The notes beneath the pieces are model-generated. The model was not told where the DNA came from, did no database searches, and worked only from the letters and a program-made list of their open reading frames with translations. A stretch of 64,000 bases of DNA from Aurelia coerulea (lineage: Eukaryota; Cnidaria; Scyphozoa; Semaeostomeae; Ulmaridae): positions 22,517,001 through 22,581,000 of the forward strand of contig CM076948.1 in assembly GCA_039566865.1 (NCBI GenBank), in the 5' to 3' direction. The position numbers and the translations under genes were made by a program. Of this stretch, positions 1 through 64,000 are shown one piece after another (positions within the stretch are counted from its first letter, which is position 1; every line of letters begins with the position of its first letter).

Positions 1-266
1 AATGGATATCTACAATATGGTATCAAGCAAAAGTCTGTCACTTTTCTGGTTTATGATTTAGAAATTTGATGCCGTCACACCCTCAAATGAGTTGAAATGT
101 AACATGCGCTGAAATTTCGAAAAATATTCAGAACTTCTGAACTGTCCAACGGTAGAATTAAAGACAAGTAACTGAAGTTTGTTTCAAGCCACTCAAACAG
201 AAGAAATAGATCACAGAATTTTACACCCACCTTTTTGCGCGGAGTTAAAGATTTGGAAGCTATGCT
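1..266 (-). mobile_element. Partial MULE-type MITE cut by the window edge
   Basis: This is the reverse complement of the left half of the elements at 1615-2137 and 26779-27303. It shares the GTCTGTCACTTTTCTGGTTTA-like block, the CTCAAATGAG block and the terminal AGCTATGCT end near 266. The other half lies outside the window, so no target duplication can be checked. Confidence 0.7.
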
Positions 267-1605
267 TATCTCTGCCAGATCTTACAATAATTTTCTTTTA
301 CGTTTCAGCAAAACTTACGAATGCGATTAAAGATCAGTTATTCACTAAACGGACAGCCAATTGAAGAACAAGGACAGATCGACAATTTCCCCCCTGCCCT
401 CATCCAGTGAAAATAGACCCATCTTAGCAGTATAGGCGTCGTATTTCCTATTCTCGCCTCGATAAATAGGCCTTAATTTTCTAAAGGTGTAGTTAAAATT
501 TATGGCAATAATTTTATAACTAATCGCAAATGAAGAATTGTTGCCAACTAAAGGAAAAGCCAAAAGGAAGCCGAGGAAACTTTTGTTCAGTAATTTGCAG
601 AAAATTATGTTGCAGGTGAGCATGCAGGAGGCAAACACCTGTTGTGAAATTATTTCTAAGGCGACTTGATTGCCTCTGGCGCTGAGTGATGGCCCATTTT
701 AATGGCTCCCCGTAGCCCTATTTAATACCTCCCCTACTGAGTTTCTCTTTGTAGATTCAAGCCATTCTATAATGATGTAAGCTTATGCAGAAGCAGCCTG
801 TCTAACACAGCTTTTTTAAAATGGCTGCCAGTACGGACAGTTCTCAGAATTTCTGCATATGAATCTTTCGACCCCAGATTTTGGACTTAGCACCTCGAAA
901 TTTCGTGTAGTTTTGAGTTTCGCTTTCGTAGCTTCCGTGGTATTGATTTTATGACGATGAAAGTTAGCACATGCTCTTAGGGTGAATGCAAGATTTGCCA
1001 TATTACATGGCTGATGGAGAAGAAAAATTCTTGCTAAAAAATCTGCTCGCCCCTTACGAAATTATTTCCAATAAACCAACTGCCCCATCACCATTCCCTT
1101 AAAAAATGTATCTTCCCCGTATTCATAAACCACCGATGAATTAGCCAAAGAAATAACAAATCAATTCTTATCTTTACGAGTCTTTGTCAACGAAAAAATT
1201 GACTTTGAAGATGAAGAGATATGACTGATGAATCGTTCTTGCTAACAACTGACGAGGAAATTTTGCGGCATTTTACACACATCCTTCCAAGCATTTCTCA
1301 GCTTGCATGACTTCCAATTTTGTCCTCATAATTAACGATTTTATGTTTCAAACTTCATCTTGAGCTTATAAAATGTTACTTCCCCGGACATATTTGCTTT
1401 ATAAATTGTGTTGACTCAGTTCTGTACAAGCTAAAAAAAGTACTTGCCCTGTTGCCTTTTGCACTGGCCATGTTATCAAATAGACTTTGCACATTCTCTT
1501 AGGGGTTTGACATTGAAATCATTTGGGTAAAATATTTCAAACCCAGGCAATTTTCACCGCAATTCCCTAACAGTATCACAATTCATTGTCACAAAATCAA
1601 TATTA
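267..1605. other. Unassigned non-coding stretch
   Basis: No exon, long open frame or clear repeat boundary was found. The sequence is AT-rich and frames are closed by frequent stops. Inverted fragments of the MULE-type MITE flank it on both sides. Confidence 0.5.
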
Positions 1606-1614
1606 TGAAGGCGT

Positions 1615-2137
1615 AGCATAGGTTCCAAATCTTTAAATTTGCATGAAAAGATGGGTGTAAAATTCTATGACCTATTTCTTCTAACTGAATGGCTCAAAAG
1701 AAACTTCGGCTACCTATCTATAGTTCTACCGTTGGAGTTTTCATAAATCTTGAACATTTTCGAAATTACAGCATATGTTACATTTCAGCTCATTTGAGGA
1801 TGTGACGTCATCAAATTTCTAAATCATAAACCAGAAGAGTGACAGACTTTTGCTTGATACAATATTGTAGACATCCATAAACTATGGTTTTCTTGGAAAT
1901 TATTTCGTGTTGCGTCAAACAGTTTAGAAATTACGATGGTTTTAAGTTTTTTGAAAATTTTTCTTGAATTCTTGAAAAAGAAGAAAGAAACTCCAGATCT
2001 GAAAATATTGAAGGTTTCAGAGAAGCCCAACGACAGAATCATAGCAAAATAGCTAAAGTTTCTTTGAAGCTATTCAGTTCAAAGAGAAAGGTCATTGAAT
2101 TTTACACCAGCCTCTTAAAAGATTTGAAACCTATGTT
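1615..2137 (+). mobile_element. MULE-type MITE with 9-bp target duplication
   Basis: A 523-bp non-coding element. It starts AGCATAGGTTCCAAATCTTT and ends with the inverted counterpart. It is flanked by a perfect 9-bp direct repeat TGAAGGCGT (1606-1614 and 2138-2146). Nine-base duplications are typical of Mutator-like elements. Related copies with different perfect 9-bp duplications are at 26779-27303 and 29816-30326. There is no transposase, so it is non-autonomous. Confidence 0.82.
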
Positions 2138-2454
2138 TGAAGGCGTGACCTCACTCGTGAAGTTTTGTTTTTATCACGCAGTACATCTCAAAGACAACAA
2201 TGGGTGAGTCAGAATCCGCTGTTTGAAAAATTGTACAGGATTACCTATGCAACCAATTTTTAAAATTTTGATTCCATCATCCTACTGAGGTTTCAATTTA
2301 ATTTTCAAGATCTTTTCTCGTTATTTTAGGCGCATTATTTCCTTCTGGAATTTGTACTTAGCCAAAATTCCCATTTCTTGATATGCCTTAATATCAGCTC
2401 CAAGTGCCCTGTTCGTTGTCATCTAAACTTTGACTTGTTTTGTCCGAAATTGAC

Positions 2455-2892
2455 CATGGGCAATAATGCACCGTTGATGTGGCCTATATTATGATCAAAA
2501 TTGAATTTTTACTTACTGTGTTGTTTCTCCTCCACAAGATTGCAAGGAAAGCTTGATAATGTTGCTACTCCTTCGTTCTTCTCTTGTAACAACAAGGAAT
2601 CAAATGCCGCCAATGGTCAAATGAAGTTAAACGGTCGGAGCTCCTACGCAGCGATGCGTCTCATTTCAAACTTCCCTTGAATAAGTTTGAAATGAGACGT
2701 ATCGCTGCGTAGGAGCTCCAACCGTTTCAACTGTATTTGAATATTGGCAGCATTTTGTTACGAGAAAAGAACGAAGGAATAGCAACATTATCAAGCTTCA
2801 CTTGAAATCTTGTGGAAGAGAAACAACACAGTGAGTAAAAATACAATGTTGATCATAATATAGGCCACATCAACGGTGCATTATTGCCCATG
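2455..2892. repeat. Near-perfect foldback (large palindrome)
   Basis: The left arm, from CATGGGCAATAATGCACCG at 2455, is the reverse complement of the right arm ending at 2892. The arms of roughly 210 bp meet at a loop of about 10 bp near 2673-2681. GGAGCTCC and AAACGGT-type blocks appear in both arms. It is most likely a foldback MITE. No target duplication was identified. Confidence 0.85.
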
Positions 2893-3311
2893 AATTGATG
2901 GGAAAGAATCGTTGCATTTAAACAGTTTCTGTATTATTAGAAAGCAATTCCTGACCCAACAAAAACATTATTTTACAATTTCATTTGATGAAATATGGAT
3001 TAAATTGAGTCAGTCACCTCTAGTTTTAGGAAAAGCCAATGGAAGCTAGTTTTTGGGAATTCGTCATTCATGTTAAGACGATTCATCTTAAATTAGGAAT
3101 AGATTCTCAAAATTAGATTGAAACTTCACTCAGGCAGCGACATTGCAATTTTCAAATTGCTGTTGTAGTTTTTGTACCACAGTTGTTCAAAGAGTGGGTA
3201 CAGCTTTGTACCTAAACTAAAAGTTTGGAGTCAACCCAGGGAGTAGCGATGCACGAGAGATATTTTGCAACCATCGAAGGTCTTTGATTCTAAGAAGTTA
3301 TACCAAAAATT

Positions 3312-3393
3312 AGCCTGTGTGCAGACTCTACTGATTTCATTTTAGAGATGAGAACCCCTCTGGAAAGGATTCAGTAGCGTCTGCACGCAGGCT
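3312..3393. mobile_element. Short MITE with AGCCTG ends
   Basis: An 82-bp element with inverted ends AGCCTGTGTGCAGAC and GTCTGCACGCAGGCT. An imperfect repeat of ACCAAAA(A)TT flanks it. It shares its ends with the larger element at 5791-6534. Confidence 0.7.
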
Positions 3394-4682
3394 AACCAAA
3401 ATTGTACTTTGTTAATTTCATTGCCGCGAATAAGTCTCCGACGGCCTTGTATACAGGATCCAGTTCGAGTGGAGTCCGCGTTGTACAAATAGGATTTAGT
3501 CAAGGTAAACTTTGCTGTTGTTAGGTGAAAGGTGAAAAACTCTCTGTTATTATTTGATTTTTTGAATAGTGTTAATTTGGTCAAAGAATTCATCTCCAAA
3601 TCCTCAAAATTGAAAAGCAATATTTTTGTCACATTACCAATCGCGGTTAGGAGCATCAAACTGCTTATCAAGAATTAACTTTTTCATTTCTTGCTAATTT
3701 ACAACCGTTTTCCAATCCAAATCAAGTCTGTTTTGTGCCACAGTAGTTCGCAAAGTGTGTTTTTACTGTGAATGTCCGCGAGTCAAAGTAATTAACTAGT
3801 TTTGCACTAGTAATTATAATTTTGCTGTTCCGCAAATCTAACTGCTGTTTTTGATACGAATTTGAAGGAAACATTTCATCGACAGGAATGTTGAGATCTT
3901 TTCAAGTACCATAAGTTTGACTAAGCTGAGTTAATTTTTATGTGCCAAATGCCCCAAGAGAGCTCCACAATCTCTACGGCCAACTGCAAGGAATAATACT
4001 TTTTATTTCTGCCCGCAAAGGACACTGGGTGACAATGGCTCTTTAAATGAATTGTGAAAAATTTGTTGTATTTTTTCTCTTCTGTTATATTCTGTCCTCG
4101 ACCATGCCCCAACGTTTGTTTGAAAAAGTAGGGCCTTTCGTAAGCAAATTTTTATAGTCTCTTTGCTATTTGAGCACCTGTTGTGCATTTTGAGGTTCTG
4201 TACCATCCGTGAAAATCCAAATTAAACTGTACGTTTTCTTATCGCCCGTTGTGGACACCTCGACCATCCCCAATGCCCGCCCCAATGGCAGTTTGATGCG
4301 GATATATGTAGATTTTTAATTTCAAATATGGGTATAATTAGCAGATTTGGTGCAGATTACGCCATCACTTGGATTTGAATTTTGATTTATCAATGGATAA
4401 TTTGTAAACTATTACGTTCATTTGTATTTCGTCTGTCTTTTGTCGTCTGTCTTGTGAACTGCACAGTAGCAAGGGCGATTTTTGTTAAACAAAGGCGTAG
4501 TATACTTTCAGATAGACTTATTACAGTTGAGGAAATAGACTTGAGGCAAGTCTAAGGATGGAGGAAAATAGTGGTACTAGTCCAGCGGATAAGAGCTAAA
4601 ATCGTGCACATTTGGATGCAAGCCTGAAAATTGACATACATATGCAGTAGCATCCCCTGATCAATTTTCGATATGGTGCCAT
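3394..4682. other. Unassigned non-coding stretch
   Basis: Nothing could be assigned. Short open frames on the minus strand (around 3342-3671 and 3921-4206) show no recognisable domain or splice support. Confidence 0.5.
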
Positions 4683-4842
4683 CCAAGAAAATACCTGGTT
4701 ACCATGGAAACGAGGTATCATCCGTATTGCTACCAAATTTGAAAGAAATATTACCTCAGGAAAGGGCATTTCCAAGATAAGTAAACTGAGGTGTATTTAA
4801 GAAGTAAGGAATGTGATCAAAAATGCATTTTGACAATTACCC

Positions 4843-5082
4843 TTGATAACAGAATACCTGGTTACCATGAAAACGAGGTATGATCCGTATTGCTACCAAA
4901 GTGAAAGAAACATTACTTTAGGAAATATATCTTTATTTAAAATGTTTCAATTTTATGGAAGCAAATTATGGAACTCTTTGCCAACTGAAGTAAGCCAAGC
5001 GTCCTCAGTAGAACAGTTTAAAAAATGTAATTTTAGTTACTTTATGGATATTTTCAAGTGTGAAAACTACACACAATATTAA
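4843..5082 (+). pseudogene. C-terminal scrap of a non-LTR (LINE) reverse transcriptase ORF
   Basis: The frame contains GSKLWNSLPTEVSQASSVEQ followed by FKK and then a stop. The pattern KLWNSLPxxxxxxxSxxxFKK is a familiar C-terminal signature of LINE ORF2 proteins, as known from jockey/CR1-type elements. No upstream reverse transcriptase domain is present. A short (CATA)n run follows at about 5350-5365, as at many LINE tails. A block at 4683-4760 is repeated at 4850-4920 in diverged form, so the locus is rearranged. It is a dead 3-prime fragment; the LINE clade cannot be told. Confidence 0.6.
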
Positions 5083-5349
5083 TGGTCAATATAATTTATT
5101 TTCTTTCATTGATTTTACCACTTTTATTTATAACATATGTATACATTGAATATTTCACTACTATCTTAAATTTTTAAGGTTTATTTTAAAAGACTCTTTC
5201 AGGAAGTAAATGGACTCTTATATAGAAAAGTATTGCGGATTGCCTTTTGTAAATATATCTTTATTTTTGGTTTTTGTTTATTTTAGTGGACCAGGCTGTA
5301 AACAAGTTTTAGCTTAGCTACTCGTAAAATCCACGTAAAAGAAATGATT

Positions 5350-5365
5350 ACATACATACATACAT
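5350..5365 (+). repeat. (CATA)n microsatellite
   Basis: About four CATA units. They sit downstream of the LINE C-terminal fragment and may be its tail. Confidence 0.6.
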
Positions 5366-5790
5366 TTCCAAGATAAGTAAAACGGTCCGTTACACTTTTG
5401 TTACTTGAGTTGTGCCAGCCTGTAAACTCGAGAGGTATGCTTCTGGAAGGCAAGTCGCTCTGTCTCCTCGGAAACCTAAATCTTTTGTTTTGCAAATTCG
5501 CCCTTGCTGTGCACAGTTCCATTCCTCTAAATCTCCCTCAAAATGACGACAGAAAAAACGAGACAAAGCAGTATGAGGCAAAAGAGCTGTTGTAACGAAA
5601 TTCAATTGACTTTGTGGTGAGATCAGTGACCGGTTAAAGAAAGTGATGACAGAAATTATTGTAGGTTGCGGATATAACATGTGCCAAAAAAGGGCTGTCA
5701 CACCATCTGTTCTTGGAGATTTATGCCAAATTTAGCGAAAAAGATCGATTTGTCACACGATGATTTTAGGAGTGGATCATATGGGTGGTT

Positions 5791-6534
5791 AGCCTGCGCG
5801 CAGACCCATTGTCCAAAGGAGGAAAGGGTCTGCGCAACTACGAGCAATAGCTTGCCGCCCATTCTTGGTTTCTGGAATTTAATTTATGCAATATCACAAA
5901 AGACCATGTAATTATGCAACTACATGAAACACCAGTGGTCAATCGCACTGAAATCAAAATGGCGCATCACAGAAAAGAAATAGTCGTAATAAATATAAGA
6001 TTTTGACGAAACTGTATTTGAGAATGTATTGGAGAAACAACATTTATCAATTTCAAAATACATAGCAAACAGTCTCATGCTCAGATCGCGTGTTGTTCTC
6101 AGTCCAATGCGTCTTTTGTGATAAATATGAAATGTCTTTCCCTGAGGAAGGGAAACCTATTCTGTCTGATAACAATCACACAAAAGAAGAAAACAAGGAC
6201 CTTGAAAATTCTAGAGCACTATTTCAAAAGGCAAGATTGCATAATCCCTGCTATGACGAATTAAAAAGAACTTGTCAAAACATGCCTTTATGTTCATTAA
6301 TCTATCTTCTGTCTTTGAAGCAATCATTTGACTAACAAACAACGCTTTGCAAGAAAGGCCAAACAAAAAGATACAAACAGCCATAGAAAATGGTGCATTG
6401 GGAGGATTAGATCGAGTAATATTTAGTGACCTATTACGAGGCCGTTAGAATAAATTACTAGAAGGCCCGGCAAGCTTTGGCTCGTAGTTGCGCAGACCCT
6501 TTCCTCCTTTGGACAATGGGTCTGCACGCAGGCT
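5791..6534. mobile_element. Foldback-end element with AGCCTGCG termini and target duplication
   Basis: The left end AGCCTGCGCGCAGACCC and the right end are inverted repeats of about 55 bp, including the sequence reading TTGTCCAAAGGAGGAAAGGG. A direct repeat ATGGGTGGTT flanks it (5781-5790 and 6536-6545), with one extra A on the right. The interior of about 640 bp is not palindromic and contains a small open frame (6090-6335). Confidence 0.75.
6090..6335 (+). CDS. Orphan small ORF inside the AGCCTG element, unknown
   Basis: An 81-codon frame ending at a TAA. Its composition is protein-like: charged and hydrophilic in the middle (EEGKPILSDNNHTKEENKD), with scattered Cys residues. A pyrimidine-rich TGTTGTTCTCAG upstream could be a splice acceptor. 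It may be a captured host exon or just chance. No family was recognised and no donor site was seen. Confidence 0.2.
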   Translation: MLFSVQCVFCDKYEMSFPEEGKPILSDNNHTKEENKDLENSRALFQKARLHNPCYDELKRTCQNMPLCSLIYLLSLKQSFD

Positions 6535-6977
6535 AATGGGTGGTTAGACGTCGCAGTTTGTACTCGATTCTGGCAGCTTTTGTTCTTTTGAGGAGGAAAC
6601 TAATTTTACTACCGGGTGTCCCATAAAAAAGTACTCTTGTTTGAAAAATCACCAAAAATTAATTATGAAACCTTTGATAAAAAATTTGTTTGAGTCGTTT
6701 TGTCAAAGACCCAAAAATATTCGTGGATGATAAAATGTTGTTTTATTTTTTTATTCAATATAAATTTTTTTTACAAACAAACTAGTACTTAACACACTAC
6801 GTACGAGCTACTTTACTACACTACAAGGACGATACCACGGAGTGCAGGGTAAGTACCATGACACCGCAGTCATTAACATAGAGAACGTGTAACTAAACTA
6901 AAACTAAATGTACAGCTACGAAAAATACACATGAACAAGTTCTACTGTAGGTTGCTTATTGTTTATGAGAAATTTTG

Positions 6978-7098
6978 TTTAATGACCTAAAAAGATCCGA
7001 CCCTTTCCAGGGAATGGGCCATTGTGTATTGCCCGACTTTCCTGAACAATGCTAACCTTTAACTTTGGTGATTGGCTCAGGGAAATCAAATTTCCGGC
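6978..7098 (+). repeat. 121-bp direct repeat, copy 1
   Basis: It begins TTTAATGACCTAAAAAGATC and ends TTTCCGGC. By eye it is identical to the copy at 7708-7828. Confidence 0.9.
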
Positions 7099-7157
7099 GG
7101 GAGCAATACACCTGCCTCGCGGATGGAAGAAAGAACCGCCAGGAGGAAGGAAGATTT

Positions 7158-7445
7158 CCCGGGGGGGGTACATAACATATTTAGGGTACGGGTATGTGCC
7201 GCCCATATGGGTGGGTTTTTGGGCCTAAAATTCTCTAAACAAGGGTCCTTTTTCAGCAAATTTTCCATAAACATGGGTGGGGTTTCGCTGAAATTCGCAA
7301 AAAATGGTTAAAATGGGCAGTTTTCCGCCAAAATTCATCATAGAAGTGGGTATCAAAAGCAAGTTTCGGTAATTAGAAGAGGGTAGCTTTCTGAAAACCG
7401 GGCGGCAGACCCCCGTCCATCCTCAAGTCATGTACCCCCCCCGGG
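7158..7445. mobile_element. hAT-like MITE with poly-G termini
   Basis: A 288-bp element with a 16-bp perfect terminal inverted repeat CCCGGGGGGGGTACAT. It is flanked by an 8-bp direct repeat GAAGATTT (7150-7157 and 7446-7453). Eight-base duplications are typical of hAT transposons. A diverged relative of its interior is at 21842-22293. It is inserted between the two 121-bp repeats. Confidence 0.8.
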
Positions 7446-7707
7446 GAAGATTTAGTCAAGGAAAGAGAAAAAAGACGAAGTAACTATAAAAATATAAACA
7501 AAATAAATGGTGCGGGAGGGTGGGCGATGAAATTCCAGTATGTAGATCTTCCTTGTTCTCGCTGTCGAGCGACCTGAGGAGTGCACACGGAAATGGATGC
7601 CACACCTATTCTCTAAAAATCCCACAATCCCTAGGGATCCCATGATTGGCTAATATAAACAACTACTTTTGACGTCATTAACTCAGGTTAAACAAGTCTA
7701 ACCCTCA

Positions 7708-7828
7708 TTTAATGACCTAAAAAGATCCGACCCTTTCCAGGGAATGGGCCATTGTGTATTGCCCGACTTTCCTGAACAATGCTAACCTTTAACTTTGGTG
7801 ATTGGCTCAGGGAAATCAAATTTCCGGC
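7708..7828 (+). repeat. 121-bp direct repeat, copy 2
   Basis: Same sequence as 6978-7098. The flanks differ on both sides except for the shared TTT at the start. Confidence 0.9.
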
Positions 7829-8023
7829 CACAGAACACGATGAGGCGTGTTCCCCCCACCAATCACCACTAATATTTCTGTACCAAACCCCTTACCTAAA
7901 TCTTACAGGAGGGAGGTAAAAAAAAAAAATAAAATAAAATAGAATAGAATAAAAAGTTGCGGACAGAAAAGTGAAAAGTAAAGCGCAGAAGTGACAGGTA
8001 GGAGACGAAGGAGATAGAGAACG

Positions 8024-9340
8024 TGGCCAAAATAACGTGGCCAAAAATCATGAACGTGGCCAAGCGTGGCCAAAAATTGTGAACGTGGCCAAAATAACGT
8101 GGCCAAAAATTGTGAACGTGGCCAAAATAACGTGGCCAAACATTGTGAACGTGACCAAAATAACGTGGCCAAAAATTATGAACGTGGCCAAAATAACGTG
8201 GCCAAAATTGTGAACGTGGCCAAAATAACGTGACCAACAATTGTGAACGTGGCCAGAATAACGTGGCCAAAAATGGTGAACGTGGCCAAAATAACGTGGC
8301 CAAAAATTGTGAACTTGGCCAAAATAACGTGGCCAAAAATTGTGAACGTGCCCAAAATAACGTGACCAACAATTGTGAACGTGGCCAAAGTAACGTGGCC
8401 AAAAATTGTGAACGTGGCCAAAATAACATGGCCAAAAATTGTGAACGTGGCCAAAATAACGTGACCAAAAATTGTGAACGTGGCCAAAATAACGTGGCCA
8501 AAAATTGTGAACGTGGCCAAAATAACGTGACCAAAAATTGTGAACGTGGCCAAAATGACGTGACCAAAAATTGTGAACGTGGCCAAAATAGCGTGGCCAA
8601 AAATTGTGAACGTGGCCAAAATAACGTGACCAAAAATTGTGAACGTGGCCCAAAATAACGTGACCAAAAATTGTGAACGTGGCCAAAATAACGTGGCCAA
8701 AAATTGTGAACGTGGCCAAAATAACGTGGCCAAAAATTGTGAACGTGGCCAAAATAACGTGACCAAAAATTTTGAACGTGGCCCAGAATAACGTGACCAA
8801 AAATTATGAACGTGGCCAAAATAACGTGGCCAAAATTGTGAACGTGGCCAAAACAACGTAGCCAAAAATTGTGAACGTGGCCAAAAATTGTGAACGTGGC
8901 CAAAACTTGTGAACGTGGCCAAAATAACGTGGCCAAAAATTGTGAACGTGGCCAAAATAACGTGACCAAAAATTGTGAACGTGGCCCAAAATAACGCGGC
9001 CAAAAATTGTGAACGTGGCCAAAAATTATAAACGTGGCCAAAAATTATGAACGTGACCCAAAAAATAACGTGACCAAAATTATAAGCGTGACCAAAATTA
9101 TGAATGTGGCCAAAATTATGAACGCGACCAAATGAATAAGGCTAAACATTGTGAACGAGGCCAAATTAAATAACGTGGCCAAAAAAATTGGACGTGCGTG
9201 GGCATGACCAAACAATTATGAAGGTGGCCGAAACAGCGTTGCCAAAAAGCCAGTAACGTGGCCACAAAAATCGTCGCCAACAATAAAAAAAATTATGCAC
9301 GAGGCCAAAATAACGAGGCCAAGAATTGTGAAGGAGGCCA
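8024..9340. repeat. 33-bp minisatellite (GTGGCCAAAATAACGTGGCC core)
   Basis: A tandem array of about 33-bp units built from two half-units, GTGGCCAAAATAAC and GTGGCCAAAAATTGTGAAC. It is regular from about 8090 to 9040 and decayed toward 9340. Because 33 is divisible by three and the unit has few stops, long repetitive open frames appear on both strands, up to 381 codons on the minus strand. These are by-products of the array and not proteins. Confidence 0.92.
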
Positions 9341-9829
9341 AGGGCTCCAAATTTTTCCATAACCTCTTGTCTGCTCATAGTGTCCGGTTCCTTTCACTTT
9401 TTATGTCGAGCTAACTTTGGGCAATCAGGTCTTGATCAAAATGTTTGCTTTTGATACAGCAAGGTAGAAAAATTATACGTTGATAAACCTTATTTTGAGC
9501 TATAGTTTTGAACAGATTTTGTATCATTGTTGAAGTCTTCAATGAAAGTGCGCATTTCATTCTGTAATTTATGACCAAACTAGAAGCTTTACATCATTAC
9601 ATGCACAAAGAAATTGATCTGGCAATCATCAATGCTTATTCGCAGTATGATTCAAAACCAGGTAGCCCTAAAAAGAGCTAAAATAAATTCGCTAATATAT
9701 GAAACCTATTACAAGAATAAATCTATATATTGGATAATAATTTGATCCTTGATCTACTTGACAAAAAAAGAAAATCGAAGATCGGCTGTGTAATCAAATT
9801 TTGGTGATTTTTCAAACGGGAGCACTCGT

Positions 9830-10919
9830 TCATTGCCTCCTCCGCAGAACTATATATATGTTATTCCTCCGCAGGCACATTAGTTGCAGCGCTCCTCTTT
9901 CCGATCGACAAAGGTAGAACTGCTTATGTGATAACTTGAAATACTTGTCTTTTCTGCTTAGATTTGGCGGACAAAGAGAGAACCAGCTTACAGTTAAACT
10001 TCAGGATGTTGATGAGATAGGTTAGGAGGCTACAAAACTTAATTTTTGTGACAAACCGATGGAATAAGAAGATTGATAATCAAATTTGACCTTTGTCTCA
10101 AAAACTGGTTGTTTTGGGCAGGAAAGTCGTACTGTGTGATCAAAGAATCAAGTAAAAGAATACTGTTTGAGATTATTCTTTCGAATTCCTTTGGGCAAAC
10201 ATGGGGTTAAACGGGGTCAAAAATTTTACCGTACAAGGTATTTTTTTAATAAGGAACTGCCCATAAGAAACTCAACTCTCGGATCGCCAAAAAATTAAGA
10301 AATATTTATTCAAAATGAAAGTTGCTGTTTGGACATAAATTATTGTACTTCACTAAGGAACAAACCAAACACTCATATCTTCTACGATTGCTCGGATAAA
10401 GTGGATTTTTAAGATTCACTTTTTGGTGGCTTGGGTGAAGCCACCAAACAAAGTGTGGAAAACAATGGATGAACAATGGATAATTGATGACACTTGCGAG
10501 TTTACGGATTTGTTCATTGTTTCTTTCAGTATTGGGCCAAATTCTTAGTTTCTTATTAAAAAATACGTGTACTTGATGCCCACCCCTGCATTCATGGACT
10601 TACATTAATTAGGCCACCACCCCCTCCCCCAGCCCCCCGCCCCCACCCACCACAACAAACAACCGTGCACCCTTCCCTTCAATCAAATCAAAACACAGCC
10701 GAAGTGTGCAATTGCAGACCCCTTGACCTTGACCCCTGATAAATCGAGCCATGTTGATAAATCAAATCTCGTGATTTATTGTTGTTGCAGTCTGCAATTA
10801 TGGTTTGCCAAATCACGGCAATAATCTGGAAAATGTTTCCTCTTTCCGGTCCTCGTTTATTCAAACAAGAAAAACATCCCAAAAAACATATAGCGTGATG
10901 AAAATTGCTCAAAGCAGAT
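9830..10919. other. Unassigned non-coding stretch
   Basis: No exon or repeat boundary was recognised. There is a C-rich tract near 10610-10650. Confidence 0.5.
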
Positions 10920-11340
10920 ACTCTCAAGTACCGAATAATCGTCCCCCCCCCTCGCTTATTAATTTTTGAAAAATTTTCCAGCCCCCCCCCCCCCCCACTT
11001 TTATTCCAACCCCCCCCCTTTTATTAATTCTTGAAAAATATAAATAATAGTGAACACAATTTTTTAATAATTCCTGCTAAGCAAATGTACTTACTGTATT
11101 TATTAACTTTATTCTCCTTTGTTTGTCTGACCCGTGTTACATACGCGTTTTACATACGTGGTACCCATGTTAGATCCGTGTTTTACTAAGAAAAAGAAAA
11201 ACGACTATTCTCAATTTTCCAACCCCCCCCCCCCGATTGTTCTAACCCCCCCCCCGATTATTATTATATTTAACCATTTCCAACCCCCCCCCCCCCCCCA
11301 TTATTCTCACCCCCCCCCCGTTTATTCGGTACTTGAGAGT
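10920..11340. mobile_element. Foldback-end element with poly-C runs
   Basis: The inverted ends ACTCTCAAGTACCGAATAA and TTATTCGGTACTTGAGAGT enclose about 420 bp with at least six runs of 7-17 C. It resembles the poly-G/C-ended MITEs elsewhere in the window. The target duplication is unclear. Confidence 0.65.
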
Positions 11341-12838
11341 AACCATTCAAATTAACTGATCTTTCGCCAACTGCTCAAACAATTTACTATTTTGTAAACA
11401 CTCCAATTTTCCCAAAGTCAGGCGATCGGAAAATGGTGAAGCCATCGTACTTGTCCGGTATTCAGAAAGGCCGTCTTATTGACCGCAATTCAAAGAATAC
11501 AACTGGAAGAAAGTGAAATTGTGGCAGGAATTGCGGGTCAGATCGCTGTCAAAATGAGATGTACGTTCGCTCGTTTGTTCATGATCAATCGAAAAAAAGC
11601 ATGTAATTATGCATAAAAAGCACCCAGTTGGGCGGAGCACATGTCAAGAACGTCTGTACTAGACGCAGACAACTATCGTTCCAATGCAAGAAACACAGAC
11701 AACAATAGATGTGAAACACAGACAACAATAGGCATATTGTCTAGAAACATGTTTTTATCTGCCAATCAAATTGGCTTCTGGTTGTTTTCCTCGTCGCTGA
11801 TTGGCTGAAAGGGCATGTAACGTCATGTCGAAAAATGTTCGCGATCAAGATTTGACAGTCTCGAATGTTGTGAAGCCATTGCAAAGCCGTGGTCAGGCAA
11901 TATTGCTGATTTTACATGTAATAACATTAGAATTGGGTACACTAGCGATCTGATATATCATGAAAGCATTCTTCAGATCTGCAAGAAATATCGTTGGAAA
12001 ATTTGGATGGCTGTAGAAGAAACTTGAAGTTGTGAGGCCGCGAGACGCTTGCAAATCTTTACTGAGGAAACCCTTATAAACACCGGTAAGATGCACACGT
12101 TTTTCCCTTCAGACTTACAAATAACATTACTTGTATTAATTTCTTTCTGTAGGTGATTTCATTATTGCTGTTTATTCCAGGAAAGAGCAATCTTTCATCC
12201 AGAAAACTTCGATCTTAGACCACAGAGCATTTGCATTGTCTCGCTATAGATTTCTTGTCTAGTGTAACGATCCTGTCTAGGTTTCTAGGACCGTTGAAAC
12301 ATAGATCACTTGTTGAAGGTCCCTATGAACTACTGTATTAGCTGAATATATTCCTGCAAATAATTCATTCATTTGCCAAATAGTATCCATTTTCTTGATC
12401 ACACAACTGAGCAAGTAGGAACCAATTTTAGGATAGACTAGGTGTTTTTCCTGGATGGATGGGGAGTACTCCTGAAGCCCCTGAAGCGGCCTTTGGGAAG
12501 TTTTCTGGATATATGCGCCTTTTAGTCTGAAAAAATGCTTATTTGATATCATCAAAGCGTTTTTGAATAATTGAAACTCTTTGAAATTTCCTCGCGAGTT
12601 ATTTTAGATGTCTTTTCTACGTTTGCATTACAGACGCAATTTGCATCATTACCAGACCAAGCCGTTGCTGAAGTTGCAGACATCAAGGGGTCCCGAATGA
12701 CTGGATAACTTCACAAGCCCTCGGAGAAATGATTCCCCAACGAGCAGAAATTTTACCCCGCAGCATTTGCAGCAATGAACAAGCCCCTCTTGGCAAAGGA
12801 ATTTTCCTTCCTTTGGATACGGTAAGAAATTAATTGTA
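11341..12838. other. Unassigned stretch left of the Transib-like element
   Basis: No gene was recognised. A pyrimidine tract with TTACAG at 12626-12632 could be a splice acceptor, but the following frames are short. Confidence 0.45.
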
Positions 12839-12843
12839 CAAGG

Positions 12844-12871
12844 CACTGTGATCCAGACAGGGAATTAATCC
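12844..12871 (+). promoter_or_regulatory. Left transposon tip: heptamer, 12-bp spacer, nonamer-like block
   Basis: CACTGTG (12844-12850) is followed by a 12-bp spacer and then AATTAATCC (12863-12871). The V(D)J signal consensus is CACAGTG, 12 or 23 bp, ACAAAAACC. The heptamer matches 6 of 7 and the block 5 of 9. This is the presumed transposase recognition site. Confidence 0.6.
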
Positions 12872-13423
12872 CAAAAAATGAAACTACGAGTATACACTAT
12901 TTGAGGGTTTCATCGTAGCGAGGAGACATTGAGCTATTCGACACAACAAAAATTTCTTAAATCGGTCTTATAAATCCAGAGATATGATTTTTTAAAGTTT
13001 GACTAAATTGCAAACGGTTGTTTACGTTGCAATTTCCGGCCTTTTGTTTGCTGTATCGTTGAAAACTCATAAATTCAAGTTCTTGTATCTCTTCAACTAA
13101 TGCACCGATTTTTTGAAACTTTTTTTTGTTTTACAGATAAACACCTAAGCTATCTAAAAATACAAAGATATTTGCAAAATCTCAAGTCGATATATCAATA
13201 TTTGTCAAAATGGCGTATGACCTTTTTAAGCACGAAAACCAGGCAAATTATCGTAATTTCGTCGTTTATAGTGAAAACAAAAAATCTAACCAAATCTAAC
13301 TCTTCGAAAAAAATATCAAAATTGAATATGACGTCTTGCGAGAATTTCTGCCAAAGGATTCGTACAGCTTCGTACAGGAAAAAAAGTTATCACACATTTG
13401 GTAGGATAGGCCCTTTTTGGTTT
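12844..13423 (+). repeat. Left long terminal inverted repeat
   Basis: About 580 bp, the reverse complement of 18622-19212. It ends inside at GGCCCTTTTTGGTTT. Chance open frames such as 13100-13534 fall partly in it and are mirrored in the right copy. Confidence 0.9.
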
Positions 13424-13573
13424 AACGTTGATTTTTTGGCAACGATTTTTTGGCTTCGTACATTATTGAACTATTTCGCATACGAAAAGTGTCTATGCAA
13501 ACTACTTTCAACTATATTAGCTTTATGTGAGTAAAGCTTGTGTCTCTAAAGTATTCATTTTTTGGTCGATTAG

Positions 13574-14441
13574 CTAGTTTTCATTGTACATGTTCTTGAT
13601 AAGGGCTTCTTCTCGGTTGGGTGTATCGAACATCTCACTTTTTTTCGTTTGTCGCTTCAACACATCTTGTCGAGCCTTTGCAACAATAGGTGCCGAGGTT
13701 ATCAGCATGCGAACAAATACATCCTCGAGGTTTTCTCTTACTGATGTTTGCCGAGCTCGACAACCAGCACCACTCCTGAAATTACGGATATGCTTGTTCC
13801 ATGCCTCTAGGCCGCTTTCTGACCATACAGCAATTGGCTTCCCTTCAAGCATTTGAAACAATTGCCAATTGTGCGCAAGCATTTGATGGACAGAGGGACT
13901 GACTTTAACCCACGGGAAATGGATGGCAAGGTGGATCATTGTGTCATAGCAATGATTTCAGAATCTTTCGATGTTGACAGTTTGTGATTGGTCGACACTT
14001 TCTGAGACGGCGAGGCACACATTTAGCTGGCCGAGCAAGATGCTGAAGTTATGTCGGTCTTCAGCGCTATTAATGAGGCTGCATATAGCATCTCGATTCC
14101 ATTGGCTGAAAAAGCGGATTGCTGTGGGGCCTGCATTAGTATTACCGCCGCTTGTTGTTGGTGAATCAATCAGCAAGCCACCACAGGTAAGCTTTACATG
14201 GCTGATTGCTGTGGTTTTGGCCTCTGCAACTTTTAACTTTATAGCTTGGTTTGCTTCACTCCAAACTTTTTGCTCACAAATAAGATGGTAAAAGATCTTT
14301 AGAACGAAGTCTAGAGATCTCAATTTTTGATGGAGGATCGCGAATAAGCGGCCTGATTGTGATACCATTGGCTTGTGGCACTGCCCTTTACGTCGAGGGT
14401 CGGAATATGCAATTTGCCCACTTTCAACCATCTCCCACCTT
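13574..14441 (-). pseudogene. RAG1/Transib transposase, C-terminal third with catalytic Glu
   Basis: Read on the minus strand, this is one frame broken by an in-frame TGA near 13955-13957. The upstream part carries a GGNTNAGPTAIRFF block, close to the GNTNDGNTxRRFF motif known in Transib. The downstream part has VHQMLAHNW, where HxxxxH has the spacing of the RAG1 zinc-binding histidines, then SESGLEAWNKHIRNFR. The Glu at 13805-13807 matches the catalytic Glu of RAG1 (NESGNK context). The region after it (CRARQTSVRENLEDV) also aligns with the RAG1 C-terminal core. The frame closes at 13574. Upstream it is separated from the rest of the transposase by the element at 14444-16646. Confidence 0.85.
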
Positions 14442-15014
14442 TACGGGGTGTCCAAGTCAGACCCAAAACACGTAGACCCAAAAGAAATTCGCGTAGACCC
14501 AGACCAAAATTCTTGAGTTTGACGCAGACCCAGAATATTAAAGGCAGTTTTGTGGTAGACCCGACAATTAACATAATATTCTTAGACCCAAAACTTCATA
14601 ATAGATTAAAGTAGCATTTGTTGTTGTTAGATATTTGTTTTAACTAAAAACAACTCGTTAGTAACCTTCTGGGCACGATGATTGATTTTATGATAATTAT
14701 GCACTTTGGAAGTGAAACAGTTCTTCCGGGGGGGGGGGGGCACTTAGTACCTGATGTGTTATCATGCGCGTACAAAAAAACGCAGGAAAGGGTGCCTTTC
14801 TTCAAAGTAGGCACGGGCCCGCGCGGGCCCGTGTTTAGGGGTGCCGATTTGACCATGGTTTTACAAAAGGGTGTCTTATTTTGCATTTGATAAATCTGAA
14901 CTCCTCTGCAATGATATCTAATCAAAATTTCTAAAATAGAGTTTGTAGCGAGTCAAAGAACTTAGCAGACCAGCACAAGATGGGGTAGGAATTCGGGAGC
15001 AGTTTTCTCTTCTA

Positions 15015-16139
15015 CCCTGGGTACCCGACTCTATGAAATAGAATCTTTAACATCATTTTTAACATTATTAACATCATGGCAGCACAGTGGCGTGGCCACA
15101 GGGGGCGGGGGGTATGTGAGGTCATTGTCCCCACCACTTTTTTCGAAAGATGGTTCTCGATTTCCTTCAAAAGGACAAGTTCGGGGTTGGTATGATTGAT
15201 GATAAAATACAAGATTATACTGCAATGAATGATGTATGATACTTTTTCCCACTATTTTTTGCCTTCTCCTTGTGAAATTACGTATTCAAATGAGCAATTT
15301 GAACGAAGTGACGTCATATCGCACAAACAAAAACGAAGATGTGCGATTGCTTTTTCGCCTCTTAATCGCTGCTAGCCTCTGCGTCATGTACTCATGCATT
15401 GAAAATGGCATGAGAACACGATAAGGAGGCTTGCTACGATAAAGAGGCGAATAAACAATCACACAGCCTCGTTTTCGTTTGCACGATATGACGTCACTTC
15501 ACTCAAATTGCTTATTTGAATATGTATTTTCACAAGAAGATGACGAGAAATCGTGGAAAAAAGTATTATACATCATTCATTGCAGTATTATCTTGTATTT
15601 TATCATCAATCATACCAACCCCGGACTTGTCCTTTAAAACCGAAGAGACAATGGCTTGGCATAAGTGAGGTAAGAATTTTCTGAGAAATGTCAAAGCTTC
15701 CATTTTAGCACTGGCAAAAATGGAATCAGGGGATACATTTTACGCCAAAGTAATGGGTGCATCTTCAAAAATTTTCCTCCTGCTCCGATGTAGCTATAGA
15801 AAAAATGTCACGAACCATAAATGTTTTCTTGCCACAAATGGCAAGCATGATGTTGGGAGATGCTTTCTAAGCCAAAGTAAAAGATGTTTCTACAAAAATT
15901 TTCCTTGTGGTCTACTTTATTGGATAACTGTCACAAAACTATCAAAGTTTCCTTGTCGCTATTGGTAGCATGATGTTGGGAGGTGCATTTTCAGCCAAAG
16001 TAAAGGGTGTGTCCCAAAAAATTTCCTAACGGCTTCGCCCCCAGGCCCTCTCATTTCAATACCCCCACTTAATTTACCTTGGCCAAGCCACTGTGGTGGC
16101 ATCCATAGAATTTGATTTTAGAGGGTCTGGTACCCAGGG
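15015..16139. mobile_element. Second-level nested TA-flanked MITE
   Basis: The inverted ends CCCTGGGTACC and GGTACCCAGGG have TA on each side (15013-15014 and 16140-16141). It sits inside the 14444-16646 element. It contains direct repeats of AAAATTTTCCT- and GGAGATGCTTT-type blocks around 15720-16020, and the palindrome at 15171-15634. Confidence 0.7.
15171..15634. repeat. Third-level nested palindromic foldback MITE
   Basis: The arms AAGGACAAGTTCGGGGTTGG and their inverse meet near 15400. They include mirrored TGACGTCAT-type blocks (15308 and 15489). A relative, itself interrupted, is at about 48160-48790. Confidence 0.8.
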
Positions 16140-16648
16140 TACTCCTCTTTAAATCACACCGGCAATTTTAGCAATTTTAGTAACTGACTTGTCAGTGATT
16201 ATGGTACCTGAAATTGAGAAGCTCTATTTGGACGCGGGAAATGGTATGTTCTGCAGAAAATTTTCCGCGAATAGGGTATGTATTTCGCTTGAACAGGTCG
16301 GCGTTTAGGGTGCATATGTTAAACCTTTGTATGAGCATGATAGAAAAGTATAGAAGATTGTAGAGACCATGTACCTCCCATCGGCGTAGGGGGAGATAAA
16401 ATTTGGGGGGCTGCCCGATAAAAAGTCCATTGTTTGAGAAAATTTTGCCCGACTTGAGGCGGATTTCTGCCCGATTATGGCTGATTTTTGCAAATTATAT
16501 TTTCAAGCAGACCCAAACTTGGTCCATCTGTAGACCTAAGATCTAAGAACCTAAATAGTAACAGACCCGAAGAATTTTACCCTAGACCCAAAAATTATGT
16601 GTAGACCCACTTCAAAAAGTGCCTTGGGTCTGACTTGGACACCCCGTA

Positions 16649-17075
16649 CCTTTCCATACACTCCTCGACGGTCTTTGTGATTGGCATACCGTCAACGCCA
16701 GCCTCTGCCAAATATTGCAACTGGCTCGCTTCGCTCTGAGCTATGTCACAATAGTGGCAGAAACTCCCAGAATCCCCCTGCACAATGGAAACCATTTTCC
16801 CATCCATCATCGTGACTCTTGTTTTTATGGTCACTTTATTGGTAATTCCGGCAACATCGTGCGGCTCCATTAGGGAGTCGATATCGGACTGAAGTTTAGG
16901 GAATATGGCCGCGATAAGTTGCCTCGATTCCTTAGCTTTCACGAGGCTGATGGGTCTTGTGTAAAAGATCGAATTTGGGGTAGAGTTTTCCCAAACGGTG
17001 TGGCAGCCATCTTCTGCCTCGAAGAATATCTTCATAGGGGTCATGAAAATTCCAAGAAAGTGGTCGGACAATGAG
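16649..17075 (-). pseudogene. RAG1/Transib transposase, central part with CxxC
   Basis: The minus-strand frame runs LSDHFLGIFMTPMKIFFEAE..., then ENSTPNSIFYTRPISLVKAK, then TRVTMMDGKMVSIVQGDSGS and FCHYCDIAQSEASQL. The CxxC after GS aligns with the zinc CxxC of RAG1 (ICTLCD followed by EAS). TMMDGK matches the conserved MIDGK block of Transib proteins. The frame is shifted by one base from the upstream part near 17075, and the nested element cuts it at 16648. Confidence 0.85.
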
Positions 17076-17907
17076 TTGACATGGAGGAATCATCATCACG
17101 ATTACCTGACAACTGCTGTCGCTTTTTGTGTGATCCAGACCCATCTAGACCCGCTTTAACGTCGAACTGCAAGAGGTTATCGCCTTTAAGCAGATCAAGT
17201 TTGTCTCCTATGGGCTCACTGGAAAGCAATGCGTGCAGGGTAGAATCGAAAAGGTCTTTGACATCTACCGAGGCGGACAATGAGTCTAGCTTGATGGAAG
17301 GGTATAAGGATTTCTTGTAGCAGTCAATTTCAGTTCTTGGTCTGAAAGAATTCACGCCGTATTTTATCAGCAAGTTGCGGCACATCTGATATTGACGCTG
17401 TGAGAGGTTTCCAACGTATACCAGGGCTGTTAGCTCACTTACAGGAATAGAAGAAATTTGCAAGCTTTGAAAAAACTCTGACATGTCCCAGCCTTCTGAC
17501 TTACATGCCTCCTCGACCATCTTCTGCAACATTTCTTCTTTCCTAATTCCATTCGCATCAGCCAGAACTTCAACAGAACTAAGACTATCCCTCAGCAGCT
17601 TGCGCTCTACTTTACGACAAGGTAGATCACCAAGTGACAGGGTGGGACGGCCAGATTTTCGTGGCAATGATAATTGACTGTCTGATCTTGGTCGGCTACG
17701 TTTTTTAACTTGTTCATCTACTTCATCATTGAACACTCTTTCTTTCACACGCCAGGCTTCATCCTTAACTTTAACTTGATACAATTTTTGAAGTACTAAT
17801 TGAATTTTATATGCGTCTTCCTTCAGCCCCTTTTCCTTTATCAGTTTCTCTGCTAGATCCTTAAATTTTGCAGTATATTTCGCGTTATACTTCGTACTTT
17901 TATCCTT
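17072..17907 (-). pseudogene. RAG1/Transib transposase, N-terminal part with first catalytic Asp
   Basis: The frame is open on the minus strand from just after an in-frame TGA (17908-17910). A preceding ATG at about 17963 would add some 18 residues if that stop is a mutation. The N-terminus is Lys-rich (KLIKEKGLKEDAYKIQ), followed by a basic KKRSRPRSD segment that could be a nuclear localisation or DNA-binding region. Near the end is FDVKAGLDGSGSHKKRQQLS, whose Asp at 17143-17145 matches the first catalytic Asp of RAG1 and Transib (KESCDGMGD and xxDGSxGxSxYKQ contexts). A one-base deletion near 17075 throws the frame off just after this motif. Confidence 0.82.
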
Positions 17908-17910
17908 TCA

Positions 17911-18621
17911 ATCACCATTTTCAACTATGAAATCATAAAGCTCGCCATTCGTTGTGATAAACATGATAGATTTTGTGACATATAGCTATTGGAATGGTTT
18001 AAAAACTACAGGCTAGCAGTTTTATGTTTCAGCAGTCCTTGTTTTATTTTGCGGTAGAAACTGACTTGGAAATTAACATAGAAAATTCTGCTTCTCAACG
18101 AGGCATAGGAAACACACAAGCTTGGGTCGGTCATAGTTACGAGGAAAAAAACCATTTGATTGTCTTGCAGGTGTTAGTTTATGCACAGTTGCTTCATCCT
18201 GTAATTTGAGCTCTCCCTCCATCCCATATACAGTATGGTGAGCTGTAGACACTCTCAATGCGTACCATCAAAGATTTACAAGTTGAATTTATATTTTGAA
18301 AGAACAAGCACTGAGTGCGGTAAAGTTGCCTTGCCTTAAACAAGAGGCATTTAAGGCCAATAGGTGAATGGGAAAGTAATGACAGGGGAATGTTGGCAGT
18401 AGTTATGTTTCAATAAAAGTCACTACAAGCATATCCAAACTATTGACGACTCTTCTCTACCAAATCGAGGCCCTTGAAGACCAGTTAACATTTTCATTGA
18501 CTACGGAATCGAGATCAAATCCGAGTCGACAAACAAGAAGCATGAAAATATTACACCACAACAAGATCTTTATCAATAGTTGGTTGTAAATGCTTTAGTG
18601 AGTACGACGATACCCAAACAC
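17911..18621. other. Transposon interior upstream of the transposase
   Basis: It lies between the transposase start and the right inverted repeat. A minus-strand frame (18073-18258) contains KLVCFLC and could be an upstream exon, but no splice pairing was established. The promoter of the transposase would lie here. Confidence 0.4.
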
Positions 18622-19212
18622 AAACCAAAAAGGGCCTATCCTACCAAATGTGTGATAACTTTTTTTCCTGTACGAAGCTGTACGAATCCTTTGGCAGAAG
18701 TTCTCTCAAGACGTCATATTCAATTTTGATATTTTTTTCGAAGAGTTAGATTTGGTTAGATTTTTTGTTTTCACTATAAACGACGAAATTACGATAATTT
18801 GCCTGGTTTTCGTGCTTAAAAAGATCATACGCCATTTTGACAAATATTGATATATCGACTTGAGATTTTTCAGATACCTTTGTATTTTTAGATAGTTTAG
18901 GTGTTTATCTGTAAAACAAAAAAAAGTTTCAAAAAATCGGTGCATTAGTTGAAGAGATACAAGAGCTTGAATTCATGGGTTTTCGACGATACAGCAAACA
19001 AAAGGCCGGAATATGCAATGTAAACAACAGTTTGCAATTTACTCAAACTTTAAAAAATCATATCTCTGGATTTATAAGACCGATTTAAGAAATTTTTGTT
19101 TTATCGAATAGCTCAATGTCTCTTCGCCATGGTGAAACCCTCAAATAGTGTATACTCGTATTTTCACTTTTTGGGATTAATTCCACGATTTCTAAAGAGC
19201 TGGATCACAGTG
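18622..19212 (-). repeat. Right long terminal inverted repeat
   Basis: About 591 bp, inverse of 12844-13423. The 11-bp excess over the left copy is accounted for by the longer spacer next to the heptamer. Confidence 0.9.
19174..19212 (-). promoter_or_regulatory. Right transposon tip: heptamer, 23-bp spacer, nonamer-like block
   Basis: Read inward on the minus strand: CACTGTG (19212-19206), a 23-bp spacer, then AATTAATCC (19182-19174). The left end has the same two blocks 12 bp apart. The first five or six spacer bases (ATCCAG) are shared and the rest differs. Confidence 0.6.
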
Positions 19213-19217
19213 CAAGG

Positions 19218-22200
19218 CCCGATATCCGTTTCTAGACAACCAATGCGTCTCGCCTCACTTTTGTATGTCTGTTTTTCGGAATGATTCAAAGTAACACCAA
19301 GTCATATCTGTGCCAAGTTACATGTGGTTCATTCAAACAGTAACAATGTTTGTGTCTTTGTAAATTTAGGAATATTTTTAGACATTTAGGAGGATTTTTA
19401 TGGCACACCCTCCCTGTCATAGAACATTATTGGGCATCTCTTCTCCAATTTCTCAGTCATTGTAACTGTGTTTTCTGTTGTGGTACAGGTCAAACAGATC
19501 TATTTGTCTTGTCTCGGCTCTGTCTTCTTCACCATGTTTTACGAAAACTTGCGTTGTAGCCTAGAGAAGATTCATAAAATCGCCAGAATGGGGACCATTG
19601 TACTTGTACCGGGCGAAGAACTGTTACACGCCCTCGACACACTTGAACAATAATGTTTTTGACACACTGAAACACTGTCATCATCGTCATATGTCATCTT
19701 TACCACGTGACCAGTAAATCCCACGTGACCAAGCTTTGTGAAACCATGTATTGATCATATGGTGGCTCTGACGACGACAGACATAGTTATATTTATCTGT
19801 TCTATCAATCAAAGGCGAGCATGACTTTAAAGGGTGGGAGGGTAGAGTAACATTGCTGTAACCACTTTAACCATAAACCACAGTACAGTATTTCAATCAA
19901 CACATTTGGAGCACATTGAAGAACCTGTGTTTTTCCTTATCCAGCAGAAAACAATTCCCTCTCCAAAACAAAGTAAGGCCCTCCTCACAGTGGAGAGGGG
20001 TCAAAGTTCCCTTTTTCCCCAGTGTATTTTCTGTTTGTTTCCTTGTTCCCAGATTATTTTCACCAACGCTCCCTTGTTTGCAGCTTTAAAATATTGATTA
20101 TCCTCTGCTGTTACCCAACATTCCTGGGAGGGCCTCCAAAATACGGGATACCTTACCCCAATTTTTATTGAGTAGTCAAAGAAATTATTTACAAAAACCT
20201 TGTTTCTTCGCATGTGTCTGAAGCTTGAAAGCTGCAGAATTTGCAAGTGAAATTGAAGGGTGAGGCATTTCCCTCTTCTCTACAGCAGAAAATAATTAAA
20301 AGACAATGGATGTCATTTGAAAAGTTATATGGTTTTGTTGATTGAGGGGTTTTTTCGGTATGAAGTCTCACAGAAAAATGAATGGACATTGCATTTAAAC
20401 TAGGTTCAAAATAGTTCTGTTTTTGTGTTTTTGTATATAGAAATGGCAGAAGTGGCCGAGTGACAGGGAGAAATAATGTGCTAGACATGCCCAGAAGAAA
20501 GCCAAAGCAAAGACATCCCTGTTTCTTGGATATCAGTTGATTTCAGGGGGTGCACTGGGTTGGACATCCCCCCTCCCACTTTCCTCAGGGTGGCATAAGC
20601 CCACCCTATTTTTCAGGTTTGGTGACACCCCTATTTGTTTTCTTGCCCACGTGTTGGTCCCAATCTTTCAGCAGGGAAGTCCATGCCAGTATTTCTTTGC
20701 TGACCCCTGAATGTTTGAAGACCCCAAATATTGTTATTCATTGCATTACAGAGCAACATATGATCATCAAAGTATGGTGCGTTGATTTATTGAATGGATC
20801 ACTGTGATGGATTGCCAAAAGATTGCCTGATTCCAGGGGCGGATCCAACCCAAAGTTAAAGGGGGCAACTTGCAAAGAGGGTGCCAAAAATATATATAAG
20901 AAATGAGCCTGCCAAAGACGTGCAAAAATTGTTGTACTCTTGTTTTAGAAATTCTTTGATTTTCTACTAATTGACACCTTAATTTTTATGTCTCCCCCGC
21001 ATTCACATTGAAAAAGTTAGAAATAAAATATGAGGGGTAATCTTCTCATCAAAAAGGGGGTGCCAAGCTGAGTTTTCATCACAAAGGGGGGCAGTTGCCC
21101 CCATTTGCACCCTAAATCTGCCACTGCCTAATTGTTCCTTTCTTCAGATTCATGAACCCAACTAAAGATTTAATGTAAGATTTCAGACTCGATATATCTC
21201 TATATGTTGGCACAGCCCCCCCCCCCTCCAAATTGAAAGTTTGAAAGTTAGGGAGTAAATTGTCTCATGCAAGGGGATCACTCTCTAAAAATGTCATACA
21301 CTTTTGGCAAAAATCCTTTTGTTTTCAAGAAAAATGCCTAAAAATCCTCTTCCTTGGCCTCTTGAAGCAGTCAATACCTGACAGGGGGTAGGGTGGGCTC
21401 CACCCCTTTTTTCTTCACAGTTATAGTGGCTATAATCTTTAAACTTGGTAAGTTGATGGACTTTGATGCAAACAATCAAAATCACGTGATTCGATTAAAT
21501 TGTCTCTATTGCTCTTGTTGCTATTAAAGTAAGAAGATATCAAGTTATGATTATCATGATTATTACCAACATGTTTCAAATTGAGTTGGATATGATCAAA
21601 TACATGTGTAGGCATAATTTGGCATATATTTTAGATTAATAACTGCAACAGTAAAAAAAAGTGCACAAATTTTGTTGACTACACAGTAACAAATTTTTGG
21701 CCATGGTTACGATGCTATATTTAGAATCTTGAAATTTTCATCATTCGATAGAGCATGGATAGAGTATAGATACGAAGTCAAAGTAGCAGAATCTTGGAAT
21801 CCTGCTTTGCATATTTTAGCATTGGCGAATAAAAGTTTGGTTGGGGGGGGGGTCCCCCAGGGGAGATAGGGTTAAGAAATCTCGTACACCTTTTTGGAAG
21901 AGTGATACGCCCCTCAGTCTCATTAACACTCATGTACATAATCCAAAAGAACTGGGGTCATACATCCCTAACGCACACCACTTTCCCACACATCACCGAC
22001 TTTCTTTGCAAAATTTTAAATAGTTCCCCCGATAGTTCCCCTTGTAGCCATCTATAGTTTTGTAATTCTTTTTAAAATTCTCTGAAACAAGGGTCCTTTT
22101 TCGGCAGATTTTCCAAAAACACGGGTGGTGTTTCGCTAAATTTGCAAAAAATAGTTTAAAATGGGCAGTTTTCTGCCAAAAATTATCATAAAAATGGGTA

Positions 22201-22710
22201 CCAAGGCAAGTTTCGGTAAATTTGAAGAGGTTAGCTTTCTGAAAACCGGGCGGCAGACACCCCTCCATTCAAAAGTCATGTATCCTCTCCCCCTGATGTA
22301 GAACGAACCTCAAAGGTTCAGCTCTCCGACATTACAGAGCGATTTGCCTTTTTGAAGAAAGGATGTCACACCTTCAGCGCAGCCGACCATGATGTTTTGC
22401 TCCCATTATTTATTTTGCTTTAATTGAGTGCACCCAGAGGTGTGAAATCTATTCTTTAGAAAGGCAAATCGTTTTCTGATGTCAGAGAGTTAAATGTTCT
22501 TTTAAAAAATTCACCCTTGCTAATATGAATAAAACAAGACGTCTTAAAACAAAGAGACTTTTTGGGGGATTTTTGGTGAGAAAAAATAGATTTTACCAAA
22601 AAGGAGTGCCATTGTTTCTTACCCCAACAGTTGTGAAATGAGCCCAAATCGAAAGTCGCTATAAAATGATTCTCCATTTTTTGCTAAATGTGCATTAATT
22701 CTGTCAACAG
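19218..22710. other. Region upstream of the first recognised Iroquois exon
   Basis: The first coding exon and promoter of the Iroquois gene should be here or further left, but were not identified. A plus-strand frame ending LVPGEELLHALDTLEQ at 19650 looks protein-like but has no family or splice partner. A diverged hAT-like repeat is at 21842-22293. Confidence 0.4.
21842..22293. repeat. Diverged relative of the hAT-like poly-G MITE
   Basis: From about 22080 it shares with 7215-7440 the blocks AAGGGTCCTTTTTC, AAAATGGGCAGTTTTC and GAAAACCGGGCGGCAGAC. The left part begins with a poly-G run at 21842. The ends are blurred and no target duplication is clear. Confidence 0.6.
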
Positions 22711-22877
22711 GGAAATCATTTACTTGGAATAAAAGAGCTCCCAAAACCATTGAATGCAGTTTCAGGAGAATTTCGCGATCAATGGGCATATATGGCACAT
22801 CTTACTGCTGCCAGGTACCCTTACGAGACTCTGGTATCACCATTTGCACGTGGAAGCATTATCGGCAGCCGTGATGG
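22711..22877 (+). CDS. Iroquois homeobox gene, N-terminal coding exon
   Basis: The acceptor TCTGTCAACAG ends at 22710 and the donor GTATGT starts at 22878. The frame is GNHLLGIKELPKPLNAVSGE and onward, ending SIIGSRDG, with phase 0 in and phase 2 out. The final GG joins the first G of 25142 to give Gly and continues into the homeodomain exon without a stop. AARYPYE resembles the AAxYYPYE stretch upstream of the homeodomain in vertebrate IRX proteins. A short upstream exon with the initiator Met must exist and was not found. Confidence 0.75.
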
Positions 22878-23810
22878 GTATGTCGTCATTCAATATCTAC
22901 CAAGAAGTATGGGCCCTAGACGTGATCCTTGGGGTACAACATCATCAACTTCTCCTATGCGAGAAGCAATGCCACCCTCTGTACAGTACTGTTTTCTGTT
23001 GGGAATATAGGCATTCTCTTCATTTTAGGTCCATGTTTAAGGCTCTACTGTGAATCTTTCAATATGGCCCAGCTTTCGTGTTTATTTTTCAGCTCCTCCT
23101 TGATTTATGGAGACGGTTCCAAATCGTTCTCAGCTAAATCTATAGCTTATCACCTCGCATAACCAACTATGTTTTGTAAGGATTTGTAATATTTATTAGC
23201 ATTTCTACGAATAACCTGAATTTTTAGCATGATTTCAAACTTCCTGCGGATTTTCGGATACCGCCCTAGACTCATTACATACGTCTCAGCATCGCCCATT
23301 GAATGGATGGTTATCGCTCTTGCTGAGAGAAAATTAAAAATATGAGACAAAATAAAAAATCAGATTACAAATATTGAACGAATACAAGGAATTACGTTAT
23401 AAGTATAGTACCGCCCTTGAAACAGAAGTCTTTTTTCTATCAAGTAAAATTTAAACTAAATATACATTACATTACTGGTCCCATCCACAGAAGGAAAAGA
23501 CACGCAGTCACCTAGTTCCCACTGCAGATGATAATAATGATAATCGATTTATTTAAAGTTGGCGCTACATAGCTATGTACAGTAAAAATTAAAAGTAATT
23601 ACTACACTAGCTAATCCAAGCCAACTACTAAAAACTTATACAAGTCCAATAAATATATATACATGATTTAATGAATAAGGTTTCAAATACAAGGTATAAA
23701 ATTACGTAGTAATATAAAAATCCGTGCTGTTAAAAATCCGAATGTCCGAAACATGGTATGAACACTGTATCAAAACATGGTATCATAAGAATCCAAGTTG
23801 CGGTATGAAC

Positions 23811-23811
<1 letters not shown>

Positions 23812-23842
<31 letters not shown>
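23812..23842 (+). repeat. Poly-T run
   Basis: Thirty-one consecutive T. It could be the reverse-strand poly-A tail of an old retroposed sequence. Confidence 0.9.
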
Positions 23843-23845
<3 letters not shown>

Positions 23846-24459
23846 TCACAGTTAAAACTCAACAATATACAAATACAATATTCTGTGCCGTCCATAGCAG
23901 AATAATCAAAAAGACATGACGTCATCTGGTTCTGGCTATGAACGGCACTTGACAATTCCTTTAACAGCAATCTTATTAAGCACTTTGTGTACCATGGCAC
24001 CATTCCATTTTGGCAGACGCTAGCATACGCCAGCTTAGTTTTGTCGTGAATGTATGAACTTTTGCTTTTATAATTTCGCTTAGCTGAAAGACTGAACGCA
24101 AGCACTAGAACTAATTATATTTACTCGCGTATTCAATTATATTGTAGGTGCACTTCAAGGACAATAAGCTAATCCGTTGCTGTGATTTATTATTTGTTTT
24201 GTTATGTGTTGTTGTGATAAAAATAGGTTTTAGTTAGATTACAGGACAGACAAATATCGGATGCAAGTTGAGACGATTCAAGGACAGAAGTAACACGAAA
24301 TTCTAGCGATTCTAGCAGTTATAATCTAAATCTATCGATCGAATACAGTCCTCTAACTAAATCTATTACACGTACGTTTTTAGTCTACATTCTGCTACGA
24401 TTCTACACACAAACCAGCGCAAGTCGAAGACATTTCCGACAGTTTAGGTGAATTATTGT

Positions 24460-24562
24460 AAAACAAAAAAGGAAAAAAAACAAAAAAACAAACAAACAAA
24501 AAGCAAAAAAAAAACAAACAAACAAAAAAAAAAACAAACAAACAAACAAACAAACAAACAAA
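24460..24562 (+). repeat. A-rich (AAAC)n tract
   Basis: Interrupted AAAC and poly-A units over about 100 bp. Confidence 0.85.
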
Positions 24563-25141
24563 ACAGAAATAAAGACAAAAACTAAAAACTATGCACTGGT
24601 GCAAAACTTGTGTAAAGATGGTTGGATGTGAGTCACCAATGATTGGTGCCATGGTTCACAAAGGGCTTACTCAAAACAAGACTAAACATAAATAAGAATA
24701 AGGGGTCGCCAATCGTTAGGTTTTCATCAAGTTTCCGAAGAATTCCCAAAGACCCCACAGACCAGAAACGCCCCCGGCCACAAAACCGCCACTCCACCGA
24801 CAAAAACCACAAACCAGCCATCACCCGAATGAGCCTTCTACATAATCTGCAGATGGGACTTACAAATTAAATCACACAATTTCCAAAAAGAAAAACAAGC
24901 AATCAAAAGAACAAAAACAAAGACGTAAAAAATACGTAGAAAGGAAAAGAGAAATAGAGGGAGGTCGCTGCTATGAAATTACTCGAAAAAGGAGTTGCAA
25001 GCAAATCTCTTGGATCGTTCAATGAAGGATATTTTTGTCTCACTGCCCCGTGGAGAGGCCTGAGGCTTGCCCCACCCACACTACCTTCCTTAGTTGAACA
25101 ACATATAATACATAATTAATATATTGTTTTGATTTTTCTAG

Positions 25142-25310
25142 GTACAGTGCGTTCGATTTCTCAATTCTATCTGGCGCAAGACGAAAGAACGCTACTCGGG
25201 AAACAACAAGCCCATTGAAAGCATGGCTACATGAACACCGTAAAAATCCATATCCAACGAAAGGAGAGAAAATCATGTTAGCTATTCTTACGAAGATGAC
25301 TCTTACGCAG
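25142..25310 (+). CDS. Iroquois homeobox exon, helices 1 and 2
   Basis: The acceptor TTTTCTAG ends at 25141 and the donor GTACTAG starts at 25311. The exon encodes [20 protein letters not shown], then [20 protein letters not shown] and [26 protein letters not shown] carries the three extra loop residues (PYP) that define TALE homeodomains. RRKNATRET and [31 protein letters not shown] are the near-invariant Iroquois sequence. It is a DNA-binding transcription factor acting in the nucleus. The exon ends in phase 0 right after the Gln before helix 3. Confidence 0.97.
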
Positions 25311-25627
25311 GTACTAGATTGCTAATATTCAGCAGGTTTAATTCTGCTAACTGGACAATAGAGAAGAAACGAGTGACACATTTACTCGTTTCTTCAAGAA
25401 GCACATTTGCAGAAAACTAGCGTCCCAGGCGAGAGATTTATTTTTCATATTTTTGATATAAGAATTTGCCCTTCCTTTGGATGATGTGTTGACATCGTAT
25501 ATTATTTATTCTGTATATTTCTTTGGTTAATGTAAATGAAGTTTTGTTGACAGTGTATGACTGGTAGTATCCCTAAATTAGCTGCAATTTAACGAAATTC
25601 TTTGCAAGCCTACTCAAAATGAATTCG

Positions 25628-25683
25628 TGATGATGGTGATGATGATGATTATTATGATGATGATGATGATGATTATTATTATT
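25628..25683 (+). repeat. (GATGAT)n microsatellite
   Basis: Interrupted GATGAT and GATTATTAT units in the homeobox intron. Confidence 0.85.
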
Positions 25684-26227
25684 AAAATTATGATAATGAT
25701 CATCGTGAGAAGAAACTTACTTGATTCGTGTACAAAAGTATTATGAATAGAAATCAGCAGAAATGTTGCACCCCCCAGTAATGACCCCGCCGGACATTCT
25801 GGGTGGAAGTTGTATAATTTTCGACGGGGGAATAGCGGGGAAACAACAGAAACGAGATGGGAAAATGTTTAAACTAAAACTGAGCTGGGAAACAAATTTT
25901 TTTCGTGGGCCATCCTTTTACCTTGGCGTTGCATCGTTTTAGCGGGGTTGTTACTGGGAGGTGTAGTGTTCAAGTTTATAGGTAAACAACTTGCAAGTGG
26001 ATGCGTGGAGATAATGATTGGGAGGGTCCAAAAATTTGAAGGGATTGTATGGCACCTTGACTCCCTACCCTAGGTTCCAGAGCGTTAACAAAAAATTAGA
26101 GATTGACTCCCTTGGTATTTGCTTGATAACTTGCTGGTGCCATTGTACAAAGCTTGTCTTTGATTATGTTTCAATTTCTGACAACTCTGTAACGACACTG
26201 TTATCATCAATTTCTTTTTGTCTTCAG

Positions 26228-26423
26228 ATTTCCACCTGGTTTGCCAATGCAAGACGGAGATTAAAGAAAGATAACAAAATGACATGGTCCCCGCGAAACA
26301 AATCTTCAGATAAGAGAGAATCAAGTTGTAAGAGTTCAAAGAAGGATGACACGGGTAAAAGTATCAGTTCAATTGACGATGATGATGATGATTTTAGTGA
26401 ATGCATGGATACTAATGAAAGAG
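26228..26423 (+). CDS. Iroquois homeobox exon, helix 3 and acidic tail
   Basis: The acceptor TTTTTGTCTTCAG ends at 26227 and the donor GTAAGG starts at 26424. The exon starts [20 protein letters not shown], the recognition helix with the Ala of WFANARRR typical of Iroquois proteins, where relatives usually have Val in place of the first Ile. It continues with a Ser/Lys-rich segment and an acidic run ([12 protein letters not shown]), as found after the homeodomain in IRX proteins. It leaves in phase 1. Confidence 0.97.
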
Positions 26424-26778
26424 GTAAGGGCCTAAAGATCACATGTTGTCTATTTTCTATATTCCAATAAAAATTTACAATACAAATCTACTACTGCCTT
26501 ATTTAATGGCGATTACGCCCACTTGTAACACGCTGATGATGAATCTTAGAAATTGATCCGAAACGTTCTATATCAATATGGTTTAGCCACTCGTTTTATG
26601 TCTCTTGGATTTGTCAACTGGATTTGTCGTTTATTATTCTTGGACTTGTCATCCTTTAAAATGGAAAAGCTGAAATTATTCTCTATTACTATGCAAAATG
26701 ATATTATTTGTCGTCGTTCTTGCCCTCCGACAAATTTACTAGTTATGCTATTTACACTACAAGGACGATGCCACTTGA

Positions 26779-27303
26779 AGCATAGGTTCCAAATCTTTAT
26801 CTCGGCGTAAAAAGGTGGGTGTAAAATTCAATGACCTATTTCTTCTGATTGAATGGCTTGAAAGAAACTTTAGATACTTATCTATAATTCTACCGTTGGA
26901 CTTTTCAGAAATTTTGAATATTTTTGGAAATTACAGCGTATCTTACATTTCAACTCATTTGAGGATGTGACGTCATCAAATTTCTAAATCATAAACGAGA
27001 TGAGTGACAGACTTTTGCTTGATACCATATTGTAGGCATTTATGAACGATGGTTTCCTTCGAAATTATTTCATGTTACGTCAAACTGTATAGAAATTACG
27101 ATGGTTTTGAAATTTTTTGAAAATTTTTCTTGAATTCTTGAAAAAGAAGAAAAACACTCTGATTCTGAAAATATTAAAGATTTCAGAAAATTCCAACGGT
27201 AGAATTATAGAGAATTAGCTAAAGTTTCTTTGAAGTCATTCAGTTCAAAGAAATAGGTCACTCAATTTTACACCAGCCTTTTTAAAGATTTGGAACCTAT
27301 GCT
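26779..27303 (+). mobile_element. MULE-type MITE with 9-bp target duplication
   Basis: The ends AGCATAGGTTCC and GGAACCTATGCT are flanked by GCCACTTGA (26770-26778 and 27304-27312). Same family as 1615-2137. It sits in an Iroquois intron. Confidence 0.88.
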
Positions 27304-27602
27304 GCCACTTGATGCGAAATACTATGACTATTCCATGGCATCACAAAAACCTGGCATCACAAAAACCATCACAAAGACGACATACATATGAATAATCAAA
27401 AGAAAAACAACAAGACACGAAAAACGATGCAAAGAATGCTACATTCTGTCTCAAATTAGACATCAGGTGATAAATTACAGTTAAGAATCAAACATTTATA
27501 GAAGCAACAGCGTACATGATCTGCTATTTTTGCAAAAATCAGCTTTCGAAATGAAAAATATCTGCATGTTTCTCTCAATCAGTGAGAATATTACTAACCG
27601 TA

Positions 27603-27849
27603 GAAGCTCTATAAAGCCCCCCGGGGCTTATTTAATTTTAGACACTTTTTAGTCCATTTTGCACCACATTTTGCGATTTGAACATACAATTTTACGAGTT
27701 AAATACGCGAATTCGACAAAGTTTTATCTAAAAACACAAAAACTAACATGCAAGCTTATTTAGCTCAATAAATGGAGAATCTTTGGTAACCTCTGGAATT
27801 GATATGAGGTGGGGCTTAATAGAGAGGGGGGGCTTAACAGAGCTTTTAT
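27603..27849. repeat. Foldback-end repeat with AAAGCCCCCCGGGG
   Basis: The ends GCTCTATAAAGCCCCCCGGG and the inverted GGGGGGCTTAACAGAGC enclose about 245 bp. Fragments with the same CCCCCGGGG-TTATTTAA theme are at 63657 and 63790. Confidence 0.55.
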
Positions 27850-28739
27850 GGGGTCCTTTTTCACGCATTTCGAAGTAAAGGAACCAGGGATAAATAGTAC
27901 TTAATCTGCCTGAAAGGAGCTTTCATAAATCCAATTTTACCTATGTTTCGCAATGCTCAGAAAAATAGAAAAAAGTCACAAAGAATACTTCAGATCTTTG
28001 GCCAACAATCAAACTTTGATTTCATTTCAATACTTTAAAGGCAATATGTCTCATTCATAATTGGCTGAAGATTGCATAGGGGATTAAAGATTTGTATGGC
28101 AGGATTAACAGAAAAGAATTGGAAAAAGAGATCGTTTCAAATTTAATTGAATTGTTATCATGCGAAAAATTCAAAGCTTTGTTCTCTAAACCAATCACAT
28201 GCGTGACAGAGCTCCTTTAACTATTCTCCGCATTACAAATTTCCTACAATTGCTACAATTGGTTGAAGTTCTTTTCGGTACCCCTCGTAAATCAATGTAA
28301 AAAGGCGAAGGTTTACTGAATATGCTAAAATCTTCGTGGCTACCTGACTCTCATTGCAGACAAAATGGGAATATTTAGGAGCAAGTAATGAGTTTTATCT
28401 ATAGTAGAAGAATTGACTCAAATTCTCCGCGCTATTTGTCTTTGTATCGAGTTTAAAGACTCAGTATTCTGTATTTCGTTTGTACACAAAAGGATAGGAA
28501 TATTTGACAGCCTACTTTGACGAAAATGTTTACATCGAAACAAATTATTACGCTAATCATTTGTTTGTTTGTTCTTTGCTGTGAAGCAGCATAATATTCT
28601 TGTGCAATAGCTTCGCAATAGATTCTATTTGTTTGTCTGTTTTTAACAATTTTTGATGGTCTTATTGTAGCTGTCAAATGATATCATTACGGTTTACCCC
28701 AGAAGTAAGTGCATATGTAGTATGGAAAGTATGAAAATA

Positions 28740-29720
28740 CCGGGTGTCCCAAAAAAACGTAACAGATTTGATGGGGACTAGCAATGAGAGTATAAGTCGA
28801 ATAGATCCCAAATAAGTTTTGAAGTACTCTTCGATAGTTAATTTGAAGATTAATACCTTGTTTGTTGATATCGGCGCATCGAGAGTTGAAATATTAATCT
28901 CGAAAGCCAAAATTTGCGTCCATCTACAAACCAGAGCTTTCGGGTTTTGGCCTAAACTGCTAACGCGCTGGTTAGGGGAATCTCGTCAGTGAAAGACATT
29001 TTTGGACAAGGATCGTTCCTTTGGGTACCCGTTTGAAAAGAACGTAAAAAACTGAAAACAAATAAACAAATTAATAAATATAGTCACCAAGGAATATTTT
29101 TCTCCAGTCAAAATGCATTTACAAAAGTACACCAAGCCAAGCACGAATGAGCATTTTTGATGTTACCTTGGGCATATACGATTGCTTGTTTCGTAATAAT
29201 TTCGTGAGAGATAATGCAAAAAACATTTTATTCAAGCAATGAAGATTGCAAGACAGTCTATGTGTTAAAGCATACGGGAATTATTTCGCTGATGAATAAC
29301 TTTTCTCAGGCAGGTGTAATTTAAAGTTTCTGTAGAATCAAGAAAGGGGTCTCTTAAAGGGGTCTCTTCGTTCGGGGCTAAATTCTTGAATCTGATTGTA
29401 AAGTTCAGAGTCAGATTTCCACTAAAATGTGTTCCTAAGCACAAGGTTTCTTGTTTGTACTTGGCTATGATTGAGGAGATTCCACAGCACAGCGAGTTAC
29501 CAGCTTAGGCCAAACCCTAAAAGCTCTGGTTTGGAGTAGGAGGCAAATTTGGACTTTCTAGATTAATATTCCAACTCTTGATGCACCAATATCAACAAAT
29601 AAGGTATCAATCTTCAAGTTAACTATCTAAGAGTACTTCAAAACTTATCAGGGGTCGATTCAACTTAAATCCTTATGGCTATCCCCAATCAAATCTGTTA
29701 CCTTTTTTTTGGACACCCGG
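28740..29720. mobile_element. Complete TA-flanked mariner-type MITE, 981 bp
   Basis: The ends CCGGGTGTCCCAAAAAAACG and the inverted TTTTTTTTGGACACCCGG lie between TA dinucleotides (28738-28739 and 29721-29722). The arms of roughly 250 bp are imperfect inverted repeats. There is no ORF. It is in the Iroquois intron before the 30518 exon. Confidence 0.88.
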
Positions 29721-29815
29721 TATTATCTTATTTTTTTTGCATATCAAAAACAACTTTATTTGCATGGTCAATTGACTTAATCAAAATGCAATATACCAAC
29801 CAATTTGTCAAGTAA

Positions 29816-30326
29816 AGCAAAGGGCTCAAATCTTTAAAAAAGTCTGTGTAAAAGTCTATTACAATTTTCTTTTAAATGAATGGCTTAGAAGGAACTCAGG
29901 ATTTTTGCCATAGATCTGCCTTTAGAAATTTATTGATATCTGGATAAGTTTCAAAATGGCGGCATTTATTAAAATTTGAGGCTATGACGTCATTAAATTT
30001 CTAAATCCTAAACTAGAAGAGCTACAGATTTTTACTTGCCACCATATTATAGACCTTCATAGACTATGGTTTTCTTGAAGGTTATCATTTTCCATCTATT
30101 GGTTTAGGATTTACGATGATTAAAAGTTTTTTCGAAAATTTCCATGAATTCTTTCAAAATAATTAAATTGCCGCCATTTTGAAACAAATCAAGATATCAA
30201 AAAATTTCCACGGCAGATTTCCAGCAAAGTACCATAAGTTTATTTCAAGCCATTCAATTCCAAGAAAAATGTCATAGAATTTTACACCCACCTTTTTAGA
30301 TATTTGAAAGATTTGAGCCCTATGCT
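29816..30326 (+). mobile_element. MULE-type MITE with 9-bp target duplication
   Basis: The ends AGCAAAGGGCTCAAATCTTT and AAGATTTGAGCCCTATGCT are flanked by GTCAAGTAA (29807-29815 and 30327-30335). It is a diverged member of the family at 1615-2137. It lies less than 200 bp upstream of an Iroquois exon acceptor. Confidence 0.88.
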
Positions 30327-30517
30327 GTCAAGTAACTGTAACTATTTTTGGAGTTTCATGATTTGGACTTTAGAGGATTCTTACATTAAGGCGTTGCCTA
30401 CACAGCTTGCTATTGACCACTATCGTAAACATTTTGATAACAGCCTTTCTGAGCAAAACCAGTACGCAGCAATCCCTAACTATTGTTATTGATATGAGAG
30501 TCTCGTTCTAACTTCAG

Positions 30518-30910
30518 ATCCACAGCATTCATGCAGCAAGGACCTATCGAAATTTGATGACCTTGATATGAACGATGATGTGTTTACAGATGATGGGAAA
30601 TCTACGTGTGGAGATGAAAAACCATTGAAAGACCAACAACCAGCAACAAAAGCATACGAAAGAGATTCCAAACTTAGGCCTCAAAGTTCGCCTGATGGGA
30701 TTTTGAAAAAGATTGATTTTGCTGGGAATAACTCGCCTGTTGGTAACTTACAGAGATGGGTTGATGGCCACTTTGGAAACCAATCACCGTATGATTTTCC
30801 AAGGGAGCTTACACCTCCAAGAACGCCGGTGGAGGAAGTCATATCCCCTGGAACTTTCATATGTAAAGAGATTGTAAAAGAAAAAGAAACATCGCTTCCA
30901 GTCGAATCAG
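30518..30910 (+). CDS. Iroquois homeobox gene, C-terminal region exon
   Basis: The acceptor CTAACTTCAG ends at 30517 and the donor GTACGT starts at 30911. Phase 1 in joins 26423 (G plus AT gives Asp), and phase 1 out. It encodes 131 residues: an acidic, Ser-rich start (KFDDLDMNDDVFTDDGKST), then SSPDGILKKIDFAGNNS, and NLQRWVDGHFG followed by ELTPPRTPVEE. A RWVDGxF-like motif is, from memory, also present in the C-terminal half of vertebrate IRX proteins. The TPPRTP stretch could be a proline-directed phosphorylation site. No IRO box was seen. Confidence 0.92.
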
Positions 30911-31326
30911 GTACGTGGGTCTTCTTCTGATGATTTTGACTATAGAGCTACAGATTTTGCTTGATCAATAATTTGTCTTGAAATGTTCTGGCTTTAAAAC
31001 AGCAATCTTTCAAGATGGCGAAGGAACGGTACCTCTTCGTTTAAAGTTTTGAAACGACGTGCGCAACTGTGGCGAGGCCTCTCTGGTTTAATTTACACCG
31101 TAGAAATTTTAGCATGTTTGTGATAGGCTGATTTAAAACAAAGACACTGTTTATAATTGTGTGGATCTTTATCTCCTCAAATATTTGATGCAAGAACAAG
31201 ATGGTAGCACTTAATTTCAGATAAACATAGACTGTTTCTTTCACACCAGTATATAGTAAAGTATTGTGCATTTTTGCAACTTATTGATTTTTAATTTTGT
31301 AGAATAGCTAAAAGGCCTATTCTTAC

Positions 31327-31659
31327 CAGGGGGGGGGGGGGCACTTCACTGTTGGGTCATATTGGGGCATGCGCTGCAATGATTTCTGATATGACCCAAT
31401 CCCAGAATATTTTGAGACCCAATCCCAGAATACGAATACGGTTTCCAGCAAGTGTTTTCACAACAAAGCAATTGTAAAATCGTTGTTTACCTCAAATCTA
31501 AGCAATCCCAGAATTTCTCATAAAACTTAGACCCCAATCCCAGAATATTTCTGCAAAAAGTACATTCCATTTCCGCAATTTTCGTGCCAAAAACCATTTC
31601 AAAACTGGGGCACATCCCCATATGATTGGACAGTGAAGTACCCCCCCCCCTCCTCCGGG
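31327..31659. mobile_element. hAT-like MITE with poly-G/C ends
   Basis: The left end, a G run followed by CACTTCACTGT, and the right end, ACAGTGAAGTA followed by a C run, are inverted. An 8-bp direct repeat ATTCTTAC flanks it (31319-31326 and 31660-31667). The interior has CCCAATCCCAGAAT repeats. It sits only about 67 bp upstream of the next Iroquois exon. Confidence 0.85.
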
Positions 31660-31726
31660 ATTCTTACTCAGCTTTGAGGTTTTTGCAAGCCATGCCTTTC
31701 ATTTCAATTTTCTAATCTCCCTGCAG

Positions 31727-31901
31727 AACATGAAAAAGTTAAATCTAATGAAATCATTTCAAAATGCGAAAAACGAGAAAAAGAAGTTGAACGGAAAGAA
31801 CAAATAGAAAGTCAACAGTACCCAACAACACCAAGTTCATTGCCTGAAGAATACGTCAGATCAGTGGCATCGAATGAAAAAGGTCTCCAAGGACAGTTCA
31901 G
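31727..31901 (+). CDS. Iroquois homeobox gene, charged exon
   Basis: The acceptor TCTCCCTGCAG ends at 31726. Phase 1 in joins 30910. The frame EHEKVKSNEIISKCEKREKE is a Lys/Glu-rich, probably helical stretch, followed by TTPSSLPEEYVRSVASNE. A donor AG|GTATTT is at 31901/31902 (phase 2 out). If unused, the frame reads on to a TGA at 31930-31932, ending YLGLFIHLL, which would be an alternative C-terminus. Confidence 0.85.
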
Positions 31902-32410
31902 GTATTTGGGATTATTCATACATTTATTGTGAGCAAAAAACTTGATACTAAATTTGGGTACTAAAAATTATATACCATGGAGGATGCGGACGCAAAGAAA
32001 CAGACAAATTTTTGGCACATTGAAGTCTTTCGAACCTACGTTCTCATCAGCGTGTGACTTCTATGATTTAAAGTTAGAGTACATTTTTATGTTTTATACA
32101 AAGCATGTAACATGAAGAGGTGACAGATTGAGTTACGTCATCGTCTGTTAACGGGAGTTCACTGAGTTAATTCAATTCATTAGGGCATGACCGTGTTTCA
32201 ATAATCTGTCTTCGTAGTGTAATGATAGATTTGAGTCACTTAATTTCTTAAAGGCATGTACTATGAAAAATCGTTTTTTCATGTTCTCGTTCGCTTTTCC
32301 GCAATCGGACACGTGTCTGGGGAGAAATTGCAACTCGATACTCCGCTACTTGATTCGGGGCATTTATTATATTTGAGGGCTAAACCAGGAGGGCGATCTT
32401 GGCCAAATTT

Positions 32411-32722
32411 TGGGTAAGGGTCTGCCGCGAGCATCTTCAAAAGGGTACCGTAGGCTAGACTAATTTTTACGAAAATCGTACCCTTGGCTAGACCAATTTG
32501 ACCATTGTCTGAACCAATTTTTACGAAAATGGTACCCTTGGCTAGACCAATTTTGACCATTTCCTCGACCAATATTGTCAAATTTGTGCCAAATATGATA
32601 TCATGACCGTTCGCTAGACCAATATTGTCAAAAATGATACCCTTAGCTAGACCGTTGCTGGCCAAAATTGCAAAAAAGTATACCCTTGGCTAGACTAGAA
32701 GTCCGAAAAAGTATACCCTTGC
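32411..32722. repeat. Repeat with degenerate tandem units CCCTTGGCTAGACCAA
   Basis: Several copies of CCCTTGGCTAGACCAATTTT lie between the inverted ends CTGCCGCGAGCA and TGCTCGCGGCA. A poly-C run follows at about 32761. It is probably a MITE with an internal tandem expansion. Confidence 0.6.
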
Positions 32723-33402
32723 TCGCGGCACATCCCCAGGTACCTTTACTATGGAAGAACCCCCCCCCCCCCCTGTGTCTTTGACGAGTATTTGATCATT
32801 ATAGTTACAGGGCTTGCCTTGCCAACCGGTCGCGACCCCTATTTTTTCTTGTGTCTGTAGAACTAAATCTGCAATTCGTTTATCTAGATAAAAATCAAGA
32901 GCTTATTTATCAGACACTGCGCTGTCCTCTGTTTTCCTGTGACCGTTTGTTAACAACCATCGCTTCCTTTCAGATCTTGTGGCCTAACAAGTCATCGAGA
33001 AATAGATGCAGTCTTGGCTCTTACGTCATTAGCCTCGCGATGACGCTGGTATCAAACGAGGCTATCAATATATCCAAGGAGTGTGTAAGTGAGAACTTAG
33101 CCTTTCTACTTAGAGATACTTAGAATATATAGCATTTTAGATGTGTTTCTGAGCATTACTTTAATAGCTAGCTACGTGCATGTATTCCAATATATGTGCA
33201 AACTGTGTGTTGCGATGCATATATTATGTATCGGGATGCATTGTATATTCAAGCCTTGTTGGTAAAGGCGCAAGCCCTGGCCAACGTACAGAGGAATCGA
33301 GCTTTGTAGATCTGTATGTGCAGCGGTGCTTATTTTCGTGGTCTAATCGCAATATAAGCGATAATTTTCATGGCAAGAAAATTCCATTAAGCCTGTCCAG
33401 TA

Positions 33403-34015
33403 ACAAGGACAGATAATGTCATAGGCAACTTTTGATCGACACCCAAGTACAAAGCGATCAGCGATTGTAGATAGAGGGAATTCTATGCACTGTAAGTCAA
33501 GTCATGAACAAAACAAAGAAAGCCGTAAAGGTTGCTCTTGATTGAAACTTAGGTAGCTAACTCACTTGTTGTGCATCACAGAAACGGTTTTTAAGACCAA
33601 GTATGAGGATATACCAAAAGAAGGAGGATATATCTAAACATCTGCCTCGGGCATTTGATTTGATTTGATTCTATAATTTAAGTTGATTCAAAAACCGATT
33701 GGTAGGCGGTTAAATTCTCATATTTTTTGGATGTAATTAAAACACCTACTATTCAGCTGCTAAACGAAGCAAATAAACTGCCCGAGGCAAATGTTTAGAA
33801 ATATTCTCCTCTTTACGATAGATGCTCATGTTAGCTCTTAAAATCATTTCTTGAATGCACAAGGACCGCGCTTGCTACGTAGGTTTCAGAGCAACTTCTG
33901 CGGTTTTCTTTGTTTTTGTTTATGACTTGACCAATCGGGCATAGAATTTCCTTTATCTAAAATTGCCAATCGCTTTGTACTTGGATATCAATGTTGTAAC
34001 ATTATTTGTCCTTGT
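33403..34015. repeat. Palindromic foldback MITE
   Basis: The arms begin ACAAGGACAGATAATGT and end with the inverse. Mirrored blocks include CAAAGCGAT, GGAATTCTATGC and CTGCCTCGGGCA/TGCCCGAGGCA. It is related to 43683-44291. Confidence 0.8.
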
Positions 34016-34799
34016 TCTGTCCTTCTGCTTTGGTCAGGGTATAAGGATGGGCGATATGTCAGTTCATTTTTAAAATCACATCTGACTCTTTGATGAAAAG
34101 GAAAGCGACGAAATTCGTGATTGGGATGGGACGACCCCAGCAGATGTTACAAATTCAGGCCAAATCATCAAACTGCGGTTCCCTAATGATGCTTCAATTT
34201 CGCACCTGTCTCCTTGAAATGCATTATCGCTTTTTTCCACAATGAACTATGAATGAAATTTTTACGCAGTGTTAGTTAATCCAAACGTCTTTCGAAATTC
34301 GTATTTTCACTATCCATACTTTTATTTGGAAATGCTCCTATGGTTTATTCTCTGTTCCTGTGAAGTCCACGTTGTCTTTTCTAAAGTCATAAACTTAAGT
34401 CCTTAAAATCTTTCCGATGCCGGAAACTTTATACACCAAAATCCTGTTTTAGGGAATATCAATTAGTTTTCAATATCAGTACTTTAACTGGACCAATAAG
34501 TTTGTGGTTGACCAATCAAGATAAAGTTATTATTTTTCAGCTGTCGATGCATTATTTTCTGTTGTTTTGTAACGATAGCTCTCAAATAAACAAAATTTTC
34601 CTGGGAACTTTCGCCTTGAGAGTCAGACAAGTAAATATTGATTCCGAACTGACTATCGAACATCCACGCAATCGACAACCACTCTAAAAAACATATACAG
34701 CTCATGGTGTTAGATAGAATATGATATGTAGAGTTTCATAGTTTAGATCCTTAGACTCTATCAGTTGGGAGAGTATTTTCAAAGTGTTTGGTTTGATCA

Positions 34800-35190
34800 A
34801 GGGCGCCTACCTTGTAGTGTGTTTATTCCCGGTACCGTACGCGTAGTAATTGGTGTCCTATGACCCGGTCCTGTTAATCTTTGTATATCATAAGAAACTT
34901 TTTCTAGTTACAGGGATTTTCAAATTCTAACGCCTGTTAGTGTTGACCAATCAAAAATCACGCTGTCTGATTCCCTGTGGCCAGATCGTATAACAGTTGA
35001 TCTCGTGTTCCATAAACACCGGAATTTGAAACCACAAAGTTATTCAAACGTCATCTCGACCTTGAGAGGATTGACTCTGTGTACTGCTGTGTCACGGTAC
35101 GGTTCTAAGACACTCTCTGTACTGGGTCACAGGACACCAATTACTCTACAGTACTGGGAATAAACACACTTCCTACAAGGTAGGCGCCCT
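34800..35190. repeat. Palindromic foldback MITE
   Basis: The inverted ends AGGGCGCCTACCTTGTAG and CTACAAGGTAGGCGCCCT are followed inward by mirrored GTGTGTTTATTCCCGGTAC- and ATTGGTGTCCTATGACCC-type blocks. Confidence 0.85.
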
Positions 35191-36101
35191 TGGTTTAATA
35201 GACCAAAGTTGTTTCACTTCAAATCACGTGATTATCCCCTTGAGGTAGCCTCAACTGCTCCTCGGCTCCTCCTCAATCGAGGCTGCACGCAAGCTACCTC
35301 GAGGAAGCTTTAACATACGCTTTGCTTCTCGCAGTACGTGCCTACTCGAACAAGAGTGTACGCTCTTGAAATTTGATAACATTCTGGAAACGAACCTTCC
35401 ACTTCGAAAATAAAATCAGTTGATAGAGTTAAGGAAGCATTCATTCTTGTTAGTGGTTCATAGAACATTTGTTATCGTAGTATGCATTGCTTTTTATTCG
35501 TTTAGCTAACTGCTATACGATATACAAAGTGAGTCAAAGCAGTTCATCATTTTGAAGAGCCACAATGCAATGCAAGGGTGTCCCTTTGCCCATGGTCCTT
35601 TTCTTTTCAGCATTACGCTCTGAAAACAGTGAAAATACGAACAATAGATCGTTTGTAAATTGTTGGAAAAATTGATGACTTATGGCGTTCTTCACTTTAA
35701 ATTTCCATCAAAACAATATCGACTGCCAAAGCAAAGCATTGCAAATTTCAAGTTTGTTTCAGCAAGGACAAATTTGTAAAACGAAATATTTAAGTTTCGA
35801 AGAAGACAATGCTACTTGCCCTTCAGATGAATAGATTTAACACCTTTGGGCGGACTCAATCAAATCATAATAGATTTAGCAAAGAAAACGTTAAGGTTGG
35901 TAGCTCAGTAGGTGTGAAATGCATTCTTTTGGCTGCAAATTGGTTTGTCTTAATCAGAGATGTATCCTTTGTTTTACAAATTTCACCCTGTAGCATGTAG
36001 GATTTAAAAACAGCAAAAATTATGACTGAGAGAGTTAGTCACAACCTGCTTTCTGTAGTGGTTCTTTATTTTCAACTGGCTTTGACTCACTTGGCAGGAG
36101 G

Positions 36102-36451
36102 TCCAGGGGGGACTACCTATATGTAGGTGACGGGGGAGGGGTGTCATATTTTTTAGGTATGGGAAACGCTGTTTAGTATACCTTTGGGTACGCTATTTGG
36201 TGCATAGTCGGTATATTTTTCGGGTTGCTGATGAGAAAATTTGACAAGGTGAGTGCTAAGCTGAGTTTTTCAGCAAAATATCGCAGCGCAGTTGCTGAAA
36301 AGCTGTAAAATCTCTAGTTTTTTATTTCCTATGACGCAATGAGTATATTTTGGGGGTCTAAAAAGGTCCTAAGTTCAGTATATTTTTTTGGTTTTCAAAA
36401 ATTTGCTGTCTGACTTCCCCCCGTCACATACAATAGGGAGCTCCCCCTGGA
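36102..36451. mobile_element. hAT-like poly-G-ended MITE
   Basis: The ends TCCAGGGGG and CCCCCTGGA have GTAGGTGACGGGGG-type inverted subterminal blocks. The flanking 8-bp repeat is GCAGGAGG/GCAGGAAG with one mismatch (36094-36101 and 36452-36459). Confidence 0.7.
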
Positions 36452-37436
36452 GCAGGAAGAAAGTTTCGTCACTGGTTGACGTATTGGGGATGCAGCATTT
36501 TGAATAGCTGCAAGCAGGGAGAGATGGACTCCAAGCTATTAAATTTCTCAAGGGAATGTTATGAGCCCTGATGAAAGAAGTGAGCATACATGGACGTGGT
36601 TTGGTAAACAGCTAACAATAATGATAAAACCGAATTTATACTAGACTTGCCCCCAGTCTGTCTCTTCAGTCTGTCTTTGCAGTTCCCTTTTTGGTAGTTC
36701 CGGAATCCGCCATTCCAACATTCTGGAAGAGGGCGCGAGGGGCGCGAGAGATATCTCTCGCGTTCTTTTGACGGAATGATGGAATGGCGGATCCAAGGGA
36801 AACTGTGTTAGGGACGAAGTTTTGTCGATTCTCAGAGTTATTGTTTGATTGGTAACCTTGTTTGGATTTTTACTGCTTTCAGAACAGCAGGTTTGAAATT
36901 ACCGATCTAAGGTATTTAGGCCTAAGATTTTCTTTACCAGTGTTGCATCCTCCTTTTTGCCATTATATCGTATAGCAGTTTCACGTGTGACGGAACTAAA
37001 TTCAGTATAGATAATTGATTATGTAGAATTTCTATTTGTAGATTTGTTAGATTTAGATAGAAGTGGTATGATAGCTTAAAGCAAATAGTTGTTTTCGTTA
37101 CTAATTGGGTTTTTTGATCATTTAATGACCATTTTTGTTCTACTTAGGTGATTGACTGGGAGTTTTGGGTAGAATTTCCGCTGTTGTGTTCAATGTATAT
37201 CGTTAAATTCGTTAGTTAAGGGAATGTACGCCGCATTGATTCATGTAATTAGTATACTGGTCCATTTTGTTTATTGAAATCTAGAGGGGATAGACGGATG
37301 GCCCGAGGTGGGAGGGGTACATTTAGTTTATTCAAGAAATTTGGATCCACCTTCACTTGTAAACATTTCATAATTTCTGAAAAATGTCACGTTTTAGTCT
37401 TTAGATTAGTTTCTAATCTTTCTGGAACAGGAATTA

Positions 37437-37772
37437 TCATGTGATTTCGACAGTCATCAATGATAGTTTTCTTGAAATATGAACAAAATTGGCAAGAAAG
37501 GCAGCTAACTTGTGCTCAAAAAAATCAAAAATTGGACTTACGAATAACGGTGCAATGGCAGTTATGCCATACGTGAACTCAATTTTTTGAAAATTTTTCT
37601 TGAATTCTTGAAAAAAAGGAAAAACACTCTTATCATGAAAAATACTGAAGATTTCAAAAAATTCCAACCGTAGAATTATATAGAAATAGCTCAAATTTCT
37701 TTGAAATAATTCAGTTAAAGAAATAGGTCATTGAATTTTACACCCACCTTTTTAAAGATTTGAAACCTATTC
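37437..37772 (+). mobile_element. Truncated MULE-type MITE
   Basis: The right two thirds match the 26779-27303 family, including the TTTTTCTTGAATTCTTG block and the end GATTTGAAACCTAT. The left end is missing and no target duplication was found. Confidence 0.7.
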
Positions 37773-37911
37773 TATGAACTCATACCAACTTACCTCAGGG
37801 CCAACCCTCTTTCCCTTGTAGACACCGTCCCTGGGTGCATTTTCGCCAGCAATTAGATTTTGGTTATGAGGCACTGTATTTTGTGGTCATAGCAAAGCCC
37901 CGTCAGTTGAT

Positions 37912-38060
37912 AAAAATTGATCAATCAATCAAAATCACTTGATCAACATCAGTTAATCAAAATCAATCAATCAATCAAAATCGATCAATCAAAATCAATC
38001 AATCAATTAATCAAAATCAATCAATCAATCAAATTCGATCAATCAATCCAAATCAATCCA
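37912..38060 (+). repeat. (AATC)n microsatellite
   Basis: Interrupted ATCA units over about 150 bp. Confidence 0.9.
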
Positions 38061-38094
38061 AAAATGACGTGTCCTAACAGTAGCATTGAAGCAG

Positions 38095-38188
38095 TGCAGT
38101 GCAAGACTTTGTGAACGAAGTTGTAAATGAAGAGCATGAATGTCAATTCTTTAAAAGAGACTTCCAGAAGAAAGTGGCGACCACTTGA
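38095..38188 (+). CDS. Possible terminal exon of the Iroquois gene (weak)
   Basis: A CTAAC branch-point-like site precedes an acceptor AAGCAG at 38094, but the pyrimidine tract is poor. Phase 2 in matches the donor at 31901. The frame gives SAVQDFVNEVVNEEHECQFF, then KRDFQKKVATT and a TGA at 38186-38188. No conserved motif was recognised, so this is only phase-compatible. Confidence 0.22.
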
Positions 38189-38401
38189 TAGGGCCTATCA
38201 GACGAAGCACATTGGTGTGGATTTTCGTTTATTTTGCACTACATTTCCTTTTGTTCTAAATCTTAGCATGCTATTAAATGCCAATGCATTCGTCAGTGCA
38301 GCATGGAAACTTAAAGGTATTGGCAGTTTGTAGATTGGGTCTTGCTGTAATCAGTTGTATTTTAGAGTTTGTACCTACTTTAGTTAGCTTCTTTCGTGTA
38401 G

Positions 38402-38818
38402 GATGGAATGGGGCAAATGTGGTCACTTGATTTCTCTGGATCCGATCTATAAATGGGACCTTGGAAAACGTTTACACCGTACCGTTAAAGTTTTGATCAA
38501 TTACGAACTTGTTACGGTTCAGGAGCTTTTACAATGCTTTAGAGCAAGATATTTCTATATAAAGACGGAACCGAAGTGTTACGAATTTACAGAAACAGCG
38601 TAAGCAAGAGGCTTATCCGTTTCATTTTTGTCACGGAGCCAAAGTTGTACTGGTAAAGTGTAAACGGGGTCTAAATTGAGGCAAAATGTTCTCGGTTTCC
38701 TTGTCGTAAATTTGCAGTTTTTCAATGAAGAAAAATTGTCTTAGTTCATGATAGAAGCTGATTTTCTACAACTGAGGTATTGAAATTTGTCGATGAACCA
38801 CGTTGCCCCATCTTTCCA
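38402..38818. repeat. Foldback-end repeat with ATGGGGCAA tips
   Basis: The left GGATGGAATGGGGCAA and right TTGCCCCATCTTTCC are imperfect inverted repeats around about 390 bp. An open frame inside (38403-38603) has no recognisable domain. Confidence 0.5.
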
Positions 38819-39225
38819 TACACATTTTCTTCATATCAATCTCATATTAATACTTGTATATTGGTCAAGTGACGAACGTGTCTAGCAGTTTATTTGAAAT
38901 GGACCATTCTGTTATAGGCTGAATGATGCGATCTGCAATGAAACGAATCTCCCTTTAAAGCTTAAGCTCTCACGCCGGGGCTCTCACGTACTTATTCCTA
39001 GACTGTGACCTGGGAAAGTAGTACTATTGAAGGGATCAGTTCGAATTCATTGCAGAAAGTGGATAAGCTCCTAGTTCTGTTTCTTGTTAGTTATTTGAAC
39101 CCGACTTCGTCTGCTTTACTTCAAGGGAAATAGCGAGAACTAGACTTTGCAATGTTCACGATTGCACAGAGGTGAATGTAAAGGTAGTCTAGAAATTGCA
39201 AGAGAGTGTCATTGAACTCATCATG

Positions 39226-39374
39226 TTTCGTTCAATTCCTACCCTAACCACCCCCCGGGCAGCCCGGGGTCAACACAAATTTCTTGCACAAATGCCCGGT
39301 GGCGGGGAATATTTTATGTGCAGATACCCTGAGGTGTCCTGGGGGGGATGGTCAGGGTAGGAATTGAACGAGAC
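39226..39374. repeat. Short palindromic foldback MITE
   Basis: The inverted ends CGTTCAATTCCTACCC and GGGTAGGAATTGAACG have a CCCGGG-rich centre. Confidence 0.8.
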
Positions 39375-39721
39375 ATAATAGACCTATCGTGCAAATTGAC
39401 TGGCGTACGGCCTGTTTACGAGGTTAGATGAGAATCAGAATGCTAGGATTTTAGTCAGGATCCTCGTCCCTATCGCGTTTCTGGGTTTGTTGACTAGGGG
39501 AGCCTTTGGTTTGAGGTGCTAGTTTTTTCAAGAGCTACAATTTCTACACGGTTGTTCTTTAGATGCATGTGTTGTTACTTGCGGGGTGAGTAAGAAAAAA
39601 CAATCCTCTCATTCGAAAGGCCATTACTTTCTGGATATCAAGGTGATATTATTTGCAATTATATTATTCAGCAGTGGACATGTTCAAATAAAGCACGTGC
39701 TAAAGCATGTAAAAGTCATTG

Positions 39722-39855
39722 CTGTAAGGCAGCAGATTTGATCGTGACTTTAGACCTGTTGAAGGTTTCCTTTAGTGTCTTTCTAGATGTAGGGCAGCAC
39801 AGATTTAATCGTGATTTAAACCTATTGAAGGTTTCCTTTAGTGTCTTTCTAGATG
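39722..39855 (+). repeat. Tandem duplication of about 68 bp
   Basis: Two copies of a unit ending GAAGGTTTCCTTTAGTGTCT and TTCTAGATG. A diverged relative is near 63508-63620. Confidence 0.7.
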
Positions 39856-39903
39856 AAATCCCTCATTATTTCACAAAGGAGTGGCCGATTACAGTCAGGT
39901 AAA

Positions 39904-40056
39904 TTTTAAAGGGTCTGTTTCATCCAGCATGCCTTGCACGTGCCGTCTCTTGATTGGCCTTTGTTGTCGTCGTTTTCATGGCCCATTAAATGGGGACAAC
40001 AATGGACAACCAAGAGACGGCACGTACGAGCCATGCTGGATGAAACAGACCCTTTA
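39904..40056. repeat. Short palindromic foldback MITE
   Basis: The ends TTTTAAAGGGTCTGTTTCAT and the inverse include the mirrored GTGCCGTCTCTTG block. The centre is near 39980. Confidence 0.85.
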
Positions 40057-40945
40057 AAATGGATTTGAACATATCCTCTACAAATGATATATTTGCCAAT
40101 GCTATCATCTTGATGTCCAGGGAGCAGTGTCCTTCCAAACGAGGCATTGTTGTTTTTACTAACCCGGTAGGACAAATTTTCTTACAGCATCCGTTTTTTA
40201 ATTTGCATGCCAGTACAAGGTGCCTGGCGATTGCAAACAAAATAATTTCCAGTAACAGATATAAAGAATGAAAGATGCCTCGAAACCTTAATGCCTAATT
40301 AACATATATATTAAAAGAAGGAACGCATATCTAAACACCCACATATGCTGCCTAGATTTATTGATCAAATTCAGAAGGTGAGCAGTGAAGTGAATTTTTT
40401 TAATTACATATTAAAATATACGTGAATTTCAGTGCCTTCTGTCCACCTTCTGAATTACAGGAATATAATTTTGGTTGCAGATGTTTTGATCTATTCCCTT
40501 TGTGAATAATTGAGAGTTCCCTTAAGATTTTTTCGATATGTCCTTTCGATACACACTGATGTTGATTTCAGGCTTCTTACTCCCTGATGAATAGTTGAAA
40601 ATTCCCCAAAGCTGATAGATCATCCCAGTGGTACTGCGATTCGACATCCTCGTAAACAGGTCCTTAGAGAGGGAGGTATTTTTTCATATTGGCTGTTATT
40701 TAATAGTTCATCTTAGATGATTTTCAAGTTGTATAATAGACGTTTGGAGTTGGATTTCTTTTGATATTATGTATATATTATAGAACTTTTAATTTATGAG
40801 AGCATGAAGTGCTCCAACTCATTTTCTGAATAAAGGACCAATTAGACAATAACTACGTTTTTATCTCGTTTCCACATTTCTACCTCGTTTTGGATTTGAC
40901 GCGCATGCATACATAGCATGGCAGTTACATGGCAGTCTTTTGGTA

Positions 40946-41548
40946 CCGGGTGCGCCAAAATAAACTATGCACGTTTGGCAGGCCACAATAAATCGTACAC
41001 TGGACCGATTTTCAGGATTTATGACTTAATCGTTAGCAGAAAGCCTGAATTTGATACTGGCATTTTATTCAATTTCTTTTTGTTCATTTTCAGTTTTTAG
41101 AGCAAGAAGCGAGTTTCCTGAAATTTTAGTTTTTAAAAAGACTGAAAACGATAATAAACATCGATCAAGTTTTCTAAATCATCGACATGAATGGACAAAG
41201 AGAGAACTTGTTCGTGGTAATTTGCGATCTAGAAATCGACCAATGGTAATCTGTTATACGAGAGTTCGTACTAAACCCCCAAATCCCCCTGAAACCATTT
41301 TCTCTTTGTGCATTCATGTTGAATCTTTTAAAATTTGATCGACTTTTTTTTATCGTTTTCAATGTTTTTGAAAACGAACATTGTAAGAAACTCGCTTCTA
41401 GCTCTACAAACTGAAAACAGAAGAATTTGCAAAAATTTCTAGAATCCAGGCTTTCTGCTATAGATCAAGTCATAAATCTCCAAAATCAGTCCAGTGTACG
41501 ATTTATTGTGGCCTGCCAAACGTGCATAGTTTATTTTGGCGCACCCGG
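40946..41548. mobile_element. Complete TA-flanked mariner-type MITE, 603 bp
   Basis: The ends CCGGGTGCGCCAAAATAAAC and the inverse sit between TA dinucleotides (40944-40945 and 41549-41550). Arms of at least 150 bp are nearly perfect inverted repeats. The interior differs from the other CCGGGTG-ended elements. Confidence 0.9.
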
Positions 41549-41550
41549 TA

Positions 41551-42921
41551 TATCATATCATTAGCAACAGGACACTGCCTGAACCAGATCGACATACCGA
41601 CGGAGTAAACAGTACTCTACCGGGTGAGTCAGAAAGAGTGTGGAATGTTTTTGCCAGTTCTAATTGACGCAGTTTACTGTGCGAATTCGTTTAGGAAAAT
41701 TTATATGGCCACAATCAGTCCTTCCGTTCCATAATTACAGGCATTTTTAGTAGAATGGAGTTTCGCAGGATTCCAAAGAAGACCTTCAATTCAATCCAAA
41801 ACAGGCCTTCATATTCATGTTAGTGTTAACTCGTACTATGGCTAACTTCTAAACTATGACAAACAAGCAGTTTCTCTATTCCAGATAAAAGAAAAGAGGC
41901 ATGCAAGCATGCATTTTGTTTGAGCACAGAAACGGGAGCTATTGTTATTCATTTTTTGGCCCTTAGGGACTATTCATTTAATTGTCATTGTTACGAAGCA
42001 GAAAGTTCTTGTACTAACGATGCTATTCTCCACTGGCGAGATCACCCGAATTTCCAAAGACTTGCCCAAGTTGTCTCGTAAGCCCGGGGGGGGGGGGGGG
42101 GTACTCCCATACTTGCTTGTAAGTCCGAAAGAGGGAGGATTCTAGCACATGAATTTTTTACAAGAAACAGAAATTCTTAGTAAGATGTCAAAACAAGTAA
42201 ATAACATAATTCGCACTCAAAATATTGTCCAAACAGTTGCTATAACTGCACACTGTCAAAACATTTTTGAGTGCGATAGGAAAATTAAAATTGTAAATTA
42301 CAAAAGTTTCTTAGCTTTCTCAATTCAGGTAGGGTTGTTTCTTAACTTTCGAAAAATCGAGCCTACCGTTTCTTATAAGCGGTTTCTTGTAGGAAACTAA
42401 ACTGCAATACATGATGGTAAGTATAGTATAGTAAGCAAGTATAAAAAGAATAATCTTTTGCTATATCAAATCGATCCCTCCCGACTCCTCAGTTTTGGCG
42501 CGTAAGTGCAGGTCAGCTGACAGGGATTTAATAAAGCTTATTACAAAGCCTGACCCGATGGGGTAACTCCTATAGGAGGGCTTGGGTGGCATGCTTTTGC
42601 CTGTCCGCATTATGGTCATTATGGGTTACTGGTTACTGTATTTTGCAATAGTTTGCAATATTTTGCCCTGGTGGTCATATTTTGTGAATTTTTCCCGAGA
42701 AGTCATTTGCACTATGCTCTTTCATTCACGATTTTATCCCCGGTTATGGTGTATTTTGAAGATGTTGCCCTGGTTAATGGGTCCTGCTCGCTCCAGATCT
42801 GACTTTTTGGAAGCTTGTGTCTGAAATTCCTACACCTTTTCCCGCCTCGTTACCAGACTTCCACATCGATTTGTTTCAGTTGTGGTTGTTGCTGAGTCTT
42901 CTACCCTTGTGGGACACAGAA
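41551..42921. other. Intergenic region upstream of the TDRD12-like gene
   Basis: It holds a solitary CCGGGTGAGTCAGAAAGAG end at 41621 with no partner, and a poly-G run at about 42086-42100. The promoter of the TDRD12-like gene should be just left of 42922, but no TATA box was recognised. Confidence 0.5.
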
Positions 42922-42972
42922 ATGGCGGAACCAGCAGAAGCAACGGTAGCCCAAGCCGTTACTGTGCTAGAG
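42922..42972 (+). CDS. TDRD12-like gene, exon 1 with start codon
   Basis: The ATG lies in a good initiation context (G at -3, G at +4). The exon encodes MAEPAEATVAQAVTVLE and ends in phase 0 at donor GTGCGT (42973). It joins exon 2 (45502, phase 0) to give TVLEVTNGGNFIA, which lines up with the VLKIEDPGxFWV start of vertebrate TDRD12. TDRD12 family proteins combine Tudor domains with a helicase-like domain and act in piRNA-guided transposon silencing in germ cells. Confidence 0.75.
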
Positions 42973-43682
42973 GTGCGTATGTGACATTTGTTGTTGCTTC
43001 TATCCATTTTAATTGTTTCTCAAAGAACTAACACTGCAGAATTTTGTGTCACCTTTGTAACCGGGTCGAGCTTGGGCTTTCCAAGCTCTGAAAAAAGGGA
43101 AATCAAGGATTTCAAATGATGGGCCTAAAAAAGGAAGGCCCCACGTGCACCAACATAATCGAAAGAAACTTTTCGGTATGGGAAAATACAACAATCATCA
43201 TTCATGAATTTAGAGCTCCTGCTTACATCCTATCTAGATCCTGAGAAAATGAAAGCAAAAGAAGTTTCAAGTGCAAAGTAATTAATAAATAAATAATGAG
43301 CATCTTTTGTTTGTTTGAATTGACTGAGAAGTGATTAACATGTGTGGAGAACACGATGGCTCTTGTGCACTGTAGATTTCAATAGACTTTTCAAAATAGA
43401 CAATAGGGAACAAATGAAATTTCTCCTTGTACACCGAGCTGAGGAGATCTGGTTGAAAATTGCCCAACTCTGCTGTGCAGACTGCTAACCCACCCATGTC
43501 TTGTAAATCGTTAGATATGATATTTTTAGGATGGAAAATGCTTCATCCAGAATTCTTGGCTTTTCAGTGGAGGTACTAGCTGTAGTTCTATCTTCAAACT
43601 GGATAATTTGTTTCTCATCTGCCAAAGTTTTATGCCAATTTGCCAATTTTTGATATCTGATATTTTTGCACAAAGTCAACTA

Positions 43683-44291
43683 GGACAGATAATGTTACAA
43701 TAGAACTCGCTACTTTTCATTTACGCCAATATACAAAGCAATTTGTGATTGCAGACAAAGGGAATTCCATGCTCGGTTGGCCAAGACATAAACAAAAACA
43801 AAGCAAGCTGCAAAAATTGCCCTGAAACCCGGGTCGCTAGCTCGGTCGTTGTGCATTTCAGAAATGGTTTTCAAGAGCAAATATTAGCACATATCGAAAG
43901 AAGAAGGATATATCTAAACTTCTGCCTCGGGCATTTTATTTATTTCATGCAGAAGCCAATTGGGAGGGGATTCAATTCTCATACTTTTTAGGTGTAATCA
44001 AAACACTTACTGCTCAGCTTCTGTACGAAAAAAATAAAATGCCCGAGGCAAACGTTTAGATACATCCTTCTTCTTTCGATATGTGCTAATAGTTGCTCTT
44101 TAAAACCATTTCTGAAATGCACAACGACCAAGCTAGCGACCCGGGTTTCAGGGCAATTTTTGCGGCTTGCTTTGTTTTTGTTTATGTCTTGGCCAACCGA
44201 AGATGGAATTCCCTTTGTCTGTAATCACAAATTGCTTTGTATTTAGGTGTCAATAAAAATTAGCGAGTTCTATTGTAACATTATCTGTCCT
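43683..44291. repeat. Palindromic foldback MITE
   Basis: The ends GACAGATAATGTTACAATAG and the inverse enclose mirrored blocks such as TGCCTCGGGCATTTTATTT. Same family as 33403-34015. It is in TDRD12-like intron 1. Confidence 0.85.
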
Positions 44292-44321
44292 TGTTCACGA
44301 AGTCATTGTGAGTAAAAAAAT

Positions 44322-44919
44322 GAGGGCAGATTTTGTAATACAATAGCAACAGTTGTGTTCAATTGACACCTCAATTTAAAGCAATTAGCAACTTTAGACA
44401 AAGGAGATTCTCTCAACCTGTAATTCAAAACAAACAAAGCTGCAAAAATTTGCCCGAAACTAGAAGGGCAAACTCTCGCCTTGTGCAAGCGAAAGGTGGT
44501 TTTTAAGAGAAGTTATGTGCTTATAACGAAAGAAGAAGAAGGGTAAATCTAAAGTTCTGTCTGGCGGATTTCGTTCATTTGATTCCGGAGCTGTTCTGCA
44601 ATCATTCCATTTTAGCCCTAAATACATGAGAATTACAATGCTTTCTGCTCGGCTTCTGAATCAAGTGAACAAACTCCACCAGACATAACTTTAGATTTAC
44701 CGTTCTTCTCTCGCTATAAGCACATGACTTCTCTTAAACACCACCCTTCACTTGCACAAGGCGAGAGTTTGCTCGACTAATTTTGGGGAAACTTTTGTGG
44801 CTATGTTTGTTTTGAATTACTGGTTGAGAGAATTTTATTTGTCTGCAGTCGCTAATTGCTTTGAATTGAGGTGTCAATCAAATGCAACTGTTGCTATTGT
44901 GTTACAAAATCTGCCCTTG
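44322..44919. repeat. Palindromic foldback MITE
   Basis: The ends GAGGGCAGATTTTGTAATAC and the inverse enclose mirrored GGCAAACTCTCGCCTTGTGC blocks. A half copy is at about 52310-52525. Confidence 0.85.
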
Positions 44920-45501
44920 TTGTGTCAAAGTGCTATACCAGTTTTTATGTTTCAAAAATATTTTCAAGATTGTGGTGCCAAGCCATCAACATTATCACAC
45001 ATAAGCAAAAAAATACACATTTTCATTTGCAAGAAAAAAGTTTCCCAGTTGCAGATGTACTCTGCGCTAACGTGAAAGCAAATTCAACAGAATTCATGCC
45101 ACACGGCATGATTGTTTGGCAGCGTTTCACACTGAAGGTCTTTGGTGCACCCTATGAACTTACCAGTATGGGCTCTTCCCTGCAGCACACCCCTGGGCAT
45201 TTGATCACATATACAATCCCAGGGGGCATGATTTGAACCAAATTATATTAGAGGATCCTAACCTTATTGTGCCATCAGAATTATGAATGTATGAACAAAT
45301 CTACATTTTAGGTCTGCAAGACAGGGTTGCTAGCCAAAGGGTGGGGAACTTGACCACTGAAAATGGCAAAATAAACTATCCAGGGGTGACCCAAAAGGGG
45401 ATATCTAGGTATCAATTTGAGTTGTACATTATAACAGAATCAGCTGAGTATTATAGCGTAATCATTTTTCTCTCTGAAATATTTTCTATAACTTTATCTA
45501 G

Positions 45502-45654
45502 GTTACAAATGGAGGGAATTTCATTGCAACTCCATTGGTTGGTAACAGTGAAGAAGAAGGTTATAGTTTCTTTCTTGCTGATTTGAACAATTTTATGAAT
45601 GACAGTGCATCTAGGGAGACCAGCAAAATTGGACACAGTTTGAAGAGAGGAGAG
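45502..45654 (+). CDS. TDRD12-like gene, exon 2
   Basis: The acceptor ACTTTATCTAG ends at 45501 and the donor GTCAGT starts at 45655. It is exactly 51 codons, phase 0 to 0. The frame is VTNGGNFIATPLVGNSEEEG and onward with LADLNNFMNDSA. The LNxxMNDxxxS stretch matches the helix before the first Tudor domain of TDRD12 (LNSAMNDFYNS). Confidence 0.85.
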
Positions 45655-46134
45655 GTCAGTGATATTTTATTTTTGAAATTTTTATTATCTCTTTTTATTA
45701 GGTTGAAGTACAAATAGCATATATACTGTGCTATTCATGTTAGTGGATACTAGGTTGTTAGGGTTCCAGCCGCAAGAGGACCTTGCAATTCAAAATAACA
45801 AAATTCACTGAATACAAAGACAAACTAATGTCTGCCTCTCAATTGGTGTCAAGTGATAATTCAATGAAAAGAACAATTGAACGGTTTGGGAGATACAGTC
45901 AAATTTGATTCAGTTGATGCTGCTGTCTTGTATTTATAAAATCAGACCCCTGCTGGATAATTTTGCTGGGTTTTTAAACCCATTAGAGCATATGTTTCTG
46001 AGAAAACCCCTCATACAGTAATTTCAGAACTGAACGGCTGATTTATGTTGGTAGATTTTAAAGTGTTATTGAAAATGTCCACTAAAGCGGGATAGTTGCC
46101 AATGTCGTTGCCTTTTGGTATCCAAGGAATAGTG

Positions 46135-46678
46135 CTGGGTATCCCAAAAAAAGTACTCCCGTTTGAAAATCACCAAAATTTGATTACACGGCCGATTTTC
46201 CTTTTTCTTTTTTGTCAAGTAGATCAAGGACCAAGTTATTTTCCAAAGCATAGCTGATCTTGTAAGAGGTTTAAAAATGAGCAAATTTAGTTCTTTTTAG
46301 GGCTACCTGGTTTTGAATCATACTGCAAAAAAGGCGCTGATGATTGCCAAATCAATTTCTTTGTGCATGTAAAACGTCTAGTTTGGTCATAAATGATATA
46401 AATAAATGCGCACTATCATTGGAGACTTCAATGATGATAAGAAATCTGAACATTTTGACTCTCAGGAAAGATTGAGTATTTTGCATAAGAACTATAGCTC
46501 AAAAGAAGGTTTTCTACCTGTAAATTTTCTACATTGCTGTATCAAAAGCAAACATTTGATCACCTGTGAATATTTTTGGGTCTTTGACAAAGCAACTCAA
46601 AAAGAAAGTTTTATCAAAGGTTTGCTAATCAATTTTTGGTGATTTTTTAAACAGGAGTACTTTTTTTGGGACACCTGG
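46135..46678. mobile_element. Mariner-type MITE, diverged ends
   Basis: The ends CTGGGTATCCCAAAAAAAGT and the inverted ACTTTTTTTGGGACACCTGG are about 540 bp apart. It is the uninterrupted relative of 6612-9829. The TA flanks are no longer clear. Confidence 0.8.
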
Positions 46679-46736
46679 TTGTTCATTTCAAAGGTGAATG
46701 TTTTTTTGCTCACCCCATATTCATCCTTCATTCAAG

Positions 46737-46840
46737 ATTTGTGCAGTGTACTGTAGAACAGAGGCAGCAGACAATGAGAAGTTTTGGTATCGAGGAAGAA
46801 TTCTGTTGAAGCTGAAAAATGTGCAAGGAATAACTGCTAA
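46737..46840 (+). CDS. TDRD12-like gene, exon 3, first Tudor domain start
   Basis: The acceptor TTCATTCAAG ends at 46736 and the donor GTAAGT starts at 46841, phase 0 in, 2 out. It encodes ICAVYCRTEAADNEKFWYRG then RILLKLKNVQGITA. The pattern C-V-Y-C, then W-Y-R-G/A and a hydrophobic strand, is the canonical opening of a Tudor fold (GxxCxAxxxxDxxWYRAxV). It matches VCVVYCEExxCWCRAIV in TDRD12. Confidence 0.88.
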
Positions 46841-48056
46841 GTAAGTGCTAACATTATCTCTGCAAGATGAGGCAATTTTCTTAAACAATGTGAACAAGAT
46901 CCTTTCAATCATTTTCAAAAACAGCTTCTGATTATGATTAACTAATTATTCTTGATTGATGCAATAAACTTTAGTGAAACAAATTTTAACATTTTGGTAG
47001 ATAACTTACCTTTCTCACTATAAATTGACTCATAATTATCTTGAAATTAATGGGTAACTCTCAAGATCTCACCTTCTCGTCTAATCCCTTGTAGAATTCT
47101 TTTTTGTTGATATGAGAGGAGGGTTAACCATCAATCCTTTTCAGGAATAAAACAACACGCGTGCGGCAAAACACACAGACAAATTAATTTGCGCATGCGA
47201 TTCGCACACATAGTTATTCAAGACGGTGTTTAAGGAGCGACACGAAAATTGGTCTTCAAGTCTCCCTTTACTGATAAAGATAATCACACTACCGATAAAA
47301 TGAATGTCATTGTTTATGTGTCAATGGATTTTTTGTTTTTACAGGACTATACCAGCAGTTTCTTCCTTGGTAAACTCAGACTCGTCAGTGTCCGATTCTT
47401 CCGAACTATCAATATCAACAGGACAAATCTGTTGTCTAACAACAATAACCTTCGCTCTATGAGCACCAAGTGTCGCAATTATTTCATATTGTGGGAATTG
47501 CCACTTGGAACTTGTTGAAAGTGTTAGAGGATTTGTCAGTAATCTAAGCAAAATAACACTTTACGCGTGCGATGAAAAGCACTCGTGACTCAATTTGCGT
47601 GTGTGCCAACGTGTGCGTGTGTGATCGCACGCGTCAAACGAAAAGGCCTGAACCATCCTAGGCAAGACCTCGCTATTGAGTACCCAAGATGGTGCCTAGA
47701 TGGGCTGGAAATTTCCCATGTAAACATAATCAAGAGGGCTAGCCCTCTCCTAGGCTGGCTGGTGGAAACAATGAAATCAATGATACAGAATAATAAGATT
47801 CAAACAGTTAATGCCATCATGTCTAACCCCCTTAGAAAAACTAGCTTTCCATGTAAACACAAATAAAATCCAGCCGTCTTAGGAGGTTAGGAGGGCTGGC
47901 CCTTCTCATATAAATTACACCTCAATCATAAAAATTTGGAAACCGATATCCTTTTCAGAAGTGATTCTTATTTCCCCAGTTTTATTCAAGTGATAAAGCC
48001 AGACTACCAATAATGCCTGCCACCCTATCTTATCTATGTTTGTTTTCTGCCTGCAG

Positions 48057-48104
48057 AGTCCTACTTGTTGATCAAGGTTCCACAGTTTGCGTACCAGGAC
48101 AATG
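48057..48104 (+). CDS. TDRD12-like gene, exon 4, Tudor core
   Basis: The acceptor TTTTCTGCCTGCAG ends at 48056 and the donor GTATGT starts at 48105. Forty-eight bases encode (K)VLLVDQGSTVCVPGQ(W). VxxVDQGSxxxV is the VxFxDYGN element of Tudor domains with Gln where Tyr is usual. Loss of the aromatic residue, as in TDRD12 itself (VDFAKN), may affect methyl-arginine binding. Confidence 0.87.
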
Positions 48105-48159
48105 GTATGTTCTTTGTCATTTGTATTTATCATTTGCTCATCCCATTTTCATTATATCA

Positions 48160-48790
48160 AAGGACGAGTCCAGGGTTGGTATGATTGATGAAAAAACACA
48201 AGATTATACTGTTGAGGTGAATCTCCACTAGGTGGAAAAAATGGAGCGATTCGACTTTTTCCGCGCTTTCACATGCACAGTAACCGTTCAAAATATAAGG
48301 TCGCAGCGGAAAAAGTTGAGTGCTGAAAAGCAGGATCTGTTTCTACTTTTTGCTGAATTGCTCTCTCAAAGAACCAATTAGCATGCTTTGAAGACCTGTT
48401 ACCACGGAAACTGAAATTGAACATCTAGCGGAACAAAGAAAATCGCAGCAGGAGAGTTTGAATCACGCAGGTTTTTCCGCCAAGTGGAGATGATGAATCT
48501 TTGCACTTGCAAAAATGTTGACTTGGATTAAATCGAATTGTTCAAATTTTTCCGCCTTGTGGAGATTCACCTTTATGAATGGTGTATCACATACCATTTT
48601 TCAACCTTTTTTATCTGTTTTCTTTGAAATTGCGTGGTGACGTCATCACGCTCAAAGATCTGAGAGAAATCTTGGCATGTGATGATGTCGCTATGGACAA
48701 GTCACTTATTTATGAATTAATTTGGCAAGGAAGGGCGAAAAATGGTGGAAAAAGTATGATATATCATTCATAACAGTATTTTATCATTAA
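48160..48790. repeat. Interrupted palindromic foldback MITE
   Basis: The outer arms AAAGGACGAGTCCAGGGTTG and the inverted part ending near 48790 match the 15171-15634 family. A second foldback with GGTGAATCTCCAC ends (about 48213-48572) is inserted in it. Confidence 0.65.
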
Positions 48791-48929
48791 TCATTTCCTT
48801 TTTTCTTACACTGTATCCGTTATACAGCACCTCTAAGGGGACCATTATAGAAATAAGGTCAGCTTGACCTTTTAATGATGTCCCTGCCACTGTAAATAGG
48901 GGTGTTTTTCTTTACATTTTGACCTTGTA

Positions 48930-49544
48930 ATGGGTGACCCAAAAAAAGTGACCCAACGCAATTTGTGACAGAAAATTAAGTTAGCGGCCAATTGAAATGC
49001 TTCAAACGTTGTTCTGTTGCTAAAAGACTAGCATATGCTTTGAGTATTTTTGCAATTTTTTTCGGTCCGGTGAATTTCCAAAATTGAGGATTTCAAGGAA
49101 AAGGGCCTGCCTGAAATCCTCTAAAAAACGTCAAAAACAGGGGATCGATTTACCGCCATTTCAACTCTTCACAACAACGAGGAGCGTGTTTCATTTCAAC
49201 CTGGGATTAGGCAACACAGTCGGAAGTCTTCAGAGCAATTTTATAGTCCCTAGGTATTTAAAAATATTCTCAGGCAAAATGAAACACGCTCTTTGTTGTT
49301 TTGAAGATCTGAAATGGCTTTAAAGCGATCCCCTGTTTTTGATGCCTTTTTGAGCATTTCACGCCTTTCATTTTCATCAAAATCCTTCATTCAGGAACTT
49401 TACTGTTTTCAAAAAAATTTTGAAAAATACTCATGATGTAGGCTAGTCTTTTGGTGATAAAACAACGTTTGAAATATTTCAATCGGCCACTTATTTGTTT
49501 TCTATAACAAATTGCGTTGGGTCATTTTTTTCTGGGTCACCCGG
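48930..49544. mobile_element. TA-flanked mariner-type MITE
   Basis: The right end is GGGTCACCCGG followed by TA. The left end is GGGTGACCCAAAAAAAGTGA after GTAAT. The arms share GCAATTTGT and AACGTTGTT blocks in inverse. It is in TDRD12-like intron 4. Confidence 0.8.
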
Positions 49545-49613
49545 TATATTGTATTGTATCTATTTTTATATTATGAACTTGTAAATATGTTTTTGATTGT
49601 GGCAAATGATACA

Positions 49614-49702
49614 GGCATACATACCGATAAACCTACATACATAAATACATACATACATACATACATACATACATACATGCATACATACATACATAAATAC
49701 AT
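49614..49702 (+). repeat. (CATA)n microsatellite
   Basis: About 20 CATA units with a few substitutions. Confidence 0.9.
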
Positions 49703-50087
49703 AATATACATAATGTTCATAGTCAAGAGATCTTTTCTTCATGTTTGTTGGCAGTGGGATTGAAAATTTTCAATATTTGTTTTAAAATCTATTTACTGTA
49801 ACTCTTGAGAGAGCTGACATTTCCTTTTGTATTGTTCTGTGTTCGGAGATTCTTTACAATTTGATTGAGCGTTTTGGGTTCTTTTTGAGGAATTTGGCAA
49901 CCAAGAAATTTTCATAAAGTTGAATTTACGTAAATTTCAGTGCTCATAAAATTAATGATTAAGTCACAAAAATACTGCAGTCTTTTAAGTTTTAAGTAGA
50001 ATTAGATTCATTCCAATCCATCCAGTGCACTTGGTGCCATGCCTTTTCAACAGTGGGATGAGAACATTTTCGGGCTCATCCATTATA

Positions 50088-50707
50088 CCGGGTGAGCCAG
50101 AAAAAGTTCCCACTTTTGAAAATTCATAGCATCAAGAGTACAGGATGGATTGGAATATTTGCTTGACAGCCAAAAGATCGAAGTATTTTTGTGATTTTTC
50201 TCGCCTTGTTACAAGCACTGGAAAAATTGGTAAATTCAAATTTATAAAAACTTTGTGGTTGCAAAGGTCTAAGATACATGATCAAATCATAAAGGGCTCC
50301 TCGCTCAGAACAACAGAGAAAAAGCAATTTCTCATAGGTGAGAGATATCGTCTGCAGATTTATTGCCATGGGATTGAAAATCTTTAGTATCTGTTTGAGA
50401 ATCTATGTCTTATTACTCTTGAGAGAGGTGAAACGCCCGTGTGTATTGTTCTGTATGAGGAGGGTCCTAACGATTTGACCAAGTGTTTTAGACCCTTTTT
50501 CAGTCATTTTGAAAGCATGAAATTTTTGTAAAGCTGACTTTACCTATATTTGCAATGCTCGTAAGAAGACGAGAAAAGTCACAAAAATATTTTCATCTTT
50601 TGCTTTTAACTAGAATTTGAACCGGTAAAATCCGTGAAGCACTTGTGGTGCTAGGAATTTTCAAAAGTTTCGAACCTGGGTTTCGAACTTTTTTCTGACT
50701 CACCCGG
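50088..50707. mobile_element. Complete TA-flanked mariner-type MITE, 620 bp
   Basis: The ends CCGGGTGAGCCAGAAAAAGT and inverted ACTTTTTTCTGACTCACCCGG-like sequence have TA on each side (50086-50087 and 50708-50709). Several inverted internal blocks resemble each other but have diverged. Confidence 0.85.
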
Positions 50708-50867
50708 TAGTTTTTGAAGTCTGGAGAGCATTTTTTCTGTTTTTGTTTCTTCTCTAAAACTCTCTATTCTTTGCAATAACATCTATTCAGTTGTTCAGCG
50801 CAACCAAATAGTTTCGTAAATTACCATACTTGTAATGATCATACCCATTTTCTGCCTTGCCTTCCAG

Positions 50868-50984
50868 GATACGACGATTAGAGCAAAAGTACCTAAATTT
50901 CCCAATTCAAATGATGACATGTCAATTGTATGGATTGAAACCACTTACCCTTGGTGCGACATTGGAGAATCTTGTTTCAAAAAA
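50868..50984 (+). CDS. TDRD12-like gene, exon 5, end of first Tudor region
   Basis: The acceptor TTGCCTTCCAG ends at 50867 and the donor GTAAGT starts at 50985, phase 2 in, 2 out. It encodes (W)IRRLEQKYLNFPIQMMTCQL then YGLKPLTLGATLENLVSK. The pattern RxLxxxxLxxPxQxxxCxLxGxxP is the conserved segment after the Tudor core in extended Tudor domains. Confidence 0.88.
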
Positions 50985-51106
50985 GTAAGTATTTGCTTTT
51001 TCAGTTGCTGACAGCAAAATTGACAAGTTACTCTTCTTTGTAACATGCCATTAAGTGCATACTATTTTAAACAAACTGAAAAAACTTATACAGCAATCAT
51101 CCAATA

Positions 51107-51528
51107 CAGTAAATCCCCGCATATAAGAACCTACAAAATTAAGAACCTAGAGGCTGTTTTCCCTAACCTATGCACCTTGTAATGAAGAACCGTTTCAGTT
51201 TGGTGAAAAATATGTTCTTATTGCAGGGGTAGTAAAGTTGATCCTTGATCGTCGTTATTAAGCTGATTTTTGTCCCAGTTGGCTGTTAAAGTTTGAATCT
51301 CCTCCCCTGCTGTTTGTAAGCTTAGGTTTAGTTATTAGGTCCACAACAACTCTACCAAAATAAATTACAGGTCTAAACATCTTTCATGCAGACTCTAAAA
51401 GGTCCTATACAAGGCACCTTTCAAATAAGAACCTTCATACCTTGAAATTTGTCTTTGTACCTTTAAAATAAGAACCTATTTCAGCCTGGTTCTCAAAAAA
51501 GTAGGTTCTTATATACGGGGATTTACTG
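51107..51528. mobile_element. TA-flanked MITE with CAGTAAATCCCCG ends
   Basis: The inverted ends CAGTAAATCCCCGCATATAA and the inverse are flanked by TA (51105-51106 and 51529-51530). AAGAACCT blocks repeat in the arms. It is probably Tc1/mariner-derived. Confidence 0.8.
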
Positions 51529-52309
51529 TATGTAACTGAGTAACAGGACAGATTCATTACTAGTCATTACATGTCATTACTAGTCGAGTGATTAGACTTG
51601 CACTGCATCATCTGCAGCTGTTTTTATGCCAAAGCTGCTTGCCAAAGTCCGCCCTTCAGCAAAATCTGTCTTTGACCCCTTAGGTTTATCCCCTTAGATT
51701 CATGACCCCTTAGGTTTATCCTATCTCAGGGCTGGTCTCAGCAAAGTGAACTTTCATGAATTCAAGCACAATTTTAGGGATACCGTAAACCCAATGTTCC
51801 CCGATGCCACTGAGAATACGGAACGCTTTTTGTTGATTTATTCGTCTTATGATAGCCAGCGTCAACATTTTCGATTCGACCATTTGGATATAATAACCTT
51901 TCAAATGAGGTTCTGACGCAACTTTGCAAGACATTTTAAACCAGATCATTTTCTACAGGAAAAGTCTTCTCAAAAAAATGCTGTTTTAAAAGAAAGTGAT
52001 TTTGCGAGGAGCTATGTTTGCTGTTAATCATTCATTTTTTATGCCATTCCCACGCAACTTTGTATCTGGCTTCATTACTTCTTTGTCATACATTTTGAAC
52101 AGCAAATTCTTGCCAACACTTTATGTGACTGAAATATGCTGCTTGCAAAATTTGCAGCATTGGAATTCCAGCTTCTTGAGAAGTCTACTTAAGAGATATA
52201 AGGAAATCAACATTCTTTTACATCAAAAACGGTATTTTGGATTAAAAATCGTACCTTTCTATGTCCTTTTACCTTAAAAGGCGTACGTTTTCAATTACAT
52301 GCTGTAGTC

Positions 52310-52525
52310 ATTACCCGCAAAGCTATGTGCTTGTAACAAAAGAAGAAGGGTAAATCCAATGGGTAAATCTAACCTACTGGTTTCAGGGCAACTTTTGCAG
52401 CTTTGTTTATTTTGAATTACTAGTTGAGAGAATTTCATTTGTCTTCAGTCGCTAATCGCTTTGAACTGAGGTGTCAATCAAACGCTTCTGTTACTATTGT
52501 ATTACAAAATCTACCCTTGTTACGA
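52310..52525 (+). repeat. Half copy of the 44322-44919 foldback family
   Basis: It shares GCTTTGTTTATTTTGAATTAC, GTTGAGAGAATT and TGTATTACAAAATCT blocks with the right arm of that element. Confidence 0.65.
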
Positions 52526-52654
52526 AACAATTTAATTGACCATTCATGGCAAGTCTGCATTGCTCACATCTCATATTGTAAAATTTTTTGGATTGTAAAA
52601 AGATGCAGCAAATTGCGCCTGATCAGTTTTGATTTAGTTTTTATATTCATACAG

Positions 52655-52710
52655 AACAGCAAAGACGTGGGATACATCGGCGAAGACCCGTTTACAAGAA
52701 CTTACAAAAG
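52655..52710 (+). CDS. TDRD12-like gene, exon 6
   Basis: The acceptor ATTCATACAG ends at 52654 and the donor GTAATT starts at 52711. Phase 2 in gives (K)TAKTWDTSAKTRLQELTK, phase 1 out. AKxWDxxAxxxxQxLxKA matches the AKKWDNAAIQYFQNLLKA helix of TDRD12. A longer frame across this exon in another register does not keep the phases and was not used. Confidence 0.85.
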
Positions 52711-53339
52711 GTAATTACATAATTGGTCAGTTTTATCTTTCTTTTTATTTAAACCATGTTTAATCAATGTTATTAAATTCCAAATTCTTTCAGAAGGTTA
52801 CTTTTCATCTTATTTGAAATTAGATTTAAGCTGCGTATTTTGTAAATCTATCTTCAAAAACAAAGCATTTATTTTACTGTTTCTCCAAAGGAGCTTATCA
52901 GAAATTTGGTAAACCCAAATAAATCCTGGCCAATGTTGATCTCTTTAGGTATTTAAGTACCGGTCGGTTGCAGCTGTTGGTCATTCCAAAGCAGAGCGCC
53001 TGCCTTTCTTATCTGTTGTACGCGAAGGTTTTCTAGCCAATGCGCAGGAGATGTTTGTTGTTGTTGTTGCATTGTTGTTGCGAAATGGGCTGCACCAATA
53101 GCTTTACTCCACAAGGACCATCAACTTATGCTAATCTCATCTCGTTGAATTGATGTTGTTGTAGTCTCTCCAGTGAGGACCTTTTTTCCCTGGAGCTGTA
53201 AAACTTGGAAAACTCAGTCTGCGACAATTTTTCGTCACTCTTATGTGCTAATCAGAATATGGTTTGGAAGAAAGCGTTTTTTGCAATCATGGCTTGAAGA
53301 AGCATTCATCTAAGTACTGATACTTGACAAGACTTAGAT

Positions 53340-53560
53340 ATGTTTGACAAATTCTAAAAGTGATTCCTTCCAAATGAAGACGGCATTTGTAGTCGAAGGC
53401 GGAAGATTTCCACCCCTTTGAGAGTGAGTTCGATACCCGGTAGGACCCCACCACTTGAGCGTCATGACAAGAAGGGGTCGCGGACTCGATTAGGTCTGCT
53501 CTATTTCTGCGATCCCAGCGCTTGGCGCTGAAAAACGCAACTTCACCTTCACCTTTTGTG
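53340..53560 (+). repeat. Possible tRNA-derived SINE fragment
   Basis: GAGTTCGATACCCGG at about 53425 resembles an RNA polymerase III B box (GGTTCGANTCC). A structured non-coding tail with CGCTTGGCGCTGAAAAACGC follows. A convincing A box was not found and there is no second copy in the window. Confidence 0.3.
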
Positions 53561-53618
53561 GCGTTTTAGGCTAATTGGTTTTAAGAATAAACTAGCAAGT
53601 GATTTAGGCCCACTTGTA

Positions 53619-53882
53619 TAGGCCATATAGAATCAGTATGAGGCTAATCCGTTTCTGCAAGTGTAAAGAAATGAGTCATAGTTGTAGCGGCATCAGCTCA
53701 GTGAGAAAGCTAAAGTACGACATGTAATTGAGTCTATATACAGGGTTAACCTAACAGCTAAACGGTTTATTCTATAGGCCATATAGAAGCTAATCCGTTT
53801 CTGCAAGTGTAAAGAAGCGAGTCATAGTTGTAGCGGCATCAGCTCAGTCAGAAAGCTAAAGTACGACATGTATTGAGTCTAA
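53619..53882 (+). repeat. Duplicated block of about 110 bp
   Basis: The unit GCTAATCCGTTTCTGCAAGT through TAAAGTACGACATGTA occurs twice (about 53643-53727 and 53784-53876) with few differences. Confidence 0.8.
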
Positions 53883-54775
53883 TTAGAGAGCAGCATTTGC
53901 GGCAGAGAACCGAATGCAGCACTCTTTATTGGCCAATTGATACAAACAGGCGAAAAATTTGAAATTAGGAATAAGAAATTAAAGAAAAAAATTGAAGACT
54001 TCGTAACAGGTGAGCTCAAGCAAATGCAGTATTATATAATCCAAGATTTGTTTCAAACTTTATCGAGGCTATTGTTGACTTTTTCTCTCTGCCCCAAGAA
54101 CTTGCTTAGGTCAAATGCCAAAGCTCTTTTGAACTTTAACATTTTCAAAATGTTTTCCGGTTGATTCAAACCCACAACAATGTGTTTCTCTTTTGAAAGA
54201 CCCGGTATTGTCAAACAACAGTTTGGTTTAACACATCTAAAGCCAGGGCCGAAGCCAGTGAGGGGGCTGGGGGGCGGAGCGCCCCCCCAGAAGGCCATTT
54301 GTTGGAAGTTTTACCCCACCTGTCCGATTTTTGGTTACGGGCTCACATTTAGAAGATTTCATTGGGAAAATGATGCATAGAACATGAATTTATTGGCTTT
54401 CGAGGATAAATTCTTACACGAGTTTTGAATCTACAGAATTTTTTTTGCTTCATTTCACTAATTTTGAAGGCTCCAACGTCGAAACTGCAAAATAATTCCA
54501 AAATCTAATCATTAAAGGAGCACATCAGTCCTTTCGTGCATGATTGTAACCTTTGTTCCTAAAACTGGGGTTGTTGCTGTTATTGTTGTTAATTTTAGCG
54601 TTGGTTCTTTGCCCCCCCCCCCTAAGAATTCAAGGCTGGTATCGGGCCTGTCTGAAGCACAGGTTTTAATCTATGACTGATCAATGCATGGAACTATTTT
54701 CTTTTATTTGCCTGATGACTATTATGATCAAAAAAATATTCTTGTTGCGTGTAGTACAATCGTACAATGATAAAC

Positions 54776-54957
54776 TAATAAATAAAGTAAAATATAAGCA
54801 CTTTGATGAGAATTGAAATAAGTACAACGTTTCGAGCATAGCCCGTTATCCAGCCTGATAACGTTGTCTGATAACGTCGGCTTGATAACGAGCTATGCTC
54901 GAAACGTGGTGCTTATTTCAATTCGCATTAAAGTGCTTATGTTTTACTTTATTTACT
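54776..54957. repeat. Palindromic foldback MITE
   Basis: The arms AAATAAAGTAAAATATAAGC and inverse include mirrored TTTCGAGCATAG blocks. The centre is near 54870. Confidence 0.85.
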
Positions 54958-54984
54958 AATTTATCTGGTGACGATTATGCGGTT

Positions 54985-55100
54985 ATTAAACGATTACGAG
55001 GTCCATGCTGGAAAATATTTGGATCGCAGTTTGACGTACGGACCGAACGCAGTGAGGTCCGTACAATGAACTAAGGTCCAAATATCTTCCAGCATGGATC
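54985..55100. repeat. Short palindrome with GGTCCGTAC
   Basis: ACGATTACGAGGTCCATGCTGG and its inverse at about 55090 enclose TACGGACCGAACGCAGTGAG. GGTCCGTA motifs of this type recur to about 55460. Confidence 0.6.
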
Positions 55101-55553
55101 GAGTAATCGTTTAATAAAGGCTTTATTATATGGCAGAACCTTTTGAGAACGTTGTTTATTGTATCGTACTTTTCTGTTGTGTCTTTGATCCTGTGCATCA
55201 CTGTAGTTGCTCGTTGCGACGTTAACTACATTGGCATTTTCTTCGTGTATAATTGCAAGTTCGTCTTCAAAGTTTACAGAAAAGAAATCTTCGATGAATA
55301 AGCTAAACTTTGGCTGACACTTCTTACGGCCTAAGCCTACACAAGAAGCTCCTCCCTTGTTGTTGATTTTTAAGGCAACGCCCGGTCCAATACGGCTTCG
55401 AACGAAAAATACGGCTTTTACGGACCGATCAAGAACCAATCGAATTGCTGCGTTGCCGGTCCGAGGAGCCGTATTTTCGAACGCCATATAATAATAGTTT
55501 GTATTGTCAACTTTCATATAAGAACTCCTGTATATTTTTCTCTTGATTAATAG

Positions 55554-55654
55554 CTGCTCACTGTCGCCTCAACGTCCACTACACCGACAAAGATGGAACT
55601 TTTTACGTGACTTTGTTTGCCTCAACTTTTGATGCAGATGGTCGTCAAAACGAG
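55554..55654 (+). CDS. TDRD12-like gene, exon 7
   Basis: The acceptor TTGATTAATAG ends at 55553 and the donor GTGAGA starts at 55655, phase 1 in, 0 out. It encodes (A)AHCRLNVHYTDKDGTFYVTL then FASTFDADGRQNE. The pattern V-x-V-x-x-x-D-x-x-x-x-x-V-x-L matches the strand pair closing the N-terminal Tudor region of TDRD12 (EARLCAVEEDTFEVYLY). Confidence 0.86.
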
Positions 55655-55683
55655 GTGAGAATATATTTGGAATTTGGAAAAAT

Positions 55684-55774
55684 AATTTGGTCTTTGATCT
55701 AATTGCCAAAGAAAGAAATTTGAAGATCGTCCTTGTGGTTTTTCGAACAGAGTACTTTTTATTGGGACACCTGG
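55684..55774 (-). mobile_element. Solo end of a mariner-type MITE
   Basis: GTACTTTTTATTGGGACACC followed by TGG and TA is the right end of the 46135-46678 family. The left end is absent. Confidence 0.65.
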
Positions 55775-56525
55775 TAGTTTTCAAGATTGGTTTTGAAATT
55801 TTACAAATATTTGACACCTATGCTTTCATTAAGAGGACCATCGGACACTGATCTTGGATTATTTTTATACATTTTACAGGGTGTCCCAGAAAAACTGTTC
55901 GACGTTTGATTAAATATTTAAAAATAACGATAAAATTTACAGGCTCCTGCTTAGGTAACCCTGTTCCCAAAATTTTGAATTAATTTTAGACACCAGAATT
56001 TTGTGAATTCGCTGAGAATTCACGGAGCTACAAGCTTTTGAAGTTCAAATTTGTGTGAAAGCTGAAACCAGACGCCCCTAACTGACTTGTTTTCCAAAAA
56101 GGCGTCCTAAATTCGAGGTAAAAGGAAATTGTCCAATGTGTTACCTCTCGTCGATATCAGAGCAAACCAAATAGGACTTCCAAAGATATTTAATTCTTGT
56201 AGCCGTTGCCAAAATTTACTTAAGAATGCAAGTATCTAAAAACATTGAATGAAAACATAATCAATGAGAGACGGGTCGATTCCAAATTGTGCTGAACAGA
56301 ATTCATCCAAGCATCCATAAACTTGATTAAATGTTATAAAAAGCTAGTTCATCGAAAGTGCTTTTGAAATTCCATTAGATTTGCTTTGAATTAACGAGAT
56401 TCTATTTTCACAAAATATGCAATTTAGGGGCGTCTGGTTTCAGCTTTCGCACAAACTTGAACTTCAAAAGCTCGTAACTCTGTGAATATTTAGCCAATTT
56501 GCTAACTTCTGGTGTCTAAAATTGA

Positions 56526-56843
56526 TTTAATGGTTCCTTTGATAAAAATGAAACAGAAGGACAAAACCCCTCAAGATTTACAATGCTTCATTTGACTTCA
56601 TAAAGGCCAAGATCCACATAAACTCTCATTTGAGGTTTTGTCCGCGCGGTTCCGAAAACGAGTAGAAATGTGACAAAAGGAATTTTTGCGCAAATTTGGC
56701 TAATTTTGCGAAACAGTCCGAAATAGCTAATTGCTAGAAAATTGGGCAGTAAGTGCAGCCGCCCGGAATTTGCTAGCACGAACAACAACAACAACTTTAA
56801 GGTCGGTGATTGGACTGAAATAAATACTTTATTATTTTTTCCG
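56526..56843 (-). repeat. 318-bp split direct repeat, copy 1
   Basis: It begins TTTAATGGTTCCTTTGATAA and ends TATTTTTTCCG. By eye it is identical to 57264-57581. Confidence 0.92.
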
Positions 56844-56917
56844 GGCCAACGCACCTGTCACACGACCGACGGCCGTGGAAAGAAAAGAGGCAGAAAAGAA
56901 AGTGGCGGGTGGGTGGG

Positions 56918-57267
56918 GAACTTGAATCGCAGAACCACCTGCTGTCTCTGGCTGATGAAGATAGACAACGATAAACCAACACGTTTCACTTTTATACTAG
57001 CCACGAGAAAAAGGCAAAACTTCTGCTCCCAATGCACAAGACAGCAGGAAGTTACTCCTGAGAATAACAAACAATAATCAAAACAAACGGCTCATGAACT
57101 AACCGACTGGTGTAAAGAGCGGAACGGAAGGCCATATGCTACGACGGCATGACTAAATTCCTTCAAAATAAACATGACATGTGCAGGGGCCTAGCCCCCC
57201 TCATACCACACCATACAGACATCAAAGTTCCATTAACCGCGATAAAATTTCATTTGATCGCCATTTA
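56918..57267 (-). repeat. 350-bp split direct repeat, copy 1
   Basis: It begins GAACTTGAATCGCAGAACC and ends GATCGCCATTTA. By eye it is identical to 61273-61622. It abuts the 318-bp repeat at 57264. Confidence 0.92.
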
Positions 57268-57581
57268 ATGGTTCCTTTGATAAAAATGAAACAGAAGGAC
57301 AAAACCCCTCAAGATTTACAATGCTTCATTTGACTTCATAAAGGCCAAGATCCACATAAACTCTCATTTGAGGTTTTGTCCGCGCGGTTCCGAAAACGAG
57401 TAGAAATGTGACAAAAGGAATTTTTGCGCAAATTTGGCTAATTTTGCGAAACAGTCCGAAATAGCTAATTGCTAGAAAATTGGGCAGTAAGTGCAGCCGC
57501 CCGGAATTTGCTAGCACGAACAACAACAACAACTTTAAGGTCGGTGATTGGACTGAAATAAATACTTTATTATTTTTTCCG
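57264..57581 (-). repeat. 318-bp split direct repeat, copy 2
   Basis: Same as 56526-56843. The TTTA at its start is shared with the end of the 350-bp repeat. Confidence 0.92.
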
Positions 57582-57761
57582 CCCAACACGAAGTGCCCCA
57601 CCCAATCACCACCTGAAGAGAAAAGGTAGAAAGCGGATAGCTGCAGGATAGACGCAAATAAAAATTGTGTTCATAAACAAAACAAAACCAAGACTAGGCA
57701 AACCCCCTGCCAGGAGTCAGATACTTTTGACATAACAAACATTAACACTTAATTTTGGCTC

Positions 57762-58169
57762 TCACCCGCGAGTTCACCAAGCCTTAACGGCTCTCACCCA
57801 CGGGATCACCAAGCCTTAACGGCTCTCGCTCAATGGGTCATCAAGCCATAACACTTTGAAACGTTTGGCGTTCACCCACCAGGGTATTAAACACCTTTGG
57901 CGTAACCATCCTCATACTTTGAAACTTTGAAACTTTGAAGCATGACACTTTGAAACATTTGGCTTAACAAGGCCTTAATTAGCTGAAATTTAGCTATTCA
58001 TTTCTTTTTCTTTATATTATATCTATTATATATATTAGTATATATTATATAATATTATTATTACAATATAATAATATAATATAATGATAATATAATCGAA
58101 ACGTTTTTATCAAACAGTTCTATTTCTCTTTTTTATTTTCTGCTTATTCTGAATTTGGGTTTAGGTCAT

Positions 58170-58227
<58 letters not shown>

Positions 58228-59290
58228 GTAATAATAATAATAATAATAATAATAACGTTGAAACGTTTGGCTACACAAGCCTTGACACTTTTTAACGTTT
58301 GGCTACACAAGCCTTGACACTTTTTAACGTTTGGCTACACAAGCCTTGACACTTTTTAACGTTTGGCCACACAGGCCTTGACACTTTTTAACGTTTGGCC
58401 ACACAGGCCTTGACACTTTTGGCTACACAAGCCTTAACACTTTGAAACGTTAGGCTACACAAGCCTTAAAACGTTTGGCCACACAGGCCTTGACACTTTT
58501 GGCTAAACAAGCCTTGACACTTTGAAACGTTTGGCCACACAGGCCTTGACACTTTTGGCTACACAAGCCTTGACACTTGTTAACGTTTGGCCACACAGGC
58601 CTTGACACTTTTTAACGTCTGGCCACACAGGCCTTGACACCTTTGGCTACACAAGCCTTGACACTTTGAAACGTTAGGCTACACAAGCCTTGAAACGTTT
58701 GGCCACACAGGCCTTGACACTTTTGGCTACACAAGCCTTGACACTTTGAAACGTTTGGCCCAAAAATCCTTAACACTTTGAAACGTTTGGCCTAAAAAGC
58801 CTTAACACTTTTAAACGTTTGGCCTAAAAAGCCTTAACACTAGAAACGTTTGGCCCAAAAAGCCTTAACACTTTGAAAACGTTTGGCCTGAAAGCCTTAA
58901 CACTTTGAAACGTTTGGTCTAAAAAAGCCTTAACACTTTGAAACGTTTGGTCTAAAAAGCCCTCACACTTCGAAACGCTCGGCCTAAAGCACATATGTCA
59001 CATTAGCCATTGGTTAATACAACAAACAAGTTTTGAGTGGAATTCCATTGTCTCGTGAATTTTCCTTTCTGTTTCATGAATTTTCATTGCAATGAAAATT
59101 CAGCCTCGATCCTGTGCTTTGTAATAAACAAGAGAGAGAAATGTATTGCATGAACCAATCAGCTTCATGACATGCGCTCTCTAACAAGCCTTTACACTTC
59201 GAAACGCTTGGCTCAACTCGCCTTAACACTTTGAAACGTTTCTGGCTTTCACCCACCAGGGTACTAACACGTTTGGCTTTAAAAAGCCTA
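57762..59290. repeat. Tandem array of GGCTACACAAGCCTTGACAC-type units
   Basis: Units of about 20-33 bp carry a AAACGTTTGGC core with GGCCACACAGGCC and GGCCTAAAAAGCC variants. The array is regular at 58258-58980 and degenerate on both sides. It is interrupted by an (AAT)n run and by the palindromic ATTTTCATTG segment near 59080. Confidence 0.9.
58171..58254 (+). repeat. (AAT)n microsatellite
   Basis: About 27 TAA units with one interruption, preceded by a TATA-rich region (58015-58100). Confidence 0.95.
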
Positions 59291-59889
59291 AAACGACTTT
59301 ATTATTTGCTTTAAATGTCTCCAATTTAAACTATCGCCTTGACAACCATTTTTAGAAAATATAACTGAGCTACAAATACCTGCAGAACAAGAACGAAAAC
59401 AACAACAACCACAACCAAAACCGACACACTTAAATAACTTGGGCCTAGGACTACCATAACTCATATAACTATATAAAATAAAATAGTAAAGAAAACCCCG
59501 AAATTTAAGAATTTTAGAAATTTTGGCTGATATTCAGAAACTACGGGAAGTTTTTTGAATTCGTTTTAAAGTTTCTGCTGAGCTTTACCAAAACAACCCA
59601 AAAGGGGAGAGGATGTAAATTTCGCAAACGTTTTGGATTCCATACGACTGCTCAAAGAACCTACAAAGCCGGCAAGAAGGGAAAGACTGAAAATCATCCG
59701 TAAATAAATTCGGCTAATGATTTACGCAGCCAACTGACTAACTAACTAACCAACCAACACAAATACGCAAATAAACTCAAAACAAAACAACATTTCAAAC
59801 TTGGTTATCAAATAGATTTTTGTTTTCTTGTTAAAACTCTAAATCACTTTCGATCCAGTTTCGATTTGCCCAAATCCTCGATATTTCTG

Positions 59890-60050
59890 CTCCATTGGAA
59901 GGAATCCTACCCAACTCCAATCCAATTAAACCTACAAAGTATCAGGATGAAGATGTAGCTCCCAAATTGACAGCACATATAATAACTCAAAGGGGGTTAT
60001 TTCCAAAGGCGTAGGTAATACCAAGGCAGAGTTAGAGAAACTGTCATCAG
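59890..60050 (-). pseudogene. Possible start of the retrotransposon ORF2, remnant
   Basis: Just after the gag stop on the minus strand, a frame reads LPTPLEITPFELL, then LHLHPDTL before a stop. A one-base shift continues as GLIGLELGRIPSNGAE. TPxxxxxFxxxLxxHPD is reminiscent of the region before the reverse transcriptase in DIRS-type ORFs. It is too short and broken to be sure. Confidence 0.3.
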
Positions 60051-60054
60051 TTAG

Positions 60055-61191
60055 TCACTTGTTTTTCTTCTTTCTTGGAGGACTCTTAGGTGAAGGGGAC
60101 CTACTTCTGGACCTCCTTTGAAAGCTACCACGAGATGTTGAAACACGAGAACACTTGCTAGCAGTATGTGAGCCCTGACATAAACAGCAAACATGGCGGT
60201 ATCTGCACGGGTCGAACCTGCAATCTCCTCGATTCCAAAAGACACAAATTCCTTGACTAGGTGATTCAATATTGCTTACAACTGGTTTCGAAGGAGAGGC
60301 CACTGAACTATTTGAGAACTTTTGGAAGACATTGGAGACAAAAAGATTCACATCAATATCGGACCAAGTTGATAAGGGATTTTCTGCCACCCTCTTGCGA
60401 AAAGCACGATCATAAGCCAACCATCCTTCGCCATACGATTCTCTCTGGATTTTAGATATTTGCAAAAAATAACCCATGAGCTGCCCAACTTTGCTCTGAT
60501 TGAATTGGAGGTACAAGGAAGCAAACACGATCCATGCCTCGGCCCAGTCCTGAAAATTGCGAATTGGCTGCAACTCTGAATTTTTTTCGCATTTCAAAAG
60601 GCGCATTAACTGAGCCCCAACAGGTTCAACTGGGGGGAGTTTGTCCAAATTAGCTGGGCGCAAAAGGACCAAATCGACAAAAATGTTCTTCTTTACCATG
60701 TTTACAATGTAACCAGGTACAGGCGGCAGACTTTCAGCAACGGAAAAACCAGGCTGTGAAATTTGGCTGGTGACAAAAAGTTGAGGATTCAACGCAAAAA
60801 GTTCTTTAGGAATATTCCAATTAGCTAGGCTTGGGACACTGGTGGACTGAGCTGAGGCTGAGCTCGTGGTCGGCTGACCCTGGAGGCTTGACGACAGAAA
60901 AACATTAGATTGACTAAGGCCAACTGAAGCCACGGGCAAAAATGAAGGGGCAAAGTTTTGGCTAAAAGCAGATTGACCTGAGCTCGTAGAAATAACGGAT
61001 GCCTGTGAGCTTGTACCAGAGAACGATGTTGCATCTTGGTTTGAAACATTGACATCAGGCCCCCCCGAAGTCAAAAGACGCCCGACTGACTGCTGAATAT
61101 TCGATATAGCTGATTCAAGAACCCCCAATCTTGCACCCATTAAATCTCCACCTGTCAAATTCGAGTTAGTCGAAGTATCTTCATCAGACAT
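60055..61191 (-). CDS. Gag-like protein of the DIRS-order element
   Basis: A complete 378-codon minus-strand frame from ATG at 61191 to a stop at 60055. Residues 1-120 are Ser/Gln-rich and low complexity. The middle (about 125-300) has a folded, hydrophobic character with WAEAWIVFASLYLQFNQSK. The C-terminus has CVFWNRGDCRFDPCRYRHVC followed by CLCQGSHTASKC, a CCCH-like finger fused to a CCHC-like knuckle. C-x-x-x-N-x-G-x-C...C-x-Y-x-H-x-C-x-x-C...H...C is a recurring signature of gag proteins of DIRS-order elements. It ends in an RS-rich, Lys-rich tail (RRSRSRSPSPKSPPRKKKNK). It probably binds RNA. The intact frame suggests a fairly young copy. Confidence 0.75.
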   Translation of the reverse strand: MSDEDTSTNSNLTGGDLMGARLGVLESAISNIQQSVGRLLTSGGPDVNVSNQDATSFSGTSSQASVISTSSGQSAFSQNFAPSFLPVASVGLSQSNVFLSSSLQGQPTTSSASAQSTSVPSLANWNIPKELFALNPQLFVTSQISQPGFSVAESLPPVPGYIVNMVKKNIFVDLVLLRPANLDKLPPVEPVGAQLMRLLKCEKNSELQPIRNFQDWAEAWIVFASLYLQFNQSKVGQLMGYFLQISKIQRESYGEGWLAYDRAFRKRVAENPLSTWSDIDVNLFVSNVFQKFSNSSVASPSKPVVSNIESPSQGICVFWNRGDCRFDPCRYRHVCCLCQGSHTASKCSRVSTSRGSFQRRSRSRSPSPKSPPRKKKNK

Positions 61192-61272
61192 GATAAATAT
61201 AACACGAGAGAAAATAATTCAAATCAGAAAGCTCTCACCAAAGCAGTTCAATGACACGTCACCGCACACAGC

Positions 61273-61622
61273 GAACTTGAATCGCAGAACCACCTGCTGT
61301 CTCTGGCTGATGAAGATAGACAACGATAAACCAACACGTTTCACTTTTATACTAGCCACGAGAAAAAGGCAAAACTTCTGCTCCCAATGCACAAGACAGC
61401 AGGAAGTTACTCCTGAGAATAACAAACAATAATCAAAACAAACGGCTCATGAACTAACCGACTGGTGTAAAGAGCGGAACGGAAGGCCATATGCTACGAC
61501 GGCATGACTAAATTCCTTCAAAATAAACATGACATGTGCAGGGGCCTAGCCCCCCTCATACCACACCATACAGACATCAAAGTTCCATTAACCGCGATAA
61601 AATTTCATTTGATCGCCATTTA
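61273..61622 (-). repeat. 350-bp split direct repeat, copy 2
   Basis: It is the start of the element on the minus strand, 81 bp upstream of the gag ATG. It presumably contains the promoter. Confidence 0.92.
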
Positions 61623-61807
61623 AAATCTCAGCAATATGGTTGTTATACCATGGAGCCCGTTCAGTATTTTGTTAATTTTTAACATTTAGTCAAACGTCGA
61701 ACAATTTTTTTGGGACACCCTGTATATAACTTGCTGCTGCCAAATGGATTTTTCTCATACTTCTCCTTTATTGAATGGGCCTCATGAAATTTATTTTTGA
61801 ATTTCAG

Positions 61808-61877
61808 ATCAACGTGAATGATTTATATCTTCAAGAAGAATATGCGCAGTTTGAAGATCCATTTGGTGCAACTGATG
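61808..61877 (+). CDS. TDRD12-like gene, exon 8
   Basis: The acceptor TTTTTGAATTTCAG ends at 61807 and the donor GTAATA starts at 61878, phase 0 in, 1 out. It encodes INVNDLYLQEEYAQFEDPFG then ATD. INVNDLYLQEEYAQ matches VCVNDDLVAKNYACY at the same place in TDRD12, directly after the exon 7 sequence. The joined exons 1-8 give about 205 residues without a stop. Confidence 0.86.
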
Positions 61878-62139
61878 GTAATACCCTAAAAGTCATTATT
61901 ATCTTTGATAAATTCGCTCTTAACCATTGCGTAGTTATTAGGCCATTGCGTCGTCATTGATAGAAAATATTCAGACGTTTATTTAAAGTATGATTTTTGG
62001 CATAGATATCATTTGGTCATACACTAAACGCAAAAACTGTCGGACGCTAATCTTTTCGGACATTGCAAACATCCGAAAGTTGTAAAGTCCGAAATATGGT
62101 GTAGTCTGAAATATTTAATGTTAGAAACTTTTCGAAACC

Positions 62140-62522
62140 AGGGGTGGAAAAAATATTTAAATTTCTGGGACCAAACAATTCTTGGAAAAAGTTACTGTGA
62201 CAGCTAGTTGCTCCAACAAAGAATCCATTCCTTGTTGACAGCATCATAAAAATACTTTTGGAAGAATTTTGAATATTTTTTCTACTTCCCAGGTTGCAAA
62301 CAGTTTTTAGAAAATCAATTTACCTGAAGACAGCTTATTGATCGAAGAGCATCCCACAAATCTACTAAAGCCTTAGTTTGAAAATGCAAAAGAGAAAATT
62401 TAAGATTTTCATACAAAATCACATCATCAATTCCTCCTCCTTCCTTGCTGCTCTTTCTTTCTGGAGACCTGAAAAATTTCTGGGACCATTGGTGCTGTGG
62501 TCCGCTATTTTTTCCACCCCTG
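62140..62522. repeat. Foldback-end repeat
   Basis: The ends CAGGGGTGGAAAAAATA and the inverse include mirrored AATTTCTGGGACCA blocks. Confidence 0.7.
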
Positions 62523-63647
62523 TTCGCAACATCGAAAAAGTCATTAGTAAAACATTTTTACTGTTTGAAAAAACTTTGTGTCTTGACAACGAAAGATTAT
62601 GTATTGAAAAGGGATGTGCTGAGAGCGCTAATTAGCGAGAAAACGTCACATTTTCTGGAACTGAATTCATGTCAGGAGTAATTCTCATCCTCAACAATAA
62701 TTATTTGTGGACATTTCTGACCAGGAGACCTTTGAGAACTTAAAATAAAGCACAAATTTGTTAAATAGCCTGGCCTAAATGAAGAGCAAAGCTCGAAATG
62801 TTGTGACTAATAACTTTCATAGTACATTATCGTATTTTGAAGAATTAATTGATTCTAAAATTTTTAGTATGAAGCAATCAAAGTAAACTAGTTTCTCTGA
62901 AAAACGTCGGGAAATTGTCTTTCCGAAATTTGTTCTTCCTAAATTTGTTGCGGATAATGTATCCAGAAAGATTTTCAGACATTTTTGCTGTTGCAGAAAG
63001 TCTCTCTGTCTGTGTGCCTTTCTTTCGTTGTTGGCTGCTAAAGTTAAGCTTTAAGGAGTACATTTTTGCAACTTCTCTGCCTGGAGCAATGATGAGATTT
63101 GGTACTGTCGTGTTTTCAGCTAAGGGATTTTAGGGATGAAATTTCAGCCAGTTGCCTGTTTTTGCATTACATCTCATTTCAAAGCAAATTCCTTTCCAGA
63201 AATCTTCAAAAACGGCACGAAATCACGAACAAATTTTCGTAATATTCCTTCCTTCCAGCTGTGACTTGAATACACCTTAGCATTTGGGGGTCGTTGTTTT
63301 CGCTGCATTGCACTGCAGCGATCACACATTTTCGTTCAGTGATTTGTTTTACGTAGATTAAGAAAGTTGTATTTTGTCTAAGTGTTGGCACCACTAGCAG
63401 TGGGAACTCGATGACGTAATGCCTTTTCCCGCTGTGAATGGTGCAGGTAATTGTATTATTGTTGGCTTTAGTTGAGTATGAAAAAAATAAAAAAAATTGA
63501 AAGTCATTGCTGTAGGGCAGGGAACTTTTTTCATGATTTTGGGCCTTATTTGAATGCTCTGGGAAGGGTCTTTCTTTAGAAAATCCCTAATAATTTCAGA
63601 ATGGAGTGGCCAATTGTAAGCAGGTAGATTTTAAAATTTATTTGAGC

Positions 63648-63857
63648 ATACCATAAAAGCTCTATTTAGCCCCCGGGGAACTTCCGTAGTTGGAACTCGA
63701 TTACATCATGCCCTTTCCAGCTATGGTAGCCACATAATATTTATTTTGTTGTAGTCTGTAGTTTAGATGTCTTTATCTGTGATAAAAAAGCCCCCGGGGG
63801 GGGCTTATTTAATGTTGGGCACTCCAAAGAGGGAACTTACTTTTTATTCAATGCCAG
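63648..63857. repeat. CCCCCGGGG repeat fragments
   Basis: AAAGCTCTATTTAGCCCCCG (63656) and GCCCCCGGGGGGGCTTATTT (63791) belong to the same family as 27603-27849. The boundaries are not clear. Confidence 0.45.
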
Positions 63858-64000
63858 AGCGACATTTTCTCTCGAATACAATAGAAATTCCGCCCGCTCG
63901 GAAAATTCCACTGACTGGAAATCAGCCTTTAGTTGATAATTTCTTTGATACTGCTACTAGAATGTATCCCAAAGCATCACTGAATAAAAATTGGCAATAA
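63858..64000 (+). CDS. Possible exon 9 of the TDRD12-like gene (weak)
   Basis: An acceptor TTCAATGCCAG ends at 63857. Phase 1 in matches exon 8 and gives (E)RHFLSNTIEIPPARKIPLT then GNQPLVDNFF and onward, ending KNWQ and a TAA at the last three bases. The composition is protein-like. The linker between Tudor and helicase regions is poorly conserved, so homology cannot decide. The TAA in frame would make this a short isoform or argue against the exon. Confidence 0.3.

Follow-up and report, generated by a model that had tools for sequence, protein, structure and literature searches.

The transposons of the RAG1/Transib type in the genome of the jellyfish Aurelia coerulea have two unequal ends, with a short spacer (12 to 13 bp) paired with a long spacer (22 to 23 bp) in 10 of 10 diverged families compared. 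One such element lies in the window, the whole stretch of 64,000 nt of contig CM076948.1 that was analyzed here. A first-pass annotation had reported CACTGTG at both of its tips with AATTAATCC further in, gaps of exactly 12 and 23 bp between them, and a 5-bp CAAGG duplication, and the coordinates confirm all of these (Table 1). It had also placed the 11-bp difference in the spacer only. This holds as well, since the inverted-repeat arms of the window element pair colinearly and ungapped over 563 nt, so that the difference between the ends is confined to the spacer. The "nonamer" AATTAATCC, which is identical to ACAAAAACC at 5 of 9 positions in the window element, is nonamer-like through its position and its A-richness.

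Table 1. Features of the transposon in the window, in window coordinates
Feature	Position	Strand	Basis
Left target-site duplication copy, CAAGG, 5 bp	12839..12843		Sequence
Left heptamer CACTGTG (12-type end, 3' side of transposase gene)	12844..12850	+	Sequence; identical in 20/20 fetched copies
Left spacer ATCCAGACAGGG, 12 bp	12851..12862	+	Sequence; 12 bp in 20/20 fetched copies
Left inverted-repeat arm, 563 nt, 96% complementary to right arm	12861..13423	+	Arm comparison
Left nonamer-like A-rich block AATTAATCC	12863..12871	+	Sequence; block compared across families
Transposase fragment, C-terminal part, third catalytic acidic residue (SESGLEAWNK)	13574..13957	-	Translation; E640 of P0001 in alignment
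Transposase fragment, region following zinc motif	13958..14440	-	Translation, relatives
Nested insertion, 2.2 kb, ends TACGGGGTGTCCAAGTCAGACCC, 4-bp flank repeat CCTT, interrupts transposase gene	14442..16648		Sequence
Transposase fragment, RNase H-like core; distal end enters nested insertion	16595..17089	-	Pfam RAG1 PF12940, 4.5e-6
Transposase fragment, N-terminal part, GRP nonamer-binding-type motif; frameshift at end	17041..17907	-	Translation; relatives
Probable transposase start MFITTNGELYDFIVENGD, cut off by stop codon	17908..17964	-	Translation
Right inverted-repeat arm, 563 nt	18622..19184	-	Arm comparison
Right nonamer-like block AATTAATCC	19174..19182	-	Sequence
Right spacer ATCCAGCTCTTTAGAAATCGTGG, 23 bp	19183..19205	-	Sequence; 23 bp in 19/19 right ends among 20 copies
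Right heptamer CACTGTG (23-type end, 5' side of transposase gene)	19206..19212	-	Sequence
Right target-site duplication copy, CAAGG	19213..19217		Sequence

No second gene was recognized between the ends of the window element, and its transposase gene is disrupted by the nested insertion, a frameshift and stop codons. The annotation had called the transposase RAG1-like, in agreement with the Pfam RAG1 match of one fragment and with matches to HzTransib (5e-7) and zebrafish RAG1 (2.6e-5). Judged by its sequence, the element is a Transib (RAG1-superfamily) transposon that was once autonomous and has since decayed. Copies with an open-frame transposase exist in the genome.

Twenty other copies of the window family were fetched by their left arm, so their right ends were not preselected. 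A 12-bp left end was found in all 20, and the second end, present in 19 of them, had a 23-bp spacer in every case, so the spacing is consistent within the family. The target-site duplication is exact, at 5 bp, in 13 of 20 own-family elements. Within copies of this family, the two arms are on average 94.6% identical, compared with 97.6% (left-left) and 96.3% (right-right) between copies. Homogenization of the arms within copies was therefore not seen, and the argument for it rests on a single copy, C13.

The tips of the window element, its copies and the other families are of the CACWRTG type, and a genome pattern search gave more than 1,000 matches to such ends. When the spacer length was left free, the 99 ends among the matches listed had spacers of 12 to 14 bp (55 ends) or 22 to 23 bp (44 ends), with none of the listed ends between these length classes. 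The arrangement was short/long in 29 of the 30 facing end pairs among the matches listed, and in 31 of the 32 two-ended elements read at the sequence level, a set that overlaps the 30 facing pairs. An exact 5-bp duplication is absent in 11 of these 32 elements, 10 of which are short/long, and is present at 7 of the 9 two-ended loci outside the window's own family. The sole exception to the arrangement, L061, is a 13/13 copy without a target duplication. An equal-ended family was rejected on these counts. Hence, the proposal of a nonvertebrate transposon with a 12/23-like end asymmetry is supported; equal spacers in other copies, which would speak against it, were sought and turned up once, in L061. 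Relative to the gene, the side of the short end is split 4 versus 4 among the eight families with a gene (window included). This variable side was dropped as independent evidence for selection, because recombination between the two long arms turns the interior around while sparing the tips, which explains the split without any change at the tips.

How exactly these spacers match 12 and 23 bp may depend in part on where the inner block is taken to begin. Counted to its first A, the window family alone is 12/23, as the annotation had it, while the other families are 13/22, 12/22 or 13/23. It is conceivable, at somewhat below even chances, that the asymmetry is functional and amounts to about one helical turn, with the match to 12 and 23 owed partly to the chosen block start. 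The spacings of AanRAGL from a microalga (4/13; PMC9435367) and of ProtoRAG from amphioxus (27/31; PMC8289069), each by its authors' count, are in line with this. Against it, all ten families compared have short ends that deviate from 12 by at most 1 bp and long ends that deviate from 23 by no more than that, and the canonical heptamer CACAGTG is found at at least one end in 9 of the 10.

Alternatively, a single ancestor with unequal ends could have passed them on to all families without the enzyme following any pairing rule. Different families have the first six bases of the spacer (ATCCAG) in common, usually together with the final GG, and since ATCCAG is shared, the asymmetry was possibly inherited once. 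CACWRTGATCCAG and similar blocks are likewise present in all ten families, although CACWRTGATCCAG was a search requirement for the two pattern-found ones. Conservation of the block exceeds that of the variable spacer, as the annotation had expected of it relative to its surroundings, but does not exceed that of the 10 bases adjoining it on the inner side, which is about the same between families (1.29 versus 1.34 to 1.35 bits for the block). Past ATCCAG, the average divergence is 41% for the long spacers (eight families sharing one length) and 51% for the short ones (eight families). Spacer length was expected to be more conserved than neutral, but an indel test calibrated on the arms (32 gap openings per 327 mismatches) gave no support for constraint: at the observed divergence, the chance of zero length change between families is 0.53 for long and 0.71 for short spacers, and lengths are equal in 29 of 45 family pairs for the long and likewise for the short spacers, which is not exceptional. 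The test is thus compatible with drift, and the 9- to 11-bp heterology may itself block gene conversion at the spacer. On the other hand, no end of intermediate length was seen among those listed despite this divergence; symmetric copies do arise, but the only one seen, L061, lacks a target duplication; and the related ProtoRAG works better with unequal ends, 27/31 (PMC8289069). On balance, we regard purely passive inheritance as unlikely.

The transposase is a RAG1-related DDE enzyme whose predicted fold is RAG1/Transib-like with an aligned catalytic triad; in a comparison by VIA-align, some RAG1 chains align to the predicted fold from residue 391 onward (rmsd, 8 to 13). Homology to the nonamer-binding domain (NBD) was found by hhalign (96%, score of 57; shuffled controls, ≤15), which supports a RAG1-like NBD in the window's clade. 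The segment from the zinc motif to LRSLD spans 75 residues in this clade and 71 to 72 in more distant relatives where measurable; the zinc region of HzTransib is about 38 residues shorter at that place in the alignment. The CTT1 tail (Cx2Cx3GHx4C) is absent in P0001 to P0006, the six rows of the window's clade with complete C termini (those of P0007 to P0012 are incomplete), and is present in 15 of the 21 more distant rows, P0014 to P0034, of which P0033 and P0034 are incomplete. When HzTransib and amphioxus RAG1L were included, the tree was weakly supported, with very long branches, and HzTransib came out near the window's clade; without these two and P0028, the window's clade is separate, with support of 100/100. 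A transposase-profile scan of viral and prokaryote contigs revealed no relative.

The RAG1-like fold, the 5-bp duplications and the unequal ends would also suit a RAGL (ProtoRAG-type) transposon that has lost its RAG2-like gene, and RAG1L-RAG2L pairs are reported for Aurelia aurita (PMC7204232). However, the closest relatives beyond the window's clade are proteins of the Transib type, the majority of which carry CTT1 (32 to 45% identity), followed by HzTransib (24%) and then amphioxus RAG1L (20%, in pieces only), and P0001, at 714 amino acids, is too short to hold the N-terminal region of RAG1. A genome search with PF03089 (RAG2) gave zero matches, though its control was equally silent. We rejected this identity as very improbable, on a weak test. 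The idea that the 11-bp difference is an indel private to the window copy is refuted, as all 19 of the other two-ended copies show that difference too; nothing was found in its favor, and it has virtually no probability left.

Asymmetric Transib ends are already in print, and the window case is a variant distinguished by the absence of CTT1 from its clade. Subgroup I Transibs have paired asymmetric TIRs, with the CTT1 tail as a group feature (Tao et al. 2022, PMC9435367). Like the window's clade, they combine such TIRs with a GRP-motif NBD, a DDE core, no RAG2 and a zinc-binding region long enough for alpha11-alpha12; unlike them, the window's clade lacks CTT1 and is separate in the tree. Some of the Subgroup I ends may share these same spacings. 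In PMC8355894, TIRs of the 12/23 type are cited for Transib5 of Drosophila melanogaster and for Transib2, N1, N2 and N3 of Anopheles gambiae; by that description, these share with the window an RSS-like heptamer and one end of each type, in hosts of another phylum. ProtoRAG and AanRAGL (PMC8289069, PMC9435367) also have bipartite unequal ends and 5-bp duplications but carry RAG2-like genes, whereas none was recognized in the window element. For HzTransib (PDB 6pqn and 6pqx), PMC8289069 reports TIRs that are symmetric and resemble the nonamer little or not at all. Searches of the open-access literature found no paper on jellyfish Transib ends and nothing related to the letters CACAGTGATACAG.

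With V(D)J signals and RAG1/RAG2, the jellyfish elements share CACAGTG (9 of 10 families), spacers of 12 to 13 and 22 to 23 bp and an A-rich block, and the window's clade shares with RAG1 the type of core, the NBD and the lack of CTT1. The window element differs in being self-mobile, in having no RAG2 seen and in its 5/9 likeness to ACAAAAACC. Jawed-vertebrate RAG1 has no CTT1 and relies on a spaced nonamer.

In light of this, we think it probable that the window element is a decayed autonomous RAG1/Transib cut-and-paste copy whose kind used a RAG-like synapsis of a short and a long end, with the NBD gripping the A-rich block. The transposase would act without an element-encoded RAG2 partner, its DDE catalytic core cleaving at the CAC(A/T)GTG heptamer while the N-terminal RAG1-type NBD, presumably as a dimer, would contact the inner A-rich block. 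A RAG-like synaptic complex would then pair the short-spacer end (12 to 13 bp) with an end about one helical turn longer (22 to 23 bp), followed by insertion with a 5-bp stagger, and unequal spacers would be needed for efficient transposition. That this RAG2-free jellyfish transposase, of a clade without CTT1, follows a genuine 12/23 rule and does so through its RAG1-type NBD is a more tentative idea, which we hold to be possible but short of likely.

The finding bears on the origin of the 12/23 rule by which antibody genes are assembled, for which few transposon precedents were found in print, namely, some Transibs of insects and RAG-like elements whose spacings differ (27/31 and 4/13). With ten diverged near-12/near-23 families in one animal genome and no RAG2 recognized in the element, the question becomes testable outside vertebrates: is a RAG1-type core with an NBD sufficient on its own to enforce unequal spacers, and is the missing CTT1 tail linked with reliance on the nonamer-like block? 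If the rule proves true, the 12/23 restriction would be an ancient trait of the Transib/RAG1 core, or else one that evolved twice, and it would not have been invented by the immune system or by RAG2.

The inverted end structure of the element, as described in the first-pass annotation, was borne out by the sequence: both tips carry CACTGTG, the spacer is 12 bp on the left and 23 bp on the right, CAAGG is duplicated, and the inverted arms inward of the tips are colinear, extending for 563 nt without gaps at 96% complementarity. The 12-type end lies on the 3' side of the transposase gene. A second A-rich stretch, which may provide a further contact, adjoins the nonamer-like block on its inward side. 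The claimed RAG1-like transposase was likewise confirmed, with one piece matching Pfam RAG1 (4.5e-6) and with matches to the solved structures of HzTransib (5e-7) and zebrafish RAG1 (2.6e-5). The gene is disrupted by a nested 2.2-kb insertion, stop codons and a frameshift in 17041-17089. Within the nested insertion is a 228-nt inverted pair (15170-15397 and 15408-15635, 86%), and similar DNA is also found inside the fetched locus L024.

Features of the Transib/RAG1-type element
Feature	Position	Strand	Details
Element	12844-19212		flanked on both sides by CAAGG
Left tip			CACTGTG, 12-bp spacer ATCCAGACAGGG, then AATTAATCC
Right tip, reading inward		minus	CACTGTG, 23-bp spacer ATCCAGCTCTTTAGAAATCGTGG, then AATTAATCC
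Transposase pieces	17041-17907, 16595-17089, 13958-14440, 13574-13957	minus	
Nested insertion	14442-16648		inverted ends TACGGGGTGTCCAAGTCAGACCC; CCTT flank repeat

A left-arm search of the genome (574 Mb, 294 contigs; those among C1-C22, where seen, 14.9-50.4 Mb) returned 417 candidates. Forty were scored, including the window's own two arms, and 20 of the other 38 were fetched for end reading. The 12-bp end was present in all 20, and the right end, found in 19, had a 23-bp spacer each time, so that the 12/23 arrangement is constant in the 19 other copies with both ends. Of the 20 elements with both ends (the window element and 19 copies), 13 are flanked by exact 5-bp duplications. The remaining seven (L012, L014, L015, L017, L019, L027 and L028) have intact tips, and one of them, L019, has a 4-bp common flank stretch; the missing duplications could stem from copies exchanging sequence or from the pairing of ends that belong to different copies. 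L011, the only one of the fetched copies of similar length compared for internal deletion, matches element positions 1-798 and 4823-6369 with its positions 1-795 and 796-2351, and is thus derived from the window element by internal deletion.

Asymmetry extends to diverged families in the same genome. With P0001, a 714-aa transposase of the window's clade, as a query, 70 matches were found, several being long open frames with 55-66% identity; P0009, from the same clade, matches C3:2215144-2216715 with 100% identity over 524 aa. Among 16 P0001-matching loci with fetched flanks, both ends were found at nine, one at six and none at one. All nine two-ended loci paired a short with a long spacer, and seven have exact 5-bp duplications, although two of these, C22:6894683 and C5:8404581, have identical printed flanks and are probably a single, duplicated insertion. 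The same 8 printed letters, TTACATCG, stand beside one end at these two loci and at C5:9215296, and two of the three also agree at the other end (GGGCGATG), which suggests one insertion copied by segmental duplication. In a ten-family set, which takes in two families from the pattern listing (L062 and L063), the spacers were 13/22 in seven families and 12/23, 12/22 and 13/23 in one each, with a canonical CACAGTG heptamer at one end at least in nine. The proposed 12/23-like asymmetry therefore stands as a short/long pairing in 10/10 families, but as an exact 12/23 in only one.

An end pattern with free spacer length (11 to 30 bp), CACWRTGATCCAGN{3,22}RRAADWAATNVV, had 1272 matches in the genome and 0 in the backward control. 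Among the matches listed, which are the first places, nearly all from one contig, and overlap the fetched copies, 99 ends (one nested duplicate row left out) had spacers of 12 bp (15), 13 bp (37), 14 bp (3), 22 bp (29) and 23 bp (15), although an A-run allows the three 14-bp spacers to be counted as 13 instead. A pattern search of the genome for ends whose spacer measures 14-19 bp and closes with GG gave 0 matches. When equal-spacer copies were looked for, 29 of the 30 facing pairs listed that lie <6 kb apart were short/long, but one, L061, was 13/13; its 5-bp flanks differ (CGACT and CCCAG), making it unlike the product of one clean insertion.

Across the ten families, information content was 1.8-1.9 bits per column in the heptamer and 2.0 in ATCCAG, the latter built in for the two pattern families because their search required it; for the seven families from P0001-matching loci, the end search tolerated up to 3 mismatches in 13. 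The A-rich block (1.34-1.35 bits) exceeds the final six positions of the short spacer (0.96) and positions 7-12 (0.52) and the final ten (1.23) of the long one, but is about equal to the ten bases inward of it (1.29).

With the end structure, duplications, homology, nonamer-binding domain (NBD) and predicted fold in hand, a working model can be proposed in which the transposase would use the RAG1/Transib nick-and-hairpin route to cleave at the heptamer, an NBD dimer would hold the A-rich blocks, and synapsis would join one short and one long end. In C13, a copy from a diverged family, the arms differ at 1 of 552 positions and are thus closer to each other than to their counterparts in copy C10 (97.6% and 98.5%), which shows recent homogenization of the arms with the spacers kept at 13/22. 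This fits selection against equal ends; conversion may, however, have been halted by the 9-bp heterology near the tip alone. Arm homogenization within copies was looked for in the window family and none was seen, and in a calibrated indel estimate spacer lengths were no more conserved than expected. Unequal ends are the rule observed, and for these three reasons a requirement for them is only inferred.

Other transposase loci were also noted. Six transposase-type reading frames, five of ~653 aa, form a 1.2-Mb cluster at G000:C1:42616451-43771373; they align to P0001 only to about residue 644, just beyond catalytic E640, and for one copy (flanks L039 and L040) a short-type end lies 1.1 kb upstream, with no second one found within 2.2 kb. 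Segmental duplication, or adoption of a gene family by the host, may explain this cluster. Distant transposase-like frames with 28-30% identity to P0009 (G000:C5:1656072-1657109, C6:9627715-9628521 and C5:4384043-4384696) are possibly further Transib or RAG1L lineages. P0014-P0032 are Transib-type transposases with 36-45% identity to the query; the majority carry the Subgroup I C-terminal tail CTT1, and the contigs that encode them are short (2-5 kb) and probably metagenomic.

Transibs with asymmetric ends are already a known kind: PMC8355894, citing the 2005 Transib paper, lists Drosophila and Anopheles as hosts of 12/23 Transibs, and asymmetric TIRs are reported in all Subgroup I Transibs (PMC9435367). 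The window's clade shares asymmetric TIRs with Subgroup I but lacks CTT1, and its host is an animal outside the insects listed in PMC8355894. The present case contributes such ends in a clade without CTT1 and in an animal other than those insects, with a short/long rule that holds across ten families and ~100 ends read.

Follow-up and report, generated by a model that had tools for sequence, protein, structure and literature searches.

The 64,000-nucleotide stretch of Aurelia coerulea DNA analyzed here (the window) carries a transposon of the Transib superfamily that belongs to a large, RAG1-related family. Wherever both ends of a copy could be typed, the gap was 12 bases at one and 23 bases at the other, so that CACTGTG-12-AATTAATCC faces CACTGTG-23-AATTAATCC in all 52 of 52 pairs. 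Cutting signals in vertebrate antibody genes have these two spacer lengths as well. We consider it probable that the RAG1-like transposase, which is predicted to bind both blocks, prefers such a mixed pair. The ends of the window element were read as follows.

12844-19212: whole element, Transib-superfamily transposon
12839..12843, no strand: target-site duplication CAAGG, left copy
12844..12850, plus strand: heptamer CACTGTG of the 12-end
12851..12862, plus strand: 12-bp spacer ATCCAGACAGGG
12863..12871, plus strand: inner element AATTAATCC of the 12-end
12844..13423, plus strand: 12-side terminal inverted repeat, 580 bp
18622..19212, minus strand: 23-side terminal inverted repeat, 591 bp
19174..19182, minus strand: inner element AATTAATCC of the 23-end
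19183..19205, minus strand: 23-bp spacer ATCCAGCTCTTTAGAAATCGTGG
19206..19212, minus strand: heptamer CACTGTG of the 23-end
19213..19217, no strand: target-site duplication CAAGG, right copy

A sequence-only reading of the window had described a 12-bp spacer on the left and a 23-bp spacer on the right as the sole length difference between the two repeats, and direct reading confirmed this. Since the two arms (12861-13423 and 18622-19184) align over 563 nt without gaps and with 24 mismatches, the 11-bp difference is confined to the spacer. Even after the best 11-bp deletion from the right spacer, 3 mismatches to the 12-bp left spacer remained; with at least 3 residual mismatches, the two spacers are thus not related by one clean deletion. 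The tips of the window copy agreed with the family tip consensus at 28/28 and 39/39 positions, although the arms differ by ∼8 to 10%.

The same asymmetry was found throughout the genome. Searching the 574-Mb genome of the window with the pattern CACTGTGN{5,35}AATTAATCCCAAAAA yielded 226 exact CACTGTG...AATTAATCCCAAAAA tips, and the backwards control of this pattern gave 0 matches in the same genome. Among the 100 listed of these 226 tips, which come from contigs C1 to C7, 51 had a spacer of 12 bp, 48 of 23 bp, and 1 of 13 bp. Tips chosen on the inner repeat sequence were readable in 38 of 39 cases (6 with 12 bp and 32 with 23 bp); 16 of these 38 overlap the 100 listed tips, and the spacer types agree in all of them. 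In viral and bacterial/archaeal collections, where an animal transposon is not expected, the tip pattern had no match and no transposase relative was confirmed.

Facing pairs of tips no more than 15 kb apart, found by script, consisted of one 12-end and one 23-end in 47/47 cases, with three of the tips typed solely via a 120-for-120 match. Reading the second end of 5 further copies gave the same composition in 5/5, and the total of 52/52 includes the window copy. The end-by-end check of copies that the sequence-only reading had proposed therefore returned spacers of 12 and 23 bp consistently, and the asymmetry is supported as a fixed feature of the family. Initially, 30 of the 100 listed tips had no facing partner; 5 gained one by script and 5 by reading the second end. 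The partner of one listed tip (L090) is a 23-type remnant that lacks the heptamer, and the partner arm of the tip with the 13-bp spacer (L077) is truncated. The partnerless listed tips totaled 18, of which 3 lay outside the partner check. For the other 15, no partner was found in the ranges covered: for 14, the check spanned 400 bp at the separation typical of 2.35-kb copies, extended to 8 kb in one case, and for the fifteenth it spanned 8 kb only.

Conservation was counted on the 38 tips picked by inner repeat sequence rather than by exact motifs, with the best 40 of 275 matches scored. Neither the heptamer (0 substitutions in 266 cells) nor AATTAATCC (0 in 342, both end types pooled) varied. 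Together they showed 0/608 substitutions, against 74/3039 across the 80 bp that follow the A-tract (p = 1.9e-6, in Fisher tests that count related copies as independent). By the same tests, AATTAATCC differed from the adjoining A-tract (0/342 versus 7/228; p = 0.0015). This sharp drop in conservation just past AATTAATCC indicates that the inner block is well placed, and the counts support taking AATTAATCC as the inner element. The expectation that AATTAATCC would be more conserved than the spacers was not upheld, there being no significant difference (0/342 versus 6/808; p = 0.19, related copies again counting as independent). The 23-bp spacer was nearly invariant, with 1/736 substitutions, and its sequence, besides its length, may therefore matter.

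The proposed likeness of the inner block to the vertebrate nonamer also failed. AATTAATCC matches ACAAAAACC at 5/9 positions, and a 9-mer matching at least as well occurs in 2597 of 3000 56-bp stretches drawn at random from the window; homology of AATTAATCC to the nonamer was dropped as unsupported at this chance level. An alternative A-rich block, CCAAAAA(A/G)T, matches at 6/9 positions and lies at a spacing of 20/31. The 11-bp offset is thus objective, and the exact values of 12 and 23 hinge on AATTAATCC being the inner element.

These observations bear on the strongest alternative, which we regard as unlikely: that each tip is recognized whole, as a sequence-specific site of 28 or 39 bp, with the lengths 12 and 23 having no counting role and the match to V(D)J spacing arising partly from coincidence and from where one sets the beginning of the inner block. 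Spacers about as conserved as the blocks would suit such recognition, as would the chance-level nonamer match, the 20/31 spacing that the other A-rich block would yield, and the different spacers of RAGL elements, namely 4/13 in AanRAGL (PMC9435367) and 27/31 in ProtoRAG (PMC8289069). The abrupt end of conservation after AATTAATCC speaks against it, and published Transibs with 12/23 ± 1 ends (PMC8355894) make pure coincidence less likely.

The transposase gene of the window copy, in which a younger transposon is nested, comprises the following parts, listed with the stretch that is missing from deletion derivatives.

13577..13957, minus strand: C-terminal part with the third catalytic E (codon 13805-13807) and the HxxxxH zinc-binding pair; HzTransib match, E 2e-6
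13961..14440, minus strand: middle part, beyond the nested insertion; HzTransib match weak (E 0.24)
14443..16647, no strand: nested younger transposon in the transposase gene; inverted repeat
16640..17089, minus strand: RNase H-like part with the second catalytic D (codon 16802-16804) and the CHYC zinc-binding pair; Pfam PF12940 RAG1, E 4.2e-6, and HzTransib, E 5.3e-7
17044..17964, minus strand: N-terminal part with the first catalytic D (codon 17143-17145) and a GRP motif in a region resembling a nonamer-binding domain
13642..17665, no strand: stretch lost from deletion derivatives; blastn of the window element against 9 copies

The Pfam RAG1 and HzTransib matches, the D/D/E codons, the 5-bp duplication and the CAC tips bear out the earlier assignment to a Transib/RAG1-type transposon. 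The N-terminal part contains one in-frame stop and its frame breaks at the 3' end, and the nested 2.2-kb element is flanked by a 6-bp duplication, ACCTTT (14437-14442 and 16648-16653); from these stops, the frame break and the insertion, the window copy is predicted to be dead. Neither catalytic D column varied in 21 relatives. By both sequence and fold, the closest solved relative is HzTransib, and a structure model of P0001, an unbroken relative of 714 aa, matched HzTransib and RAG1 best. With the relatives P0001, P0002, P0007, P0014, and P0020, scores for the Pfam RAG1 model stayed below the cut-off.

A second alternative appears very unlikely, namely that the family is no Transib and goes back to a RAGL-type element with RAG1L and RAG2L, the RAG2-like gene having been lost. 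It would account for a stretch of ∼49 positions between two HzTransib-matching blocks of the family profile, where HzTransib has 11 residues and amphioxus RAG1L aligns through; such a region has been reported in RAG1L and in Subgroup I Transibs alike (Tao et al., PMC9435367). The extra residues in the profile alignment may correspond to the region of Subgroup I that is equivalent to RAG1 alpha11-alpha12. The profile nevertheless favors HzTransib (155.7 bits) over amphioxus RAG1L (88.8) and the best RAG1 (66). The CTT1 tail (C-x2-C-x3-GH-x4-C), moreover, is absent from the window copy and from the 9 relatives of its closest type with a complete C-terminus; it is present in 4 (P0017 to P0020) of the 21 relatives, and 8 of the 21 have an incomplete C-terminus. 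No long second gene was found among the ORFs of the window element, which is a broken copy.

Exact 5-bp target duplications flank 26 of 34 other fetched copies (27 with at most one mismatch), and 7 of the 34 fetched pairs have no matching duplication. A common deletion junction near 13641/17666 was seen by blastn in 8 of 9 copies, with both ends retained. Median identity was 97.4% and 96.9% for same-side arms between copies and 93.6% for the two arms within a copy, and an arm had its own partner as best match in just 3 of 70 cases. Homogenization of arms within a copy that spared the spacer was thus not borne out, the same-side arms being closer across the copies compared. A private indel of 11 bp in the window element, for which we found nothing beyond the evidence of a single 13-bp spacer among the 100 listed tips that indels happen, is ruled out by the genome tip counts, the inner-sequence tips and the 47/47 facing pairs, with all 52 pairs sharing the 12/23 make-up and the two spacers differing in sequence as well.

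Under the preferred reading, in which the transposase favors mixed ends, the GRP-containing N-terminal domain would grip AATTAATCC and the catalytic domain would hold the heptamer. The 11-bp offset is about one helical turn, so that a single flexible dimer could hold ends at different distances. Cutting would proceed as it does in HzTransib, through a nick and a hairpin formed on the flanking side, and integration would then take place at positions 5 bp apart. The pairing preference would label the two ends as different and favor excision of the whole element. We infer a requirement of the transposase for a 12/23 pair; constant pairing by itself does not prove such a rule, because every jump passes the two ends on as a unit and plain inheritance would yield the same constancy.

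Mouse RAG1 without RAG2 showed no 12/23 preference, according to the review PMC8355894; this lack of preference, together with the absence of an apparent RAG2-like gene in the element, is an observation against a pairing rule. It is possible, if doubtful, that the Transib transposase of this non-bilaterian, lacking RAG2, enforces a genuine 12/23 pairing rule whose one-turn offset is measured between heptamer and inner block. In that case the rule, which orders the assembly of antibody genes, would predate RAG2 and vertebrates, inherited with the transposase and not invented for immunity. How the 12/23 rule arose is among the questions about the beginnings of adaptive immunity, and if mixed-end pairing is true, antibody-type spacing would not need a vertebrate immune system. 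With 226 exact tips, long arms that are nearly identical but for the spacer, many exact target duplications and the unbroken relative P0001, the family offers a far cleaner test bed than the fly and mosquito Transibs.

HzTransib of Helicoverpa zea has CAC tips and 5-bp duplications. Its TIRs are termed symmetric in PMC8289069, unlike those of the Aurelia family, and downstream of the CxxC motif it is ∼38 residues shorter than the family profile. The 12/23 Transib ends as such are not new: the consulted text of PMC8355894, citing Kapitonov and Jurka 2005, gives ends that are 12/23-asymmetric within 1 bp for Transib5 of Drosophila melanogaster and for Transib2, N1, N2, and N3 of Anopheles gambiae, and these few fly and mosquito Transibs are the non-vertebrate cases that it names. 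They share superfamily and end asymmetry with the Aurelia family, as likened by published description rather than by insect end sequences; other Transibs are asymmetric too. The Aurelia family is an unusually clean further case, in that the offset is exact, lies inside nearly identical repeats of ∼580 to 591 bp, and was counted in 52 pairs. Subgroup I Transibs (Hydra Transib-9, ctenophore, and bacterial) are described as having, without exception, asymmetric TIRs together with an additional RAG2-binding-like region, and they are said to carry the CTT1 zinc-knuckle tail (PMC9435367), which is absent from the window copy and from the 9 same-type relatives whose C-terminus is complete.

ProtoRAG and AanRAGL resemble the Aurelia family in their RAG1-type transposase, bipartite unequally spaced ends and 5-bp duplications; they differ in the spacer lengths given above and in having a RAG2-like gene, none being apparent in the window element. 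From the vertebrate 12RSS/23RSS and RAG1/RAG2 system, the Aurelia family differs in an inner block unlike ACAAAAACC (5/9), a conserved spacer sequence, ends that bound a transposon rather than gene segments, and no apparent RAG2. What the two systems share is a CAC-led heptamer, a distance of 12 or 23 bp to an inner block, and a related catalytic protein.

Re-reading the window sequence gave tip coordinates and spacers in exact agreement with the sequence-only reading, which had described a Transib-type element with unequal ends. Read inward, the left tip consists of CACTGTG, 12 bp and AATTAATCC, and the right tip of CACTGTG, 23 bp and AATTAATCC. The element and the pieces of its single transposase protein are as follows.

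12844-19212, whole element, read from the sequence, CAAGG flanking both sides
17044-17964, minus strand, transposase piece (N-terminal)
16640-17089, minus strand, transposase piece
13961-14440, minus strand, transposase piece
13577-13957, minus strand, transposase piece

Beyond the spacers, the two terminal repeats (arms) of the window copy show 24 mismatches in a gap-free alignment of 563 bp. Both spacers begin with ATCCAG and finish with GG but are unlike in the middle; their difference in length is not one clean indel, since any 11-bp deletion of the long spacer leaves at least three mismatches to the short one.

The 574-Mb genome containing the window was searched with the pattern CACTGTGN{5,35}AATTAATCCCAAAAA, which occurred at 226 places, versus 0 for the backwards pattern used as a control. 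Among the 100 tips listed (contigs C1-C7), the spacer was 12 bp in 51, 23 bp in 48 and 13 bp in a single tip (G000:C2:7129378-7129412), whose partner arm starts no earlier than position 63 of the repeat. All 35 facing pairs within 15 kb among these 100 tips, the window's own included, were 12/23. Adding tips picked by the inner repeat (see below) and 15 sequence-matched tips gave 47/47 pairs, three of the sequence-matched tips being typed as 12 by a 120-for-120 match only and the others read directly; 27 of these pairs faced one way along the contigs and 20 the other. Five further copies (tips L076, L078, L082, L084 and L087) were paired by reading their second end. The constancy of spacers across copies, proposed as a check in the sequence-only reading, was thus borne out in 52 of 52 facing end pairs.

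At 34 fetched pairs, the flanking 5-bp duplication was exact in 26, carried one mismatch in one and found no match in seven; the exact duplications favored C at position 1 (13/26) and G at position 5 (18/26). Paired tips were 2.2 to 2.5 kb apart in 25 of 35 pairs, and in 8 of 9 copies compared, sequence from around window position 13641 ran directly into that from around 17666, the intervening stretch being absent. Copies with this junction are presumably deletion derivatives that kept both ends and were moved in trans.

A set of tips not picked by their own motifs was obtained by searching with the inner repeat (12964-13084) rather than with tip motifs and scoring the best-scoring 40 of 275 candidates, a choice by which older copies are under-represented. 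After the window's own match was dropped, 39 other tips were fetched, of which 38 were readable and one was truncated inside the repeat. Their spacers measured 12 bp (n = 6) or 23 bp (n = 32), and no other length occurred. Relative to the family tip consensus, substitutions numbered 0/266 in the heptamer, 0/342 in AATTAATCC, 1/736 in the 23-bp spacer and 5/72 in the 12-bp spacer, the last at one shared position and representing a subfamily change; further inward there were 7/228 in the A-tract and 74/3,039 in the next 80 bp. In tests that ignore relatedness, the heptamer and AATTAATCC together carried fewer substitutions than the 80 bp beyond the A-tract (P = 1.9e-6), and AATTAATCC carried fewer than the A-tract (P = 0.0015). 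The constrained module therefore stops immediately inward of AATTAATCC, supporting the earlier choice of this inner block. The accompanying check of whether AATTAATCC is more conserved than the spacer showed no significant difference (P = 0.19, likewise ignoring relatedness); the substitution counts indicate that the spacers are constrained as well, alongside the heptamer and AATTAATCC.

Over the arms, the window copy differs from other copies by about 8 to 10%, and its tips equal the family consensus at all 28 and 39 positions. We infer that the 12/23 tips predate the split between the lineage of the window copy and the others and were held while the arms drifted. Constant 12/23 pairing is predicted by a 12/23 rule and, because both ends travel together, by simple inheritance alike. 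Routine conversion between the arms of one copy, which would test the asymmetry within copies, left no sign, since the two arms within one copy (93.6%) are less alike than same-side arms of different copies (median identities, 97.4% and 96.9%). The proposed likeness of AATTAATCC to the vertebrate nonamer is at chance, with agreement at 5 of 9 positions that 2,597 of 3,000 random stretches equal; what ties the element to V(D)J signals is therefore the heptamer, the spacer lengths and the transposase, not the letters of the nonamer.

The window transposase is disrupted by an in-frame stop, a frame break, a nested transposon (14443-16647) and a second stop. The nested transposon, about 2.2 kb including duplications (14437-16653), lies inside the transposase gene, is bounded by ACGGGGTGTCC... 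ends with ACCTTT as a 6-bp duplication, and holds further repeats (inverted pair 15013-15044/16110-16141). Pfam RAG1 matched the piece at 16640-17089 with an E value of 4.2e-6, just above the model cut-off, which none of five scanned transposase relatives reached. The best solved relative of two pieces was the Helicoverpa zea Transib transposase, HzTransib (5.3e-7 for 16640-17089 and 2e-6 for 13577-13957), to which 13961-14440 matched weakly (0.24); the N-terminal piece, searched alone, gave no convincing match. The read-through had 21 relatives among 7,995 scored candidates, the best being unbroken and 714 aa long and sharing 58% identity across 99% of the query. Some named relatives bear "Seg... 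GoldUCD" labels, which we take to denote the Aurelia moon-jellyfish gene set. The host is probably a cnidarian and is in any case taken to be an animal. A profile of the relatives scored HzTransib at 155.7 bits, amphioxus RAG1L at 88.8 and the best RAG1 at 66, and the structure predicted by AlphaFold for relative P0001 (mean pLDDT, 76.9) had HzTransib and mouse RAG1 as its best structural matches. Three acidic residues, all present in the window copy, align with the D, D and E of HzTransib in profile and sequence alignments; its catalytic positions are given as D126, D225 and E436 in PMC6941560. The N-terminal region contains a GRP motif that recalls the nonamer-binding domain (NBD); according to Tao et al. 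(PMC9435367), Transib NBDs contain it. The window copy and the relatives nearer to it have no C-terminal C-x2-C-x3-GH-x4-C zinc knuckle, a feature carried by four more distant relatives (P0017 to P0020).

Among other features of the window, a fold-back element (15170-15635) has two 228-bp arms, 86% complementary and 10 bp apart, with similar pieces at 48159-48211 and 48718-48779. A large palindrome-like element (2455-2892) is 86% identical to its own reverse complement over 438 bp, a 121-bp direct repeat (6978-7098 and 7708-7828) is 100% identical, and a tandem repeat array (8019-9341) yields minus-strand open frames that are long and repetitive. Members of a dispersed repeat family (1615-2135, 26779-27301, 29974-30309 and 37583-37770) are 75 to 87% identical to the first copy over aligned parts. 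The open reading frame (ORF) at 60055-61191 (378 aa, cysteine-rich C terminus; 32 related proteins, one GoldUCD labeled) is probably a retroelement gag-like gene. Another, at 26018-26470, contains a TALE-homeodomain-like stretch and is presumably Iroquois-like.

Asymmetric ends occur in several relatives. PMC8355894, crediting Kapitonov and Jurka (2005), describes Drosophila Transib5 and Anopheles Transib2, N1, N2 and N3 as having 12/23 ends to within 1 bp. Tao et al. (2022), who included Hydra families, found asymmetric TIRs in all Subgroup I Transibs and both kinds in Subgroup II, and gave spacers of 4/13 for AanRAGL (PMC9435367). ProtoRAG spacers are given as 27/31 (PMC8289069), and asymmetry is proposed to matter relatively little to invertebrate RAGL (PMC7204232). 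The titles and abstract openings listed by searches naming Transib mention no cnidarian 12/23 Transib. Transib ends of the 12/23 type are thus known in kind, and this family adds more copy-level evidence than the cited passages describe.
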